Origin: Cellulomonas sp.
Lineage (GTDB): Bacteria; Actinomycetota; Actinomycetes; Actinomycetales; Cellulomonadaceae
Assembly: GCF_015234515.1 (NCBI RefSeq)
Contig: NZ_JADGMY010000028.1
Span: 412,713 to 476,712, forward strand
Direction of reading: 5' to 3'
DNA length: 64,000 nucleotides
In this document: one piece after another, positions 1-64,000 of the stretch
How positions within the stretch are numbered: the first letter of the stretch is position 1
How the letters are laid out: each line of letters starts with the position of its first letter
Notes under the pieces: generated by a model
What the model was told of the DNA's origin: nothing
The model's database searches: none
What the model saw: the letters and a program-made list of their open reading frames with translations, nothing else
Made by a program: the position numbers and the translations under genes

Positions 1-12
1 AGCGACGCGGAC

Positions 13-153
13 CCGTCCCGCCGGGGACGCGGACCGCGAGCGGACCCCGTCCCGCAGTGGACGTCAGCGACGTGGACCCCGTCCCGCAGTGGACGTCAGC
101 GACGTGGACCCCGTCCCGCCGGGGACGCGGACCGCGAGCGGACCCCGTCCCGC
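13..153. repeat. Left-edge direct repeats
   Basis: Two kinds of direct repeat are interleaved. A block of about 42 bp (containing GGGGACGCGGACCGCGAGCG) occurs at about 13-55 and again at about 111-153. Between them a 32-bp unit (starting GGACCCCGTCCCGCAGTGGA) occurs twice in tandem at 42-73 and 74-105. No convincing reading frame runs through bases 1-199 on either strand, so this looks like noncoding repeat DNA whose left end lies outside the window. Function unknown. Confidence 0.7.
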
Positions 154-199
154 CGGGCGCGCTCGCGACGCGCGCGGGCCGCTCTCGTAACCTCGGACC

Positions 200-517
200 G
201 TGACCGTCCTCGTCGACCCCCCGCTGTGGCCCCGGCACGGGACCGTGTGGGGGCACCTCGTGAGCGACACCTCGTACGCGGAGCTGCACGACTTCGCGGA
301 GCGCGCCGGCATCCCGCGGCGGGCGTTCGACCAGGACCACTACGACGTGCCGGCCGAGCGGTGGGACGACGTCGTCGCGCTGGGCGCCGAACCCGTGGGC
401 ACGCGTGACCTGGTCCGCCGCCTGCGCGCCTCGGGACTGCGCGTCACCGCCCGCGAACGTCACCCGCCAGCTCCCCCGGCGGGACGGCCAGGACACCCGG
501 CACGTCCCACCGGCTGA
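200..517 (+). CDS. DUF4031 domain-containing protein
   Basis: The 105-residue product starts at GTG 200. It shows the pattern of the small actinobacterial DUF4031 family: MTVLVDPPLWPRHGTVWGHL near the N-terminus, then SDTSYAELHDFA and FDQDHYDVP. The biochemical role of the family is not known. The C-terminal 20 residues are Pro/Arg-rich and may be lineage-specific. It is a single-gene unit, convergent with cbiM and separated from it by a strong hairpin. The family assignment is from recognised motifs; no function is inferred. Confidence 0.8.
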   Translation: MTVLVDPPLWPRHGTVWGHLVSDTSYAELHDFAERAGIPRRAFDQDHYDVPAERWDDVVALGAEPVGTRDLVRRLRASGLRVTARERHPPAPPAGRPGHPARPTG

Positions 518-530
518 GACACGGCCCCCA

Positions 531-586
531 CGAGACCGGGCTCGGTCGTCGATCGCGGCATCGAAGGACGACCCAGCCCGGTCTCG
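531..586. terminator. Bidirectional terminator hairpin
   Basis: Two 20-nt arms at 531-550 and 567-586 are inverted copies with one mismatch (CGAGACCGGGCT... against ...AGCCCGGTCTCG), with a 16-nt loop. It lies between the convergent DUF4031 gene and cbiM. There is no T-run, as usual for GC-rich actinobacteria. Confidence 0.8.
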
Positions 587-622
587 CGCGGACCGCGTCC
601 CGGGATGTGGACGACGGGCGCC

Positions 623-1597
623 TCAGGCCTGGACTGCCGTCCGCGACCGCGCCACCGCCGCGGCCAGGCCCACCGCGAGCGCTGCACAGACCAGCACCCC
701 GACCGCTCCCGCCACGGCGACGAGCACACCCCCCGCGTCGCCGTAGTCGGCCAGCGGCATCCCGGCGAGCGCGTGGTCACGGGCCGCACCGGCGAACCCG
801 GTGCGTTCCGCGGTCGCCTCGAGGCCGTCGGGCGCGGACGAGGCGAACGACGACAGCACCACGGCCGCCAGCCCTCCGAGTCCGGCGAGGACGCCGGCAG
901 GACGCAGCGCCCCCGAGCGGGCGGGCGCGCCGTCGCGCGCGGTGAGCGCGACCGCGTCGGGCCGCACGGCGACGACCACCGCGACCACCGCCCCCGTGAT
1001 CACGGCCTCACCGAGCCCGATCAGGGCGTGCACACCGAGCATGTGCGCCGCCAGCGCACCCGTCGGCACGCCGACCGTCCCGCCCACGGCATACAGCCCG
1101 ACGAACAGCGCCGCCGCTGCGACGACCCCCGCGGCACCACCGAGAGCCGCACCCAGCGGGCCTGCCGCGCGCCCGTCCCCGCCGGCCGTCCGGCGGCGCG
1201 CGGCGCCGACGACGCCCCGCGCGACCACCCAGCCGACGAGCGTGCCGACGACCGCCATGAGCAGCGTGTTCGTCCCCAGTGCCGTGAGGCCGCCGTCCGC
1301 GAAGACCGCCGCCTGCACGACCAGCACCACCGTCACCGACAGCAGCCCCCACACCGGTCCCAGCAGCGCAGCAGCGACCGCGCCCCCCATCAGGTGCCCG
1401 CTCGTGCCGGCACCGACCGGGTAGTTCACCATCTGCAGGCCGAACACGGCGGCCGTCGTCGCGCCGATCATCGCCGGGTGCGGCCCACGCGCCGCACCGC
1501 GTCGGGCGCGCAGCGCGGCCGCCACGACGACGGCGCCGGCGGCCGCCGCGGTCGTCGCGGACACCGGGTCGCTCAGGTACTGGTCGGGAACGTGCAT
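623..1597 (-). CDS. cbiM: Energy-coupling factor Co/Ni permease CbiM with C-terminal PDGLE domain
   Basis: The 324-residue membrane protein carries MHVPDQYLSDPVSATTAA at its start, the CbiM/NikM signature with the N-terminal metal-binding Met-His, followed by several hydrophobic segments. A C-terminal SSAPDGLEATAERTGF segment is the PDGLE (CbiN/NikN-like) domain, so the M and N components are fused. The ATG at 1597 is preceded by GAAGGAG. It is the last gene of the urea carboxylase operon, 88 bp after allophanate hydrolase. No CbiQ/CbiO (T and A) partners are in the window. Nickel is the likely substrate because urease is encoded nearby, but metal specificity cannot be read from sequence. Confidence 0.85.
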   Translation of the reverse strand: MHVPDQYLSDPVSATTAAAAGAVVVAAALRARRGAARGPHPAMIGATTAAVFGLQMVNYPVGAGTSGHLMGGAVAAALLGPVWGLLSVTVVLVVQAAVFADGGLTALGTNTLLMAVVGTLVGWVVARGVVGAARRRTAGGDGRAAGPLGAALGGAAGVVAAAALFVGLYAVGGTVGVPTGALAAHMLGVHALIGLGEAVITGAVVAVVVAVRPDAVALTARDGAPARSGALRPAGVLAGLGGLAAVVLSSFASSAPDGLEATAERTGFAGAARDHALAGMPLADYGDAGGVLVAVAGAVGVLVCAALAVGLAAAVARSRTAVQA

Positions 1598-1685
1598 CGT
1601 CGTGCTCCTTCGGGTGCTCGGGGGCGCGATCGCCCTGTCCGGGATCGGTGGTACGGGTGTCGGGCCGACGTGCCGTGCCGGCTCA

Positions 1686-3485
1686 TCAGGTCCTCTGCGT
1701 CGCGAGGACCGCCGGCCGGCCGGGGCCGGCGCGGGCCCCCGTCGCGGCGGGAGCGCGGGGCACGCAGGTCCAGCAGACGACCCACGAGCCGTCGGTGAGC
1801 TCGACCGGCCCGAGGGCCGCGGGCGCGGGCAGCGACACCAGGAGCCTGCCGAGCGCCCCGGCCGAGAGCCGCCAGACGTCGCCGGCGAACGACGCGCCCG
1901 CACCCCGTGCGACCCGCGCGAGGGCCGGCCCGTGGGGGTACGCCGGGCGGGGCTCGTCCCCGTCCGGCGCGCGGAGCTCGTACGCGTCCGACGTCCGCGC
2001 CCCGCGCTCGCACCGCCCGCCGAGGCCGGCGAGGGTGCGCCGCACAGCGCCGTCGGCCGGCCCGACGACCAGCAGCTCGACGGACCCCGGCACCACCAGG
2101 GGCGCGACGGGCCTCGGCAGCACCTGGGCGCCGTCGCCCGCCACCGGCGCGAGCAGCCGCGCCGCGAGGTCGAGGGCAGGCTGGTCGTCGAAGGCACGCG
2201 CGAGGACGCTGACGCCGAACGGCTCGCCGTCGACCGTCCCGACGGGCAGCGCGACGGCGGCCAGGTCCAGCAGGTTGACGAAGTTCGTGTAGGTCCCGAG
2301 CCGGCGGTTGACCCCCACGGGGTCGGCCGCGACGTCGGCGAGCGTCGGGTGGTCGGTGGTCGTGGGCAGCAGCAGCAGGTCGCACCCGTCGAGCACGTCG
2401 AGCGCGTGGGCGCGCGCCGTGGCCAACGCGGCCCGGTCCCGCACGTACTCCGCCGCGGAGACGCTCGCCCCGGCGAGCACGATGGCCGCGACGGTGGGGT
2501 CGGCGTCCGGCGGCGAGCCCGCCAGGAAGTCCCCGACGGCGGCGTACCGCTCGGCGAGGATCGCACCGTCGTAGAGCAGGTGCGCGGCGGCGAGCATGCC
2601 GGACACGTCGACCTCCACCGTGCGCGCACCCACGGCCCGCGCGTGCGCGACGGCGGCACGGAAGGCGACGCGCCACGACGGCGTCAGCGCCTCGAGGTCC
2701 GCCGCCCGGGGCACGGCGACGACCGGGTGCTCGGGCAGCGCGAGCCGGACGTCCGCCGGCCAGCCACGACCGCCCGACCGGTCGCCCGAGGCCTCGACCA
2801 TGATCCGGGTCGCGTGCGCACCGGTGGCCAGGTCGCGCGTCAGCGTCGTGACGACGTCGTACGACGCGCACGCGGGCACGACGCCGTCGGTCGGGACGAG
2901 GCCCACGGTCGTCTTGATGCCCACCAGACCGTGGAACGCGGCCGGGACGCGGCCCGAGCCGGCCGTGTCGGTGCCGATGCCGATGTCCGCGACGCCCAGC
3001 GCGACGGCGACCGCCGACCCGGACGACGACCCCCCGGACACGCGGTCCGGCAGCGTCGCGTGCCGGACCGCGCCGTACGGGCTGCGCGTGCCGACCAGGC
3101 CCGTGGCGAACTGGTCGAGGTTGGTCTTGCCCAGCAGGACCGCGCCCGCGTCGAGCAGCGCCTGCACGGCCGGTGCGGTGCGCGGGGCCGGGCCGGGGCG
3201 GCCGCGGGGGTCCGTGGCGTACGAGGGGCAGCCGGCGGTCGTCGGCAGCCCGGCGACGTCGACGTTGTCCTTGACGGCCAGCGTCGTGCCCGCCAGCGGC
3301 AGGTGCTCGCCCGCGGCGACCCGCTGGTCGACACGCCGGGCGGCGGCGAGCGCGTCGGCCTCGGGGAGCAGCAGGGTCCACACCTCGGGCCGGTCGACCT
3401 CCCGCAACCGCGCGTGGGCCGCGCGCACCCGGGCCTGCGCGGTCGCGCTGCGCGTACCGGCCGCGCCGGGACGCCGGGCCGTCAC
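1686..3485 (-). CDS. atzF: Allophanate hydrolase (amidase-signature family)
   Basis: This cytoplasmic enzyme hydrolyses allophanate, the product of urea carboxylase, to ammonia and CO2. The 599-residue protein has an N-terminal amidase-signature domain with the catalytic lysine in LAVKDN (about residue 72), the Ser-rich motif GGSSSGSAVAVA, and TDTAGSGRVPAAFHG. A C-terminal domain of about 150 residues contains LVVPGSVELLVVGP and AGALGRLL and fits the allophanate hydrolase C-domain. The GTG start overlaps the stop of urea carboxylase (GTGA), indicating translational coupling. Length matches stand-alone AtzF-type enzymes rather than the fused fungal urea amidolyase. Confidence 0.92.
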   Translation of the reverse strand: MTARRPGAAGTRSATAQARVRAAHARLREVDRPEVWTLLLPEADALAAARRVDQRVAAGEHLPLAGTTLAVKDNVDVAGLPTTAGCPSYATDPRGRPGPAPRTAPAVQALLDAGAVLLGKTNLDQFATGLVGTRSPYGAVRHATLPDRVSGGSSSGSAVAVALGVADIGIGTDTAGSGRVPAAFHGLVGIKTTVGLVPTDGVVPACASYDVVTTLTRDLATGAHATRIMVEASGDRSGGRGWPADVRLALPEHPVVAVPRAADLEALTPSWRVAFRAAVAHARAVGARTVEVDVSGMLAAAHLLYDGAILAERYAAVGDFLAGSPPDADPTVAAIVLAGASVSAAEYVRDRAALATARAHALDVLDGCDLLLLPTTTDHPTLADVAADPVGVNRRLGTYTNFVNLLDLAAVALPVGTVDGEPFGVSVLARAFDDQPALDLAARLLAPVAGDGAQVLPRPVAPLVVPGSVELLVVGPADGAVRRTLAGLGGRCERGARTSDAYELRAPDGDEPRPAYPHGPALARVARGAGASFAGDVWRLSAGALGRLLVSLPAPAALGPVELTDGSWVVCWTCVPRAPAATGARAGPGRPAVLATQRT

Positions 3486-6400
3486 GTGGCGACCTCCAGC
3501 ACCGCGAGGGGCGTGCCGGGTGCCACGTGGTGCCCCGGCTCGACGAGCACGCGCACCACGCGACCGTCGGCCGGCGCGGCGACGGGCAGCTCGAGCTTCA
3601 TGGCCTCCAGGGCGACCAGCACGTCGCCCGCGCGCACGTCGGCGCCGACGGTGGCCGCCACCCGCCACACGGCCCCGACCATGGGCGACACCACGAGCAC
3701 GTGCCCGGCGGGGAGGTCGACGACGGGCGCGTCGCCGTCCGGAGCACCGGCGGCGCCGTGGCCCCGCCACGACGGACCGCACCGCGCAGCACCGGCACGC
3801 GCCCCCTCGTCCTCGGCACGGACGTCGAGCTCGCCCGCCGCGGCCCAGGCGGCGCGCTCCGCCGCGAAGGCCACCGCCTGCCGCGCACGCGTCGCCGCGA
3901 TCTCCTCGGCGTGCGTGGTCAGCAACGCGTGGTGCTCCCGCGCGGAGAACTCCCCCTCCTCGACGTGCACGTCGAGGCGCCCGGCGGCGAACGCGGCGCG
4001 CTGCTCCGCGAGCTCGGCGGCGCTCACGCGGTGCCACACGATGCGGTCGAAGAACCGCAGCAGCCACGGCGCGCCCGACGTCCCACGACGCCGGTGCCCC
4101 GACCAGACCGGCAGGGTCCGGCCGACCAGCTGGTAGCCACCCGGGGAGTCCATGCCGTAGACGCACAGGTACTGCCCGCCCAGCCCGACCGTCCCCGCCG
4201 CGGTCCACGTGCGCGCCGGGTTGTACTTGGTCGTCAGCAGCCGGTGCCGGGGGTCGAGGGGCACGGCCAGGGGGGCACCCAGGTACACGTCGCCGAGGCC
4301 GAGCACCAGGTACTCCGCCGCCAGCAGGGTGTCCAGGACGTCGTGCGCGCTCGCCAGGCCGTTCATGCGGCGTACGAGCTCGACGTTCGACGGCAGCCAG
4401 GGCGCGCGCTCCCGCACGCCCGCGGTGTACCGCTCGACCGCCTCGTCCACCGCCGGGTCCTCGAACGACAGCGGCAGGTGCACGCGGCGGGACGGCACGA
4501 CGAGCACGTCGGTCGGGGGCAGGTGGGCCTCCAGCGCGGCGAGCACGTCCACGAGCGCGCGCACGGGCAGCGACGCCGGGTCGACGTGCACGTGCAGGGT
4601 GCGCACCCCGGGCGTGACGTCGACGACGCCGGGCAGCGCGCGGGCGCGCAGCGCCTCGGCGAGCGCGTGCACCCGCAGCCGCAGCCCGAGGTCCAGCACC
4701 GGAGGGCCGTACTCGACCAGCACGTTGTCGTCACCGCCACGCCGGTAGACCACCTCAGGACGCCCGCGTGGGCCGTCGGCCGTCACCTGCGCGAGCACGC
4801 CGTCGTCGCCGTCGGGACCGGTGCGCAGGTCCGGGGGCAGCGTCGCCGCGGCGCGTCGGACGGTCGAGGTGCGCAGCACCTCGGCGGCGGCCGCGTCGAC
4901 CGGAACCAGGCGCACGGTGTCCCCGGGGCGGATCTGCCCGAGGCGCCAGCGGTGGCCCGTCACCACCGTGACAGGGCACGCGAACCCGCCCAGCGAGGGC
5001 CCGTCCGGGCCCAGCAGGATCGGGGTGTCGCCCGACAGGTTGAGCGCGCCGACGCTGTACGGGTTGTCGTGGACGTTCGACGGGTGCAGGCCGGCCTCGC
5101 CGCCGTCGGGCCGTGCCCAGCGCAGCCGCGGGCCGGTCAGGCGGACACCGCTGCGGTCGGTGTGGGCCTGCACCTGCCACGTGGCGCCGTACAGCGTCGC
5201 CATGCCCTCGCGCGTCAGGTGGGCCGGGGCGGGCTGCGGCCCCTCCTGCACCGCGAGCTCCCACGCGTGCGTGAGCCGCGGACGCGCCTCGAGGGGCACC
5301 GGCGCGACCGGGCGGGCGTCGTCCGGCACCGGCGCGGGGACCAGCACGTCCCCCGTCGCGAGCGCACTCCCGGTGTACCCGCCGAACCCGCCGGGCACGA
5401 ACGTCGCCGCCGACCCGAGATACCGCGGGACGTCCAGACCCCCGCGGACCAGCACGTACGTCCGCAGGCCGGGCCCGTGGGGTGCGCCGATGTCGAGCAC
5501 GCCGCCCGCGGGCACGTCGACGGGCTGCCACGACGGGACGGGCACGCCGTCGACGCTCACCGGCACGTCCGCGCCCGTCACGCACACCACCGCCGGGTGG
5601 CTGAACCGCAGCCGGGGGCCCGCCAGCGTGCACTCCAGGCCCGGTGCGCCCTCGGGGTTGCCGAGCGCGACGTTGCCGAGCCGGAACGACAGGTCGTCCA
5701 CCGGCCCCGACGGGCACACGCCCACGTCCCAGTACCCGACGCGTCCGGGCCAGTCCTGCACGGTCGTCAGGACGCCGGGCCGCAGCACCTCGACCCACGG
5801 CTCGTCGTCCGTGACCCCGGCGAGGGTCGCGGTCGTGTGGCGTGCCGCCCGGACGTCCGGGTCCGCCACGGCGGCGCGCAGCAGCGGCAGGTTGGTGGCG
5901 ACGCCGTGCACGGCCGTGCCCGCGAGCGCGACCCCGGCCGCGGCGAACGCCGACGCGCGGTCGGAGGCGTGCACGACGACCTTGGCGAGCAGCGGGTCGT
6001 AGTGCGTCGTGATCTCCTGACCGGGCTCGGCCCAGGTGTCGACGCGGACGTCCGCGGGCAGGTCGACGGCGGTGAGCAGGCCGGTGCCGGGGCGGTAGCC
6101 GCGGCGCGGGTCCTCCGCGTAGACGCGCGCCTCGACCGCGTGGCCGTGGACCGGCGGGCCGGTGTCGGGCAGGGCGGCGAGCTCGGCGTGCAGGTCGCCG
6201 TCCCCGCGCGCGAGGCGCAGCATCCAGCCGACGAGGTCGACGCCCGTGACCTCCTCGGTGACGGTGTGCTCGACCTGCAGCCGCGCGTTGACCTCGAGGA
6301 ACGCGTGGTCCCCGCGCTCGACGTCGACGACGTACTCCACCGTGCCGGCCGACCGGTACCCGACCGACGCGGTCAACGCACGCGCGGACGCGGCCAGCTG

Positions 6401-7138
6401 CGCGCGCAGGTCGCCGGGCAGGCCCGGGGCGGGCGCCTCCTCGACGACCTTCTGGTGGCGGCGCTGCAGCGAGCAGTCGCGGTCCCCCAGGCTGACGACC
6501 CGCCCCGTGCCGTCGCCGAACACCTGGACCTCCACGTGCCGGGCCCGGCGCACGAGCCGCTCGAGGAAGATCCCGTCGTGGGACGCCGGGAGCCGCGCGA
6601 GCCGCTCGTACGCCGCGCGCACGTCCGCGGGTGTCGCGCACGCGCGCATGCCGAGGCCACCGCCCCCGCCGGCGGCCTTGACCATCACGGGGTAGCCGAG
6701 GTGCTCGGCGGCGGCCAGCGCGTCGTCGACGTCGGCCAGCAGACCGCTCCCCGGCAGCAGCGGGACGCCTGCCGCCTGCGCGGCCCGGCGCGCGCGGTGC
6801 TTGTCGCCGAACAACGCGAGCTGGTCGGGCGTCGGGCCGACGAACGTCAGCCCTGCCGCCTCGACCGCGCTCGCGAAGCCGGGGTCCTCCGACAGGAACC
6901 CGTACCCCGGGTGGACCGCGCCCGCCCCGGTGCGCAGCGCGGCCTCCACGACCGCGTCGACGTGCAGGTACGCGTCGGGCGGGCCGATCCGCACGGCCAC
7001 GTCCGCCAGCCGCACGTGCGGCGCGGCGGCGTCGACGTCGGAGTGCACCGCCACCGTGCGCAGGCCCAGCGCGGCCGCCGCGCGCAGGATGCGCACGGCG
7101 ATCTCGCCCCGGTTGGCCACGAGCAGGGTGTCGAACAC
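3482..7138 (-). CDS. uca: Urea carboxylase (biotin-dependent)
   Basis: This enzyme catalyses ATP- and bicarbonate-dependent carboxylation of urea to allophanate. Domains in order over 1218 residues are biotin carboxylase (LLVANRGEIAVRILRAA at the start, GGGGGLGMR glycine loop, FLEVNARLQVEHTVTE), then a KipA/KipI-like carboxyltransferase (LRPGVLTTVQDWPGR, GYTGSALATGD, PGGYQLVGRTLPVW), then a biotinyl domain with VALEAMKLELPV, the biotinyl lysine at about residue 1181. I chose GTG 7138 because AAGGA precedes it and the protein then begins VFDTLLVANRGE as in relatives. The upstream open frame to 8824 is only the shadow of the transporter. Some homologues prefer guanidine, but the carboxyguanidine deiminase genes expected for that pathway are absent here. 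Confidence 0.93.
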   Translation of the reverse strand: MFDTLLVANRGEIAVRILRAAAALGLRTVAVHSDVDAAAPHVRLADVAVRIGPPDAYLHVDAVVEAALRTGAGAVHPGYGFLSEDPGFASAVEAAGLTFVGPTPDQLALFGDKHRARRAAQAAGVPLLPGSGLLADVDDALAAAEHLGYPVMVKAAGGGGGLGMRACATPADVRAAYERLARLPASHDGIFLERLVRRARHVEVQVFGDGTGRVVSLGDRDCSLQRRHQKVVEEAPAPGLPGDLRAQLAASARALTASVGYRSAGTVEYVVDVERGDHAFLEVNARLQVEHTVTEEVTGVDLVGWMLRLARGDGDLHAELAALPDTGPPVHGHAVEARVYAEDPRRGYRPGTGLLTAVDLPADVRVDTWAEPGQEITTHYDPLLAKVVVHASDRASAFAAAGVALAGTAVHGVATNLPLLRAAVADPDVRAARHTTATLAGVTDDEPWVEVLRPGVLTTVQDWPGRVGYWDVGVCPSGPVDDLSFRLGNVALGNPEGAPGLECTLAGPRLRFSHPAVVCVTGADVPVSVDGVPVPSWQPVDVPAGGVLDIGAPHGPGLRTYVLVRGGLDVPRYLGSAATFVPGGFGGYTGSALATGDVLVPAPVPDDARPVAPVPLEARPRLTHAWELAVQEGPQPAPAHLTREGMATLYGATWQVQAHTDRSGVRLTGPRLRWARPDGGEAGLHPSNVHDNPYSVGALNLSGDTPILLGPDGPSLGGFACPVTVVTGHRWRLGQIRPGDTVRLVPVDAAAAEVLRTSTVRRAAATLPPDLRTGPDGDDGVLAQVTADGPRGRPEVVYRRGGDDNVLVEYGPPVLDLGLRLRVHALAEALRARALPGVVDVTPGVRTLHVHVDPASLPVRALVDVLAALEAHLPPTDVLVVPSRRVHLPLSFEDPAVDEAVERYTAGVRERAPWLPSNVELVRRMNGLASAHDVLDTLLAAEYLVLGLGDVYLGAPLAVPLDPRHRLLTTKYNPARTWTAAGTVGLGGQYLCVYGMDSPGGYQLVGRTLPVWSGHRRRGTSGAPWLLRFFDRIVWHRVSAAELAEQRAAFAAGRLDVHVEEGEFSAREHHALLTTHAEEIAATRARQAVAFAAERAAWAAAGELDVRAEDEGARAGAARCGPSWRGHGAAGAPDGDAPVVDLPAGHVLVVSPMVGAVWRVAATVGADVRAGDVLVALEAMKLELPVAAPADGRVVRVLVEPGHHVAPGTPLAVLEVAT

Positions 7139-7162
7139 GGCGTCCTTCAGGTCGGGAGCGGC

Positions 7163-7172
7163 GTGTATACGC
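7163..7172. promoter_or_regulatory. GTATAC-core candidate operator upstream of urea carboxylase
   Basis: GTGTATACGC lies 25 bp upstream of the urea carboxylase start. It differs at one base from CTGTATACGC in front of ureA. The palindromic core is the kind of short site bound by FadR-type GntR repressors, and one such gene lies 2 kb away. The link to that regulator is inference. Confidence 0.5.
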
Positions 7173-7306
7173 GCCGGTATCCCGGACGGTAGGGATGCGG
7201 TGTTGCCCCGGACGTCCGACGATGTGAACGCTGGGTTACGCGCCTCGCGTTGACCGGTTCGCCGGGATACTGCACGCTCGGACGACCACGACGGCAGGAG
7301 GCCGGC

Positions 7307-8929
7307 ATGAGCGCAGCGGCGGCGGGCGCCACAGGGCAGGTGGACGAGGGGCGCAAGCGCGGCGCGTTCAGCTCGCGGCGCGTCTTCATCCTCGCGGCGA
7401 TCGGCTCGGCGGTCGGGCTGGGCAACATCTGGCGGTTCCCGTACGTGACCTACGAGAACGGGGGCGGCGCGTTCATCGTGCCGTACCTGGTCGCGCTGCT
7501 GACGGCGGGCCTGCCGTTCCTGCTGCTCGACTACGCGATCGGTCACCGGAACCGCGGCTCCGCCCCGCTGTCCTTCGCCCGCCTGCGCCGCGGCACCGAG
7601 GGGCTCGGCTGGTGGCAGGTGGCCATCTGCTTCGTCATCGCCGTCTACTACGCGGCCGTGGTCGCGTGGGCGCTGCGCTACACCTTCTTCTCGCTCGACA
7701 AGGCCTGGGGCTCCGACCCCGAGGGCTTCTTCTTCGGCGAGTTCCTCCAGGCCGGCGACGTCCGCGTCACCACCGACGTCGTGCCCGGGGTGCTCGTGCC
7801 CCTCGCGATCGTCTGGCTGGGCGTGCTGGTGATCATGGCGCTGGGCGTCCAGCGCGGGATCGGTGCGAGCTCCGTGGTCTTCATCCCGGTGCTGATCCTG
7901 GCGTTCGCGGCCCTCGTCGTGCAGGCGCTGCTGCTGCCCGGCGCGGCGGCCGGGCTCGACGCCCTCTTCACACCGGACTGGTCGGCGCTCACCTCGGCAT
8001 CGGTGTGGGCGGCCGCGTTCGGCCAGATCTTCTTCTCGCTGTCCATCGGCTTCGGCATCATGATCACGTACGCCTCGTACGTGGGCCGCCGCGAGGACAT
8101 GGTCGGCTCGGGCTTCGTCGTCGGCTTCGCGAACTCCAGCTTCGAGCTGCTCGCCGGCATCGGCGTGTTCGCCGCCCTCGGGTTCATGGCGCAGGCCAAC
8201 GGGGTCGCGGTCGGCGACGTCGCCAGCAGCGGGATCGGTCTGGCGTTCATCGCGTTCCCGACGATCATCAGCGAGGCACCGGCCGGCGCGCTCATCGGCG
8301 TCCTGTTCTTCGGGTCCCTCGTCCTGGCCGGCATCACGTCGCTCGTCAGCGTCATCGAGGTGGTCATCTCCGCCGTCCGCGACAAGTTCGACACCCGTCG
8401 CCTCACCGCGACCCTCGCGGTCGTCGTGCCGTGCGCGCTGCTGAGCCTGGCCCTGTTCAGCACGACGAGCGGCATCTACGTCCTCGACGTCGTCGACCAC
8501 TTCGTCAACCAGTACGGCATCCTCGTCGTGGCGCTGGTCAGCATGCTGGTCGTCGCCTGGGCGCTGCGCGCCCTGCCCGCCCTCGGCGCGCACCTCAACG
8601 TCCACGGCCGCCCGCGGCTCGGTCGGACCTGGCGCTTCCTGACGAGCGTCGTGGCCCCGGTGGGGCTGGTCGTCGTGCTCGTCTTCGCGCTCCGCGACGA
8701 CCTCGGCGCACCCTACGAGGACTACCCCGCCTGGCTGCTGATCGTCTTCGGCTGGCTCATGGTCGTGCTGCTGCCGGTCGTCGGGTTCCTGCTGGCCCGC
8801 GTCCCGTGGCGCGCCGGGACCCACCTGGACGGGCCGCCACCCGGCTCCGACCCCACGGCACCGCTGGACGCCACCGGCATCGGGGCGTCCGGGGCTCGCC
8901 CGGCCCGTGACGACGAGGGAGACCGCTGA
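7307..8929 (+). CDS. Sodium-dependent transporter, NSS/SNF family
   Basis: The 540-residue membrane protein carries the NSS signature near residues 20-55 (AAIGSAVGLGNIWRFPYVTY, then ENGGGAFIVPYL), which forms the sodium and substrate site in LeuT-type carriers. About twelve hydrophobic segments follow. ATG 7307 has an excellent AGGAGG. The stop overlaps the start of the small-subunit gene (TGATG), as in MetP-MetS type amino-acid importers. Family members take up small neutral amino acids. The substrate here is unknown, but its position opposite urea carboxylase leaves open a nitrogen compound. Confidence 0.9.
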   Translation: MSAAAAGATGQVDEGRKRGAFSSRRVFILAAIGSAVGLGNIWRFPYVTYENGGGAFIVPYLVALLTAGLPFLLLDYAIGHRNRGSAPLSFARLRRGTEGLGWWQVAICFVIAVYYAAVVAWALRYTFFSLDKAWGSDPEGFFFGEFLQAGDVRVTTDVVPGVLVPLAIVWLGVLVIMALGVQRGIGASSVVFIPVLILAFAALVVQALLLPGAAAGLDALFTPDWSALTSASVWAAAFGQIFFSLSIGFGIMITYASYVGRREDMVGSGFVVGFANSSFELLAGIGVFAALGFMAQANGVAVGDVASSGIGLAFIAFPTIISEAPAGALIGVLFFGSLVLAGITSLVSVIEVVISAVRDKFDTRRLTATLAVVVPCALLSLALFSTTSGIYVLDVVDHFVNQYGILVVALVSMLVVAWALRALPALGAHLNVHGRPRLGRTWRFLTSVVAPVGLVVVLVFALRDDLGAPYEDYPAWLLIVFGWLMVVLLPVVGFLLARVPWRAGTHLDGPPPGSDPTAPLDATGIGASGARPARDDEGDR

Positions 8930-9063
8930 TGAGCACGAGCGCGATCGTGATGATGGTGGTGGCGATGGTCGTCATCTGGGGTGGGCTGGCCGCGGCGATC
9001 GTCAACCTGCTGCGGCACGGCTCGGTCGAGAACCGCGCGGAGAACGTGCGCCGGGACCTGTGA
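8929..9063 (+). CDS. NSS transporter small subunit (MetS-like)
   Basis: This 44-residue protein is below the size cut-off of the ORF track. It has a single membrane span (IVMMVVAMVVIWGGLAAAIV), then a short charged tail ending ENVRRDL. That layout matches the methionine/alanine import small subunit MetS found directly after NSS carriers in actinobacteria. The start overlaps the carrier's stop by one base, so it is translationally coupled. Confidence 0.85.
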   Translation: MSTSAIVMMVVAMVVIWGGLAAAIVNLLRHGSVENRAENVRRDL

Positions 9064-9103
9064 GGCCTGCGGCCGGCTGACGAGGCGGGGTCGCCGCACC
9101 CTC

Positions 9104-9784
9104 TCAGCCCGCGACCGCCATGCGCGCCATCGCGTGCGACGCGCGCTCCATCACGACCTCCAACGACTCCCCCACGTGCCGGTGCAGCGCCGTGAGCGCC
9201 TCGCCGAGCCGCTCGCCGAGGACCAGGTCGAGGATCTCGATGTGCTCCTCGACGGTCGCGGTGATGCGCTCGTCCTCGATGAAGTCGTGCATGCGCACGG
9301 CGCGGATCTTCTGGTTCACGGTGACCAGGGCGTCGGTGAGCTGGCCGTTGCCCGACGCCTGGGACAGCGCGCGGTGGAAGCCCTCGTCGAGCACCACGAA
9401 GCTCGGGTCCGGGTCGGGGACGACGTCGCGCATCTCCTGCCAGCGGGCCAGCTCGGCGCCCAGGAGGTCACGGTCGTGCTGGACCTGCGGGTTCTCGATG
9501 GCGCGCGCGATGCCCCGCAGCTCGAGCGTGATCCGCAGCTCGTACAGGTCGCGCAACGCGGCCAGCGACGGCACGACGACGGCGTAGCCGAAGTCCGTGC
9601 GCTCGACGAGCCCGTCGGACAGCAGCCGCGACAGCGCCTCGCGCACCGGGGTGCGGGACACCTCGAACGCCTTCGACAGCTTGGGCTCGGTGAGCCGCTC
9701 ACGCGGCGAGACACGCCCGTTGAGGATCTCGTCGCGCAGCTGCTGGTACACCTGCTCGCGCAACGACCCGCTGGCCATGCTCAT
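9104..9784 (-). CDS. GntR-family transcriptional regulator, FadR/FCD subfamily
   Basis: The 226-residue protein has an N-terminal winged helix (residues about 8-75; SLREQVYQQLRDEILNGRV, then recognition region FEVSRTPVREALSRL). The all-helical FCD ligand domain shows the spaced metal-binding residues in DEGFHRALS, VEEHIEIL and LHRHVGE. ATG 9784 has GGAGGG eight bases upstream. It sits between the transporter and the urt genes, separated from urt by a terminator. The best target candidates are the GTATAC elements at 7163 and 15036-15144. The effector is unknown. Confidence 0.88.
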   Translation of the reverse strand: MSMASGSLREQVYQQLRDEILNGRVSPRERLTEPKLSKAFEVSRTPVREALSRLLSDGLVERTDFGYAVVVPSLAALRDLYELRITLELRGIARAIENPQVQHDRDLLGAELARWQEMRDVVPDPDPSFVVLDEGFHRALSQASGNGQLTDALVTVNQKIRAVRMHDFIEDERITATVEEHIEILDLVLGERLGEALTALHRHVGESLEVVMERASHAMARMAVAG

Positions 9785-9818
9785 GACAGTAGCCCTCCGC
9801 CCCCCACGTCCCCGGGGC

Positions 9819-9842
9819 GGACGCCCCGGGGATCAGCCGCGC
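9819..9842 (-). terminator. Terminator after urtE
   Basis: A perfect 10-bp stem (TCCCCGGGGC / GCCCCGGGGA) with a 4-nt loop lies 9 bp beyond the urtE stop. It should end the urt transcript and keep the downstream GntR gene transcriptionally separate. Confidence 0.75.
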
Positions 9843-9850
9843 GACGACGC

Positions 9851-10543
9851 TCAGAGCGCCATCGCGGCACGCACGTCACCCTCCTGGGCGACGCCACCGA
9901 CACCGTCGGCCGTCACCCTCCCCGACTCCAGGACGTAGTAGCGCGACGACGCGGCGAGCGCGAAGCCCACGTGCTGCTCCACGAGCAGCACCGACAGCCC
10001 GTTCCCTGCGAGCTGCACGATCGCGTCCTCGATCTCGGCGACGACCGACGGCTGGATGCCCTCGGTCGGCTCGTCGAGGACGATGAGCCGCGGCCCGGTG
10101 ATGAGCGCGCGGGCGATCGCGAGCTGCTGACGCTGCCCGCCGGACAGCAGCCCTGCACGCCGCCCCAGCAGCTCGCGCAGCGCGGGGAACAGGTCGAGCG
10201 CCTCGTCGAGCCGCCGGGCCCCCGCCGGCCCGGCGACGTCGGCGACGAGCTGCAGGTTCTCCCGCGCAGTGAGCTGCCCGAACGACTGCTGCCCCTGCGG
10301 CACGTACGCCAGGCCCGCGCGCACCCGCTGGTGCGGCCGCCACCGCGTGACGTCCTGCCCACCGAGCAGGACCGTGCCGGACCGCACCGGCAGCAGCCCG
10401 ACCGCGGCCCGCAGGAGCGTCGTCTTGCCCGCACCGTTGTGGCCCATGACGGCGACGACCGACCCGTCCGGCACCTCGACGTCGACCCCGTGGACGACCG
10501 CGGTGCGGCCGTACCCGACGTGCACCCCGCGCAGCTCCAGCAT
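9851..10543 (-). CDS. urtE: Urea ABC transporter ATP-binding subunit UrtE
   Basis: This 230-residue LivF-type ATPase has Walker A GHNGAGKTTLL, the Q-loop region VPQGQQSFGQLTARENL, signature LSGGQRQQLAIARAL and Walker B LIVLDEPTEGIQPS. The phrase PTEGIQPSVV is typical of UrtE as against amino-acid LivF. The start overlaps the urtD stop (TGATG) with GGAGG upstream. It is the last gene of urtABCDE and would energise urea import from the membrane's inner face. Confidence 0.93.
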   Translation of the reverse strand: MLELRGVHVGYGRTAVVHGVDVEVPDGSVVAVMGHNGAGKTTLLRAAVGLLPVRSGTVLLGGQDVTRWRPHQRVRAGLAYVPQGQQSFGQLTARENLQLVADVAGPAGARRLDEALDLFPALRELLGRRAGLLSGGQRQQLAIARALITGPRLIVLDEPTEGIQPSVVAEIEDAIVQLAGNGLSVLLVEQHVGFALAASSRYYVLESGRVTADGVGGVAQEGDVRAAMAL

Positions 10544-11466
10544 CACTCCACCTCCGTGCTCGCGACGGGCGCGGCGTCCGTCTGCGCCGCCGCGCCATCC
10601 GTCTGCGCCGCCGCGCCTCGCCCCCGCCCGTGCGCCCCCGACCCCAGGTACACCTCGACGACCCGCGGGTCCGCCTGCACCTGCGCGACCGTCCCCTCGG
10701 ACAGGACCCTCCCCTGGTGCAGCACCGTGACCGAGGAGGCGAACGAGCGCAGGAACTCCATGTCGTGCTCGACGACGACGACCGTGCGCTGCTCGCCGAT
10801 GCGCTGCAGCAGCAGGCCCGTCTCCTCGCGCTCGGCCTGGCTCATGCCCGCCACCGGCTCGTCGAGCAGCAGCAGCCGCGCGTCCTGGACCAGCAGCATG
10901 CCGATCTCGAGCCACTGCTTCTGCCCGTGCGCGAGCACCCCGGCGGGCAGGTCGCGCACCTGCGTCAGGCCCACGGTCTCCAGCGCGGCCTCGACCTCGG
11001 GCGGCACGACGTGCCGACGTCGCAGCATGGTCCACGGCCCGCGCCCGGCCCCGGCGGCGATGTCCAGGTTCTGCAGCACCGAGAGCTCGTCGAAGACGCT
11101 CGCGGTCTGGAACGTCCGCCCGACGCCCGCGCGCACGATCCGGTGCGACGGTCGCCCGAGCAGCTCGACGCCGCCGAACTGCACGGACCCGGTCGCGGGC
11201 GCCAGGCCCGTGATCGCGTCGACGATCGTGGTCTTGCCGGCGCCGTTCGGCCCGATCAGGAAGCGCAGGTCCCCCTGCGTGACGGTCAGGTCCACGCCGT
11301 CGACCGCGACGAACCCGTCGAAGACGACGCGCAGGTCGCGGATCTCCAGGTAGTCGTGGCGGAAGCGCTCACCCGGGGCGGCGATGACCGCCTCGAGGGC
11401 CTCGGGGTCCAGGCCGCCTGTGGCGTCGGGCGCGACGACGGGGCCGGTGTCGGTGTGCTCGCTCAT
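10543..11466 (-). CDS. urtD: Urea ABC transporter ATP-binding subunit UrtD
   Basis: This LivG-type ATPase has 307 residues. It has Walker A IGPNGAGKTTIVDAITGL, FQTASVFDELSVLQNL, the unusual signature LAHGQKQWLEIGMLL (HGQ in place of SGGQ, as known in UrtD proteins) and Walker B LLLLDEPVAGMS. An N-terminal extension of about 35 residues precedes the domain. The C-terminus holds two copies of AAAQTD encoded by an imperfect 21-bp repeat. The ATG overlaps the urtC stop (ATGA). Confidence 0.93.
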   Translation of the reverse strand: MSEHTDTGPVVAPDATGGLDPEALEAVIAAPGERFRHDYLEIRDLRVVFDGFVAVDGVDLTVTQGDLRFLIGPNGAGKTTIVDAITGLAPATGSVQFGGVELLGRPSHRIVRAGVGRTFQTASVFDELSVLQNLDIAAGAGRGPWTMLRRRHVVPPEVEAALETVGLTQVRDLPAGVLAHGQKQWLEIGMLLVQDARLLLLDEPVAGMSQAEREETGLLLQRIGEQRTVVVVEHDMEFLRSFASSVTVLHQGRVLSEGTVAQVQADPRVVEVYLGSGAHGRGRGAAAQTDGAAAQTDAAPVASTEVE

Positions 11467-12671
11467 GCGTGCCTCCCTGCGGTGCGGGCCGCGTCGGCGG
11501 CGTGCTGCGCGTCGTCATCGGGTGCCGTGCCGGTCCCCGCGGGCGTGGCGGTCGGGGCCGGCGGGTCCCCCGGCACGTCGTCCGACGTCCCACGGCGCCG
11601 CCGCCACAGGCCGCCGAGGGACGCGAACCCCTGCGGCAGGAACGCGACGACGAGGATGAACAGCGCCCCCTGGAAGTAGGTCCAGAAGGACGGGAACTGC
11701 TCCGAGAGGCCGGTCTCGGCCCACGACACGGCCACCGCGCCCAGCACCGGGCCCAGCAGCGTCGCGCGCCCGCCGATCGCGACGCCCACGAGGAACCCGA
11801 TGGACGGGATCACGCCCACGTCGGCGGGCGAGATGATCCCCACGACCGGGGCGAACAGCGCGCCGCCGATGCCGGCGAAGCACGCCGCGATCGCGTAGGC
11901 GACGACCTTGACGTTCGCCGGGTCGTACCCGAGGAACCGGACGCGGTTCTCCTGGTCGCGGACGGCGACGAGCAGCTCGCCGTAGCGCGAGTGCATGAGC
12001 AGCCGCACCACCACCACCATCGCGATGAGCACGCCTGCCGCGATGAAGTAGAGCATCCGCTTGTTGACGGGGTCGGCCAGGTCGTACCCGAAGAACGACC
12101 GGAACCCGTTGAGGCCGTTAGTGCCGCCCGTGACCTTCTGCTGACCGACCAGCAGGATCGCGAACGCGGCCGCGAGCGCCTGGGACAGGATCGCGAAGTA
12201 CGCGCCGCGCACCCGGCGGCGGAACACCGCGAGACCGAGCAGCGCGGCGATGCCGGCGGGCAGCACGAGGATCGCCAGGACGGTCACGACGGGGCTGCGC
12301 AACGGCTCCCACCAGCCGGGCACGACGCCGTCGCCGTACAGCAGCAGGAAGTCCGGCACCCCGCCGGGGCCCGCGTCGGACAGCTTCATGTGCATCGCCA
12401 TCAGGTAGCCCCCGATGCCGAAGAACACGCCCTGCCCGAGGACGAGCATGCCGCCGCGCCCCCACGCCAGGCCGATCCCGACCGCGACCATCGCGAGGCA
12501 CAGGAACTTGGCGAGCAGGTTCAGCCGGAAGTCCGAGAGCAGCGCGGGGGCCAGCCCGAACAGCACGACCGCGGCGACCGCGACGCCGGCCCACACGCGC
12601 ACGGCAGGGCGCCGCCACCAGGTCGTCGACGTGCTCGCAGGCTGCGCGGCGTCCGTCGTCCCCGCGCTCAT
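11463..12671 (-). CDS. urtC: Urea ABC transporter permease UrtC
   Basis: This 402-residue LivM-type permease has about nine to ten membrane segments. UrtC-like motifs are WGRGGMLVLGQGVFFGIGGYL, KVTGGTNGLNGF and RFLGYDPANVKVVAYAIAA. A basic stretch (WRRRRG) ends the membrane domain, followed by a disordered Pro/Ala/Asp tail of about 45 residues. It is coupled to urtB upstream and urtD downstream by ATGA overlaps. It pairs with UrtB to form the urea channel. Confidence 0.93.
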   Translation of the reverse strand: MSAGTTDAAQPASTSTTWWRRPAVRVWAGVAVAAVVLFGLAPALLSDFRLNLLAKFLCLAMVAVGIGLAWGRGGMLVLGQGVFFGIGGYLMAMHMKLSDAGPGGVPDFLLLYGDGVVPGWWEPLRSPVVTVLAILVLPAGIAALLGLAVFRRRVRGAYFAILSQALAAAFAILLVGQQKVTGGTNGLNGFRSFFGYDLADPVNKRMLYFIAAGVLIAMVVVVRLLMHSRYGELLVAVRDQENRVRFLGYDPANVKVVAYAIAACFAGIGGALFAPVVGIISPADVGVIPSIGFLVGVAIGGRATLLGPVLGAVAVSWAETGLSEQFPSFWTYFQGALFILVVAFLPQGFASLGGLWRRRRGTSDDVPGDPPAPTATPAGTGTAPDDDAQHAADAARTAGRHA

Positions 12672-13552
12672 GCCAGGCTCCGCGTGCGGACCGAGACCAG
12701 GCCCTGCGGCCGGACCTGCAGGAACGCGACGATGACGACGAAGAGCAGGACCTTGGCCAGGCTCGCGGTCGTCGAGTACTCGAACGTCGCCTGCACGATC
12801 CCGAGCGAGAACGCGGCGATCACGGCGCCCTTGAGCTGGCCGATGCCCCCGACGACGACCACGAGGAACGCGTCGACGATGTAGTTGGTGCCCAGGGTCG
12901 GGCCGATCGACCCGAGCAACGTCAGCGCGACGCCCGCGACCCCCGCCACGCCGGAGCCGACGAAGAACGTGAGGCGGTCGGTGGCACGCGTCGAGACGCC
13001 GGAGGTCTCCGCGAGGTCGCGGTTCTGCACGGTCGCGCGGATGCGGCGGCCCAGCGACGTCATCTTGAGGACGAGGGCCAGCACGACCACGCACGCGATC
13101 GCGAGACCCAGGATGAACAGCCGCGTCTTCGGCAGGTTCATGCCGAGGAACGGCACCGCACCCGAGAGCCACGCCGGGGCGCGCACGTCGACGTTGGGGG
13201 CACCGAACACGTCCCGCGCCAGCTGCTGCAGCACCAGCGCGACGCCGAACGTCACGAGCAGCGTGTCCAACGGCCTGCGGTACATCCGGGAGATCAACGT
13301 GACCTCCAGCAGCAGGCCCAGCAGGCCGCCGACGACGAACCCGACGGGCAGCGCGACGAGCAGCGAGACGCCCGCGTCGGGGATGAACGCCTGCAGGACG
13401 AACGCCGTGTACGCGCCGGCCATCATGAACTCGCCGTGCGCCATGTTGATGACGCCCATCTGGCCGAACGTCAGGGCCAGGCCGAGCGCCGCGAGCAGGA
13501 GCACCGAGCCGAGGCTCAGGCCCGCGAAGAGCTGGGAGAACAGGGCGTCCAT
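12668..13552 (-). CDS. urtB: Urea ABC transporter permease UrtB
   Basis: This 294-residue LivH-type permease shows FGQMGVINMAHGEFMMAGAY near residue 30 and LGTNYIVDAFLVVVVGGIGQLKG near the C-terminus, both standard for the family. About eight hydrophobic segments are visible. ATG 13552 has GGAAGG upstream. It is separated from urtA by 107 bp that include a strong stem-loop. Confidence 0.93.
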   Translation of the reverse strand: MDALFSQLFAGLSLGSVLLLAALGLALTFGQMGVINMAHGEFMMAGAYTAFVLQAFIPDAGVSLLVALPVGFVVGGLLGLLLEVTLISRMYRRPLDTLLVTFGVALVLQQLARDVFGAPNVDVRAPAWLSGAVPFLGMNLPKTRLFILGLAIACVVVLALVLKMTSLGRRIRATVQNRDLAETSGVSTRATDRLTFFVGSGVAGVAGVALTLLGSIGPTLGTNYIVDAFLVVVVGGIGQLKGAVIAAFSLGIVQATFEYSTTASLAKVLLFVVIVAFLQVRPQGLVSVRTRSLA

Positions 13553-13590
13553 GCGGCGCCGCCTTCCGTGGGTGGTCGTGCACCGGGGCG

Positions 13591-13623
13591 GGTGGCCCGG
13601 TCCGTTCGTCGGACCGGGCCACC
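13591..13623 (-). other. Intra-operon stem-loop between urtA and urtB
   Basis: A perfect 14-bp stem (GGTGGCCCGGTCCG and its complement) with a 5-nt loop lies between the urtA stop and the urtB start. In binding-protein operons, such a hairpin after the binding-protein gene often stabilises that message or attenuates read-through, giving more binding protein than permease. No T-run follows, so full termination is not certain. Confidence 0.7.
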
Positions 13624-13659
13624 GCGCTCAGGGGTGCGTCCGGGCGTGCGGGACGCGGG

Positions 13660-14949
13660 TCAGGACAGGCCCTCGGCCCAGTCGTAGCCCTCGAGGAACG
13701 GGTCCGGCTCGATCGGGCCGTCCGACTCCCAGACGGAGTGGATGAGACCGTCCGCACCGATCTCGCCGATGTACGCCGTCTTGGCGATGTGGTGGTTGTC
13801 GCCGTTGACGGTGACGGTGCCCTCCGGGGCGTCGAAGCTGACGCCGTCCGCGGCCTCCTGGATGTCCGCGACCGCGAAGGACTCGGCCTTCTCGACCATG
13901 CCCTTCCACAGGTAGAGCGACGTGTACGCGGCCTCCATCGGGTCGGACGTCGGGCGGTCGTCGCCGTACTTCTCCTTGAACGCCGCGACGAACGTCGTGT
14001 TCTCGGGCGACTCGACCGTCTGGTAGTAGTTCCACGCGGTGAGCTGGCCGACGATGTTGTCGACGCCGATGCCGCCGACCTCCTCCTCGGCGATCGACAC
14101 CGAGACCACGGGGGTGGCGTCCACCGTCAGGCCGACGTTCTTGTACTCCTTGAAGAACGCGACGTTGGAGTCACCGTTCAGGGTGTTGAACACCGCGTCC
14201 GCGCCGGACGCCTTGAGCTTGTTGACGATGGTCGCGAAGTCGGTGTGCCCCAGCGGCGCGTACTCCTCACCGACGATCTCGATGCCGTTCGCCTCGGCGT
14301 AGGCGTTGATGATCTTGTTCGCGGTGCGCGGGAAGACGTAGTCCGACCCGACGAGGAAGACCTTCTTCTTCCCCTGCTCCTTGAGGTAGTCCATGCCGGG
14401 GATGATCTGCTGGTTCGTCGTCGCGCCGGTGTAGAAGATGTTCTTCGACGCCTCGAGGCCCTCGTACTGCACGGGGTAGAACAGCAGCGAGTTCTTCGAC
14501 TCGAAGACCGGCAGCATCGCCTTGCGGGACGAGGACGTCCAGCCGCCGAAGACCGCGGCGACGCAGTCGGACGAGATGAGCTTGTCGGCCTTCTCGGCGA
14601 AGACGGTCGGCTCGGAGGCGCCGTCCTCGGCGACGACCTCCAGCTGCTTGCCGAGCACGCCGCCGGCCGCGTTGATCTCCTCCGCCGCCAGGTCGAGCGA
14701 GTCGCGGACCGTCTGCTCGGAGATGGCCATGGTGCCGGACAGCGAGTTGAGGAACCCGATCTTCACGGTGTCGCCGGAGGTGTCGACGCAGGACGCGCCA
14801 CCGGAGGCGGACGCCGTGCCGCCGTCGCTGCCTGCGGCGGTGCGGGCGCCGCCGCAGGCCGACAGCGTGAGGGCGGCCGCGAGCGCCGCGGCCGACAGTG
14901 CGAGCGCGCGCTTCCGGGACGTCCGCGAGGGGAGGGGGTGTGTGGTCAA
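13660..14949 (-). CDS. urtA: Urea ABC transporter substrate-binding lipoprotein UrtA
   Basis: The 429-residue precursor has basic residues SRKR, a hydrophobic stretch and the lipobox LSACGG (Cys about residue 32), so it is anchored outside the membrane. The mature protein carries UrtA hallmarks [47 protein letters not shown] and FVGSDY-like [16 protein letters not shown]. The start is TTG 14949 with GAAAGG seven bases upstream; no ATG or GTG would keep the signal peptide. It is the first gene of urtABCDE, divergent from ureA. Confidence 0.93.
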
Positions 14950-15035
14950 CGGAGTGCCTTTCGATCAGGACGAGCTGACGGGCGATGCCGGGCTCGGGCG
15001 CCGACCCACCGCGTGCCACCGCGCTGTGTCCCGCG

Positions 15036-15144
15036 GCGTATACAGGCCGGTGCCCATGGCCGAGGACGCTAGGGAGCACGTGTTTCGCGGATCCGCCGGT
15101 TCCTGTAAACATCGCGTTTCGGCTGTATACGCAGGCGGATACAG
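15036..15144. promoter_or_regulatory. Divergent urtA/ureA control region with three GTATAC-type elements
   Basis: The 223-bp region between urtA and ureA holds GCGTATACAG at 15036-15045, its exact reverse complement CTGTATACGC at 15123-15132, and a one-mismatch copy GCGGATACAG at 15135-15144. The last two lie 28-50 bp before the ureA start, where a repressor could block the promoter; the first lies about 90 bp before urtA. An AT-richer stretch with GTAAAC and GTTTC boxes (15105-15120) is reminiscent of GlnR half-sites, but the spacing is not canonical. Confidence 0.6.
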
Positions 15145-15172
15145 CCCCGTCGACGGCCCTAGGGTGCGGTCC

Positions 15173-15475
15173 ATGAGGCTCACTCCCGCCGATACCGAGA
15201 AGCTGTTGCTGTCCGTCGCCGGCATGGTCGCGCGCGACCGGCTGACCCGCGGCGTCCGGCTCAACCACCCCGAGGCCGTCGCGCTGCTCAGCACCTGGGT
15301 GATCGAGCGCGCACGCGACGGGGTCGGCGTGTCGCAGCTGATGTCGGACGGCCGCTCGGTGCTGCGCCGCGACCAGGTCATGGACGGCGTCCCGGAGATG
15401 CTGGCTGACGTGCAGGTCGAGGCGACCTTCCCCGACGGCCGCAAGCTCGTGACCCTCCACCACCCCATCCCCTGA
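15173..15475 (+). CDS. ureA: Urease subunit gamma
   Basis: This 100-residue structural subunit begins [18 protein letters not shown] and contains [39 protein letters not shown] and LVTLHHPIP, all canonical for UreA. It forms the urease (alpha-beta-gamma)3 trimer. ATG 15173 is chosen because it gives the standard family N-terminus. It opens the urease operon and is controlled from the shared urtA/ureA promoter region. Confidence 0.97.
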
Positions 15476-15551
15476 CTCACGAGACCGAGAGATCGAGGGG
15501 TTCCGGCCCCGGAAAACTCTGGCTCACCAGACCGACCTTGGAGGTAGGCAC

Positions 15552-15889
15552 ATGGCAGGCACGTCCGGCGACGGCCCCGGTGCGGTGCGCACGCGCGCGG
15601 GCACGCTCGTGCTCAACGGGGACCGCGCAGCGCACGAGCGGATCACGCTCGTCGTCGAGAACACCGGGGACCGGCCGGTGCAGATCGGCTCCCACCTGCA
15701 CCTGCCCGATGCCAACGCGGCACTCGCCTTCGACCGCGCGGCCGCGCACGGGTTCCGGCTGGACGTGCCGTCGGGGACCTCGCAGCGGTTCGAGCCGGGG
15801 GCCTCGCGGGCGGTCGAGGCCGTCGCGATCCGCGGGGCACGGCGTGTGCCGGGCCTGCAGCGCGGCAAGGCCGACGGGGGTGCGCTCTA

Positions 15890-15890
<1 letters not shown>
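15552..15890 (+). CDS. ureB: Urease subunit beta
   Basis: This 112-residue structural subunit has the UreB core [22 protein letters not shown] (quoted in part), [17 protein letters not shown] and [20 protein letters not shown] strong GGAGG precedes ATG 15552. The 76-bp gap to ureA contains only a weak TTCCG/CGGAA hairpin. The stop TAG overlaps the GTG start of ureC by one base. Gamma and beta are separate genes, the usual bacterial arrangement. Confidence 0.97.
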
Positions 15891-17593
<1,703 letters not shown>

Positions 17594-17594
17594 C

Positions 17595-18557
17595 ATGGAC
17601 ACCCCCACCCCTCCCCCGCGGGAGAGCAGTCCAGTCACCGACGCGTCAGCCCTGCTCGTTCTCGCCATGCTGGCCGACGCCCGCCTCCCGACCGGCGCCC
17701 ACGCCCACTCCGCCGGCCTCGAGCCGGCCGTCCAGGCGGGCCTGCTCACCCCGGCCGCGTCCCCCGACGTGCCACCCAGTCACGCCACCCCTGACTGGAT
17801 TGCACTCTCACGACCAACGGGGGTGCCTACGGGGGTGCCCACGGGGGTGCCCACGGGGGTGCCCACGGGGGTGCCTACGGGGGTGCCCACCCGGGGGCTC
17901 GCGGGGGTGGCCTCCCACCCCACCCCGGGCGTGAGAGTGCGATCCAGTCACCGCACCCGCGACTCGATCGCACTCTCGCGAGGGCGGGGTGGGGGGGAGG
18001 ACGTGGGGCGGGTGCCCGCGCTGGCGGCGACGCGGCTGCGGACCGTGACCGCGACCGAGGCGGGGGCCGCCGTGGTCGCGCGGCATCGGTGGCTCGACCG
18101 GCGTGACCTCGCGCCGGTCGAGGACGCGTGGGCCGCGCGCACCCCCAGCCCTGCGGTCCGCGACGCGACGCGGCGCCTGGGCCGCGGCTACCTGCGGCTC
18201 GCGCTGGCGCTGTGGCCCGACGAGCTCGCCGGCGCGTTCGCGCCCGGGTCCGCGCCCCCGCGCCCGCTGGTCGCGGGCGCGATCGGGGCGGTCGCCGGTC
18301 TCGACGCGCTGCAGGTCGCGCTGCTCGTCGGCTACGACGACGTCCAGACGATCGCGTCGGCCGCGCTCAAGCTCACCCCCCTGGACCCCGCGACGACGAC
18401 GCGCTGGGTGCTCGACCTGCACCCGGCCGTGGCGGCGATGGCGGCCGACGTCGCCCACCTGACCGACCCGGACGACATCCCGTCGGCGGGAGCACCGATG
18501 ACCGACGCGTGGGCACAGGCCCACGCCCGCACCACCCGGAGGCTGTTCCATGGCTGA
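17595..18557 (+). CDS. ureF: Urease accessory protein UreF with an in-frame repeat insertion
   Basis: UreF joins UreD and UreG on apo-urease to deliver nickel. The conserved start [32 protein letters not shown] (residues 19-50) and the C-terminal helical domain (from about residue 140, including [18 protein letters not shown]) are present. Residues about 53-139 are foreign to the family: they include six TGVP repeats and low-complexity Pro/Arg/Ser sequence, making the protein about 320 residues instead of the usual 210-240. No good ribosome site precedes ATG 17595, which is 1 bp from the ureC stop. It overlaps ureG by 8 bp. Whether the product still folds is open. Confidence 0.88.
17793..17980. 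repeat. Palindromic repeat element inserted in ureF
   Basis: GACTGGATTGCACTCTCACG (17793-17812) recurs inverted at 17930-17949 with one mismatch, and again in direct orientation but more diverged at 17961-17980. A shortened look-alike (GAGAGCAGTCCAGTCACCG) sits at about 17622-17640 at the ureC/ureF junction. The inverted pair encloses a 12-bp tandem repeat. No transposase or target duplication is visible, so it resembles a REP- or MITE-like element. The reading frame of ureF passes through all of it. Confidence 0.75.
17817..17888 (+). repeat. Six copies of a 12-bp tandem repeat in ureF
   Basis: The unit ACGGGGGTGCCY is repeated six times without interruption and encodes (TGVP)6. Because the unit is a multiple of three, copy-number change would not shift the ureF frame. 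Confidence 0.95.
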
Positions 18558-19365
18558 GACCCCCGCCACCCCCACCCGCGCGTTCCGGCTCGGCGTCGCC
18601 GGACCGGTCGGCACCGGCAAGACGTCGCTCATCGGGCTGCTGTGCCGCGAGCTGGCGGACGAGATCGAGATGGGCGTCGTCACCAACGACATCTACACCG
18701 ACGAGGACGCGCAGATCCTGCGGGCGGCGGGCGTGCTGGAGATCGACCGCATCCGTGCCGTCGAGACGGGCGCGTGCCCGCACACCGCGATCCGCGACGA
18801 CGTCACCCCCAACCTCATCGCCGTCGAGGACCTCGAGGCCGACCACGGGCCGCTGGACCTCGTGCTGGTCGAGTCCGGCGGCGACAACCTCACCGCGACC
18901 TTCTCCCCCGCGCTCGTCGACGCGCAGATCTTCGTCCTCGACGTGGCCGGCGGCGGCGACGTCGCCCGCAAGGGCGGCCCGGGCATCGCGCGCGCCGACC
19001 TGCTCGTCGTCAACAAGACGGACCTCGCGCCGTACGTCGAGGTCGACGTCGAGCGCATGCTGAGCGACGCGTCCGACGCCCGCGACGGCGGCCCCGTCAT
19101 CGGCCTGTCGCGGCACGACCGCGCGTCCGTCGACGCCCTGACCGACTGGGTGCGGCGCATGACGGCGGCCGTCCGCGCGGGGCAGCACACGCCCGTCGAC
19201 CCCGGCCCGATGGCACCGCACAGCCACGCCGACGAGGACGGGCACGTGACCGTCCACAGCCACGACCCGGCGGACGGCCACGCCCACGACCGCGTCGCCC
19301 ACGGACACCCGCACCCCCAGGAGCACCGCCCGCACCCGCTCGCGCACGAGCGCCCGGCAGTGTGA
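18550..19365 (+). CDS. ureG: Urease accessory GTPase UreG with C-terminal histidine-rich tail
   Basis: This 271-residue SIMIBI GTPase powers nickel insertion into urease. Motifs are the P-loop [46 protein letters not shown] (the CPH metal site), [13 protein letters not shown] and the base-recognition [10 protein letters not shown]. Beyond the GTPase domain the last 51 residues contain 13 histidines, which probably bind or store nickel. Many UreG proteins carry such a stretch at the N-terminus instead. No ureE gene is present, so this tail may take over its nickel-storage part. The GTGA overlap couples it to ureD. Confidence 0.96.
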
Positions 19366-20120
19366 GCCCCTCCACGCTCGGTGCGACCCGGCTCGTCGTC
19401 GCCCGCGCACCCGACGGGCGCGTGCGGGCGGACCTCGACGGGACGCTGCTGTCGTGCCGACGGCTGCCGGACGAGCACGGGACGGTCCGCGTCGCGCTCG
19501 TCGCCACCCAGGCCCTGCTGCTGGCCGGCGACGACGTGCGGATCACCGTGCAGGTCGACGACGGCCTGGCGCTCGAGGTCGTCGAGGTCGCCGGGACGGT
19601 CGCGTACGACATGCAGGGCGGCAGCGCGACGTGGCGTGTCGACGTGCGTCTGGGTGCCGGTGCGCTGCTCGTCTGGGACGCGTTGCCGTTCGTCGTCGCC
19701 ACCGGCGCCGACGTGCAGCGCACGGCGACGCTCGAGCTGGCCGAGGGCGCGCGTGCGGTGCTGCGCGAGACGTTCGTCCTCGGCCGCACGGGCGAGGTGG
19801 GTGGTCGGCTGACGACGACCACGCGCGCCCGTCTGGCGGGTCGCCCGCTGCTCGTCGAGACGCTCACGGTCGACCCGGACGCCCGCCGGGACCCGGCGCT
19901 GCTGGGCGGCGCACGGTGCCTCGACACCGTGACGGTGCTCGGCTCCCGCTACGACGCCGAGCCGCCGCCCGGCGCCGACGTCCTGCAGCTCGACGGTCCC
20001 GGCACGCTGGTCCGCACCTTCGGCACGGACGCCCACACGGGCGACCTGACGGGCGCCGTCACGCTCGCCCGGCACACCGTGACCGCCGGCCCCGATGGCG
20101 CGACGCCCGCACGTCGGTGA
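19362..20120 (+). CDS. ureD: Urease accessory protein UreD, first copy
   Basis: This 252-residue UreD (UreH) scaffold binds urease and the UreF-UreG complex. The family pattern is visible: ACRRL-like [67 protein letters not shown] and [20 protein letters not shown]. The start is GTG 19362, overlapping the ureG stop. It is full length, so the second copy downstream is a duplication rather than a broken remainder. Confidence 0.9.
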
Positions 20121-20122
20121 AG

Positions 20123-21004
20123 ATGGCCCGGTGCTCGTGCCCGCCCGCGGGGAGGTGGGCGGGCACGAGCACGCCGGAGGTGGACATCCTGCAGGTCACG
20201 ACGCACGAGCCCCAGGGCGTCCGCACGACCGGCCGGCCGGTGGCCTGCCGCACCCGTGTCGCCGTCACCGCCGAGGGCGACGTCGAGCTCGCGGGTGACC
20301 TCGTGAGCGCGCGGCGCCTGCCAGCCGAGCACGGCCGAGCCCGCGTCGCGCTCCTCGCGCCGCCGGCGCCGGTCGGGGGCGACCTGCGGATCGAGGTCGA
20401 CGTCGCGCCGGGTCGCGCGCTCGAGATCGTCGAGAGCACGCGCACCGGAACCCACGACGTGAACGGCCCCCGGACCACGTGGCTCGCCCACGTCCGCCTC
20501 GGGCAGGACGCCGTCCTGATCTGGCCGAGCCTGCCGGTCGTGGTCGGCGACGGGGCCGACGTCCTGCGGCTCACGCACGTGGAGCTGGCGCAGGGTGCCC
20601 GCGTGGTCCTGCGCGAGACCCTCGTCCTGGGACGCACGGGCGAGGCGGGCGGGCGCGTGCGCACGACGGTGCGGGCGCGGCTGGCTGACCGGCCGCTGCT
20701 CTCGGAGACGTTCGTCGCCGAGCCGGCACCACCGATGATCGGCGAGCTCGACGCCGTGCTCGACGCGGTCAGCCTCATCCGCGACCCGCAGGACGCCATG
20801 GCGGCCGCCCACCGCGACCGACAGCCGCCCGTGCAGGAGCAGCGCCTCGACACGCTGCTCGTCCTGGGCGCACGCCTCCACCACCCGGACGCGCTGCAGC
20901 TGGAGCGCGAGGGCACCATGCTGCGCGGCCCGGAGGCGCGCGCTCACGACGGCGACCTGGCCGGGCTGATCGCCCCGTACGCGTCGTTCGTCCTGCCCGG
21001 CTGA
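20123..21004 (+). CDS. Urease accessory protein UreD, second tandem copy
   Basis: The protein aligns with the first UreD along its length (SARRLPAEHGRARVALL, LEIVESTRTGTHDVNGP, VLIWPSLPVVVGDGADVL, ARVVLRETLVLGRTGE), with clear divergence, so the duplication is old. The start is uncertain: GTG 20117 would overlap the first ureD stop, ATG 20123 follows it, and GTG 20180 lies just after a strong hairpin and gives a 274-residue protein close to the first copy in length. It may be a specialised partner or redundant. The last gene of the urease operon. Confidence 0.82.
   Translation: MARCSCPPAGRWAGTSTPEVDILQVTTHEPQGVRTTGRPVACRTRVAVTAEGDVELAGDLVSARRLPAEHGRARVALLAPPAPVGGDLRIEVDVAPGRALEIVESTRTGTHDVNGPRTTWLAHVRLGQDAVLIWPSLPVVVGDGADVLRLTHVELAQGARVVLRETLVLGRTGEAGGRVRTTVRARLADRPLLSETFVAEPAPPMIGELDAVLDAVSLIRDPQDAMAAAHRDRQPPVQEQRLDTLLVLGARLHHPDALQLEREGTMLRGPEARAHDGDLAGLIAPYASFVLPG
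20131..20172 (+). other. Hairpin at the junction of the two ureD genes
   Basis: A perfect 16-bp stem (GTGCTCGTGCCCGCCC and its complement) has a 10-nt loop, GCGGGGAGGT, that carries a Shine-Dalgarno-like GGGGAGG. It begins 11 bp after the first ureD stop. It could attenuate transcription into the second copy or control its translation. Confidence 0.7.
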
Positions 21005-21094
21005 CCGCGGACCGACCACCGGCCGTCGCGACCAGGCCACCTCCTCCCGAGTGGCCGCAGCGTCCGCCCACGAGGCAGGACTACCCTGCATGAC

Positions 21095-22324
21095 ATGCTG
21101 CTGCGCCCCCTCGACCAGTCCGCCAAGCTCAAGGACGTCCTCTACGAGATCCGGGGCAAGGCACTCGACGAGGCAGCACGCATGGAGGCCGAGGGCCGCC
21201 GCGTGCTCAAGCTCAACACCGGCAACCCTGCGGCGTTCGGGTTCGACGCGCCGCACCAGATCGTCGCCGACGTCATCGCCGCGGTCCCCCACGCGCACGG
21301 GTACACCGAGTCGCGCGGCATCCTGTCGGCACGCCGCGCCATCGTCACGCGGTACGAGACCGTCGAGGGCTTCCCCACGTTCGACGTCGACGACGTGTAC
21401 CTGGGCAACGGCGTCTCGGAGCTCATCACCATGACGCTCCAGGCGCTGCTCGACGAGGGCGACGAGGTCCTCATCCCGTCGCCGGACTACCCGCTGTGGA
21501 CGGCCATGACGAGCCTGTCCGACGGCAAGCCCGTGCACTACCGGTGCGACGAGACGAACGGCTGGGAGCCGGACGTCGAGCACATCCGCGAGCAGATCAC
21601 GCCGCGCACCAAGGCGATCGTGGTCATCAACCCCAACAACCCGACCGGCGCGGTGTACCGCCGCGAGGTGCTCGAGCAGATCGCCGACATCGCGCGCGAG
21701 CACAGCCTGCTCCTGCTGGCGGACGAGATCTACGACCGCATCCTCTACGACGACGCGCAGCACATCCCGATGGCGAGCGTCGCGCCCGACCTGCTGTGCC
21801 TGACCTTCAACGGGCTGTCGAAGACGTACCGGGTCGCCGGCTACCGCTCCGGGTGGGTCGTCGTCACCGGGCCGCAGAGCCACGCCAAGGGCTTCCTCGA
21901 GGGCATGACCCTGCTCGCGTCGACGCGGCTGTGCCCCAACGTCCCGGCGCAGTACGCCATCCAGGCGGCCCTGGGCGGCGTGCAGTCGATCAACGGCCTC
22001 GTCGCACCGGGCGGCCGGCTGCACGAGCAGCGGCAGGTCGCGTGGGAGGGCGTCAACGCCATCCCGGGCGTCTCGTGCACCAAGCCGGACGGCGCGCTCT
22101 ACCTCTTCCCGCGCCTCGACCCCGAGGTGTTCGGCATCGTCGACGACGCCCAGCTCGTCTACGACCTGCTCGTCAGCGAGCAGATCCTCCTCGTGCAGGG
22201 CACCGGGTTCAACTGGCCCACGCCCGACCACCTGCGCATCGTCACGCTGCCCGAGGCGCGCGTGCTCGCCGAGGCGGTCGAGCGCATGGGCAACTTCCTG
22301 TCCTCGTACCGGCAGACCCGCTGA
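21095..22324 (+). CDS. alaA: Pyridoxal-phosphate aminotransferase, AlaA type
   Basis: This 409-residue class I/II aminotransferase is probably a glutamate-pyruvate transaminase. It shows RVLKLNTGNPAAFGFDAPHQ, GNGVSELITMTLQALLDEGDE, SPDYPLWTAM, INPNNPTGAVY, DEIYDRILYDD and the PLP lysine in FNGLSKTYRVAGYRSGW; the C-terminus has QGTGFNWPTPDHLRIVTLP. Resemblance to E. coli AlaA is close over the whole length. Connection to the urea genes may be simple adjacency, though ammonia assimilation gives a thematic link. Confidence 0.92.
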   Translation: MLLRPLDQSAKLKDVLYEIRGKALDEAARMEAEGRRVLKLNTGNPAAFGFDAPHQIVADVIAAVPHAHGYTESRGILSARRAIVTRYETVEGFPTFDVDDVYLGNGVSELITMTLQALLDEGDEVLIPSPDYPLWTAMTSLSDGKPVHYRCDETNGWEPDVEHIREQITPRTKAIVVINPNNPTGAVYRREVLEQIADIAREHSLLLLADEIYDRILYDDAQHIPMASVAPDLLCLTFNGLSKTYRVAGYRSGWVVVTGPQSHAKGFLEGMTLLASTRLCPNVPAQYAIQAALGGVQSINGLVAPGGRLHEQRQVAWEGVNAIPGVSCTKPDGALYLFPRLDPEVFGIVDDAQLVYDLLVSEQILLVQGTGFNWPTPDHLRIVTLPEARVLAEAVERMGNFLSSYRQTR

Positions 22325-22327
22325 CCC

Positions 22328-22365
22328 GTCGGCGGGCGGCCCGGGCCTCCCGGTCGCCCGCCGAC
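22328..22365. terminator. Bidirectional terminator between alaA and the chemotaxis operon
   Basis: Perfect 11-bp arms (GTCGGCGGGCG / CGCCCGCCGAC) at 22328-22338 and 22355-22365 lie between the convergent alaA and the last chemotaxis gene. Confidence 0.8.
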
Positions 22366-22369
22366 GCGC

Positions 22370-22855
22370 TCACAGCACGAGCAGCGAGAAGCCGCCGGAC
22401 CCGTACCCCGGGACCTCGACGACGAGGTCGGTGCGCCGCACGTAGGCACGCACCCACGGCGCGGCGTCGGCGGGCAGCGCCTCGCGCGGCTGGTACACCG
22501 CGTCGAGCCGCAGGTGCGGCGCACCCTCGACGTTGAGCAGCGAGGCGAGGACGTTGAGCACCTCGGCCGCGTTCTCGTCGAGCGGCGCCTCGAGCACCTG
22601 GCTCACCGCGCAGTCCTGCGCGAGGCGGGCCGGCACGAGGCCGAGCGCCGCCCCGAGGTGTGCCGCCGCGGCGACGTCCAGCAGGCACATCGCCTTGAGG
22701 CGCAGCAGCCCGTCGACGTAGAGGCCGACCATGGCGCCCCCCTCGGACGACGGGTCGACCATCGGGGCGCCGGTGCGGACGTCGACCTCCCGCCCCACGA
22801 GGCCGCAGAGCAGCTCCCGCACGTGCTTCGCGGTGGGCAGGGGCGTCTCGGTCAT
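22370..22855 (-). CDS. Unknown protein of the chemotaxis operon, possibly a divergent CheC/CheX-like protein
   Basis: The 161-residue soluble protein has no family I can name firmly. Its layout (an early VGLYVDGLLRLKAMCLLDVAAA stretch, then LDENAAEVLNVLASLLNVEG) resembles the CheX gene two positions upstream, and the D-x4-E-x2-N pattern recalls the active-site helix of CheC/CheX phosphatases. That likeness is weak. It is translationally coupled to cheY by ATGA, so it very probably works with that response regulator. It ends the chemotaxis operon. Confidence 0.65.
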   Translation of the reverse strand: MTETPLPTAKHVRELLCGLVGREVDVRTGAPMVDPSSEGGAMVGLYVDGLLRLKAMCLLDVAAAAHLGAALGLVPARLAQDCAVSQVLEAPLDENAAEVLNVLASLLNVEGAPHLRLDAVYQPREALPADAAPWVRAYVRRTDLVVEVPGYGSGGFSLLVL

Positions 22856-23214
22856 GCGAGCACCGGCTCGATGACGGACCGGAACTGCTCGGCCGTGAAC
22901 GGCTTGGAGACGAGGAACAGGGCCCCCTCACGCCCGGCGAGCTCGCGCATCTCCGGCGACCCCTCCGAGGTGACGAAGCCCAGCGGGGTCTCGTACCCCT
23001 CGGCGCGCAGCCGGCGCAGCAGGTCGATGCCCGTCATCTCGGGCATGTTCCAGTCCGAGAGGATGACGTCCGGCTCCTCGGCACGCACGGCCTCGAGCGC
23101 CTGCGCACCGTCGCCGGCCTCCCGGACCTCCCAGTCGTAGCCCGCCTGCCGGAGCGTACGGACGACGATCTGGCGCATGACGCGGCTGTCGTCCACGACC
23201 AGGACGCGGATCAT
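22852..23214 (-). CDS. cheY: Chemotaxis response regulator CheY, copy 1
   Basis: This 120-residue single receiver domain has the acidic pocket VVDDSRVMRQ, phosphorylation Asp in ILSDWNMPEMTGIDLL, switch Thr/Ser in FVTSEGS and lysine in LVSKPFTAEQF. ATG 23214 gives the exact domain length. Phosphorylated by CheA, it would bind the flagellar switch. A second CheY is encoded two genes upstream, so one may act as motor regulator and the other as phosphate sink. Confidence 0.93.
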   Translation of the reverse strand: MIRVLVVDDSRVMRQIVVRTLRQAGYDWEVREAGDGAQALEAVRAEEPDVILSDWNMPEMTGIDLLRRLRAEGYETPLGFVTSEGSPEMRELAGREGALFLVSKPFTAEQFRSVIEPVLA

Positions 23215-23245
23215 CGGTGTCCTCCTCGGTTGCGGGGGTGCGCCG

Positions 23246-23698
23246 TCACGCGGCACCCCTGACGGTGAGCACGAGCGCGCGCCCGCGCCAGTCCAGCGTG
23301 ACCCGCGTGAGGACGACCGTGGCGTCCTCGCACGGCTCGTGGTCGGCGACCTCGGGCAGCCCGAGGGTGCCGTGCGCCGGCAGCAGCGACTTGACGTTGC
23401 CCCCGACGACGTTGGCGACCTCCCCGAACGCGTCGCGCAGGTCCTCGTCACCGACCGCCTCGTCCGGCCCGAGCGCGAGCAGCGCCCGGGCGAGCGCGTC
23501 GGCGGTCGTGCGCTCGGTCGTCACCGAGGCCCGGCCGACCCACCCGCCGTGCAGGTCGACCCACGCGACGACGGGCCGCGCCCAGTCCGGGGCGGGGCCG
23601 TCCCAGGGGCGGACCGTGCCCGGCTCGCCGTCGACCATCGCGGCGAACAGGTCCTGGGCGATCGTGTAGACGTCGCCGTCGGCGAGGGTCTGGCTCAT
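23246..23698 (-). CDS. cheX: CheX-family chemotaxis phosphatase
   Basis: This 150-residue protein contains FGEVANVVGGNVKSLLP near residue 95, the E-x2-N-x3-GN active-site helix of CheX, which dephosphorylates CheY-P. No CheZ or CheC gene is present, so this is the likely signal-termination enzyme. ATG 23698 overlaps the stop of the preceding cheY (ATGA). A 31-bp gap separates it from cheY copy 1. Confidence 0.82.
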   Translation of the reverse strand: MSQTLADGDVYTIAQDLFAAMVDGEPGTVRPWDGPAPDWARPVVAWVDLHGGWVGRASVTTERTTADALARALLALGPDEAVGDEDLRDAFGEVANVVGGNVKSLLPAHGTLGLPEVADHEPCEDATVVLTRVTLDWRGRALVLTVRGAA

Positions 23699-24078
23699 GC
23701 GTGCACCCCCTGGGGGACGAGGCCGAGCAGCACGAGCTTCTCGCGCACCGCCTCGGCCGAGAACGGCTTGATGAGGTACTCGTGCGCCCCGGCGGCCAGC
23801 GCCCGCACGATCTGGGAGTGCTCGCTCTCGGTCGTCACCATCATGAGCGTCATGGACCTCCACTCGGGGCGGGCCCGGACCTGGGAGACGAACGTCAGCC
23901 CGTCCATGACGGGCATGTTCCAGTCGATGCACGCGAGCTCCGGCAGCGGCCCCTCCGCGAGCCGCTCGAGCGCGTCCTGGCCGTGCTCGGCCTCGACGGT
24001 CTCGAACCCCAGCCCTTCGAGGATGCGGCAGACGATCCGGCGCATCGCGCGGGAGTCGTCGATGACGAGCGCTCTCAC
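23695..24078 (-). CDS. Chemotaxis response regulator CheY, copy 2
   Basis: This 127-residue receiver has VIDDSRAMRRIVCRIL, phosphorylation Asp in LACIDWNMPVMDGLTFV, MVTTESEHSQI and LIKPFSAEAV. GTG 24078 overlaps the cheR stop (GTGA). The motif MMVTTE with EYLIKPF is closer to classic flagellar-motor CheY than copy 1, but which copy binds FliM cannot be decided from sequence. Confidence 0.92.
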   Translation of the reverse strand: MRALVIDDSRAMRRIVCRILEGLGFETVEAEHGQDALERLAEGPLPELACIDWNMPVMDGLTFVSQVRARPEWRSMTLMMVTTESEHSQIVRALAAGAHEYLIKPFSAEAVREKLVLLGLVPQGVHA

Positions 24079-24998
24079 AGTGGCCCAGCTCCTCGCGGTG
24101 TCGGCAGGCCGGTCGCGGTGGCGACCGGTACGGCAGGGACGTGGACGCCGGGAGCCCAGAGGGCGGCGACCGGCGTGACGGCGTGCGCCGGCACGGGCAC
24201 GGCGCGGAAGATCGTGGCCGCGCCGGCCGCGACCCGCTCGAAGCCCTCGTGGACCCCGAGGGTCGTCTCGGCGGACCCGAGCACGAGCCACCCGCCGGGC
24301 TGCAACGAGCGCAGCACCTGGTCGAGCACCCGCACCCGGGTCGCCAGGTCGAAGTAGATGAGCACGTTGCGCAGGAACACGACGTCGAACGTCCGCCACG
24401 CCGGGGGCGCCCCGAGCAGGTTGTGGTGCGCGAACCGCACCCGCGAGCGCAGCGCGTCGGACACCTGCCACCCGCTGCCGCTGCGCCGGAAGTGACGCAC
24501 GAGCGCGGCCGCCGGCATGCCGCGGTTCATCTCGAGCGAGGTGTAGTGCCCCTCCCTGCCGCGCTCGAGCGCGCGGGGGGACAGGTCGGTCGCGAGGACG
24601 TCGCAGTCCCCCGCGGCCAGGTCGGCGAGGGTCATGGCGATCGAGTAGGGCTCCTGGCCGGTCGCGCACGCGGCCGACCAGATGCGCAGCGGCCCGGAGG
24701 GCCGGGTCGCGCGCACCTGCGGCACGACGTGCTCGCGCAGCGCGTCGAACGGCGCGACGTCACGGAACCACGACGTCTCGTTCGTCGTCATCGCCTCGAC
24801 GACCTCCTCGACGGTCGCCGGCGTCGGGTGGGCGCGCAGCCGCGCGACGAACGTGTCGACGTCCGTGGCGCCGCACTCCCGCGCGGGCTGCGCGAGCCGG
24901 CTCTCGACGAGGTACTCCTTGCCGGGCTCGAGGTGGATCCCGGCGCGCTCGTGGACGAGCTGCGCGACGTACGCGAACGTGGCCTGCGAGATCGTCAT
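24075..24998 (-). CDS. cheR: Chemotaxis methyltransferase CheR
   Basis: This 307-residue S-adenosylmethionine-dependent enzyme methylates receptor glutamates. The N-terminal helical domain contains MTTNETSWFRD. The catalytic domain has the SAM motif IWSAACATGQEPYSIAM, then LATDLSPRALERGREG and VFLRNVLIYFD. The C-terminal 45 residues are Pro/Val/Ala-rich and extend past the usual family end. Coupled by ATGA to cheB. Confidence 0.95.
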   Translation of the reverse strand: MTISQATFAYVAQLVHERAGIHLEPGKEYLVESRLAQPARECGATDVDTFVARLRAHPTPATVEEVVEAMTTNETSWFRDVAPFDALREHVVPQVRATRPSGPLRIWSAACATGQEPYSIAMTLADLAAGDCDVLATDLSPRALERGREGHYTSLEMNRGMPAAALVRHFRRSGSGWQVSDALRSRVRFAHHNLLGAPPAWRTFDVVFLRNVLIYFDLATRVRVLDQVLRSLQPGGWLVLGSAETTLGVHEGFERVAAGAATIFRAVPVPAHAVTPVAALWAPGVHVPAVPVATATGLPTPRGAGPL

Positions 24999-26080
24999 CG
25001 GGCTCCCCCCGTGCGGGTCTGGACGGCCCGGGCGACGGCCGGTGCGAGGTCGTCGAGCGGCAGGACGTGGTGGGCGTACCCGGCGGCGACGACCGCGCCG
25101 GGCATGCCCCACACGACGCTCGTGGCGCGGTCCTGGGCCAGGACGGTGCCGCCCGCGGCGACGACCCTGCCGGCCCCCGTGCGCCCGTCCGCGCCCATGC
25201 CGGTGAGCACGACGGCGAGCGTCCGCCCGCCGACGGCGTCGACCGCCGACCCGAGCAGGACGTCGACCGCCGGGCGGCAGAAGTTCACCGGCGGCCCGTC
25301 GGTGAGCCGCGCCACGAGGCCGCCGGCGACCCGGCGCACCTCGAGGTGGCGGTCGCCGGGGGCGATGTGCACGCGACCGGGCCGCAGCACCTCCTCGTCC
25401 GCCACCTCGACGACCGACCACGGCCCGACGCGGTCGAGCCGGCCCGCGAGCTGCCGGGTGAACACCGGCGGCATGTGCTGGACGACCGCCACCGGCACGT
25501 CGAGCAGCGGGAGCCCCTCGAGCAGCCGGGTGAGGGCAGCCGGGCCACCGGTCGAGGCGCCGACGAGGACGAGCTCGACGCCGTGCGGCGCAGGCGGCCG
25601 GGGCGGGGCGGGGACCGCAGGCGCCGCCGGTGCGCGCGCCGGCGCGGGTGCGGCGCGCCCGCCGAGCGCCAGCACGCGCGGCACGAGCTGCGCGGCCACC
25701 TCGTCGACGGACTGCGCCACCGTGCCGGTGCCCGTCGGCTTCGCGACGTAGTCGGTGGCACCGGCGGCCAGCGCGTCGAGCGTCGAGCGCGCGCCACGCT
25801 CGGTGAGCGTCGAGAACATGATGATCGGCTGCCGGTGCCCGGCGGCCCGCAGCGCGCGGACCGCCTCGATGCCGTCCATCTCCGGCATCTCGACGTCCAT
25901 CGTGACGACGTCGGGCGCCAGCTGCTCGACCTTCTGCACCGCGATGCGGCCGTTGGCGGCCACACCCACGACCTCGATCGAGGGTTCGCGCGACAGCGCC
26001 GCGTGCACGAGCCGCCGCACGACGACCGAGTCGTCGACGACGAGCACCCGCGTCGTGGGCACCGCCCCTCCCGCGACCAT
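24995..26080 (-). CDS. cheB: Chemotaxis protein-glutamate methylesterase CheB
   Basis: This 361-residue protein combines a receiver domain (VVDDSVVVRRLV, phosphorylation Asp in VTMDVEMPEMDGIEAV, VAKPTGTG) with a methylesterase domain (catalytic Ser in LVGASTGGPAAL, His in VVQHMPPVFT, Asp in LTGMGADGRTGA). A Pro/Ala linker of about 30 residues joins them. ATG 26080 overlaps the MCP stop (TGATG). It removes methyl groups added by CheR for adaptation. Confidence 0.96.
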   Translation of the reverse strand: MVAGGAVPTTRVLVVDDSVVVRRLVHAALSREPSIEVVGVAANGRIAVQKVEQLAPDVVTMDVEMPEMDGIEAVRALRAAGHRQPIIMFSTLTERGARSTLDALAAGATDYVAKPTGTGTVAQSVDEVAAQLVPRVLALGGRAAPAPARAPAAPAVPAPPRPPAPHGVELVLVGASTGGPAALTRLLEGLPLLDVPVAVVQHMPPVFTRQLAGRLDRVGPWSVVEVADEEVLRPGRVHIAPGDRHLEVRRVAGGLVARLTDGPPVNFCRPAVDVLLGSAVDAVGGRTLAVVLTGMGADGRTGAGRVVAAGGTVLAQDRATSVVWGMPGAVVAAGYAHHVLPLDDLAPAVARAVQTRTGGAR

Positions 26081-27768
26081 CAGTAGATGAAGGCCGCGAC
26101 GCGTCCGCGCAGCTCCTCGGAGAGGCGCGCGAGCTCGGTGACGGAGTCGTTCATCTGCGCGACGACCTGCGAGGACGTCTGGGCCGAGGTCGCGACGCCG
26201 GTGATGTTCGAGGCGATCTCGCCGGCGCCCATCGCTGCCTCCGTGACGCCGCGGCTCATCTCGTTGGTCGTCGCGGTCTGCTCCTCGACGGCCGAGGCGA
26301 TCGTCATCTGGTAGTCGTTGATGCGCGCGATGATCGCCGAGATCTCGCCGATCGCCGCGACGGCGCCGTCGGTGTCCGACTGGATCGCCTCGACGCGGCG
26401 GGCGATGTCCTCGGTGGCCTTCGCCGTCTCCTGCGCGAGCTCCTTGACCTCCCCGGCCACGACCGCGAAGCCCTTGCCCGCCTCGCCGGCGCGCGCGGCC
26501 TCGATCGTCGCGTTGAGCGCCAGCAGGTTCGTCTGCTCGGCGATCGTCGTGATGACCTTGACGACCTCGCCGATCTCCCGCGAGCTCACGCCGAGCTTGG
26601 CGACGGTGTCGTTCGTCTGCACCGCGACGGCCGTCGCCTGGTCGGCCACGCGTGCGGCCTCCTGCGCGTTCTGCGCGATCTCCCGGATGCTCGCGCCCAT
26701 CTGCTCGGCGCCCGCGGCCACCGCCTGCACGTTGCGCGAGACCTGCTCCGCGGCAGCCGCGACGACGCCGGCCTGCACGCTCGTCTCCTCGGCCCCGGAG
26801 GCGACCTGCGCACCCGCGGCCGACATCTCCTCGGAAGCCTCCGCGACCTGCGTGGACGCGAGCGCCACGCCGGACATCGCCTCGCGCAGGGCCAGCTGGG
26901 CGACGGTGAGCCCGTCGGCCACCCGGCCGAGCTCGTCCCGGCTGCGGACGTCCACCACGGCGGTGAGGTCCCGCTCGGCGAGACGCGCGACGGCCGCGGT
27001 GACCGCCGCGGTCGAGCGTGCGATGCCACCGGCGACGATCCACCCGATGGCGGCGGACACCGCCGCACCCACCGCCAGCACGACGACGAGCACGGTGCTC
27101 GTGCGGTCGGCGTCCGCGTCCGCGTCCGCGGCGCTCGCGGCGGCCGCCTCCTGGGCGCTGTGCGACAGGCCGGCCAGCTGCTCGATGATCGACTCCGCGA
27201 GCGGGCCCACCTGGTCGTCCCTCAGGGCCTGGACCTCCTCCATCCGGCCCTGGTCGCCGAGTGCCTCGACCTCGGCGACGAGCCCGAGGTAGGTCTCGAC
27301 GTCGGCGTCGAGCGCGTCGACGAGCGCGAGGATGTCGGCGTCGGGCTCGGTCGCACGGAAGTCGACGATCCCCTCGGTGAGCAGCTCGCCGATCTCGTCC
27401 TGCTGCTCGGTGTACCTGGCCTTGAGGGCGTCGGTCGCCGCGTGGAGGTTGTTGACCGTGGCGAGGCGGTAGTCGGTGAAGAGGAAGCGCAGCTCCTCCG
27501 CCTTGGCGGCGCCGAGGGTGTGCTGGGAGTACAGCGTCTGGGTGGTGCTCGCGCTCGTGGCGAGCGCGTTGATGCCGAGCAGGCCGCCGACGAGCCCGCC
27601 GAGAACGGCGACGCAGACCGCCGCGGCCACCTTGAGCCGGACGGACACCCCGCGCCGGGAGCGCGGCCCCGCGGACGGCGTCGAGGCGGGTGCACCGGCG
27701 CCGCGGGGCGTCGGCCGGGCGGCGGGCGCCTCGGGTGCTGCAGGGGTCGGGGTGAGTGTCTGCGACAT
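26080..27768 (-). CDS. Methyl-accepting chemotaxis protein 1
   Basis: This 562-residue receptor has a Pro-rich cytoplasmic N-tail, TM1 (about residues 45-67), an extracytoplasmic four-helix-type sensor of about 150 residues, TM2 (about 223-245), a HAMP region and a long signalling coiled coil with the conserved tip [41 protein letters not shown] prefer ATG 27768 (GGAG six bases upstream) to the track's ATG 27780, which lacks a ribosome site. Ligand unknown. It lies directly upstream of cheB. Confidence 0.92.
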
Positions 27769-27873
27769 GTCGCTCTCCATGGGGGTTGGGGTGGCGGGCC
27801 TCGGACCGTCGGTGTGGGGTACCTCGCCGTCGGGGGAGTGCCGGGGTCGGACGTGCCGAACGTCGTCGTCGGG

Positions 27874-29502
27874 TCAGAACACGAACGTGCTCGCACGTGC
27901 GCGCAGGTCCTCGGACATCCGGGCCAGGTCGGCGACGGACGTGCTCATCTGCGCGACCACCTCGGACGAGGAGTGCGCGGAGGCGGCGACGCCGCCGATG
28001 TTCGCCGCGATCTCGCCCGAGCCGGTGGCCGCCTCGGTGACGCTGCGCGACATCTCGTTCGTCGTGGCGGTCTGCTCCTCGACCGCGGACGCGATGCTCG
28101 TCTGGAAGTCGTTGATCCGGGCGATGGTGCCGCTGATCCGGCCGATCGAGTCGACCGCACCGGAGGTGTCGGTCTGGATGGCCTCGACGCGGCGCGCGAT
28201 GTCCTCGGTGGCCTTCGCGGTCTGCTGCGCGAGCTCCTTGACCTCGCTGGCGACGACGGCGAAGCCCTTGCCCGCCTCCCCGGCGCGCGCGGCCTCGATG
28301 GTCGCGTTGAGGGCGAGCAGGTTGGTCTGCTCGGCGATCTGCGTGATGAGCTTGACGACGTTGCCGATCTCCGCGCTGGAGGACCCCAGGCGCTGCACCG
28401 TGTCGTTCGCGCCCGCCGCCTCGCTGGTGGCCTCCTCGGCCACCCTCGCGGCCGCGGCCGCGTTCTGCGCGATCTCGCGGATGGACGAACCCATCTGCTC
28501 GGTGCCCGCGGCCACCGCCTGCACGTTGCGGCTCACCTGCTCGGCGGCGGCCGCGACCGTGCCGGCCTGCGCGCTCGTCGCCTCCGAGCCGGACGCGACC
28601 TGGTCGGAGGCCGCGGCGAGCTCCTCGGCGGCGGCCGCGACCGAGCCGGACGCCTCGACGACCCCGGCGAGGGTGGCACGCACGGACTCCTGGGCGGCCG
28701 CGAGCTGGACGGCCATGCGCCCGACCTCGTCCCGGTGGTCGACGTGCGGGACGCGCGTGAAGTCGCCGGCGGCCATCGCCTGGACCGACCGCTGCACCTC
28801 GAGCACCGAGGCGCGCACCGTGCGGGCCATGAGCACGGCGACGACGACCGCGCAGAGCAGGACGAGCCCGGTGACGGCGGACAGGTAGCGCCCGGCCTCG
28901 GCGGCCTCGGCGTCGGCGTCGGCCGCCGCCTGCTCCATCCGCGCGGTGATCTCGTCTCCGAACGCGTCGAGGTGCACGAGGTACGCCTCGATCATCGGGC
29001 CGCTCACCCCGCTCTCGACGTCCTGGAAGGCGGCGCGGTCGTCCGAGCGGGCGGCCGGGAGGAGCTTGAGGTCACGGACCTCGGCCCACTCCCGGTAGCC
29101 CTTCCAGAACTTCCGCCAGCTCTCGCTCTCCTCGGCGAACGGCGTGACGTTGAGGACGGCGGCGGCCGCCGACAGCTCGGCGTCGTTCGCGGCCTGCTCG
29201 TCCAGCCAGCGCTGCTGGTCGCCCACGTTGTCGGTGGCCGCGACCTGTGCGACGACGAGCCGGGCCGTCAGCTGTCCCTGGTAGACCACGGCCCGCGGCT
29301 CGGCGACGGTGGTCTGCAGCTCGGCCAGCTCGGAGGTGAGCCCGCCGACGACGCGCATCTCCGCGACGGCGTACACCGCTCCCCCGAGGCACACGGTGCC
29401 GAGCAGCGCGACGACGAGCAGGATCTTCGTCTGGATCGACCGGTCGCGGAACCGGCCCACGAGACCGCGGCGACCCGGACGCGCGGCGGTCGACCGCCCC
29501 AT
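27874..29502 (-). CDS. Methyl-accepting chemotaxis protein 2
   Basis: This 542-residue receptor has TM1 (about 25-45), a sensor domain rich in Trp (WLDEQ, SWRKFWKGYREWAEV), TM2 (about 190-212), HAMP and the signalling tip [20 protein letters not shown]. The sensor is unrelated to that of MCP 1 although the signalling halves are close, so ligand range should differ. ATG 29502 has AGGA seven bases upstream. An in-frame ATG at 29583 overlapping the cheW stop is a possible alternative that would add 27 basic residues. Confidence 0.92.
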   Translation of the reverse strand: MGRSTAARPGRRGLVGRFRDRSIQTKILLVVALLGTVCLGGAVYAVAEMRVVGGLTSELAELQTTVAEPRAVVYQGQLTARLVVAQVAATDNVGDQQRWLDEQAANDAELSAAAAVLNVTPFAEESESWRKFWKGYREWAEVRDLKLLPAARSDDRAAFQDVESGVSGPMIEAYLVHLDAFGDEITARMEQAAADADAEAAEAGRYLSAVTGLVLLCAVVVAVLMARTVRASVLEVQRSVQAMAAGDFTRVPHVDHRDEVGRMAVQLAAAQESVRATLAGVVEASGSVAAAAEELAAASDQVASGSEATSAQAGTVAAAAEQVSRNVQAVAAGTEQMGSSIREIAQNAAAAARVAEEATSEAAGANDTVQRLGSSSAEIGNVVKLITQIAEQTNLLALNATIEAARAGEAGKGFAVVASEVKELAQQTAKATEDIARRVEAIQTDTSGAVDSIGRISGTIARINDFQTSIASAVEEQTATTNEMSRSVTEAATGSGEIAANIGGVAASAHSSSEVVAQMSTSVADLARMSEDLRARASTFVF

Positions 29503-29507
29503 CGCGT

Positions 29508-29574
29508 GTCCTGCCCCGTCGAGGGACGCGCGGGCGCGAGGTGCCCCGCGCGGCCGGCGGACGCGGGGCAGGAC
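29508..29574 (-). other. Inverted repeat masking the MCP 2 ribosome site
   Basis: Perfect 11-nt arms GTCCTGCCCCG (29508-29518) and CGGGGCAGGAC (29564-29574) flank a 45-nt GC-rich loop between cheW and MCP 2. In the message the arm nearest the start contains the GGCAGGA ribosome site, so pairing would hide it. Confidence 0.55.
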
Positions 29575-29579
29575 GCGGC

Positions 29580-29993
29580 TCATCCGGCGACCGCCGCGTC
29601 GACGTCGAGGACGAGCAGCAGCCGGTCCTCGAGCTTGTGGGCGCCGCGCACGAGCGCGCGCAGTGCGGGGTCGAGGGTCGCGGGCGGCTCCTCGAACGAG
29701 TCGGGGCCGGCGTCGACGACGTCGCCGACGGCGTCGACGAGCAGGCTCACCGGCTCCCCGTCCACGTGGACGACGATCATCATCGGCTCCTGCTCCCCGC
29801 GCGGCGGCAGGCCGAGCCGCGTGCGCAGGTCGAGCGCGAGGACCACCTGCCCGCGCAGGTTGACGAGGCCCGCGACGTCCGTGGGCGCCAGCGGCACCCG
29901 GGTGCGCGGACGCGCCGTGAGCGCCTCCTGGACGCGCAGCACGTCGATGCCGTAGGTGGCCTCGTCGAGCGTGAAGGTGACGTACCTGCTCAT
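29580..29993 (-). CDS. cheW: Chemotaxis coupling protein CheW
   Basis: This 137-residue adaptor links MCP tips to CheA. It shows the CheW fold pattern: FTLDEATYGIDVLRVQEAL, the receptor-binding VAGLVNLRGQVVLALDLR, and VSLLVDAVGDVVD. The start overlaps the cheA stop by ATGA. Length is normal for the family. Confidence 0.95.
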   Translation of the reverse strand: MSRYVTFTLDEATYGIDVLRVQEALTARPRTRVPLAPTDVAGLVNLRGQVVLALDLRTRLGLPPRGEQEPMMIVVHVDGEPVSLLVDAVGDVVDAGPDSFEEPPATLDPALRALVRGAHKLEDRLLLVLDVDAAVAG

Positions 29994-32206
29994 GCCTCTG
30001 CTCCTGCCGGCTCCGCCGCGTCGACGGCGTCGAGGAAGCCCGGGTCGGCGGCGAGCACCGCCGTGCGCACGTCGAGCAGCTCGACGACGTGCTCCCCGAT
30101 GACGGTCGAGCCGACGAGGCCCCGGTCGCTCACGTCGGCGTGCCGGTCCTCGACGTCGTCGACGATGTCGAGGACCTGGTGGACGACGATCCCCGCCGAC
30201 CTGCCGCCGCGGGAGAGGACGACGACGAGCATGTCCTCGACCGGGTCGCCCGGGTCGGCGCCGAGCACGTCGTCCAGACGCGCGAGCGGCAGGATGACGC
30301 CGCGTCGCCGGACGACCTCCCGCCCTCCGACGCGCTCGACCTGGTCGGCGCGCAGGTGCTCGAGGCGGGTGACCTCGTCGGTCGGGAGGGCCACGCGCCG
30401 CCCGTCGCCCGTCGTGACGACGAGGACGGGACGGCTGGCGGCGGCCTCCGCCGTGACGTCCGCCGCCGGGGCGGTGACCTCCACGTCCCCGACCATCGCC
30501 CGCCGGGCGACGGCCTGGACGTCGACGATGAGGCACACCCGGCCGTCCCCGAGCACCGCCGCGCCGGCGTAGAGACCGATCGCGGTGAGGCGTGCGGACA
30601 GCGCCTTGACGACGATCTCCTCGGTGTGGAGCACCCGGTCGACGACGAGCCCGAAGCGGTGCTCGTGCGCCTGCACGACCGCGACGACCGCGTCCTGGGC
30701 GGCGTCCCACGAGCCGGTGCCGAGCACCTCGGAGAGGCCGACGAGCGGCAGCAGCTCGCCGCGCAGCCGGTAGACGCGTGCGCCGTGCACGTGCTCGACG
30801 GCGAGCGCGCCACGGCCCTCGCCGAGGGCGACGAGCTCGAGCAGGTCGACCTGCGGCAGCGCGTAGACGTCACCGTCGCACTCGACGGTGAGCGCCGGCA
30901 TGATCGCCAGCGTCAGCGGGATCCGCAGGCGCCAGACGGTGCCCTCGCCGACCTGGGACTCGACGTCCACGGTGCCGCCGACGCCCTCGATCTTCGTGCG
31001 CACCACGTCCATGCCGACGCCCCGGCCGGACACGTTCGTCACGGCCTGCGCGGTGGAGAAGCCCGGCAGGAAGACGAGGTGCAGCAGCTCGGCCGGGGTG
31101 GCGGCGGCGACCTGCTCGGCGGTCCGCAGCCCGCGCTCGACAGCCTTCGCCCCGACGACGGCCGGGTCGATGCCCGCGCCGTCGTCCGCGACCTCGACGA
31201 CGACCTGGCCGCCACTGTGGAAGGCGCGCATGGACAGCCGCCCCGTGGCGGGCTTGCCCGCGGCGACCCGCGACGCGGGCGGCTCGATGCCGTGGTCGAC
31301 GGCGTTGCGCACGAGGTGCGTGAGCGGGTCCTTGACCGCCTCGAGGACGCTGCGGTCCACCTCGGTCTCCCCGCCGGACATCTCGAGCTGGACCTCGCGC
31401 CCGCACGTCGAGGCGAGGTCGCGCACGACGCGCGGCATCTTCGACCACAGGTGCTCGATGGGCTGCATGCGCGTGCGCATGACGCCCTCCTGCAGCTCAC
31501 CGGCGACCAGGTCGAGCTGCTGGGCCGTGCGGGACAGGTCGAGGTCCTCGAGGTCGGCGGCGAGCCGGGTGATGCGGTTGCGCGCGAGGACGAGCTCACC
31601 GACCTGGCGCATGAGCCCGTCGAGGAGGTCGACGTCGACGCGGATCGCGGTCTCCGCGGCGCGCACCTGGGCGCCGGGCTCCTCGGCGGCCTCGACCCCG
31701 GCCTCGGCGCCGGCCTCGGGCGACGGGTGGGGCGTCGGTACGGCCGGGGCGGGTGGGACGACGGCGGGCTCGACCGGCACCGTGGCGGTCGCGGGCACGT
31801 CCTGCGTCTCGGTGGCGGGCGCGGCGGCGAGGACCCCCTCGAGCGCGGCGACGACGTCGTCGATCGGCACGTCGCCCTCGGTGCCGTCGCGGTCGACGGC
31901 GGCGAGCACGGACCGGACACGGTCGACCATGGCGAGCAGCACGTCGGTCGTGCGCTGGTCCATGGTCCGGCGGCCGTCGCGCAGCTCGGCGAGGAGGCTC
32001 TCACCGGCGTGCGTGAGGCGCTCGAGCCGGGCGAAGGCGAGGAAGCCGCTCGTGCCCTTGATGGTGTGGATCGTGCGGAACACGCTGCTGAGCAGCGGGC
32101 GCGAGGTCGGGTCCTTCTCGAGTGCCACGAGGTCCTGATCGAGCTGGTCGAGATTCTCCAGCGACTCCATCAGGAACTCGCGGACGATCTCGTCGACGTC
32201 GTCCAC
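29990..32206 (-). CDS. cheA: Chemotaxis histidine kinase CheA with two C-terminal CheW-like domains
   Basis: Domain order over about 738 residues: HPt with the phospho-accepting His in FRTIHTIKGTSGFLAF (near residue 47), a Pro-rich linker, dimerisation helix pair (LLDGLMRQVGELVLARNRI), ATPase core (HLVRNAVDHGIEPP, DDGAGIDP, GRGVGMDVVRTKIEGVGG), then a CheW-like domain (about 405-540) and a second one (about 560-720). No clear P2 CheY-binding domain fits the linker. GTG 32206 has GGAGG at good spacing; the track's GTG 32212 lies almost on the ribosome site. First gene of the chemotaxis operon. Confidence 0.95.
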   Translation of the reverse strand: MDDVDEIVREFLMESLENLDQLDQDLVALEKDPTSRPLLSSVFRTIHTIKGTSGFLAFARLERLTHAGESLLAELRDGRRTMDQRTTDVLLAMVDRVRSVLAAVDRDGTEGDVPIDDVVAALEGVLAAAPATETQDVPATATVPVEPAVVPPAPAVPTPHPSPEAGAEAGVEAAEEPGAQVRAAETAIRVDVDLLDGLMRQVGELVLARNRITRLAADLEDLDLSRTAQQLDLVAGELQEGVMRTRMQPIEHLWSKMPRVVRDLASTCGREVQLEMSGGETEVDRSVLEAVKDPLTHLVRNAVDHGIEPPASRVAAGKPATGRLSMRAFHSGGQVVVEVADDGAGIDPAVVGAKAVERGLRTAEQVAAATPAELLHLVFLPGFSTAQAVTNVSGRGVGMDVVRTKIEGVGGTVDVESQVGEGTVWRLRIPLTLAIMPALTVECDGDVYALPQVDLLELVALGEGRGALAVEHVHGARVYRLRGELLPLVGLSEVLGTGSWDAAQDAVVAVVQAHEHRFGLVVDRVLHTEEIVVKALSARLTAIGLYAGAAVLGDGRVCLIVDVQAVARRAMVGDVEVTAPAADVTAEAAASRPVLVVTTGDGRRVALPTDEVTRLEHLRADQVERVGGREVVRRRGVILPLARLDDVLGADPGDPVEDMLVVVLSRGGRSAGIVVHQVLDIVDDVEDRHADVSDRGLVGSTVIGEHVVELLDVRTAVLAADPGFLDAVDAAEPAGAEA

Positions 32207-32246
32207 GTCCACCTCCCCCGCCGGGCCACGCGCGCCGGCAGGTGCC

Positions 32247-32273
32247 TGATCGGCACGGCGGTGGGAGGACTGA
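32247..32273 (-). promoter_or_regulatory. Candidate FliA promoter of the cheA operon
   Basis: On the minus strand TCAG (32270-32273) is followed after 15 bases by GCCGATCA (32247-32254). This matches the FliA/WhiG pattern (TAAA-N15-GCCGATAA in E. coli) and six further sites in the window. It predicts a leader of about 35 nt before cheA. Confidence 0.65.
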
Positions 32274-32286
32274 GACGTCGGTGGGC

Positions 32287-32574
32287 TCAGCCCTGCGCGG
32301 GTGCGCCCTGCCCACCTGCCGCGTCGGGGGCGGCGGCCCCGTGGCCGGACCGCGGGACCAGGTCACGCAGGGCGGCGACGGCGTCGTCGTCGGCCTGCAC
32401 GGCGGTGACGTTCTCGACGCGCACCGCGTCGAGCACCTCCGCACGGTGGACGCGCACGTGGCGGGGAGCGTCGATGCCCAGCCGGACGCCGTCGGACCGC
32501 ACCTCGAGGACGGTGACGACGATGTCGTCCCCGATGACGAGGCTCTCTCCGACACGACGGGTGAGCACGAGCAT
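32287..32574 (-). CDS. csrA: Carbon storage regulator CsrA
   Basis: This 95-residue RNA-binding translational repressor begins MLVLTRRVGESLVIGDDI and continues VTVLEVRSDGVRLGIDAP and RHVRVHRAEVL, the complete CsrA dimer core. A C-terminal extension of about 35 residues (GHGAAAPDAAGGQGAPAQG) is unusual. In Gram-positive flagellates CsrA represses flagellin translation and is antagonised by FliW, which is also encoded here. It lies between flhF-like and cheA; whether it is transcribed with the flhA group is not clear. Confidence 0.95.
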   Translation of the reverse strand: MLVLTRRVGESLVIGDDIVVTVLEVRSDGVRLGIDAPRHVRVHRAEVLDAVRVENVTAVQADDDAVAALRDLVPRSGHGAAAPDAAGGQGAPAQG

Positions 32575-32621
32575 GCGGCGACACTACCTCCCGTCCGGCA
32601 CGACGCCGGCGACGGCCCGGC

Positions 32622-33749
32622 TCAGCCCAGCGCCTGCTCGAGCTCCTGGCCGAGAGCCGCGGCCCACACCAGGCGCGACGCCGGGACGCCGTCGACCCAG
32701 GCCACGGGCAGGCCGGGCTCGAGCACCGTGCCCGGCGCCGCGGTCTCGAGCAGACCGTGCACGGCCAGCGCGTCGACGCGGTGCCGGACGCCGACGGCGG
32801 CGACCCACGCGGCGACGTCGGCCGGCTTGGTCCGGGCGTCCGTCACGGCCCACACCTGGTCCGGTGCGAGCTGCGCGAGCGCCTGCGCGGCGAGCGTGCG
32901 GTCGTGCGGCTTCGGTCCGACCCGCAGCGCGACGACCTGCGGCGCACGGGCGTCGCGCGGGAACGGGACGACCGCCGCGGCGTCGAGCTCGTGCACGCGC
33001 TCGTCCGGGAGCGCCCAGCGCACCGCGAGGCTGCGGACCACGGCCCGTGGCCCGTCGCCCTCGCCGGCGACGACGAGCAGCTCACCGGCGCCGCGCGGCG
33101 CCGGGGGCGGCTGCGGCAACCGCCGCAGGACGGCGGCGAGCGTCACCGGGCCCGGCCCGAGCAGGCGGTCGGGCACGCCCATGCGGACGAGCTCGGCCCG
33201 CAGCGTCGGGGGTTCGGGGCTGCGCACGGTCGCCGCCGCCGCGTCCGCCGGCGCCGCGGTGGCCGGCGCCGCGGTGGCCCGCGCTGCGGTGGCCGGCGCG
33301 GGCGGGACGGGGTGCGTCGCGGCCCGCGCGACGTCGGCCCGGGCGGGCACGACGACGTCCGGCACCGGCAGCCCGACGAGCGACCTCACCTGGTCGAGCA
33401 CCACCGCGAACTGCTCCGAGCTCGTCGACACCTGGGTGCTCCCCCCACCCGCGTCCGGGGAGCGGGCCGGACCGTCCGCGGCGTCCGCGGCGTCGAGCAG
33501 CGCGTCGAGGTCGCCGTCCGGCGCCGGTGCGGGTGCGGGTGGGTGGTGGGCGAACGCCCGGGGCGGGGGCGCCGCCTCGTCCGGCACGTCGACCATCATC
33601 TCGAAGTGCTCCGTGGTGAAGAAGCCCGCGAACCCGCCGGAGCGCACCCGCTCGGCGCTGACGATGCGCGCCGTGGGGCCGAACTGCTCGCGCACGGTGG
33701 CGACGAGCTCGGTGAGGTCGGTGCCCTCAAGCAGCAATCGCGTGGTCAC
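32622..33749 (-). CDS. FlhF-like protein without a recognisable GTPase site
   Basis: The 375-residue protein starts like FlhF: GPTARIVSAERVRSGGFAGF, FTTEHFEMMVDVPD. A long Pro/Ala linker (about residues 60-190) follows. The C-terminal half keeps the spacing of an SRP-type domain (ELLVVAGEGDGPRAVVRSLA) but the P-loop GxxGxGKTT, and the DTAG and TKxD motifs of active FlhF, are missing. It sits right after flhA, the usual flhF position, overlapping it by 23 bp at GTG 33749. It probably still helps flagellar placement or assembly, but not by GTP hydrolysis. No flhG partner follows. Confidence 0.75.
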   Translation of the reverse strand: MTTRLLLEGTDLTELVATVREQFGPTARIVSAERVRSGGFAGFFTTEHFEMMVDVPDEAAPPPRAFAHHPPAPAPAPDGDLDALLDAADAADGPARSPDAGGGSTQVSTSSEQFAVVLDQVRSLVGLPVPDVVVPARADVARAATHPVPPAPATAARATAAPATAAPADAAAATVRSPEPPTLRAELVRMGVPDRLLGPGPVTLAAVLRRLPQPPPAPRGAGELLVVAGEGDGPRAVVRSLAVRWALPDERVHELDAAAVVPFPRDARAPQVVALRVGPKPHDRTLAAQALAQLAPDQVWAVTDARTKPADVAAWVAAVGVRHRVDALAVHGLLETAAPGTVLEPGLPVAWVDGVPASRLVWAAALGQELEQALG

Positions 33750-35781
33750 CGTTCACCACCCCGACGGTGTCGACGCGCACCCCGGCCGCCGTGACCTCGG
33801 GGTACGAGAGCACGGTGAGCCGGGTGTCCGCGAGCGCGACGAGCCGGCGCAGCGCGGGGCGGATGGCCGGGGAGCAGACGAGCACGGCGCCGCGACCCTC
33901 GGCCTCCGCCCGTGCCACCACGGTGCGGACCTGCGTGAGCACCGCGTCGAGACGCTGGGGGTCGACGACGAGCTGGGTGCCCTGGTCGCCGGGCCGCAGC
34001 CCTTCGGCGAGCTGGTGCTCGAGGACCGGTTCGAGCGTGACGACGCGCAGCGCACCGTCCTGGACGTACGGTCCGGCGAGCGCCGGCCCGAGCGCGGCGC
34101 GGGCCGCCTCGACGAGCCCCTCGGGGTCGGTCGAGACGCGGGCGCGCAGCGTGAGGGCCTCGTAGACCCGCCCGAGGTCGCGGATGGCGACGCGCTCGGC
34201 GAGCAGCCCCTGCAGGACGCGCTGCACCTCCCCGAGGGAGAGCAGGGACGGCACGAGCTCCTCGACGACCGACGGGTTGACCTGCTTGAGCCCGTCGGTG
34301 AGCAGCCGGACGTCCTCACGCCCGAGCAGCCGCGCGGCGTGCTCGTGGACGAGCGCCGACAGGTGCGTGACGAGCACCGACACCCGGTCGACGACGGTCG
34401 CGCCGGCGATCTCCGCCGGGTGGCGCAGCTCGGCGGGGATCCACTTGCCCGGCAGGCCGAAGACCGGCTCGTTGACCGGCTGGCCGGGCAGCGCGGCGAG
34501 GTCGTCCCCGAGCGCGAGGAGCCGCCCGGCGGGCGCCTGCCCGCGACCCACCTCGACGCCCGCGACCCGCACGACGTACGTCGACGGCGGCAGGTCGACG
34601 GAGTCCCGCGTCCGCACCGGCGGCACGACGATGCCGAGGTCCATCGCGACCTTGCGGCGCAGCGCCCGCACGCGGGCGAGCAGGTCCTGGTCGGGGCCGG
34701 TGCCGACGAGGTCGACGAGGTCGGGCGCGAGGAGGATCTCGAGGGTGTGCACCCGCATCTGCTCGATGAGCTGGTCGGGGGTGTCGGTGGCCGGCGGCGC
34801 GACGCCCGCAGCGGGCACGGCGGCGGCCCGCGCCTCGGCCTTCTGCTCCGCGCCGACGCGCTGGGCCGCGACGAGCATGAGCGCACCGACGAGGAGGAAC
34901 GGCACCTTCGGCATGCCGGGCAGCAGCGCGAGCACCACGGCGGCGCCGCCGGCGACGGTGAGCGCGGTGCGCGACTGCGTGAGCTGGGTCGCCGCCGCCG
35001 TGCCCATGTCACCCTCGGCGGTGGCCCGGGTGACGACGATGCCGGTGGCCACCGACAGCAGCAGCGCGGGGATCTGCGTGACCAGGCCGTCGCCGATCGT
35101 GAGCAGGGAGAACCGCTCGATCGACTCCCCCGCGGACATGCCCATCTCGAGCATCCCGATGGCGAAGCCGCCGACGAGGTTGATGAGCGTGATGACGATG
35201 CCCGCGATGGCGTCGCCCTTGACGAACTTCGAGCCACCGTCCATCGCGCCGTAGAAGTCGGCCTCGGCGGAGATCTCGGCCCGGCGGCGACGGGCCTGGT
35301 CCTCGTCGATGAGGCCGGAGTTGAGGTCGGCGTCGATCGCCATCTGCTTGCCGGGCATCGCGTCGAGGGTGAACCGGGCGCCCACCTCGGCGACGCGGCC
35401 GGCGCCGCTGGTGATGACGACGAACTGGATGACGACGAGGATGAGGAAGATGACGAGCCCGATGACGAGCGAGCCGCCGACGACGAAGTGGCCGAACGCG
35501 TCGATGACCTCCCCGGCGTAGCCGTCGCGCAGCACGAGCCGGGTGCTCGCGACGTTGATCCCCAGCCGGAACAGCGTGAGCACGAGGATGAGCGAGGGGA
35601 ACACCGAGAAGTCGAGTGGCTTGCGCACGTACATGCTCGTCAGCAGCACGACGAGCGAGCCGGTGATGTTGACGACGATGAGCACGTCGAGCAGCTGCGG
35701 CGGCAGCGGGACGACGAGCAGCAGGACGATGCCGACGACCCCGACGGGCACCGCGAGGTGGGCGACGGAACGGCTCTTCAC
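33727..35781 (-). CDS. flhA: Flagellar export gate protein FlhA
   Basis: This 684-residue component of the flagellar type III export gate has eight membrane segments in the first 300 residues and the FHIPEP-family motif region KPLDFSVFPSLILVLTLFRL (quoted in part) with GKQMAIDADLNSG and FYGAMDGGSKFVKGDAIAG. The large cytoplasmic domain, which docks export substrates, fills the rest. GTG 35781 has AGGAG upstream, 2 bp after flhB. Confidence 0.97.
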   Translation of the reverse strand: MKSRSVAHLAVPVGVVGIVLLLVVPLPPQLLDVLIVVNITGSLVVLLTSMYVRKPLDFSVFPSLILVLTLFRLGINVASTRLVLRDGYAGEVIDAFGHFVVGGSLVIGLVIFLILVVIQFVVITSGAGRVAEVGARFTLDAMPGKQMAIDADLNSGLIDEDQARRRRAEISAEADFYGAMDGGSKFVKGDAIAGIVITLINLVGGFAIGMLEMGMSAGESIERFSLLTIGDGLVTQIPALLLSVATGIVVTRATAEGDMGTAAATQLTQSRTALTVAGGAAVVLALLPGMPKVPFLLVGALMLVAAQRVGAEQKAEARAAAVPAAGVAPPATDTPDQLIEQMRVHTLEILLAPDLVDLVGTGPDQDLLARVRALRRKVAMDLGIVVPPVRTRDSVDLPPSTYVVRVAGVEVGRGQAPAGRLLALGDDLAALPGQPVNEPVFGLPGKWIPAELRHPAEIAGATVVDRVSVLVTHLSALVHEHAARLLGREDVRLLTDGLKQVNPSVVEELVPSLLSLGEVQRVLQGLLAERVAIRDLGRVYEALTLRARVSTDPEGLVEAARAALGPALAGPYVQDGALRVVTLEPVLEHQLAEGLRPGDQGTQLVVDPQRLDAVLTQVRTVVARAEAEGRGAVLVCSPAIRPALRRLVALADTRLTVLSYPEVTAAGVRVDTVGVVNGDHAIAA

Positions 35782-35783
35782 GG

Positions 35784-36929
35784 TCAGCTCCTGGTGGCGC
35801 CGGCACGCGGCCGGCGAGGTCGGGACGGGGTACCGGCCGGCAGGGCCGGACCGGTGGGAAGACGGTGGTGGCCGGCGCTCGCACCGCGGCGGCGCAGCGC
35901 CATGACGAACGCGAGGACGCGCGCGACGGCGGTGAAGAGGTGCTCGGGGATCTCCTGGCCGACGTCGCAGGCGCCGTGCAGGGCGCGTGCCAGCGGCACG
36001 TCCTCGACGAGCGGCACGCGGTGCTCGGCCGCGAGCTCGCGGATGCGGGCGGCCACGGCGCCGGCGCCCTTGGCGACGACGCGGGGCGCGCCGGAGCCGG
36101 GCTCGTACCGCAGCGCGACGGCGACGTGCGTGGGGTTGACGAGGACGACGTCGGCGCCCGCGACCTCGGCCATCATCCGGTTGCGGCTCATGCGGGCCTG
36201 CCGGGAGCGGATCGCGCCCTTGACCAGCGGGTCACCCTCGGTGCGCTTGTTGTCCTCCTTGAGCTCCTGCTTCGTCATCCGCGTCGACTTGCGGTTGCGC
36301 CGCATGACGACGACGAGGTCGAGGACGGCGAAGCCGATGCCGGCGGCGATGCCGCCGCGCAGGAGGGTGGACGTGCCGTCGCCGGCGGCGGACAGCAGCG
36401 CGGACAGCGTGAGGTGCCCCGAGGCCATGAGGGTCGGCACCATGGCCTGCACGCCGGCGTAGAGCACGCCGGCGACGGCGAGGGTCTTGAGGAAGGTCTT
36501 CGTGCCCTGCCACAGGGCCTGCGGCCCGACGAACCGCTTGGCGGCGGCGGCAGGCTTGAGGTGGTCGAAGCGCGGCTTCATGCTGCGCGCGTGGACTCCG
36601 CCCTGCGCCACCGCGACGACGACGGTGGTGAGGACGAGCACGAGGAACATCGGGGTGAGCGTCGACACGGCCGACGAGATGCCGGCGCGCAGCACCTCCA
36701 CGGCCTGGGCGGGGTCGGCGGTCACCGCGACGTGCCTCACCTGCGCCATCTGGTCGAGCGCCGCACCCTGGGCACGCTCGAGGACCCCGGGCAGCATGAC
36801 CGCCGCGGCCCCGAGCCCCACCCACGCCGACAGGTCCTGCGACCGGCCCAGCTGCCCCTTGCGGCGCACGTCCTTGAGCCGCTGCGGGGTCGCCTTCTCG
36901 CTGCGCTCGCCGCTGCCTGCGCCGCTCAC
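35784..36929 (-). CDS. flhB: Flagellar export switch protein FlhB
   Basis: This 381-residue protein starts GERSEKATPQRLKDVRRKGQ, has four membrane segments and the autocleavage site NPTHVAVALRY near residue 268, whose cleavage switches export from hook to filament substrates. The C-terminal tail after residue 355 is basic and Pro-rich and longer than usual. The GTG start overlaps the fliR stop. Confidence 0.96.
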   Translation of the reverse strand: MSGAGSGERSEKATPQRLKDVRRKGQLGRSQDLSAWVGLGAAAVMLPGVLERAQGAALDQMAQVRHVAVTADPAQAVEVLRAGISSAVSTLTPMFLVLVLTTVVVAVAQGGVHARSMKPRFDHLKPAAAAKRFVGPQALWQGTKTFLKTLAVAGVLYAGVQAMVPTLMASGHLTLSALLSAAGDGTSTLLRGGIAAGIGFAVLDLVVVMRRNRKSTRMTKQELKEDNKRTEGDPLVKGAIRSRQARMSRNRMMAEVAGADVVLVNPTHVAVALRYEPGSGAPRVVAKGAGAVAARIRELAAEHRVPLVEDVPLARALHGACDVGQEIPEHLFTAVARVLAFVMALRRRGASAGHHRLPTGPALPAGTPSRPRRPRAGATRS

Positions 36930-37693
36930 CGCAGCACCGCCGGCAGGTCCCGCGCGACGTCGTCCGCGAACGCGGAGAGCACGGCCGGCAGCGCGAGCAG
37001 CGCGAACCCGGCGAGCGTGAGGGTGAGGAGGATCTTCAGCGGGAAGCCGAGCGCGAACGCGTTGAGCGCCGGCGACACCCGGGTGAGCAGGCCGAGCCCG
37101 ACGTCGGCGAGGAAGAGGACGACGAGCAGGGGGCCGGCGATCTGCAGCGCGCCGACGAACATGTCCGTCAGCCCGTCCGTGACCGAGCGGCCGTACGACG
37201 CGGTGGAGAACATCACGCCGACCGGCAGCGCGTCGAAGGTGCGCACGAGCCCGGCCACGACCACCTGGTAGCCGTCGGAGGCGAAGAGCAGCGCGGTCGC
37301 GAGCATCTGGTAGAGCCGGCTGAACTGCGCGCTGTTCGTCATGCTCATCGGGTCGTAGGCCGCCGCGATCTGGAACCCGCCGAAGACGTCGACGAGCGAG
37401 CCGGCGGACTGCACGGCGGCGAGCACGAGGTAGACGAGGAAGCCGCTGGCCGCACCGACGAGCGCCTGGAGCACGAGGTCACCGACGAAGGTCGCGGTGC
37501 TGTCGGCCTCGACCTGCGGCAGGCGAGGCGTCACCGCCATCGCCAGCCCGGTGCCGAGCGCGACCTTCACCGTCCCCGGGATCGCGCGCTGCGCGAACGG
37601 CGGCGCCACGACGAGGAACGCGATGATCCGCACCGAGGCGAGCAGCGTGGTCTCGACCGTGGCGAGCGGCAGGGTGACGGCGGCGGGGTCCAT
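36926..37693 (-). CDS. fliR: Flagellar export gate protein FliR
   Basis: This 255-residue membrane protein has about six hydrophobic helices. Typical stretches are TLLASVRIIAFLVVAPPFAQ, GFQIAAAYDPMSMTNSAQFS and a C-terminal ALNAFALGFPLKILLTL, which fits FliR/SctT. It forms the FliPQR export channel with the two genes just upstream. It is 9 bp after fliQ. Confidence 0.94.
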   Translation of the reverse strand: MDPAAVTLPLATVETTLLASVRIIAFLVVAPPFAQRAIPGTVKVALGTGLAMAVTPRLPQVEADSTATFVGDLVLQALVGAASGFLVYLVLAAVQSAGSLVDVFGGFQIAAAYDPMSMTNSAQFSRLYQMLATALLFASDGYQVVVAGLVRTFDALPVGVMFSTASYGRSVTDGLTDMFVGALQIAGPLLVVLFLADVGLGLLTRVSPALNAFALGFPLKILLTLTLAGFALLALPAVLSAFADDVARDLPAVLR

Positions 37694-37702
37694 CGGCCCG
37701 GC

Positions 37703-37975
37703 TCACCCGGCCAGCAGCGCGGGGATGCGGGCGTACAGCTCGTGCGTGAAGGTGACGAGCTCGGTGATCATCCAGTGCCCGCACACCAGCAGCGCGCTCG
37801 CGGCAGCGAGCGCCTTGGGCACGAACGACAGCGTGATCTCCTGGATCTGCGTGACCGACTGCACGAGGGAGACGGTGAACCCCACGACGAGCGCGCTGAC
37901 GAGCACCGGGGCGGCGAGCTTGGCCGCCAGCACGAGCGAGTCGAGGGCGATGTCGAGGACGGCGTTGGTGTCCAC
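37703..37975 (-). CDS. fliQ: Flagellar export gate protein FliQ
   Basis: This 90-residue protein with two membrane helices shows the FliQ core PVLVSALVVGFTVSLVQSVT, QIQEITLSFVPK. Its GTG start overlaps the fliP stop by one base. Size and position in fliP-fliQ-fliR are canonical. Confidence 0.95.
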   Translation of the reverse strand: MDTNAVLDIALDSLVLAAKLAAPVLVSALVVGFTVSLVQSVTQIQEITLSFVPKALAAASALLVCGHWMITELVTFTHELYARIPALLAG

Positions 37976-38853
37976 TACCCGCCCCCGGTGTACGAGCCGA
38001 CGAGCGCGGTGACGACCAGACCCCAGCCGTCGACGAGCACGAACAGCAGCAGCTTGAACGGCAGGGAGACCATGGTCGGCGGGAGCATCATCATGCCCAT
38101 CGCCATGAGCGCGGCGGAGACGACGAGGTCGATGACGAGGAACGGCACGAAGATGACGAAGCCCATGATGAACGCGGCCCGCAGCTCCGAGAGCAGGAAC
38201 GCCGGTGCGAGCACGCTGAAGGACACGTCGGCGTGGGTCTGCGGGTCGGGCTGGTCGGCGGCCCGGGTGAGCAGCGCGAGGTCCTCCTGGCGGGTGTGGG
38301 AGAGCATGAACTCCCGCAGCGGCACCTGGCCGGCCTCGACGGCGTCCGTGAAGGTGAGCGACCCGTCGAGGTAGGGCTGCACGCCGAGGTCGTTCACCGC
38401 CCCGATGACCGGGGCCATGACGAACAGCGAGAGGAACAGCGCGATCCCGGCGAGCACCTGGTTGGGCGGCACCCCCTGCAGCCCGAGCGCGTTCCGGGTG
38501 AGGGAGAGCACGACGAGGATCTTCGTGAAGCTCGTCGTCAGCAGCAGGAGCGAGGGCGCGACCGACAGCAGCGTGATGCCGAGCAGCACGACGACCGAGC
38601 TGCTCGGGGTGCCGTTGATCCCGTTGATGCTCACGCTCACCTCGGCGCCGTCACCGGCGGGCGGGGTGGGTGGGGTCGGGCCGACGGTGGCGTGCGCGGG
38701 GGCGGCGAGGACGACCTGCAGCAGCACGACGAAGAGCAGCGCCAGGGCGAGAGCGAGCGCGACCCGGCGGGTGCCGGAGCCGACGGTGCCGGTGCGGGCG
38801 GCGCCGGTGAGGGCGGGCCGGGGCGCGGCGCCGAGCAGGCCGGCGTGGGTCAT
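37975..38853 (-). CDS. fliP: Flagellar export gate protein FliP
   Basis: This 292-residue protein has a cleavable-type N-terminal hydrophobic segment (ALALALALLFVVLLQVVLAAPAHA region), then the FliP motifs LLTTSFTKILVVLSLTRNAL, GVPPNQVLAGIALFLSLFVM and FVPFLVIDLVVSAALMAMGM. ATG 38853 overlaps the fliO stop (ATGA). The upstream in-frame extension in the track is not needed. Confidence 0.95.
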   Translation of the reverse strand: MTHAGLLGAAPRPALTGAARTGTVGSGTRRVALALALALLFVVLLQVVLAAPAHATVGPTPPTPPAGDGAEVSVSINGINGTPSSSVVVLLGITLLSVAPSLLLLTTSFTKILVVLSLTRNALGLQGVPPNQVLAGIALFLSLFVMAPVIGAVNDLGVQPYLDGSLTFTDAVEAGQVPLREFMLSHTRQEDLALLTRAADQPDPQTHADVSFSVLAPAFLLSELRAAFIMGFVIFVPFLVIDLVVSAALMAMGMMMLPPTMVSLPFKLLLFVLVDGWGLVVTALVGSYTGGG

Positions 38854-39284
38854 CGCCGCACCGTGCGGTCCTGCAGCACCCGCAGGGTCGCCCGCCACGT
38901 CGCCGGGGAGAGCACGGAGCCGGCGAGCGGCCCGGACGTGACACCGACCGGGCCGGGCGCGGCAGCGGCCGGTCCCGCCGGGTCGGCGGCGGACGCGTGC
39001 GCCGCCGCGGGCAGGGGCGCGGCCGCCTCGGCGACCGGGCGCAGCTCGGTGAGCATCGTCACCTGCTGCTCGCCGAACCCGACGAGCAGCCGCCGGCTGC
39101 CGACCGCGACGACGGCGACCCCGGCGGTCCGCGAGAGCTGCTGCCTGTCGACGACCCGCACGCTCGGCTCACGGTCGTCACGTGCGGGACGCGCGGCGCC
39201 GAAACGCCGCGCGAGGTACCACACGAGCCCGACGACGCATGCGAGCGAGAGCAGCACGCGGCCGACGAGCAGCAGCTCGTCCAT
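38850..39284 (-). CDS. fliO: Flagellar biosynthesis protein FliO
   Basis: This 144-residue protein has a single N-terminal membrane span (VGRVLLSLACVVGLVWYLARRF), then the small FliO domain with VRVVDRQQLSRTAGVAVVAV and RRLLVGFGEQQVTML. The Ala/Pro-rich tail is low complexity. FliO helps assemble the FliP ring. It is coupled to fliN by TGATG. Confidence 0.88.
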   Translation of the reverse strand: MDELLLVGRVLLSLACVVGLVWYLARRFGAARPARDDREPSVRVVDRQQLSRTAGVAVVAVGSRRLLVGFGEQQVTMLTELRPVAEAAAPLPAAAHASAADPAGPAAAAPGPVGVTSGPLAGSVLSPATWRATLRVLQDRTVRR

Positions 39285-39967
39285 CAGCCTGCGTCCGCCG
39301 GGCTGACGATCTCGGTGACGCGGATGGCGAAGTCCTCGTCGACGACGACGACCTCACCGCGGGCGACGACCCGGCCGTTGACGACGACGTCGGCGGGGCC
39401 GCCGGCGGCCCGGTCGAGCTCGAGCACGGTGCCGGGCGTGAGGTCGAGGACCTGGCGCAGCGGCAGACGGGTGCGCCCGAGCTCGGCGGTGAGGGTGAGC
39501 TCGACGTCGTACAGGGCGCGCAGCGCGGCGCCGCGCTGCTCCGCCACCGCCACCGCCGGGCGCGGGGCGGGTGCCGCGGCCGGGCGCACGGCGAGCCACG
39601 CCTGCGTGGCCCCGCCGCCGTCGAGGGCGAGCACCTGGGCGCCGGCGCCGGTGACGGCCGCGGCGGTCGTGAGGCGGGCGGGCTCGAGGACGCCTCCGCC
39701 GACGGCCTCGACGGCGGCCTGCAGCGCCGGGCGCAGCGCGTCCGTCGGCTCGAGGACGCCGCCGCCGGCCTCGGCGAGCGCCGCGGCGACGAGGGGGCCG
39801 ACCACGAGCGCGACCTCGGTGACCCGTTCGCCGACGACCCGGGCCGCGACGGCCGTGGCCCCCGGGTCCGGCGCGGCGGCGCCGGGTGCGGCGTACAGCG
39901 GGACGGCTGCGGGGACGAGCCGTGCGGCAGCGGCGGCTGCCGCGGCGACGTCGACTGTGGTGCTCAT
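39284..39967 (-). CDS. fliN: Flagellar motor switch protein FliN
   Basis: The C-terminal 80 residues are a SpoA/FliN domain: LYDVELTLTAELGRTRLPLR, VLDLTPGTVLELDRAAGGP, NGRVVARGEVVVVDEDFAIR. About 145 Ala/Val-rich residues precede it, so the protein (227 residues) is longer than enterobacterial FliN (about 137) and nearer in plan to FliY. No clear CheC-type phosphatase helix is visible in the extension. It forms the C-ring with FliM and FliG. Confidence 0.93.
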   Translation of the reverse strand: MSTTVDVAAAAAAAARLVPAAVPLYAAPGAAAPDPGATAVAARVVGERVTEVALVVGPLVAAALAEAGGGVLEPTDALRPALQAAVEAVGGGVLEPARLTTAAAVTGAGAQVLALDGGGATQAWLAVRPAAAPAPRPAVAVAEQRGAALRALYDVELTLTAELGRTRLPLRQVLDLTPGTVLELDRAAGGPADVVVNGRVVARGEVVVVDEDFAIRVTEIVSPADAG

Positions 39968-40896
39968 GGGTGGTTCTCCTCGACGCTCAGGACCTGGCAG
40001 GCGATGCGGGACCCGTGCGTGCCGGCGGCGGCGTGCGCGAGCACGACGTCGTCGACGACGACCTCGAGCGGGCGGCTCGCCGGGTGGGACAGCGGCAGCA
40101 CGTCGCCGACCTGGAGGTCGACGACGTCACGGGGGTGGCTGATGCGCGGGGTGAACCGCACGGCGACCTCGACGGGCACCTCGAGCACCGCGCGCTCGAG
40201 GGCGGCGTGCGCCTGCGCGAGGCTCTCGCGGGAGTCCGGCCCGGCGCCGTCCGGCGCCCGGTCGGTGCGCAGCGCGGCGAGCACGGGCTCGGCGGGGAGC
40301 ATGAGCGTGGCGACGTCGCTGCGGTCCTCACCGATGCGGATCGTGAAACGGGCGACGACCACGGCGTCGGTCGCCGCGACGGCCTGCACGAACTGCGGGT
40401 TGTACTGGATCGAGCGCACCGACAGCTCGAGCGCCATGATCGGGGCGAACGTGTACGACAGGTCCGCGAGCGCGTGGCCGAGCAGGTCGCGCACGACGGA
40501 CGTCTCGATCTCGGTGAGCTCGCGGCCCTCGCGGTCGTCGCCCAGGCCCGTGCCCCCGAAGAGGTAGTCGACCCACACGAGCGTCGTCGGCACCGGCACC
40601 TGGAGCAGCGCGGTGCCACGCCCCCGCTCCCCCGCGCACACGAACAGCCCGGTCGGGGTCGGCAGGCTCGCGACGTGGTCGTCGTAGGTCTGCAGCGTGA
40701 CGTCCTCGAAGGACACCTGGACGAGGGCGCGCAGCCGGGTCGTCAGCTGGGTGCCCCACAGCCGCGCGAACCGCTGCAGCGCCATCGACAGGTGCCGGGC
40801 GTGCTCGCGCGACAGCGTGAGCGGCCGTCGGAAGTCGTACGGCTCCGGTGCGGCGTTGCGCCGGCGGGCGGGCGCGGCGGGCGGGGACGGCGTCAC
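39964..40896 (-). CDS. fliM: Flagellar motor switch protein FliM
   Basis: This 310-residue C-ring protein begins with a Pro-rich tail and PEPYDFRRPLTLSREHARHL, then the middle domain (VWVDYLFGGTGLG) and C-terminal SpoA domain (HPRDVVDLQVGDVLPLSHPA). GTG 40896 is chosen because the predicted promoter's -10 ends only 8 bp upstream. The N-terminal CheY-P-binding motif seen in most FliM (LSQxEIDALL type) is not found before PYDFRRP in any in-frame extension. First gene of the fliMNOPQR-flhBA unit. Confidence 0.94.
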   Translation of the reverse strand: MTPSPPAAPARRRNAAPEPYDFRRPLTLSREHARHLSMALQRFARLWGTQLTTRLRALVQVSFEDVTLQTYDDHVASLPTPTGLFVCAGERGRGTALLQVPVPTTLVWVDYLFGGTGLGDDREGRELTEIETSVVRDLLGHALADLSYTFAPIMALELSVRSIQYNPQFVQAVAATDAVVVARFTIRIGEDRSDVATLMLPAEPVLAALRTDRAPDGAGPDSRESLAQAHAALERAVLEVPVEVAVRFTPRISHPRDVVDLQVGDVLPLSHPASRPLEVVVDDVVLAHAAAGTHGSRIACQVLSVEENHP

Positions 40897-40903
40897 GCAC
40901 CCC

Positions 40904-40930
40904 CCATCGGCCGGGAGCGTGCGGACGTGA
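40904..40930 (-). promoter_or_regulatory. Candidate FliA promoter of fliM
   Basis: On the minus strand TCAC (40927-40930), 15 bases, then GCCGATGG (40904-40911): identical in both boxes to the flgB site. The transcription start would fall within one or two bases of the fliM GTG, predicting a leaderless message. Confidence 0.6.
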
Positions 40931-40965
40931 GAAGAACTCCTGCGCCCGCCGGACCGCACGACGCC

Positions 40966-40989
40966 GGCGGCGCCCCGCGTGGCGCCGCC
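40966..40989 (-). terminator. Hairpin after fliL
   Basis: A perfect 9-bp stem (GGCGGCGCC / GGCGCCGCC) with a 6-nt loop lies just past the fliL stop. Together with the fliM promoter it splits this stretch into two transcription units. Confidence 0.6.
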
Positions 40990-40998
40990 CGGGTCACG

Positions 40999-41508
40999 TC
41001 ACTGCGTGACGTAGTTCGTCAGGTAGACGTCCATCACCTCGCCGTCGTACGTCTCCTGCAGCACCGTGACGAGCTCGGCCGTGAGCGCGTCACGCGCCAC
41101 CGGGTCCTGGACCTCGGCGATCGTCCGGCCGGAGAAGAGCGCGATGGCGGCGTCGAGCGCGGGAGCCGGGTCGGGCGCGCCGTGCGCGTCGGCCGTCAGC
41201 TGCAGCCCGAGCCCGAGGCGCAGGTAGTGGCCGTCGGCGAGGTTGACCGAGATCGCCTCGACGTGGGCGACCTCACCGGGCTCGGCGGTGGGCTCCGGGA
41301 CGGAGGCCCCCGCGCCGCGCCCGTAGAGGAACCACCCTGCGGCGACCGCGGCCGCCAGCAGGACGACGGCGACCGCGACGAGGAGCGCCGCCCGGCGGCG
41401 ACGGCGCGGGCGCGCGGGCTCCGGCTCGGTGGGTGCCGGCGGCGGCGGCGCGGTGGCGGCGCGGGCGCCGATCTTCTGGCGGGACACGACTCGCTGCTCG
41501 ACGGGCAC
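40999..41508 (-). CDS. fliL: Flagellar basal-body-associated protein FliL
   Basis: The 169-residue protein has a cytoplasmic Pro/Arg-rich N-terminus (PRRRRR), one membrane span (ALLVAVAVVLLAAAVAAGWF), and an extracytoplasmic domain with ISVNLADGHYLRLGLGLQL and a C-terminal VYLTNYVTQ, matching FliL. It stabilises stators around the rotor. It follows motB by 33 bp in flbD-motA-motB-fliL. Confidence 0.9.
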   Translation of the reverse strand: MPVEQRVVSRQKIGARAATAPPPPAPTEPEPARPRRRRRAALLVAVAVVLLAAAVAAGWFLYGRGAGASVPEPTAEPGEVAHVEAISVNLADGHYLRLGLGLQLTADAHGAPDPAPALDAAIALFSGRTIAEVQDPVARDALTAELVTVLQETYDGEVMDVYLTNYVTQ

Positions 41509-41541
41509 CTCACACCTCCGGGTGCGGTCGGTGGGTGACGG

Positions 41542-42432
41542 TCACGAGGTGACCACCACGGGGATGAGCTCGCGCACGCGCTCGGGCGCGTCGCTGAGGA
41601 CGACGAGGTCGACGCGGCGGTTCATCGCCAGGGACTCCTCGTCCATCCCCGGCGCGACCGGGCGCGCGTCGCCGTAGCCGACGGCCGAGATCCGGCCCGG
41701 GGGCAGCCCGTCGGACTCGACGAGGTGGCGCAGCACCCGCGTCGCACGGTCCGCCGAGAGCTCCCAGTTCGTCGCGTAGCGGCCGCCCACGGGCAGCACG
41801 TTCGCGTGCCCCTCGACGGCGAGCTGCTCGCTGAGGCCGACGAGCGTGGGGGCGGCCACGTCGAGCACCCGCTGCGCGGTGTCGGTGAGGGCCGCGCTCG
41901 CCGGGCCGAAGAAGACGTCGTCGGCGACGAGGCCGAGCACGAGCCCCCGGTCGTCGATGCGGAACTGCACGACGCCCTCGAGTCCCTGGGAGCGCAGCCC
42001 GCCGAGGATCGCCTCGCGCACCTGCTGGAGGTGCGTGACCTCCTCGCGGGCCGCGGCGACCAGCGCCGGGTCGACCGTCTCGGACGCTCGCGGCACGGCG
42101 CCCTGCGTGCCGAGGCCGTCGTCGGCGTCGACGAGCCCCGCGGTGCCCTCGAAGCGGCCGTCGTCAGGGCCCTTCGGGCCGCCGTCGAGGATGCCGGCGG
42201 TGCCGTCGAGCACGGACGCGGTGACGACGACCTGCCCGTCGCCGAAGCCCGCCGCGAGCGACTCGCGCAGCGCGATGTACTTCTCCTGGTCGACCTGGCT
42301 GATGGCGAACAGGACGATGAACAGCGCCATGAGCACGGTGATCATGTCCGAGTAGCTGACGAGCCAGCGCTCGTGGTTGACGTACTCGTCGGGCTCGACG
42401 TGCCGGCGCCGGCGCCGGCCGCGCGCGCTCAC
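41542..42432 (-). CDS. motB: Flagellar stator protein MotB
   Basis: This 296-residue protein has a basic N-tail, one membrane span with the proton-binding Asp in WLVSYSDMITVLMALFIVLF, a plug and linker, and a C-terminal OmpA-like peptidoglycan-binding domain (VEGHANVLPVGGRYATNWEL, SADRATRVLRHL, GYGDARPVAP, NRRVDLVVL). The Asp context fits a proton-type stator. GTG 42432 overlaps the motA stop. Confidence 0.95.
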   Translation of the reverse strand: MSARGRRRRRHVEPDEYVNHERWLVSYSDMITVLMALFIVLFAISQVDQEKYIALRESLAAGFGDGQVVVTASVLDGTAGILDGGPKGPDDGRFEGTAGLVDADDGLGTQGAVPRASETVDPALVAAAREEVTHLQQVREAILGGLRSQGLEGVVQFRIDDRGLVLGLVADDVFFGPASAALTDTAQRVLDVAAPTLVGLSEQLAVEGHANVLPVGGRYATNWELSADRATRVLRHLVESDGLPPGRISAVGYGDARPVAPGMDEESLAMNRRVDLVVLSDAPERVRELIPVVVTS

Positions 42433-43208
42433 GCCGCTTCCTTGCCGCTGTCGGGCTGCTTGCCGTCGCTGGGCACGAGGCTGCGCAGCCGCTCGCTCAC
42501 GAGGCGCGGGTTGGCTCCGGCCTGGACGGCGAGCAGGCCCTCGAGCGTCACCTCCATCTGCTGGCACTCGAGGTCGGAGATGCGCCGGATGCGCGCGCCG
42601 AGCGGCAGCCACACGACGTTCGCGGACGCGATGCCCCACAGGGTCGCGACGAAGGCCGAGGCGATGGAGTGGCCGAGCGTCGCGGGCTCCGAGAGGTTCT
42701 CGAGCACGTGGACGAGCGAGATGACGGTGCCGATGATGCCGATGGTCGGCGCGTAGCCACCCATGTCGATGAAGTAGCGCGCGCTCACGCGGTCGGCCGT
42801 GCGCTTCGTGGCGATGCGGTCCTCGAGGATCATCCGCAGGTCCTCGGGGTCCGTGCCGTCGATCGCGGCCTGCAGGCCCTCGCGCAGGAACGGGTCCTCG
42901 ATCTTGCGGGCCTCGTCCTCGAGCGAGAGCAGCCCCTCGCGGCGGGCGCGCTCGGCGAGCCGCACGACGGTGTCGACGTGCGCGCCCGGCCTCGGGGCAC
43001 GGGCCCGCAGCGCCCGCGGCACCGCGGCGTACGCGGCGGCGGCGTCCCGCAGGGTGTTGCCCGCGAGACCGACACCGATGGTGCCGAGCCACACGAGGAT
43101 GAGCGGCGCCGGCAGCACGATCGACATCGGGTCGGCGCCCTCGAGCGTCATCGCGACGAAGATCGCCCCGAAGGCGATGACGACGCCGATGATCCCTGCC
43201 GGGTCCAT
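42429..43208 (-). CDS. motA: Flagellar stator protein MotA
   Basis: This 259-residue protein has four membrane segments. Family motifs are GIIGVVIAFGAIFVAMTLEG at the start, the cytoplasmic loop LLSLEDEARKIEDPFLREGL and the channel region GGYAPTIGIIGTVISLVHVL. The start overlaps the flbD stop by one base. It forms the MotA5B2 stator with MotB. Confidence 0.96.
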   Translation of the reverse strand: MDPAGIIGVVIAFGAIFVAMTLEGADPMSIVLPAPLILVWLGTIGVGLAGNTLRDAAAAYAAVPRALRARAPRPGAHVDTVVRLAERARREGLLSLEDEARKIEDPFLREGLQAAIDGTDPEDLRMILEDRIATKRTADRVSARYFIDMGGYAPTIGIIGTVISLVHVLENLSEPATLGHSIASAFVATLWGIASANVVWLPLGARIRRISDLECQQMEVTLEGLLAVQAGANPRLVSERLRSLVPSDGKQPDSGKEAA

Positions 43209-43495
43209 CAGCGGTTCCTCGGGCGCAGCGGCACCGGAGGCGGTGTCGGCCCCTCGTCGGGCGTGTCGTCCGGGACGAGCTGGACGGGGCCCCGGCGCTC
43301 GATCTCCCGGGCGCGGGCCAGCAGGCCGGCCCGCTGCTCGTGGACGAGCGCGATGACCTCGTCGATGGACTCGCGGACGATGAGCTTGGTCCCGTCGACG
43401 AGGGTGAGGATCGTGTCGGGTGCACTGTCGACCCGCTGGATGAGGTCGGGGTTGACCCCGAACCTCCCACCGCTCAGGCGCGTCACGACGATCAC
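43208..43495 (-). CDS. flbD: FlbD-family protein
   Basis: This 95-residue protein begins with the FlbD core VIVVTRLSGGRFGVNPDLIQ, then VDSAPDTILTLVDGTKLIV and RESIDEVI. The C-terminal 30 residues are Pro-rich. In Gram-positives FlbD is a small flagellar-operon protein (SwrD-like in Bacillus, affecting motor power), not the Caulobacter activator of the same name. GTG 43495 is the only start giving the family N-terminus; its ribosome site is weak. Confidence 0.9.
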   Translation of the reverse strand: MIVVTRLSGGRFGVNPDLIQRVDSAPDTILTLVDGTKLIVRESIDEVIALVHEQRAGLLARAREIERRGPVQLVPDDTPDEGPTPPPVPLRPRNR

Positions 43496-43571
43496 TGCAT
43501 CATCCCGTCCCTGGTCACTGCTGTCGTGCGGCGCTCGGCCGCGTACACCCCGTCCGTGGGGTGCAGGTATC

Positions 43572-43598
43572 TCATCGGCAGCTCGCGGCCGGCGCTGA
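43572..43598 (-). promoter_or_regulatory. Candidate FliA promoter of flbD-motAB-fliL
   Basis: On the minus strand TCAG (43595-43598), 15 bases, then GCCGATGA (43572-43579), in the 122-bp gap between the peptidase gene and flbD. Leader of about 70 nt. Confidence 0.65.
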
Positions 43599-43617
43599 GA
43601 GGTCGCGGCGAGAGTGC

Positions 43618-44196
43618 TCAGGTCTGGAACGCCCAGTGCCACGGTTCGCGCGGGGTGTCCTCGGCGAACCCGTAGCGGGCGGCGTTGGCACGCATCCACG
43701 CCTGCGCCTGGTCGTCGAGGCGCAGGTCCGTCGCGAGGGCCCAGCCGTGGTCCGACGTGCCGGGCGCGGCCGCGAGCCCGCCCTGCGAGTACAGGCCCTT
43801 GCGCCGCACGAGGTCGGCCTGCGTCTCGTACGTGCGGTACGAGTCGGTGATGCCGATGGTGACGCCCTGGGCGCGCGCGTCGGCGACGAGCCGCGTGAGC
43901 GCCTCGGCGGCCGGCTGCCACAGCCGGTGCCCGGTGTCACCGACGGGCGACAGCGCGTCGGCGGGGATCCGGCCGTTCTCGTAGCGGGCGAGCCCCTGGG
44001 GCAGCGGGTCGCCGTTGACGCGGCGCACCGACGACGGCGAGGTGTCGACGGCGACCGCCGCCACCGCGCCGGCGAGCGCGTCGGCGAACGACGTCGACGT
44101 CCCGGCCGTGGCAGGGCGTGCCACCACGGCCGGGGTCGGCGCGACGAGCTGCTGGAGCTGCGCGACGCGTGCCACGATCGCTGAGATCTGCTCCAT
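43618..44196 (-). CDS. M15-family D-Ala-D-Ala carboxypeptidase (VanY-like) in the flagellar operon
   Basis: The C-terminal 120 residues form a VanY/M15 zinc peptidase domain: ITDSYRTYETQADLVRRKGL, the ligands His and Asp in GTSDHGWALATDLRLD, and the third ligand His in EPWHWAF. The N-terminal 70 residues (coiled MEQISAIVARVAQLQQLV, then Ala-rich) have no signal peptide, so the protein may leave by the flagellar export system. It follows flgE by 2 bp. It could open peptidoglycan for the rod or hook, a job done by FlgJ elsewhere; no flgJ is present. Confidence 0.85.
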   Translation of the reverse strand: MEQISAIVARVAQLQQLVAPTPAVVARPATAGTSTSFADALAGAVAAVAVDTSPSSVRRVNGDPLPQGLARYENGRIPADALSPVGDTGHRLWQPAAEALTRLVADARAQGVTIGITDSYRTYETQADLVRRKGLYSQGGLAAAPGTSDHGWALATDLRLDDQAQAWMRANAARYGFAEDTPREPWHWAFQT

Positions 44197-44198
44197 GC

Positions 44199-45377
44199 TC
44201 AGCGCTTGAGGTTGACCAGCTCGTTGAGCACCTCGTCGGACGTCGTGATGATGCGCGAGTTCGCCTGGAACCCGCGCTGGGCGACGATGAGGCTCGTGAA
44301 CTCGCTCGACAGGTCGACGTTCGACATCTCGAGCGCGCTGCCGGCGAGCGTCCCGCGACCACCGGTGCCCGCGGTACCGAGCTGCGCGCCGCCGGAGTTC
44401 ACGCTCGTGCGGTAGAGCGAGCCGCCGGCCTTCTCCAGCCCCGCGGGGTTGGTGAAGGAGCCGAGGGCGATGCGGCCGATGGTCTGCTTGAGCCCGTTGC
44501 TGAACGCGCCGGTGATGGTGCCGTCCGCGCCGAGCGAGAAGGACAGCAGGGTGCCGGCGGCCTGGCCGTCCTGTCCGCCGGACTGCACGGTGTCGAGGCC
44601 GGCGTACCCGGTGAGGGTGCCGAGCTCGAGGGTGATGCCGCCGACCGTCGGCTGGACGGGGCCGGTGATCTTCCCGTCGGCGCCGAAGACGACGGGCTCC
44701 GGTCCGAAGGTCCCGGTGCCGTCCGTGGCCGTCACGGTCCAGCCGGCCGCGTCCTTGGTGAACGTCGTCGTCAGGGTGCGCTCGTTGCCGATCTCGTCGT
44801 AGAGCTTCTCGGTGAGGGTGCGCGTCGTACCGACCGCGGCCGCGGCGTCGAGGTTGCCCTTGATGTCGGACGTCGTGGAGGGCACCGCGGCCATCGTCGT
44901 GCCGGCCGGGACCTGCAGGTCGGTGAGCGGCCCGGTGGTGTCGACGACGCCGTTCACGGCGGCCCACCCCTGCACGAGCGCGCCGTCACCGGGGAGCACC
45001 ATCTGGCCGGTGGCGTCGAAGTCGAAGGACCCGGCGCGGGTGTAGAACGTCTCGGCGCCCTTGCGGACGACGAAGAAACCGTCGCCCTGGATCATCATGT
45101 CGGTGCTGCGGCCGGTGGACTGCACCGCACCCTGCGTGAAGTTCGTCGTCACGCCCGCGACGCGCACGCCGAGGCCGACCTGCGCGGGGTTGGTGCCACC
45201 GACGCCGTCCTGCGCGCCGCCGGCGCCCAGGAGCATCTGGCTGAGGGTGTCCTGGAACTGCACCTGCGAGGACTTGAAGCCCGTGGTGTTGACGTTGGCG
45301 ATGTTGTTGCCGGTGACGTCGAGCATGGTCTGGTGGCTACGCAGACCGCTGATGCCGGAGAAGAGCGAGCGGAGCAT
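44199..45377 (-). CDS. flgE: Flagellar hook protein FlgE
   Basis: This 392-residue protein has the rod/hook N-terminus MLRSLFSGISGLRSHQTMLD with VTGNNIANVNTTGFKSS, the DGFFVVRKG segment and the C-terminal VDLSSEFTSLIVAQRGFQAN, SRIITTSDEVLNELVNLKR. It is the only long hook/rod-type axial protein in the operon. Export would be through the FlhAB-FliPQR gate. Confidence 0.95.
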   Translation of the reverse strand: MLRSLFSGISGLRSHQTMLDVTGNNIANVNTTGFKSSQVQFQDTLSQMLLGAGGAQDGVGGTNPAQVGLGVRVAGVTTNFTQGAVQSTGRSTDMMIQGDGFFVVRKGAETFYTRAGSFDFDATGQMVLPGDGALVQGWAAVNGVVDTTGPLTDLQVPAGTTMAAVPSTTSDIKGNLDAAAAVGTTRTLTEKLYDEIGNERTLTTTFTKDAAGWTVTATDGTGTFGPEPVVFGADGKITGPVQPTVGGITLELGTLTGYAGLDTVQSGGQDGQAAGTLLSFSLGADGTITGAFSNGLKQTIGRIALGSFTNPAGLEKAGGSLYRTSVNSGGAQLGTAGTGGRGTLAGSALEMSNVDLSSEFTSLIVAQRGFQANSRIITTSDEVLNELVNLKR

Positions 45378-45404
45378 GGTGGGGTTCCCTTCGGGTGGTC
45401 CGCG

Positions 45405-45896
45405 TCAGGCGGCGGTGTCGGGCGCGGTGTCGGGCGCGGTGTCGGGCGCGGTGTCGGGCGCGGGGTCGGGCGCGGTGGTGCGTGGTGCGGTGACGGCGGC
45501 GATCGCGTCGAGCGGCACGTCGGTCTCGCCGACGCGGACGGTCGGCACCGCGCCGGTGTAGGTCACCGAGCTGACGACGCCGTGGTGGGCGACGCCGTCG
45601 GCGTCCGCCCAGCGCACCTCGTGCCCCACGAGGGCCGCTGCGGAGGAGCGCATCTGCAGCGCGAACGCCTCGCGCTGGGTGTCGGAGAGCTCGACGAGCC
45701 GCTCCATCGTCGTCAGCTGCGTGGTCTGCGCCATGAGCTGCGAGGTGTCCATCGGGCTCGTCGGGTCCTGGTAGCGCAGCTGCGCGACGAGGAGCTGGAG
45801 GAACGCCTGCTTGTCGAGGGTGTCGCCCGCCGCGGCGGCGACGGGCTCGGGGGTGCGTGCCGTCCCGGAGACGGCGTACGACGTGTCGATGCTCAT
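45405..45896 (-). CDS. flgD: Flagellar hook assembly protein FlgD (hook cap)
   Basis: This 163-residue protein shows the FlgD core LDKQAFLQLLVAQLRYQDPT, SPMDTSQLMAQTTQLTTMER and a compact C-domain (ALVGHEVRWADADG). The C-terminus is a run of APDT repeats from a 12-bp tandem repeat, and the usual FLG-IG/tudor domains are reduced. It lies between fliK and flgE. Confidence 0.93.
   Translation of the reverse strand: MSIDTSYAVSGTARTPEPVAAAAGDTLDKQAFLQLLVAQLRYQDPTSPMDTSQLMAQTTQLTTMERLVELSDTQREAFALQMRSSAAALVGHEVRWADADGVAHHGVVSSVTYTGAVPTVRVGETDVPLDAIAAVTAPRTTAPDPAPDTAPDTAPDTAPDTAA
45412..45471 (-). repeat. 12-bp tandem repeat in the 3' end of flgD
   Basis: Five copies of GCGGTGTCGGGC (the fifth with one change) encode the acidic APDT repeats at the FlgD C-terminus. 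Frame-neutral copy-number variation is possible. Confidence 0.9.
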
Positions 45897-45908
45897 GGGG
45901 CCTCCGCG

Positions 45909-47147
45909 TCAGACGACGAGGTCGAGCGCGCCGCGGCGCGCGGTGGTCGTGGGGTCGGGGACGGCGGGTGCCGCGGGAGCGGCCGCCGGCCCGTCGGACG
46001 GGTGCCCGGGACCGTCGTGGTGGGTGCCGGGCCCGCCGTCGCGGGCGGTCCCGCCGGTGTCCTGCCCGCTGCGGGCGTCGCCGCGCTGCAGCCCGATCTC
46101 GGCCTGCAGGCCGGACGCCTGGAGGTCCCGGCGCAGGTCGGCCAGGCCGGCCCGCAGCAGGTCCCGGGTGACCTCGCTCGCCCCGACGAGCTCGAGGCGC
46201 ACGACGTCGCCGGTGATGTGCGCGACGACCCGGACCGGCCCGAGGTGCTCGGGGTCGAGCGGCACCGACAGCACGTGACGGCCGGTGCCGAGCGAGCCGA
46301 CGGTGCGCAGCCGCGCCCCGAGCTGCTCGGCGACGGGCACGGACGGTGCGGCGGCAGGGCGCTGGGGTGCGAGGGCCGGTGCGGGGGCCGGTGCTGCGGC
46401 CGCCGGGGAGGCCGGGCCCCCGGGAGCCGTGACGACCGGGGCGGGGGTGCCCTCGGCGCCGGTGCGGGACCCGATCTCGGCCGACGGCACCGCGGGCGGC
46501 GCGGTCGCGACCGGGTCCGCCGGCAGCGCGGCGCCCGGGCCGGTCGGCCGGCCGGCCGTGGTCGCCGGGCGCGCGGGACCGTCCGCGGGTGCGGTGCCCT
46601 CGGGTGCGGTGCCCTGGTCTGCGGTGCCCTGGTCTGCGGTGCCCTGGGGTGCGGGCGGGGTCGCCGGCTGCGTGACGCCGCCCTGCGTGCCGGCCGGGGG
46701 CACCGGCGGGGCCGCCGCGACCGGCACGCCGTCCGGCGTGGACGACGGCGCCGCGGCGGGCGCGACGGGCGAGCCACCCGGCGCACCACCCTCGGTGGCG
46801 GTCACGGACGGCACCGTGGCGGCGGGGCCCGTGGCCGGTGCCGGTGCGGGGGCCGTCGGCAGCAGGCCGACCGGCACGGCCACGGCCGACGCGTCCTGCG
46901 CCGTCGCGGCGTCCTCCTCCGTCGGCAGCTGCCCGTCGGGGCCCGCCCCGTCGACGGCAGCCCGCCCGGCGGGGGTCGTCCGGTCGGCACCCGGCCGGGC
47001 CGCCTCGGTCCGGTCGGCACCCGGCCGGCCGGTGCCGAGCTCGGCGGCGAGCGCCTGCTCGAACGCGCCGGCCGGGCCCGTGGCCGCGGGTGCGCCCCTG
47101 GGGACCGGCCGGGCGACGGCCGGCAGGGTCGTGACGGCGGCGGTCAT
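45909..47147 (-). CDS. fliK: Flagellar hook-length control protein FliK
   Basis: The 412-residue protein is Pro/Ala-rich and disordered through about residue 270, as expected of the molecular ruler. It ends in a compact substrate-switch domain: LSVPLDPEHLGPVRVVAHIT, VRLELVGASEVTRDLLRAGL, LRRDLQASGLQAEIGL. A 15-bp repeat in the ruler part encodes GTADQ-like copies. ATG 47147 overlaps the fliJ stop. Confidence 0.9.
   Translation of the reverse strand: MTAAVTTLPAVARPVPRGAPAATGPAGAFEQALAAELGTGRPGADRTEAARPGADRTTPAGRAAVDGAGPDGQLPTEEDAATAQDASAVAVPVGLLPTAPAPAPATGPAATVPSVTATEGGAPGGSPVAPAAAPSSTPDGVPVAAAPPVPPAGTQGGVTQPATPPAPQGTADQGTADQGTAPEGTAPADGPARPATTAGRPTGPGAALPADPVATAPPAVPSAEIGSRTGAEGTPAPVVTAPGGPASPAAAAPAPAPALAPQRPAAAPSVPVAEQLGARLRTVGSLGTGRHVLSVPLDPEHLGPVRVVAHITGDVVRLELVGASEVTRDLLRAGLADLRRDLQASGLQAEIGLQRGDARSGQDTGGTARDGGPGTHHDGPGHPSDGPAAAPAAPAVPDPTTTARRGALDLVV
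46588..46647 (-). repeat. 15-bp tandem repeat in fliK
   Basis: Four copies of a 15-bp unit (consensus KSTGCGGTGCCCTSG) lie in the ruler region. A change of copy number would lengthen or shorten the ruler by five residues at a time. Confidence 0.85.
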
Positions 47148-47584
47148 GCGCCCTCCTCGCCCAGTGCGGTGGTCGGCGGACGGCGAGCGGCCACCTCGTC
47201 GATCGCGGCCTGCTCGGCGCGCTCGTCCTCGGCGCGCTGCTCCTCGTCGTGCTTGTCGCGCAGCCGCTCGACGGCACGGGTGCGGACCCGTGCCCGCGTC
47301 CACTCGTCCTGTCGGCGCCCGGTCTCCTCCTCGGCGTCCCGCACCTCGGCGACGTCCTCGGTGAGCAGGGAGGACAGCGCGACCCGGGCAGCGACCGCCG
47401 CCTTCCAGGCGGACAGCTCGGCCTCCCCCGGCGGTCGGGACGAGCCGAGCATCTCCGCGGTGCAGGCGGCGCGGCGGCGGGCGGCGTCCTCCTCGCGGCG
47501 GGCCGCCGCCAGCTCGGCCGCGGCGGTGTCCTCCGCGAGCGCGCGCACCCGCAGCAGGCCCGCGAGCGGGAACGGTCGGCTCAT
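47144..47584 (-). CDS. fliJ: Flagellar export chaperone FliJ
   Basis: The 146-residue, almost fully helical and charged protein (coiled coil: TAAAELAAARREEDAARRRA, RVRTRAVERLRDKHDEEQRA) follows fliI with an ATGA overlap, the standard fliI-fliJ arrangement. The conserved RxVExLxxK-like RAVERLRDK in the second helix supports FliJ. It is the stalk-like partner of the export ATPase. Confidence 0.9.
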   Translation of the reverse strand: MSRPFPLAGLLRVRALAEDTAAAELAAARREEDAARRRAACTAEMLGSSRPPGEAELSAWKAAVAARVALSSLLTEDVAEVRDAEEETGRRQDEWTRARVRTRAVERLRDKHDEEQRAEDERAEQAAIDEVAARRPPTTALGEEGA

Positions 47585-48930
47585 CGCTGCTCCCCCATCT
47601 GCTGCACGAGCGCGTGCAGCCGGTCCCACGAGTCGGCGGCGGCCGCTCGCTCGTCCATGCCCTGGCGCAGGAAGGCGTCGATCGCGCCGGCGTGCGTCAC
47701 CGCCGTGTCGACGAGCGGGTTCGACCCGGAGACGTACGCGCCGACGTCCAGCAGGTCCTGCGCCTGCCGGCGGGCCGCCATGACGGCCCGCAGGCGTGCG
47801 GCGTCCGCCCGCTGCTGCGGGGTGCACACGTGCGACGCGACGCGCGACACCGACGCGAGCGCGTCGACGGACGGGAAGTGCCCGGCGACCGCGAGGCGGC
47901 GGTCGAGGACGACGTGCCCGTCGAGGATCGACCGGGCCGCGTCCGCGACCGGCTCGTTGTGGTCGTCGCCGTCGACGAGCACCGTGTACAGGCCCGTCAC
48001 GGACCCCGTCGGCCCGGTGCCGGCGCGCTCGAGGAGCTGCGCGAGCAGCGCGAACGTGCTCGGCGGGTACCCGCGCGTCGCGGGCGGCTCCCCGACGGAC
48101 AGCCCGATCTCCCGCTGCGCCATCGCGACGCGGGTGAGGGAGTCCATCATGAGCACGGCGTGCCGGCCCTCGTCGCGCAGGTGCTCGGCGATGCGCGTGG
48201 CGACGAACGCCGACCGCAGCCGCACGAGCGGCGGCTGGTCGGACGTCGCGACGACGACGACGGAGCGTGCGAGCCCCTCCGGGCCGAGGTCGTCCTCGAG
48301 GAACTCGCGCACCTCACGGCCGCGCTCGCCGACGAGCGCGATGACCGACACCTCGGCGTCGGTGCCGCGTGCCACCATCGACAGGAGGCTCGACTTGCCG
48401 ACGCCCGAGCCGGCGAACAGCCCGAGGCGCTGGCCACGTCCCGCGCTGACGAGCGTGTCGAGGACCCGCACTCCGAGCGGCAGCGGCGCGTCCACGCGGG
48501 CGCGGTCGAGCGGGTGCGGCGCGGCGCGGTCGAGCGGCACGCGCGCCTGCGCGTCCAGCGGGCCGCGGCCGTCGATCGGCCGGCCCAGCCCGTCGAGCAC
48601 CCGCCCGAGCAGGCCGGGGCCGACGGGCACCCGCAGGCCGGTGCCGTGCGCGCGGACCGGCAGACCGGCGCGCATCCCGTGCGCCGGCCCGAGCGGCATG
48701 CAGCGAGCCGTGCCGCCGCTCGTCGCGACGACCTCGGCGGGCACGGCGTCCGCACCCTCGCCGACGGTGACGAGCTCGCCCACCGCCGCCCCGGTGCCGA
48801 CGGTCTCGAGCGAGAGCCCGACGGCGGCACGCACCCGCCCGACGCGCTCGGGCCGCGCGGCGCGCCGGACGGCCTCCCAGCGCGGGTCGGCGGACGTCGC
48901 GAGGGCGGGTGTCGCCAGGGCGGTGCTCAC
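47581..48930 (-). CDS. fliI: Flagellum-specific export ATPase FliI
   Basis: This 449-residue F1-beta-like ATPase has Walker A GLFAGSGVGKSSLLSMVARG (near residue 166), LVGERGREVREFLEDDLG, Walker B-like VLMMDSLTRVAMAQREIGLS and SVTGLYTVLVDGDDHNEP. The GTG start overlaps the fliH stop. It unfolds and feeds export substrates to the gate. Confidence 0.97.
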   Translation of the reverse strand: MSTALATPALATSADPRWEAVRRAARPERVGRVRAAVGLSLETVGTGAAVGELVTVGEGADAVPAEVVATSGGTARCMPLGPAHGMRAGLPVRAHGTGLRVPVGPGLLGRVLDGLGRPIDGRGPLDAQARVPLDRAAPHPLDRARVDAPLPLGVRVLDTLVSAGRGQRLGLFAGSGVGKSSLLSMVARGTDAEVSVIALVGERGREVREFLEDDLGPEGLARSVVVVATSDQPPLVRLRSAFVATRIAEHLRDEGRHAVLMMDSLTRVAMAQREIGLSVGEPPATRGYPPSTFALLAQLLERAGTGPTGSVTGLYTVLVDGDDHNEPVADAARSILDGHVVLDRRLAVAGHFPSVDALASVSRVASHVCTPQQRADAARLRAVMAARRQAQDLLDVGAYVSGSNPLVDTAVTHAGAIDAFLRQGMDERAAAADSWDRLHALVQQMGEQR

Positions 48931-49565
48931 GCCTCCCCCCAGGCGGCGCGGACCCGGTCGAGCGCGCTGCGCAGGCGCGCGTCGACGCTGCCGTCGGCGT
49001 GCTCGGCGACGGCGTCCCCGGGCTCCAGGGCGGGGTCGGCGACGAGCGCGAGCCCGTCGGGGCGCTCCGGCAGCGCGTCGAGGTCCTGCGGGTGCAGGCG
49101 CACGACGAGATCGGCGGGCAGGTCGGGCACGGCGAGCACGCGGTCGAGCGCCGCCCGGGCGCGTGCGGACGCGTCGGAGAGCTCGGCACCGAGCAGCACC
49201 TGCGCGAGCTCGAGGGCGGCGTGCCGCACCGTGTCGAGCAGGTGCTCGACGACCGGCTCCTCCCGGGCGCGGACCGCGCGGGCGGCGGTCTCGAGCGCCG
49301 CGAGCGCCGCGGCGTGCTCCTGCGCGCGGCGCTGCTCGGCCCGCTCCTGCTCGGCCCGCACCCGCTCGGCCTCGACCGCGGCGTCCACGGCGGCCTGCCG
49401 GGCGGCGTGCCGGGCGGCCGCGGCGTAGCCCGCGGCCCAGCCGGCGCCGTGCGCGGCGGCATCCGGGCGGGCCTGCCCGCCGAGGCGCGCGAAGTCCGCC
49501 GGGCGCAGCACGCCCGGGCCGGGCGTCCAGGTGGTCACCCCCGGGGCGAGGTCGACGTCAGGCAA
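48927..49565 (-). CDS. fliH: Flagellar export regulator FliH
   Basis: The 212-residue protein has a long Ala/Glu/Arg coiled coil (HAARQAAVDAAVEAERVRAE onward) and a C-terminal FliH/V-ATPase-E-like part (VVRLHPQDLDALPE, ADGSVDARLRSALDRVRAAW). I chose TTG 49565: GAGGA lies eight bases upstream and it overlaps the fliG stop. GTG 49538 is the alternative and has no ribosome site. Confidence 0.88.
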   Translation of the reverse strand: MPDVDLAPGVTTWTPGPGVLRPADFARLGGQARPDAAAHGAGWAAGYAAAARHAARQAAVDAAVEAERVRAEQERAEQRRAQEHAAALAALETAARAVRAREEPVVEHLLDTVRHAALELAQVLLGAELSDASARARAALDRVLAVPDLPADLVVRLHPQDLDALPERPDGLALVADPALEPGDAVAEHADGSVDARLRSALDRVRAAWGEA

Positions 49566-50556
49566 CGAGCTCGTCCTCGCCCTCGCGCCGCACGACGATC
49601 TGCCCGCTCTCCTCCAGGCCACGGATGACCTGGACGATCGCGGCACGCGCCTCCTCGACCTGGGACAGCCGCACCGGGCCGAGCATCTCGATCTCCTCGA
49701 GGAGGTTCTCGCGCGCCCGCTCGGACATGTTGCGCAGGACCTTCTCGCGTACCTCGGGCCCGGCGCCCTTGAGCGCCTGCGACAACGTGCCGGTCTCGAC
49801 CTGGCGCAGCACCAGCTGCACGGCACGGTCCTCGAGCAGCACGACGTCGGCGAAGACGAACATGAGGCTGCGGACCTGCTCGGCGAGCGCCTCGTCGCGC
49901 TCGGTGAGCCCCTCGAGGATCGCCCGCTCCGTCGTCGGGTCGGCGCGGTTGATGATCTCGACGAGCGGCTGCACACCGCCGACGGCCGCGAGCTCACGCG
50001 GCGCGAGCACCGCCGAGGCCTTGCGGTGCAGGCTCTCGGCGACGACCGCGACGACGTCCGGGGACGCGCGCTCCATGAGGGCGATCCGGTGTGCGACGTC
50101 GGCGCGCAGGTCGTTCGGCAGACCCGCGAGGATCGCGGACGCGTGCTCGGGGCGCAGGTGCGCGAGCACCAGGGCGATGGTCTGCGGGTGCTCGCCGTCG
50201 AGGAGCGAGACGACCTGCCGGGCATCGGCCTGCTGGAGGAAGTCGAAGGAGTGCCCGGCCATCGACGCCTGCAGCCGCTCGAGCATCCCCGCGGCCTGGT
50301 CCTTGCCGAGGGACGCCTCGAGCACCTGCTGGGCGAACCCGACGCCGCCGCCAAGCCCCGGGCCGAGCTGCGCCACGGCGCAGAACTCGTCGACGACCTC
50401 GTCCGCGAGCCGCTGGTCGACCCGCTCGAGGCGCATGATCTCGCCGGTGAGCTCCTCGACCTCGGCGACGTCGAGGTGCTCCATGACGCGCGCCGCCCGT
50501 TCCCGCCCCAGCTGCACGAGGAGCAGCGCGGCCTTCTGCCGTCCGGACAGGTTCAT
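49558..50556 (-). CDS. fliG: Flagellar motor switch protein FliG
   Basis: This 332-residue rotor protein carries LSGRQKAALLLVQLGRERAA, the FliG-M EHPQTIALVLAHLRPEHASA region and the torque-generating C-domain with charged helix SERARENLLEEIEMLGPVRL. ATG 50556 overlaps the fliF stop (ATGA). It contacts MotA and FliM. Confidence 0.97.
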   Translation of the reverse strand: MNLSGRQKAALLLVQLGRERAARVMEHLDVAEVEELTGEIMRLERVDQRLADEVVDEFCAVAQLGPGLGGGVGFAQQVLEASLGKDQAAGMLERLQASMAGHSFDFLQQADARQVVSLLDGEHPQTIALVLAHLRPEHASAILAGLPNDLRADVAHRIALMERASPDVVAVVAESLHRKASAVLAPRELAAVGGVQPLVEIINRADPTTERAILEGLTERDEALAEQVRSLMFVFADVVLLEDRAVQLVLRQVETGTLSQALKGAGPEVREKVLRNMSERARENLLEEIEMLGPVRLSQVEEARAAIVQVIRGLEESGQIVVRREGEDELVA

Positions 50557-52151
50557 GGCCGGGCACCTGCCATCCAGCCGCGGAGCAGCTCGGCGACCTG
50601 CTCGGGCTGCTCGTCGGCGAGGGCGGCGACCTCGGCCCGGCGCACCTCGGCCGGGTCCGGCGCGGCCGGTGGCGGCGGGAGCACGGGCAGGTCGTCCTCG
50701 TCGGCCAACGCGCCGTCGAGCAGCGTGAGCGGCATCGCGGCGGCACGGGCGGCCTCGAGCTCCCCGAGGTCGAGCGCCTCGCGCCGGGCACGCCGTGAGC
50801 GCCGGCCGACCGCGACGAGCACGGCGATCACGACGGCCGCGATCGCGGCGGCCACCGCGAGGTCGCGCACGAGGTCGCGCTGCGCGACCGCGGCGGCCTG
50901 CTCGTCGGCCACCGCGAGCGCCTCGGCGGCGGCCTCGGCCGTCGTCGTATCGAACGGCATGCGCTGCACCGAGAGGGTGTCGCCCCGCTCGGCGTCGATG
51001 CCGGCGGCCGCGGCCACCGCGTCGCGCAGGGCGCCCATGTCGATGGCGGCGGCGGCGGTCTGGTCGACGAGCACGGACACCGACTGGCGCTGCAGGGCGC
51101 CGGGGCCGGAGCGCGTCACCTCGGTGCTCTTGTTCACCGCGTTGGTGACGTCCTCGCTGGTGGCACTGTAGGAGCCGCCGCCGTCGTCGTTCGGCACGGC
51201 GATGTTGTCCGGGCCGAGCACCCCGGTGCCGCCGGCGCCCGCCGCGGCGCCGCCGGTGTACTCCTCGGTCGTCGTCGAGGAGCCGAGCGGGGGGGTGTCC
51301 GGCGTGGCGGAGAACTCCTCGGTCGTCCGCTCGGTCTCGGTGTGGTCGACCTCCGCGGTGACGGCGACGGTCGCCCCGCCGACGCCGACGAGCCGGTCGA
51401 GCATCGTCTGCACGGCGCCGCCCACCCGGTTCTCGTGCTCGGCCGCGAGCGAGTCCTCGGACCCGCCGGAACCCTCCTCGCCGACCGCCGAGAGCACCGT
51501 GCCCGAGGCGTCGACGACGGCGACGTCGAGCGGCGCCATGCCGTCGACCCCGGCCGAGACGAGGTGCGTGATCGCCCGCACCTGGTCGGTGGAGAGCTGC
51601 ACGCCGGTGCGCGTACGCACGAAGACGGAGGCGGTCGGGGCGCCGCGCTCGGCGACGAAGACCGTCTCCTCGGGGATCGCGAGCCGCACGGTCGCGGCCT
51701 CGACGCCCTCGATCGCGGAGACCGTGCGGGACAGCTCGCCCTCGAGGGCACGGCGGTAGGTCGTCTCCTGCTGGAACTCCGAGGCCGTCATCGGCATCTC
51801 GTCGAGCAGCGAGTACCCGGCACCGTCGGCGTCCGCGGGCAGGCCCGCCGCGGCGAGCCGCACGCGCTGCTCGTACACCGCTGCGGTCGGCACGAGCACC
51901 GTGGCGCCGCCGTCGGCCAGCTCGTAGCCGACGCCGGCGGAGGTGAGCTCGTCGACGACGGCGCTCGCGTCCGCACCGGACAGGCCGGAGAACAGCGGGA
52001 CCATCGACGGCCGCGACATCCAGCTCGACAGCGCGACCACGCCGAGCACGAGCGCGCCGATCCCGATGAGGGCGAACGTGCGCTGCGCGATCGTGAACGC
52101 GCGCAGTACCGACGTCAGCCGGCCGAGGGCGTCCTGCACCTGTGCGGGCAT
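50553..52151 (-). CDS. fliF: Flagellar MS-ring protein FliF
   Basis: This 532-residue protein has an N-terminal membrane span (TFALIGIGALVLGVVALSSW), ring-building motifs (VPLFSGLSGADASAVVDELT, GYSLLDEMPMTASEFQQETT, YRRALEGELSRTVSAIEGVE), a variable Gly/Thr-rich loop, a second span (LAVAAAIAAVVIAVLVAVGR) and a C-tail for FliG. ATG 52151 overlaps the fliE stop by one base. Confidence 0.96.
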   Translation of the reverse strand: MPAQVQDALGRLTSVLRAFTIAQRTFALIGIGALVLGVVALSSWMSRPSMVPLFSGLSGADASAVVDELTSAGVGYELADGGATVLVPTAAVYEQRVRLAAAGLPADADGAGYSLLDEMPMTASEFQQETTYRRALEGELSRTVSAIEGVEAATVRLAIPEETVFVAERGAPTASVFVRTRTGVQLSTDQVRAITHLVSAGVDGMAPLDVAVVDASGTVLSAVGEEGSGGSEDSLAAEHENRVGGAVQTMLDRLVGVGGATVAVTAEVDHTETERTTEEFSATPDTPPLGSSTTTEEYTGGAAAGAGGTGVLGPDNIAVPNDDGGGSYSATSEDVTNAVNKSTEVTRSGPGALQRQSVSVLVDQTAAAAIDMGALRDAVAAAAGIDAERGDTLSVQRMPFDTTTAEAAAEALAVADEQAAAVAQRDLVRDLAVAAAIAAVVIAVLVAVGRRSRRARREALDLGELEAARAAAMPLTLLDGALADEDDLPVLPPPPAAPDPAEVRRAEVAALADEQPEQVAELLRGWMAGARP

Positions 52152-52474
52152 CAGGCCTGCATCCTCATGATCTCGGTGAACGCGTCGACGGCCTTGTTGC
52201 GCACGGCCGCGGTGAGCTCGAGCGCGAGCGAGGAGCGCGCCGCGGCGATCGTGTAGTCGTGGACGTCGTCGAGGTCACCGGTGACCGCCTGCACGGCGAG
52301 CCCCTGCGACGTCGACTGCAGCTGCTGGAGCTGGTCGATGTTCCCGAGGACGGCGGTGAACGCCGAGCCGTCGGTCGCACCCGCGGCGCCGAGGCCGGCG
52401 CCCGCGCCGGTGGTCGGCAGCATCCCGCCGGGGCCGGTCACGCCGGAGACGGCCGGCACCGCGAACGTGCTCAC
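52151..52474 (-). CDS. fliE: Flagellar hook-basal body protein FliE
   Basis: This 107-residue protein ends in the FliE signature VTGDLDDVHDYTIAAARSSL, ALELTAAVRNKAVDAFTEIM-RMQA. GTG 52474 overlaps the flgC stop. It links the MS ring to the rod. Confidence 0.95.
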   Translation of the reverse strand: MSTFAVPAVSGVTGPGGMLPTTGAGAGLGAAGATDGSAFTAVLGNIDQLQQLQSTSQGLAVQAVTGDLDDVHDYTIAAARSSLALELTAAVRNKAVDAFTEIMRMQA

Positions 52475-52872
52475 TGGTTGCGTCCGATCTGCAGCGCCGC
52501 CTGGTACGACTCGGTCACCCGCGACACCGTCGCGGCGTTCGCCTGGTAGCCGCGCTGGGCCATGATGAGTTGCGTCATCTGGGAGGCCATGTCGACGTCG
52601 GGGTAGCGCACGTACCCGTCCTCGTCGGCGAGCGGGTGCCCGGGCTCGTGGACGAGCCGGCCCTCGGCGCTGCCGAGCGCGATGCCCGCGACCTGCACGC
52701 CCCCGTCGCCGCCCGTCATCGGCTCGACGAGGACGAAGCGCGACCGGAACGCCTCCTCGCTCGTCGGCGTGACGGTGCTCGCGTTCGCGATGTTGTCGCT
52801 GATCGCGTCCAGCCACTTGCGCGTGACGGTCATGCCCGTGCCGGCCACACCGATGGCCCCGAAGATCGTCAT
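52471..52872 (-). CDS. flgC: Flagellar basal-body rod protein FlgC
   Basis: This 133-residue rod subunit begins MTIFGAIGVAGTGMTVTRKW with LDAISDNIANAST and ends MASQMTQLIMAQRGYQANAA, VSRVTESYQAALQIG, both hallmark ends of FlgC. ATG 52872 overlaps the flgB stop by one base. Confidence 0.96.
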   Translation of the reverse strand: MTIFGAIGVAGTGMTVTRKWLDAISDNIANASTVTPTSEEAFRSRFVLVEPMTGGDGGVQVAGIALGSAEGRLVHEPGHPLADEDGYVRYPDVDMASQMTQLIMAQRGYQANAATVSRVTESYQAALQIGRNQ

Positions 52873-53219
52873 CAGCTCGTCCTCATCGCGGTCCGCACCG
52901 AGCTGAACGTGCCCGACATCGCCTGGCTCGCCAGCTGGAAGCGCAGGTTCGTGTCGATCTGGAGCAGCGTCTCGGCGTCGAGGTTGACGTTGTTGCCGTC
53001 CTCGCGGGTCGGCTCGAGGGACTCCGCGACGGTCGCCGGGACGGCGCCGCTGCCGCGGGACACGGCCTGGGACAGCGCCTCCTCGAACTGGACCCGCTTG
53101 GCCTGGTAGCCGGGGGTCTGCAGGTTGGAGACGTTGTCCGCGCTGGTCCGCTGGCGCAGCGCGAGACCGTCCAGCGCGCTGTCGAGCGCGACGGAGGTCA
53201 CCGAGTCGAACAAGCCCAT
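52872..53219 (-). CDS. flgB: Flagellar basal-body rod protein FlgB
   Basis: This 115-residue rod subunit begins MGLFDSVTSVALDSALDGLA, then RTSADNVSNLQTPGYQAKRV and ends FQLASQAMSGTFSSVRTAMR. ATG 53219 has GAGG at good spacing. The track's ATG at 53234 adds five residues without a ribosome site. It opens the main flagellar operon. Confidence 0.95.
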   Translation of the reverse strand: MGLFDSVTSVALDSALDGLALRQRTSADNVSNLQTPGYQAKRVQFEEALSQAVSRGSGAVPATVAESLEPTREDGNNVNLDAETLLQIDTNLRFQLASQAMSGTFSSVRTAMRTS

Positions 53220-53248
53220 GACGAGCCACCTCACCGATGACGAGGAGT

Positions 53249-53305
53249 GGGGTCGGCCGATCCGTGGCCAGTTGCGCGAGCATCCGTTCTCGCACGGCCC
53301 CCATC
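53249..53305. repeat. 13-bp inverted repeat upstream of flgB
   Basis: GGGGTCGGCCGAT (53249-53261) recurs inverted at 53293-53305, 31 bp apart. The distal arm contains most of the candidate -10 box. It could be an operator or an RNA hairpin in the flgB leader. Confidence 0.6.
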
Positions 53306-53317
53306 GGCCGACCCCGG
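53291..53317 (-). promoter_or_regulatory. Candidate FliA promoter of the flgB operon
   Basis: On the minus strand TCAC (53314-53317), 15 bases, then GCCGATGG (53291-53298). Predicted leader about 65 nt. The boxes equal those at fliM. Confidence 0.6.
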
Positions 53318-53412
53318 TGGGGTGTGAGACCTCGGCCCGACGACGTCACCCGTCCGGCGGTACGCCGCGCGCCGGTACGTCCGGGTCGTCCCGAGACGCC
53401 CGGGTGGCGGGT

Positions 53413-53757
53413 TCACGCCTGGGTGTCGACGAACACCGGGCGCGCCACCGGACGCGTGCGCATCGCGTCGGCGGCGACGAGCTGGCGCCGCGCGGCGGCC
53501 ATCGCCTCCGCGGTGCGCCGCGCGAGGTCGAGCTGGCGCTCGAGGAGCGCCTGTGCGCGCTCCTGCAGCGGCGCCGGCAGCGGTCCCAGCCCGGCAGGCG
53601 GCTGCCACCGGCGGGCGGCGACGTCCGCGACGTCGGGCAGGTGGGCCTCGGCGAGCAGCCGCTCAGCCGTGGCGACGTCGAGCTCGAGCTCGTCCAGAGC
53701 GCGCTCCCACCGGTCGTGCCAGCCGCCGGGCCCGACCGGCGGAACCGCGGCGGCCAC
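53413..53757 (-). CDS. Unknown protein downstream of fliS (FliT position)
   Basis: The 114-residue soluble, mainly helical protein has a Trp-containing start (GGWHDRWERALDELELDVAT), a middle WQPPAGLGPLPAPLQERAQA and a charged coiled stretch (LLERQLDLARRTAEAMAAAR). I recognise no family. It begins 1 bp after the fliS stop, the place where fliT or another export chaperone is often found, and ends the fliC/fliD/fliS group. A chaperone role is inference from position and composition only. Confidence 0.7.
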   Translation of the reverse strand: MAAAVPPVGPGGWHDRWERALDELELDVATAERLLAEAHLPDVADVAARRWQPPAGLGPLPAPLQERAQALLERQLDLARRTAEAMAAARRQLVAADAMRTRPVARPVFVDTQA

Positions 53758-53758
53758 G

Positions 53759-54196
53759 TCAGCCGACCCCGAGCAGGCCCGTGCCGGAGGCCGGTGCCGG
53801 CGTGCCCGCGACCGGCGCGGCCGCGTCGCGGGCCGACTGCTCGGCCGCCTCGCGCCACGTGCGCGCGATCGGCTCGACGACGCGGGCGCACGCCCGCACC
53901 CGCTCGACGTCACCGGCGGCCGAGGCCGCGAGCAGCTCGCCGTGCAGCCACGTGTAGATCGACAGCAGCCCCGGCCCGCCCTCCCAGCCGTCGACGTCGA
54001 GGCTGGCGATGAGCTCGGCGACGATCTCCTGCGCGTGCGCGAGCTGCTGGGTGGCCCGCGGACGCTGCCCCGCGTCGAGCGCGTGGGCGGCGCGCTCGAC
54101 GTCGAGCAGCAGCCGGTCGCACAGCATCGTCAGCAGCCGTGCCGGGCTCGCGGTCTGCACCGAGGTCGCGACGTAGCTGCTGCGGGCGTCGTACAT
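53759..54196 (-). CDS. fliS: Flagellin export chaperone FliS
   Basis: This 145-residue four-helix protein begins MYDARSSYVATSVQTASPAR, LLTMLCDRLLLDVERA and contains AQEIVAELIASLDVDGWEGG and LLSIYTWLHGELL, the FliS pattern. It holds FliC unfolded for export. The Ala/Pro-rich last 20 residues are an add-on. It starts 12 bp after fliD. Confidence 0.94.
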   Translation of the reverse strand: MYDARSSYVATSVQTASPARLLTMLCDRLLLDVERAAHALDAGQRPRATQQLAHAQEIVAELIASLDVDGWEGGPGLLSIYTWLHGELLAASAAGDVERVRACARVVEPIARTWREAAEQSARDAAAPVAGTPAPASGTGLLGVG

Positions 54197-54208
54197 GGGG
54201 GCCTCCTG

Positions 54209-55606
54209 CTACTTCGTCGACTGCTGGTCCAGTGCCGCGATCTGGCTGGCGAGATAGCTCGACTGCGCGGACAGCCGCGACAGCGTCGTCTCGAGCGCCG
54301 CGTACTGCCGCTCGAGCGCGCTGCGGCGCATGGCGAGCCGGTCGTCCCAGCCGGACATGCGGTCGCCGAGGTCGCGCACCGTCGTCTGCTGGGCCTCGAC
54401 CGCGAGCGTCAGCGTGCCGTCACCGCTGCGGGAGGCCACGGTCGCCATCTCCGCGAGGCGCGAGGCCACGCCGCTGACGACCGCCTGCACCTTGTCGGGG
54501 TCCTTCGCCAGGGCGGCGGCGAACGCCTGCTCGTCGAACGTGAACGTGCCGTCGCGGTTGATGACGATCCCGACGTCGGAGGGCGACGTCCCGTCCACGG
54601 GCATCGACGCCTCGGTCATGACCTGCTGCTGGAGCAGGCGGATGCGCGTGTCACCGGCGAAGAGCCCGCCGCTGACGACGGTGCGACCGTCCTCGTCCGT
54701 GCTCTCCTTCGACTTCGTGCGCGAGGCGATCTCCGAGAGCACGACGTTGACGTTGGCGACGAGGTCCGATGCGAGCTTCTGCAACGCGGCGTCGTCCGGG
54801 GCGACCGTCACCGTGAGGGGCTCGGCCCCAGGGGCCGTCACCGCCGTCACCGTGAGGTCGACGCCCGTCATGACGCCGTCGAAGGTGTTCGAGGACGACG
54901 TGAGCACCTGCTCGGCGCCCGACCCGGGGAACAGCGTGATAGCCGCGTCCGAGGCTGCCCGGATCGTCCGGAGGTCGACGGCCACGTCGCCGTCGGCTCC
55001 CGCGTAGGTGAGCGTGAAGGCGTTCTGGGTGCCGGTCTCGGTGCCGGTGAGCTGCAGGCGGTACGTGCTCTCACCGGTGGGCCGGCCCTGGTCGTCGAGC
55101 ACGGGGAGCTTGACGGCGGTGGCGCGCACACCCGTCCCGGACGCGTTGAACGCGTCGACGAGGTCGGGCACGTCGGCGCTGCGCGCGGTGACGGTGACGG
55201 TCTCGCCACCCCTCGTCAGCGTGAAGGTCGCCCCGTCCCCGGCGTGGTCACCGGGCGCGGGGAGCGTGACGAGCGACGCCTGGGACTGCGCGACCGCGTC
55301 GACACGGAACGTCAGGGTGCCCGAGGTGGCGGTGCTGCCGACCGCGGTGGTGGCGCCCGGGGCGCTCACCCCGGCCTGGGTCACCGTGCCGGACACCGCC
55401 TGCCAGGACGCCGGCCTGGCGGCCGCGGTCGCGGCCTCCGCGAGCGAGGACACTCTCGTCGTGAGGGACTCCAGCGCGCTGGCGAGCGACTGCGCGGCCG
55501 CCTTCTTCGAGGCCAGCTGCCGCTGCGTGCCGGCCTCGAGGTAGATGAGGTTGTCGATGAGGTCGCCCGTCTTGATCCCGCTGACAAGCCCGTCGATCGT
55601 CGCCAT
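54209..55606 (-). CDS. fliD: Flagellar filament cap protein FliD
   Basis: This 465-residue protein has the N-terminal MATIDGLVSGIKTGDLIDNL-IYLEAG with a coiled segment (KKAAAQSLASALESLTTRVS), the D2-D3 middle (NTFDGVMTGVDLTVTAV), and C-terminal VGIVINRDGTFTFDEQAFAA and RLSAQSSYLASQIAAL. ATG 55606 has AGGAGG upstream. It is separated from fliC by two hairpins, so it may have its own promoter, which I could not identify. Confidence 0.95.
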   Translation of the reverse strand: MATIDGLVSGIKTGDLIDNLIYLEAGTQRQLASKKAAAQSLASALESLTTRVSSLAEAATAAARPASWQAVSGTVTQAGVSAPGATTAVGSTATSGTLTFRVDAVAQSQASLVTLPAPGDHAGDGATFTLTRGGETVTVTARSADVPDLVDAFNASGTGVRATAVKLPVLDDQGRPTGESTYRLQLTGTETGTQNAFTLTYAGADGDVAVDLRTIRAASDAAITLFPGSGAEQVLTSSSNTFDGVMTGVDLTVTAVTAPGAEPLTVTVAPDDAALQKLASDLVANVNVVLSEIASRTKSKESTDEDGRTVVSGGLFAGDTRIRLLQQQVMTEASMPVDGTSPSDVGIVINRDGTFTFDEQAFAAALAKDPDKVQAVVSGVASRLAEMATVASRSGDGTLTLAVEAQQTTVRDLGDRMSGWDDRLAMRRSALERQYAALETTLSRLSAQSSYLASQIAALDQQSTK

Positions 55607-55652
55607 CGAGGGTCCTCCTGGTGTCCGGTGCCGTGTGGCCGTGCGTGGAGCA

Positions 55653-55687
55653 CGACCGGCGGTGGGCGGGGCGCCCACCGCCGGTCG
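55653..55687 (-). terminator. Second hairpin downstream of fliC
   Basis: A perfect 15-bp stem (CGACCGGCGGTGGGC and complement) with a 5-nt loop, 40 bp beyond the fliC stop. Confidence 0.75.
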
Positions 55688-55698
55688 CTGATGCTGGT

Positions 55699-55720
55699 CC
55701 GGTCACCTCGCGGTGACCGG
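55699..55720 (-). terminator. First hairpin downstream of fliC
   Basis: A perfect 9-bp stem (CCGGTCACC / GGTGACCGG) with a TCGC loop, 5 bp after the fliC stop. With the next hairpin it forms a tandem terminator, fitting a highly transcribed flagellin gene. Confidence 0.75.
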
Positions 55721-55725
55721 GCAGG

Positions 55726-56898
55726 TCACTGCAGCAGCTGCAGGACGGACTGCGGCAGCGCCTTCGCCTGCGCGAGCATCGCGGTGCCCGCCTGCGAGAG
55801 GATCTGCGCCCGCGTGAACGCCACCATCTCCTCGGCCATGTCCGTGTCACGGATGCGGCTCTCCGACGCGGAGAGGTTCTCCACGGCGACGTTGAGGTTG
55901 TTGATGGTGTGGTCGAAGCGGTTCTGCACGGCACCGAGCTGCGAACGGACCTTCGAGACGGCCTCGATCGCGTTGTCGATCGCCGTGATGGCGCTCTGCG
56001 GGCCACCCGTGCCACCGACCGCGTCGGCACCGCCGGCGAGCGTGACGCCGGTGAGCCCCGTGACCGCGCCGTTGCCGGCCACACCGGCGGCGACGGCCTT
56101 GACGGTGACGTCGTAGTTCGCCGGGGTCGTGGCGTTGGCCGTGACGGTCACCGCGTAGTTGGCGCCGGCAGCGGTCTGCAGCGCGGTCTGGACGTCGGCG
56201 GCGGTCGGGGTGCCGGTGAGCGCCGTGCCGCCCTTCATGGTGTTGACGGCCGTCAGGGCGAGGTTCGTCTGGGTGGCGCTGGCCTGTGCGGCCGTCGTCC
56301 CCCCGGCGCTGTCCGCCGTCACGTCGATGCCCGTGAGGCCGAGGCCACCCGAGGACAGACCGCCCGTACCGGTGACACCGGTCGCGAGGCCGGCGAGGTC
56401 GGTGGTGGTGAGCCCGACCTTGATCTGGTTGTCGTCGCCCGTGTTGGCACCGACGTGGAAGACGCCCGAGTAGGTGCCGTCCAGGAGCTTCGCCCCGTTG
56501 AACTGCGTCGTCTTGGCGATGCGGTCGAGCTCGGTGCTCAGCTCGCCGATCTCGTCCTGGATGTTGGACTTCGCCGCGGCCGACAGACCACCGGTGTTGG
56601 CGGCCTGCACCGACAGGGTGCGCATACGCTGCAGGATCGAGTGCGTCTCGGTGAGCGCACCCTCCGCGGTCTGGACGACGGAGATGCCGTCCTGGGCGTT
56701 GCGGACGGCCTGCTTGGTGCCGCCGATCTGGGCGCGCAGGCCCTCGGAGATCGCCAGGCCGGCCGCGTCGTCGGCCGCGCGGTTGATCCGCAGACCGGAC
56801 GAGAGCTTCTCGAGCGAGGACGACAGGTCACCCTGCGTCGCCGAGAGGTTGCGGTACGAGTTCATCGCCGCGATGTTCGTGTTGATGGAGAGACCCAT
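55726..56898 (-). CDS. fliC: Flagellin FliC (Hag)
   Basis: The 390-residue filament subunit has the conserved N-terminal D0/D1 region (MGLSINTNIAAMNSYRNLSA, LSSGLRINRAADDAAGLAIS) and C-terminal region (VENLSASESRIRDTDMAEEM, ILSQAGTAMLAQAKALPQSV-LQLLQ). Residues about 170-290 form a surface-exposed, Thr/Gly/Ala-rich variable domain. A strong AAGGAGG precedes ATG 56898. Only one flagellin gene is present in the window. Confidence 0.98.
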   Translation of the reverse strand: MGLSINTNIAAMNSYRNLSATQGDLSSSLEKLSSGLRINRAADDAAGLAISEGLRAQIGGTKQAVRNAQDGISVVQTAEGALTETHSILQRMRTLSVQAANTGGLSAAAKSNIQDEIGELSTELDRIAKTTQFNGAKLLDGTYSGVFHVGANTGDDNQIKVGLTTTDLAGLATGVTGTGGLSSGGLGLTGIDVTADSAGGTTAAQASATQTNLALTAVNTMKGGTALTGTPTAADVQTALQTAAGANYAVTVTANATTPANYDVTVKAVAAGVAGNGAVTGLTGVTLAGGADAVGGTGGPQSAITAIDNAIEAVSKVRSQLGAVQNRFDHTINNLNVAVENLSASESRIRDTDMAEEMVAFTRAQILSQAGTAMLAQAKALPQSVLQLLQ

Positions 56899-56902
56899 GG
56901 TT

Positions 56903-56944
56903 CTCTTCCTCCTTGAGTCGGGTCAGGACAGCCCATCCGTGGGC
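56903..56944 (-). promoter_or_regulatory. Two candidate CsrA sites in the fliC leader
   Basis: In the message a small hairpin GCCCA-CGGA-TGGGC (56931-56944) presents GGA in its loop, the preferred CsrA target. A second AAGGA overlaps the Shine-Dalgarno at about 56903-56910. This two-site layout resembles the Bacillus subtilis hag leader. csrA and fliW are both in this window. Confidence 0.6.
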
Positions 56945-56953
56945 ACGACCTGC

Positions 56954-56980
56954 TCATCGGAGGCGCCGGCCCGCTCCTGA
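56954..56980 (-). promoter_or_regulatory. Candidate FliA promoter of fliC
   Basis: On the minus strand TCAG (56977-56980), 15 bases, then TCCGATGA (56954-56961). Expected leader about 49 nt. Confidence 0.65.
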
Positions 56981-57002
56981 GGAGTTCGGTCCGGCGGCGT
57001 TC

Positions 57003-57875
57003 TCAGGCGGTGTGGACGCCGGTCTCCGAGGAGACCGGCCCGTGCTGCGTCGGCACGGCCGCCGAGGGCGCGGTGACGGCGCCGGCGAGCGCCGCCCGCG
57101 CCGCGATCGCCGCGTAGTACGCCTGCCGCCGCCGCTCGGCCACGCCGTCGGGCCGCGTGGGGGCGGCGACGAGGTCGGGGTCGAACGCGGTGTTCAGGCC
57201 GTCACGCATGAGGTTGAGCGCCTCGGTACGGAGCTGGCTGATGCGCGACTGCGTCACGCCGAGCTCGGCGGCGAGGTCCGCGATCGTGCCGTCGTGCAGG
57301 TACAGCCCTTCGACGACGACGCGCAGCCGCTCGGGCAGCTCGGCGACGGCGGCCCGCAGCCAGTGCGCGCGCTCCTGGGTGAGCACCTCCTCCTCAGGGG
57401 TGCGCGACGGGTCGCGCAGCGAGTCCGCGACAGAGCTCTCCGGCACGTCGAGGGAGAGCACACGCCGCTCGGCGTCGAGCCGGGCCGCGTCGACGGCCTG
57501 CGTGTCGACGCCCATGGCCTCGGCGAGCTCGGCCCTCGTCGGGGTCCGGCCGAGGGCCGCACGCAGCCGCTCCGCGGCGCACTCGAGCTCGCGTCCGCGC
57601 CGGCGGGCACCGCGGGTCGCCCAGTCCATCGAGCGCAGCTCGTCGAGGATCGCGCCCTTGATCCGCAGCGTCGCGTACCGCGCGAAGGGCACGTTCGTCG
57701 ACGGGTCGTAGGCGCGGGCGGCGAGCACGAGAGCGAGCGCACCGGCGGACGCGAGCTCGTCGCGGGTGACGGTCGGGGGCACTCGGTGCAGCGCCTCGGT
57801 AACGTTGTAACCGACGAGGGGCAGGTGCTCGAGGACGAGGGCCTCAATGTCGGCCTCGGGAGGGGAAACGCTCAC
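57003..57875 (-). CDS. fliA: Flagellar sigma factor FliA (sigma-28/WhiG type)
   Basis: The 290-residue sigma factor has region 2 (LVLEHLPLVGYNVTEALHRV, then AYDPSTNVPFARYATLRIKG and AILDELRSMDWATRGARRRG), region 3 (GRTPTRAELAEAMGVD) and region 4 (LPERLRVVVEGLYLHDGTIA, ELGVTQSRISQLRTEAL). The RSMDW motif is typical of FliA/WhiG. About 45 Ala-rich residues follow region 4. GTG 57875 has no visible ribosome site and may be leaderless. It is the likely reader of the seven TCA(G/C)-N15-CCGAT sites. Confidence 0.93.
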   Translation of the reverse strand: MSVSPPEADIEALVLEHLPLVGYNVTEALHRVPPTVTRDELASAGALALVLAARAYDPSTNVPFARYATLRIKGAILDELRSMDWATRGARRRGRELECAAERLRAALGRTPTRAELAEAMGVDTQAVDAARLDAERRVLSLDVPESSVADSLRDPSRTPEEEVLTQERAHWLRAAVAELPERLRVVVEGLYLHDGTIADLAAELGVTQSRISQLRTEALNLMRDGLNTAFDPDLVAAPTRPDGVAERRRQAYYAAIAARAALAGAVTAPSAAVPTQHGPVSSETGVHTA

Positions 57876-58052
57876 ATCAATGCAGGTCGGCGGGTCACGG
57901 CCTCATTCTTGACCCCCAACGGGTAAGTGCATTGACCCGCGTCAGACGGACATTCCCCGCACGCACGTGCCGAACCGGTGCGAACCGGTTCAGCAGGCCG
58001 TCTCCGGGATGACCAGATTCGTGCAGAATGCAAGGAAGTCGCGGCACGCCGG

Positions 58053-58068
58053 TGTGATCAACGTCACT
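58053..58068. promoter_or_regulatory. CRP/GlxR-like site 1
   Basis: TGTGATCAACGTCACT matches the cAMP-receptor consensus TGTGA-N6-TCACA at nine of ten fixed positions. Confidence 0.55.
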
Positions 58069-58069
58069 T

Positions 58070-58091
58070 GACCTGGACATATGCCCAGGTC
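58070..58091. promoter_or_regulatory. 22-bp palindromic candidate operator
   Basis: GACCTGGaCATATGcCCAGGTC is self-complementary at 20 of 22 positions (the lower-case pair differs). It directly follows CRP-like site 1. A dimeric regulator is likely; its identity is unknown. Confidence 0.6.
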
Positions 58092-58114
58092 GGCACGTCG
58101 CCGCAGGCGTGACG

Positions 58115-58130
58115 TGTGGGTGCTATCACC
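58115..58130 (+). promoter_or_regulatory. CRP/GlxR-like site 2
   Basis: TGTGGGTGCTATCACC matches TGTGA-N6-TCACA at eight of ten fixed positions. Its centre is about 61-62 bp before the estimated flgN transcription start, the classic position for CRP activation. Confidence 0.45.
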
Positions 58131-58150
58131 TAGGACCGGAGACCTGTGGG

Positions 58151-58177
58151 TCAGAAGCCGGCGCGGCCGGCCGATAG
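58151..58177 (+). promoter_or_regulatory. Candidate FliA promoter of flgN-flgK-flgL-fliW
   Basis: TCAG (58151-58154), 15 bases, then GCCGATAG (58170-58177): the best match in the window to the GCCGATAA -10 consensus. Leader about 39 nt. Confidence 0.7.
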
Positions 58178-58222
58178 GCAGTGGAGGCACCACGAAGGGT
58201 GCCTCCGGGAGGAGCGTGAGCA

Positions 58223-58720
58223 GTGAGCACGAGAGCAGTCCTCGAGCGGCTGTCCGAGGTGCTGTGGCGCGAGCGCCACCTCCTCGAGCTGCTGCTGTTC
58301 AAGCTGGAGGAGGAGCAGCTCGTCCTCACCTCCGGGCGCACCCGCTGGCTCGGCCACGCCACTCGCGAGGTCGAGGCGGTGCTCGACGAGATCCGCACGG
58401 CCGAGCTCGGGCGCGCCGTCGAGGCGGACGCCGCCGCGCAGGCCCTCGGGCTCGAGCCCGGCGCGAGCCTCGCCGAGCTCGCCGCGCACGCGCCCGCCCC
58501 GTGGGACGAGCTGCTGCGCACCCACCGCGACGCGTTCGCGTCCCTCACCGCCGAGATCTCCGCGCTCGCCGACGGCAACCGCGAGCTGCTCGCGGTCTCG
58601 CACCGTGCCGCGCAGGAGACACTCATGTCCCTCCGGGACACCGTCCAGACGTACGACGGCTCCGGTCAGCGGAGCAACGTCGCCGTCCCGGACGCCCAGC
58701 TCGTCGACCGGTCCATCTAG
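58223..58720 (+). CDS. flgN: FlgN-family export chaperone
   Basis: The 165-residue helical protein (LSEVLWRERHLLELLLFKLE, EEQLVLTSGRTRWLGHATRE, VEAVLDEIRTAELGRAVEAD) matches the FlgN fold pattern and sits directly before flgK and flgL, its export clients. GTG 58223 follows GGAGGAG. First gene of the plus-strand late-flagellar unit. Confidence 0.88.
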   Translation: MSTRAVLERLSEVLWRERHLLELLLFKLEEEQLVLTSGRTRWLGHATREVEAVLDEIRTAELGRAVEADAAAQALGLEPGASLAELAAHAPAPWDELLRTHRDAFASLTAEISALADGNRELLAVSHRAAQETLMSLRDTVQTYDGSGQRSNVAVPDAQLVDRSI

Positions 58721-58734
58721 GGAGCACCAACCAC

Positions 58735-60147
58735 GTGAGCACCTTCTCCGGCCTCGGCACGGCCCTGAGCTCGCTCGTCGCGCAGCGTCAGGCGCTCGAC
58801 GTGTCCGCCCAGAACGTCGCCAACGCGAACACCGTCGGTTACACGCGCCAGCGCGCCTCGCTCGTCGCGGTGCCCGGCCAGACGCTCCCGGCGATGTTCG
58901 CCACGGGCGACGGCATCGGCAACGGCGTGCGCGCCGCGACCGTCGACCGCCTCGGTGACGTCTTCCTCGACGCCAAGGTCCGCGCCGCGAGCTCGAACGC
59001 CTCGTTCCTCACCGCCCGCGCCGACGCGCTGGCCACGCTCGAGAAGAGCCTCGGCGAGCCCTCAGAGACGGGCCTCGCCGCCCAGCTCGCGGACTTCTGG
59101 GGCGGCTGGGCGGACGTCGCCAACGGCTCCGACCGCGACGCGGCCCGGGCCGTCCTGCTCGAGCGCGGCGTGGCCGTCGCCACGGCGGTGCAGACCCGCT
59201 ACAGCGACGTGCAGACGCAGTGGCAGCAGGCACGTGGCACCGCCGTCGCGCTCGTCGACCGCGTCAACGCAGCCGCCGCGTCGATCGCCGACCTCAACGA
59301 GAAGATCCTGGCCATCGAGAACTCGGGCGGCACCGCCCACGAGCTGTCCGACCAGCGCGACCTGCTCGTCACCGAGCTCTCGGGCCTCGTCGGGGCGTCG
59401 ATGCGGACCCGGGACAACGGGCAGGTCGACGTGCTCGTCGGCGGCAACGCGCTCGTCTCCGGCACGCACGTGAGCACGCTCGAGCTCGGCGGGCCCGCCG
59501 CGTTCTCGCAGGCCATGGCCGGGCAGTCCGTGACCGTCGTGTGGGCCGACGGCGCGGGGCACCGCGCCGAGCTCGGCGGCGGCCGCATCGCCGGCCTCGT
59601 CTCCGTCCTCGCGCCCGCGGGCGACGGCGGCCTGCTCACCGGCGCGGGCGCGCGGCTCGACGGTCTCGCCCGCTCGCTCGCGGACGCGGTCAACGACGTC
59701 CACGCCCAGGGCGTCACCCGCGACGGCACCCCCGGTGGGCCCTTCTTCACGCAGGACCCGGCGGGAGCGCTCGACCTGCGGGTCGTCCTCACCGACCCCG
59801 CCTCGGTCGCCGCAGCCGCCCCGGGCACGGGCGCGCTCGACGGGTCGGTCGCGGCGCGGGTCGCCGCGATCGGGTCGACGTCGGAGGGCCCGGACGCGAC
59901 GTGGCGCTCGATCGTCACCGACCTCGGCGTCCAGGCCGCTGCGGCGACCTCGCGGGCCACGGTCTCGCAGAAGGCGCTGCAGTCCGTGTCGCTGCAGCAG
60001 CTCGCGAACGCGGGCGTCGACCTCGACGAGGAGTCGGTGAGCATGCTCGCGCACCAGCGTGCGTACGAGGGTGCCGCACGAGTCCTCACCGTGATCGACG
60101 AGATGCTCGACACGCTCATCAACCGCACCGGCATCGTCGGGAGGTGA
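58735..60147 (+). CDS. flgK: Flagellar hook-filament junction protein FlgK
   Basis: This 470-residue protein has the axial N-terminus FSGLGTALSSLVAQRQALDV, SAQNVANANTVGYTRQRASL, a coiled D1 region (ELSDQRDLLVTELSGLVGAS) and the C-terminus VDLDEESVSMLAHQRAYEGA-ARVLTVIDEMLDTLIN. GTG 58735 restores the family start; the ORF-track extension upstream is the flgN shadow. Confidence 0.95.
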   Translation: MSTFSGLGTALSSLVAQRQALDVSAQNVANANTVGYTRQRASLVAVPGQTLPAMFATGDGIGNGVRAATVDRLGDVFLDAKVRAASSNASFLTARADALATLEKSLGEPSETGLAAQLADFWGGWADVANGSDRDAARAVLLERGVAVATAVQTRYSDVQTQWQQARGTAVALVDRVNAAAASIADLNEKILAIENSGGTAHELSDQRDLLVTELSGLVGASMRTRDNGQVDVLVGGNALVSGTHVSTLELGGPAAFSQAMAGQSVTVVWADGAGHRAELGGGRIAGLVSVLAPAGDGGLLTGAGARLDGLARSLADAVNDVHAQGVTRDGTPGGPFFTQDPAGALDLRVVLTDPASVAAAAPGTGALDGSVAARVAAIGSTSEGPDATWRSIVTDLGVQAAAATSRATVSQKALQSVSLQQLANAGVDLDEESVSMLAHQRAYEGAARVLTVIDEMLDTLINRTGIVGR

Positions 60148-60152
60148 CCGGA

Positions 60153-61055
60153 ATGGTCGCTCGCATCACTCATGGCACGATCCAGCGCTCCACGCTGGCC
60201 AACCTCCAGACCAACCTCACGGCCGTCGCGCGCCTCCAGGCCCAGATGTCCAGCGGCACGAAGATCTCGGTGCCCTCGGACGACCCGGCCGGCGCGCACG
60301 ACGTGCTCCGGCTGCGTGCCGACCAGCGCACCGCGGTGCAGCACAAGCGCAACACCGACGACGGCGACGCGTGGCTCACCACCATCGACACAGCCCTCCA
60401 GGCCTCGCTCGCCATCGTGCGCCGGTCGCGCGACCTCGCGGTCCGCGCCGGTGCGCAGGGCTCGCTCGGCCCGGACTCCCGCGAGGCGCTGGCCGCCGAG
60501 GTGGAGGCCCGTCGCGACGAGCTGCTCCAGCAGGCCAACTCGACGTACTCGGGCCGGCACGTCTTCGCCGGGACGAGCGCAGACGCCGCGTTCGCCGTCG
60601 ACACCTCGACGCCGACGCGCACCTACGTGTGGTCCGGCACCCCCGCCGCCACGGTGACCCGCGAGGTCGGGCCGGGCACGAACGTCCGGGTCGACGCCGA
60701 CGGCTCGGCGGTCTTCGGTGTCGGGGGCGCGTCGGTCTTCGCGGCGCTCGACCGGCTCGCCGCCGACATCCGCGCCGGCGCCGACATCTCCCCGTCCATC
60801 GACGCGATCGACGCCCACATGTCGAGCATGCTCCGGGAGGTGGCCGCCGTCGGTGCCCGCCACAACCAGGTGCTCGGCGCCAAGGACGTCCTCGCCGAGC
60901 GCGACATCACGCTGCGGACGCAGGTCTCGGCCCTCATCGACGTCGACCTCGCCGCGATCATCGTCGAGATCCAGTCCCAGGAGCTCGCCTACCGCGGCGC
61001 CCTCGGGGCGGCGTCGAAGGTGCTCGCGCCCTCGCTCATGGACTTCCTGCGATGA
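60153..61055 (+). CDS. flgL: Flagellar hook-filament junction protein FlgL
   Basis: This 300-residue flagellin-like protein has MVARITHGTIQRSTLANLQT, AQMSSGTKISVPSDDPAGAH, NSTYSGRHVFAGTSADAAFA and the C-terminal IIVEIQSQELAYRGALGAAS-KVLAPSLMDFLR. ATG 60153 has GGGAGGTG upstream; GTG 60144, overlapping the flgK stop, is an alternative adding three residues. Confidence 0.95.
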   Translation: MVARITHGTIQRSTLANLQTNLTAVARLQAQMSSGTKISVPSDDPAGAHDVLRLRADQRTAVQHKRNTDDGDAWLTTIDTALQASLAIVRRSRDLAVRAGAQGSLGPDSREALAAEVEARRDELLQQANSTYSGRHVFAGTSADAAFAVDTSTPTRTYVWSGTPAATVTREVGPGTNVRVDADGSAVFGVGGASVFAALDRLAADIRAGADISPSIDAIDAHMSSMLREVAAVGARHNQVLGAKDVLAERDITLRTQVSALIDVDLAAIIVEIQSQELAYRGALGAASKVLAPSLMDFLR

Positions 61056-61483
61056 GCACCGCGGGCGTGACCGTCGCCACGCCGGACGGGCCGCGCGCGC
61101 TGCCGGCCGTGCTGCGCACCGCCCGGCCGCTGCCCGGCCTGCCGGAGCACGAGGAGTTCACGCTCGCACCGCTCGACGGCTCGGGGGCGGTCCTCACCCT
61201 CACCTCGACGCCGGGTCGAGCGCGGCCGGTCCGGTTGTTCGTCGTCGCGCCGCACACGTTCTTCCCGTCCTACGCGCCCGAGGTGCCCGCCGACACCCGC
61301 GCGACGCTCGGCCTGGCCGAGGGCGAGAGCCCCGTGCTGCTCGCCGTCGTCCACCCCGCCGGCGTCGACCGCGAGGTGCCGTCGGCGAACCTGCTGGCGC
61401 CGCTCGTCGTCCACCCTGCCGACGGCCGGGTGGTCCAGGCCGTGCTCGACGGGGACCTGCCGTTGCGCGCACCGCTCGGCTGA
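61052..61483 (+). CDS. fliW: Flagellar assembly factor FliW
   Basis: This 143-residue protein shows the FliW pattern: LPGLPEHEEFTLAPLDGSGA, RLFVVAPHTFFPSYAPEVPA, VLLAVVHPAGVDREVPSANL and LLAPLVVHPADGRVVQAVL. FliW binds CsrA and, competitively, flagellin, thus coupling flagellin synthesis to secretion. It overlaps the flgL stop (ATGA). Confidence 0.93.
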   Translation: MSTAGVTVATPDGPRALPAVLRTARPLPGLPEHEEFTLAPLDGSGAVLTLTSTPGRARPVRLFVVAPHTFFPSYAPEVPADTRATLGLAEGESPVLLAVVHPAGVDREVPSANLLAPLVVHPADGRVVQAVLDGDLPLRAPLG

Positions 61484-61505
61484 GGGCGCCGCAGGGTGCA
61501 GCGGC

Positions 61506-61532
61506 TCAGGTCGGCACCGGGCCGGCCGATGG
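61506..61532 (+). promoter_or_regulatory. Candidate FliA promoter of the EAL-HDOD gene
   Basis: TCAG (61506-61509), 15 bases, then GCCGATGG (61525-61532) in the 85-bp gap after fliW. Leader about 30 nt. Confidence 0.65.
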
Positions 61533-61568
61533 TGTGGGGGTGAGACCAGCCCCGTCGCAGGAGGTCGC

Positions 61569-62774
61569 GTGAGCATCCCGTCCACCCCCGTCCGCACCGG
61601 TGTGACGATCCAGCGGCAGCCCGTCCTGCACCCCGACCGCAGCGTCTTCGCCTACGCGGTGCGCGGCGTCGTCCCGGACGTCGACGGCCGCCCGATGCCC
61701 GAGGGCTCGGTCGAGCACATGGTCGACGCGATGTTCCGCACCATCGACCTGGAGACGCTCGCCGGCGAGCGCCCGCTCGTCGTGCGACTCACCCGCGGCC
61801 TGCTCGCCTCCCCCGGCGAGCTGCTCCACCTGCCACGCGGCGTCGTCCTCGAGGTCCCGCCGCACGTGCTCGCGGACCCGACGGCGCTCGACCGCCTGCG
61901 CGCCATGGTCGACGACGAGCAGCGCCTGGCCCTCGCGGACTACGTCGGCCGGCCGGACCAGGACGCGGCGCTGCCGCTCGTCCAGATGGTCAAGGTCGAC
62001 GCCGCGTGCGACCGCAGGCTCCTCGACGTGCGCGTCGCGCGGGCGTCGTCACGCGGTGCCGTCGTCGTCGCCGAGAACGCCACGACGCCGGCCCGCGTCG
62101 ACGCCGCCCTCGAGGCCGGTGCCGAGCTGCTCCAGGGGCCGCTCGTCATCGACCGCCGCCATGAGCCCGAGCGCGCGATGAGCGTCGGCGAGATCCAGTG
62201 CGTCGAGCTCATCCGCCTCGTCTCCGGCCCGAACCCCGACCCGGCCGCGTGCGCCGACACCATCTCGCGCGACCCGGAGCTCTCCATCCGCGTGCTCCAC
62301 CTCGTCAACTCCTCGGCGATGGGCGTGCGGCACAAGGTGGACTCGGTGCAGCGCGCCGTCGTGCTGCTCGGCCCGCGCCCGCTCGGGGCGCTGGCGACCG
62401 CGGCGATCATCGGCTCGACGCCCGCGACGATGGAGACCCTCTGGTACCTGCTCACGCGTGCCACGGCCTGCGGCACGATCGTGGGCGACGACGTCGCCTA
62501 CACCGTCGGCCTGCTGTCCTCGGTCGCGGCGCGGCTCCAGCTCCCCCCGGCGACGATCGTCTCCCGCTCCGGGGTCTCGGCCGAGGTGGCCGACGCCCTC
62601 GAGCGCGGCACCGGCCGCTACGGCCCGGTGCTGCGTGCCGTCCTCGCCCAGGAGCGCAACGACAGCGAGGGCGTCGCCGCGGCCGGGTTCGACCCGCGCG
62701 ACGTCGCCCGCGCCTACCTCGACGCGGTCGCCACCGCGCTGTCCGTCGCGAGCCGCATCGCCGCGACCGGCTGA
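61569..62774 (+). CDS. EAL-HDOD (YuxH-like) signalling protein
   Basis: This 401-residue protein has an N-terminal EAL-like domain whose catalytic residues are lost (RQPVLHPDRSVFAYAVRG in place of an ExLxR signature; VQMVKVDAA keeps the fold), then an HDOD domain (VELIRLVSGPNPDPAACADT, LHLVNSSAMGVRHKVDSVQR, AVVLLGPRPLGALATAAIIG). This architecture is YuxH/CdgJ-like; relatives affect motility without cyclic-di-GMP hydrolysis. GTG 61569 has CAGGAGG upstream. It likely belongs to the FliA regulon. Confidence 0.87.
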   Translation: MSIPSTPVRTGVTIQRQPVLHPDRSVFAYAVRGVVPDVDGRPMPEGSVEHMVDAMFRTIDLETLAGERPLVVRLTRGLLASPGELLHLPRGVVLEVPPHVLADPTALDRLRAMVDDEQRLALADYVGRPDQDAALPLVQMVKVDAACDRRLLDVRVARASSRGAVVVAENATTPARVDAALEAGAELLQGPLVIDRRHEPERAMSVGEIQCVELIRLVSGPNPDPAACADTISRDPELSIRVLHLVNSSAMGVRHKVDSVQRAVVLLGPRPLGALATAAIIGSTPATMETLWYLLTRATACGTIVGDDVAYTVGLLSSVAARLQLPPATIVSRSGVSAEVADALERGTGRYGPVLRAVLAQERNDSEGVAAAGFDPRDVARAYLDAVATALSVASRIAATG

Positions 62775-62822
62775 CCGCCCGGCGGGCCGACCGCACGGGC
62801 CCCCGAGCAGCCCCGGACGCGC

Positions 62823-62858
62823 CGAGGGCCGGCCACCCCTGCGGGTGACCGGCCCTCG
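62823..62858. terminator. Bidirectional terminator between EAL-HDOD and groEL
   Basis: Sixteen-base arms (CGAGGGCCGG... / ...CCGGCCCTCG) with one mismatch and a 4-nt loop lie between the convergent genes. Confidence 0.85.
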
Positions 62859-62883
62859 TGCCGTTCAGGTGGTGCTCAGCGAC

Positions 62884-64000
62884 TCAGAAACCGCCGCCGA
62901 AGTCCTCGCCACCGCCGCCGCCGCCGGCCGGGGCCGACTTCTCCGGCTTGTCGGCCACGACGGCCTCCGTGGTGAGGAACAGCGCCGCGATGGACGCGGC
63001 GTTCTGCAGCGCGGAGCGCGTGACCTTGACCGGGTCGTTGACGCCCGCGGCCAGCAGGTCCTCGTACACGCCGGTCGCGGCGTTGAGGCCGTGCCCGGCG
63101 GGGAGGTTGCGGACCTTCTCCGCCACGACGCCGCCCTCGAGGCCGGCGTTGATGGCGATCTGCTTGAGCGGGGCCTCGATCGCGTACTTCACGATGTTGG
63201 CACCGGTCGCCTCGTCACCCTCGAGCTCGAGCTTCTCGAACGCGACCTTGCCGGCCTGGATGAGCGCCACGCCACCACCGGCGACGATGCCCTCCTCGAC
63301 GGCCGCCTTGGCGTTGCGCACGGCGTCCTCGATGCGGTGCTTGCGCTCCTTGAGCTCGACCTCGGTGGCCGCGCCCGCCTTGATGACGGCGACGCCACCG
63401 GCGAGCTTCGCGAGACGCTCCTGGAGCTTCTCGCGGTCGTAGTCCGAGTCCGAGTTCTCGATCTCGGCACGGATCTGGTTGACGCGGCCCGCGATCAGCG
63501 AGGCCTCGCCACCACCCTCGACGATGGTCGTCTCGTCCTTCGTGACGACGACCTTGCGCGCGGTGCCGAGCACCTCGAGGCCGACCGAGTCCAGCTTCAG
63601 ACCGACGGTCTCGGAGACGACCTGGCCACCGGTGAGGACGGCCATGTCCTGCAGCATCGCCTTGCGGCGGTCGCCGAAGCCCGGCGCCTTGACGGCGATG
63701 GACTTGAAGATGCCGCGGATGCGGTTGACGACGAGCGTCGCCAGCGCCTCGGACTCGACGTCCTCGGCCACGATGAGCAGCGGCTTGCCGGCCTGGATGA
63801 CCTTCTCCAGCAGCGGCAGCAGGTCCTTGACGTTCGAGACCTTGGACTCGACGAGCAGGACGTACGCGTCCTCCAGGACGGCCTCCTGGCGCTCCGGGTC
63901 CGTCACGAAGTACGCCGACAGGAAGCCCTTGTCGAAGCGCATGCCCTCGGTGAGCTCGAGCTCGAGGCCCAGGGCGCTCGACTCCTCGACGGTGATGACG
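62884..64000 (-). CDS. groEL: Chaperonin GroEL, 5'-truncated by the window edge
   Basis: The visible 371 residues are the C-terminal two thirds of the 60-kDa chaperonin. They begin in [20 protein letters not shown] and include [77 protein letters not shown] and [20 protein letters not shown]. The tail is Gly-rich ([13 protein letters not shown]) without the terminal Met repeat of many homologues and without a His-rich tail, so it is nearer to the actinobacterial housekeeping GroEL. The start lies outside the window. Confidence 0.98.

Follow-up and report, generated by a model that had tools for sequence, protein, structure and literature searches.

The 5′ leader of the flagellin gene fliC in this Cellulomonas genome is very probably a two-site CsrA operator of the hag/flaA kind that works within a CsrA-FliW-flagellin circuit. 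The leader has a GGA-loop hairpin at its 5′ end and a CA-N-GGA motif over the Shine-Dalgarno (SD) sequence. The hairpin covaries and is conserved in relatives, csrA and fliW co-occur with flagellin, and the presence of FliW goes with an asparagine at residue 55 of CsrA. By analogy with Bacillus subtilis and Campylobacter jejuni, one CsrA dimer (or two) would occupy the hexaloop ACGGAU and the CAAGGA of the SD, thereby keeping ribosomes off and flagellin translation low. FliW, when free, would bind CsrA at its N55 surface and relieve the block, whereas cytoplasmic flagellin would bind FliW, with the result that flagellin would be made only during its export. The original prediction held that the homeostatic switch of B. 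subtilis also operates in actinobacteria. For this the comparative evidence is favorable (a conserved leader, the components and N55); the binding and repression by CsrA and the relief by FliW would carry over from the studied systems.

Gene layout and anatomy of the fliC leader

The flagellin gene fliC (55726-56898, minus strand; PF00669 and PF00700) starts with an ATG at 56898, and a flagellin search returns Actinotalea subterranea as the nearest named genome. Downstream of it are fliD (54209-55678, minus; PF07195 and PF02465) and the flagellin chaperone gene fliS (53759-54196, minus; PF02561). Directly upstream is a FliA/WhiG-family sigma factor gene (57003-57875, minus), in which sigma-70 regions 2-4 score over cut-off and TIGR02479 gives 164.6 bits, under the curated cut-off of that model. 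As predicted, csrA (32287-32574, minus; PF02599, 86 bits) and fliW (61052-61483, plus; PF02623, 64 bits) are encoded in the same window, the whole 64,000-nt stretch of DNA that was analysed. Both score above cut-off, csrA is single copy in the genome, and the CsrA-FliW-flagellin gene set is complete.

The fliW gene ends a same-strand run headed by flgN (58223-58720, plus; PF05130). Next in the run are flgK (58735-60147, plus), which has a GTG start and was assigned by position and sequence resemblance rather than by an individual scan, and flgL (60153-61055, plus), assigned by a PF00669 match of 71.7 bits plus gene order. The flgL stop is overlapped by the fliW ATG (ATGA, 61052-61055). Co-transcription of fliW with flgN-flgK-flgL had been proposed; the gene run and the overlap agree with the proposal, and from this layout we infer that the four genes are transcribed together.

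A putative FliA/sigma-28-type promoter lies between the sigma factor gene and fliC. On the minus strand it consists of a -35 element TCAG (56980-56977), a spacer N15 and a -10 element TCCGATGA (56961-56954). Related leaders have a similar arrangement, with CGAT 21-26 nt ahead of the loop GGA in 64 of 78 and a -35-like motif in 63 of the 64 that carry CGAT. The position of the promoter places the transcript start near 56948-56946, which makes a leader of ~49 nt a reasonable estimate. This leader (56948-56899, minus strand) reads TCGTGCCCACGGATGGGCTGTCCTGACCCGACTCAAGGAGGAAGAGAACC-ATG.

Putative CsrA site 1 is the hairpin GCCC-ACGGAU-GGGC (56931-56944, minus) at the 5′ end of the leader. Its hexaloop is of the classical CsrA type ANGGAN, with the GGA at 56938-56936. 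Putative site 2, CAAGGAGG (56908-56915, minus), has its CAAGGA at 56915-56910, inside the SD of fliC, and the starts of the two GGA triplets are 26 nt apart. Sequence and fold therefore match the predicted anatomy of a 5′ GGA-loop hairpin and an AAGGA overlapping the ribosome site, in a leader whose length is set by the promoter. Taken alone, the site 1 hairpin has a folding energy of -7.8 kcal/mol, a modest distinction given that 13 of 200 shuffles are equally good (z = -1.77), and the full 69-nt fliC leader is no more stable than its shuffles would suggest (z = 0.13). Folding energy alone thus proves nothing and was dropped as evidence.

Conservation and specificity of the two sites

We collected 116 leaders from the host's family and from named actinobacteria (Leifsonia, Cryobacterium, Arthrobacter, Salinibacterium, Blastococcus, Geodermatophilus, Planosporangium and others); the 78 distinct ones among the 114 with the ANGGAN-type core were aligned. 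Conservation of the hairpin in relatives, proposed as a check on the idea, is evident: 62 of 64 distinct family leaders form a GGA-loop hairpin with 4 bp or more, compared with 3.8% of shuffled leaders. Rather than losing the loop GGA by drift, close relatives keep it, as the ANGGAN-type core is present in 114 of the 116 leaders while the stem varies by compensatory pairs. One family genome (G106) lacks the hairpin; its other flagellin gene is cut by a contig end. A strict hairpin rule missed half of the named actinobacteria, because their stems are short or interrupted by an internal A-A mismatch, and the alignment was used in its place.

The loop GGA is present in all 78 aligned leaders, and the loop A is found in all distinct hairpin sequences except one. 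These leaders had been selected with a core pattern, failed by 2 of the 116, in which the loop and the two innermost pairs are set in advance. The covariation evidence therefore rests on the six outer pairs, which were unselected. Across the 78 leaders, both-sided changes occur at seven of the eight stem pairs, with 101 compensatory cells against 39.4 ± 4.9 after shuffling. The covariation score of the stem is 0.388, compared with 0.117 for shuffled alignments and at most 0.135 in slid controls, and 80% of stem cells are paired (61% when shuffled).

Site 2 coincides with the SD. The CsrA consensus ACA-R-GGAUGU requires the CA, whereas the ribosome does not need it. CA-N-GGA is present at the SD in 75 of the 78 leaders, but in only 16 of 363 (4.4%) SD-like sites that precede the other open frames of these loci, an enrichment of ~20-fold. 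RNAalifold predicts only the first helix, so site 2 is probably single-stranded.

The element is also specific. Covariance model R1 scores the fliC leader at 53.4 bits, compared with 13.7 bits for the next match in the window and 29.2 bits for the next in the 4.2-Mb genome, and the two-site element is found in the host genome at fliC only. The three lesser matches in the genome (29.2, 25.0 and 21.4 bits) were rejected, as two of them, including the 29.2-bit match, resemble an SD but have no GGA hairpin, and the third falls within an open frame. Strong R1 matches in other loci precede flagellin genes, among them extra flagellin copies of Cryobacterium, and the model also matches two Clostridia flagellins (25.1 and 20.7 bits). 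An Rfam scan of the window detected no family at threshold, including no CsrB/RsmZ-type sRNA, and the element is thus a candidate for a new Rfam family.

Even as a CsrA target, the leader could serve another end: the main role of CsrA might be to alter mRNA stability or to activate, or the leader might serve mostly to titrate CsrA. Both have precedents, as CsrA stabilises the Escherichia coli flhDC mRNA (cited in PMC2587704) and the C. jejuni flaA leader also titrates CsrA (PMC4894983). We consider this improbable, given that CA-N-GGA lies over the SD in nearly all of the leaders, an arrangement shared with the repressed hag and flaA mRNAs, and that the element is confined to fliC in the host. 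Translational repression is the reading we prefer.

Across the phylum, conservation is partial. In distant actinobacterial classes, 31 of 64 leaders pass a relaxed rule for a GGA hairpin, compared with 4.1% of shuffles, and by a relaxed test 25 of 51 genomes outside the close relatives have both sites in at least one flagellin leader. A clade of four loci (L202, L208, L213 and L227) has the hairpin GGC-ATGAG/ATGAA-GCC, in which the loop GGA is gone, and retains the SD site CAAGGAGGATGA despite this loss. The flagellin genes near fliW in G318 (L245) and G199 (L247) have neither the hairpin nor CA-N-GGA, their SD being GAGAAAGG; another flagellin copy of G199 has both. G318 gives no csrA match. 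In G502 (L206), which lacks FliW and whose sole CsrA has R55, the flagellin leader that was found is also without both sites.

A role unrelated to CsrA was also considered. The hairpin lies at the estimated transcript start and GGA is inherent in SD sequences, so a 5′ stabiliser, or the initial transcribed region of a FliA promoter, combined with a trivial SD resemblance could be imagined. A stabiliser would need no more than a stem, yet the unpaired loop GGA is invariant, the CA ahead of the GGA in the SD is overrepresented relative to other SD-like sites, and both sites are missing where csrA has no match (G318) or where only an R55 CsrA remains without FliW (G502). We regard a role unrelated to CsrA as very unlikely and retain the operator reading.

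FliW and residue 55 of CsrA

The distribution of csrA and fliW follows that of flagella. In the host's family, csrA is found in 56 of 121 genomes, exactly those with flagellin or FlgL matches, and fliW in 55 of these 56. Among 397 genomes of the phylum, 59 are flagellin-positive, with csrA in 58 and fliW in 57, whereas the remaining 338, which give no flagellin match, have csrA in 15 and fliW in 1. All but one of these fifteen csrA-bearing genomes (e.g. L313-L327) are also without fliW.

The window's CsrA (95 aa) has the RNA-contact residues L4, R6 and R44, the FliW-contact residue N55 and a C-terminal extension beyond ~55 aa. Among solved structures, it is closest to the CsrA of the CsrA-FliW complex 5dmb, with which it aligns through residue 72. 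The window's FliW has diverged far enough to fall short of the NCBIfam equivalog cut-offs, and is remotely matched to the solved FliW 5dmb_A (E = 9e-5). PMC7829508 and PMC13407953 describe N55 as essential to the interaction of CsrA with FliW in B. subtilis, C. jejuni and Geobacter sulfurreducens, where N55D or N55A abolishes or weakens it; for Bacillus, the abolition of binding by N55D is credited there to Mukherjee 2016.

A CsrA with N55 is encoded in every FliW-containing actinobacterial genome examined. The non-N55 rows among them belong to second CsrA copies of G242, G339 and G459, apart from one row of G201 that is misregistered by a one-residue insertion. In the FliW-less genomes, N55 is present in 0 of 16 CsrA copies, which represent fewer than 16 independent events, since a CsrA tree (residues 1-50) has ~5 changes of N55. 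The most telling of the FliW-less genomes, G012 (L173 and L130), belongs to the host's family and has flagellin, CsrA and an intact fliC leader. Its CsrA has D55, and fliW is undetectable even at E 10, an HDOD-type gene directly following flgL. Its relative G015 has both FliW and N55. Since G012 keeps the leader without FliW, the two are separable.

In the window, an HDOD-domain gene (61569-62774) starts 86 bp past the fliW stop. An HDOD-type gene is apparently next to flgL in G012 too, so this gene may belong to the flagellar set.

CsrA could also repress fliC while actinobacterial FliW served as a flagellin chaperone only and not as a CsrA antagonist, as might fit the ~28 kb and separate operons between csrA and fliW and the divergence of the window's FliW from the equivalog families; the phylum-wide tracking of N55 with FliW, down to the N55D change in the one fliW-less member of the family, makes such a restricted role hardly credible.

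Two CsrA copies each are encoded in G242, G339 and G459 (L308-L310 and L328-L330), one with N55 and the other with R55 or Q55. This suggests that a FliW-controlled flagellar CsrA is paired with a FliW-independent CsrA in these genomes.

Relation to known systems

The proposed FliW-antagonised operator closely resembles C. jejuni flaA (Dugar et al. 2016, PMC4894983). Both leaders are short (45 nt in flaA), with a 5′ GGA-loop stem-loop, another ANGGA covering the ribosome-binding site and compensatory changes in relatives. FliW is the antagonist in C. jejuni; it is encoded here too and by analogy would act in the same way. However, the SD site of flaA is in a second stem-loop, whereas no second helix is conserved here.

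B. subtilis hag (Yakhnin 2007 and Mukherjee 2011, as summarised in PMC7652899 and PMC6529632) likewise has two CsrA sites, one of them over the SD. As here, FliW is present and the CsrA has N55 and a C-terminal extension. The gene order differs in that fliW and csrA are adjacent and translationally coupled in B. subtilis, whereas here fliW follows flgN-flgK-flgL and csrA is ~28 kb away in the same window.

The idea is not conceptually new, because CsrA control of the Kineococcus radiotolerans flagellin Krad1626 was proposed in 2008 (PMC2587704) and Actinobacteria were listed in 2015 as probable FliW users (PMC4682653). Kineococcus is likewise an actinobacterium with csrA in a motility island, and the SD region of Krad1626 equals hag BS2 at 9 of 12 bases. 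The proposal was based on the SD site alone in this single species, and involved no hairpin, covariation or FliW (PMC2587704). In a 2023 survey of actinobacterial flagella, CsrA and FliW appear solely in a gene list. In the literature searched, which took in few subscription papers, neither the hairpin nor its covariation is described for Actinobacteria. What is new is a covariation-supported, widely conserved leader that matches no Rfam family, together with the correspondence between FliW and N55.

Experiments have established the control of flagellin by CsrA and FliW in Firmicutes and Campylobacterota, as well as the binding of CsrA to FliW in Geobacter; for Actinobacteria, the literature searched offers only brief suggestions. 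The covarying operator and the match of FliW to residue 55 bring the actinobacterial circuit within reach of tests that use short RNAs and a pair of small proteins. They also favor the idea that antagonism by FliW is an ancient mode of CsrA control, and the natural loss variants offer a means to dissect it.

It is possible, though we put it forward tentatively, that evolution is dismantling the circuit in actinobacteria. G012 would have lost fliW and acquired N55D while keeping the leader, leaving a CsrA-flagellin circuit without its antagonist, and in G502 FliW, the N55-type CsrA and the leader sites would have gone, leaving the second, R55-type CsrA. To the same tentative picture belongs a mini-flagellin of Cryobacterium, perhaps a FliW ligand or a regulatory decoy.

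The mini-flagellin is encoded in seven Cryobacterium genomes (loci L008, L010, L018, L020, L021, L023 and L049). It is 113-123 aa long, with an N-terminal start and a partial Flagellin_C domain, and its gene lies just ahead of the full flagellin gene, preceded by its own two-site CsrA-type leader (element ends at ~9805-9835 of these loci). Pairwise dN/dS values of 0.06-0.14 indicate that it is under purifying selection.
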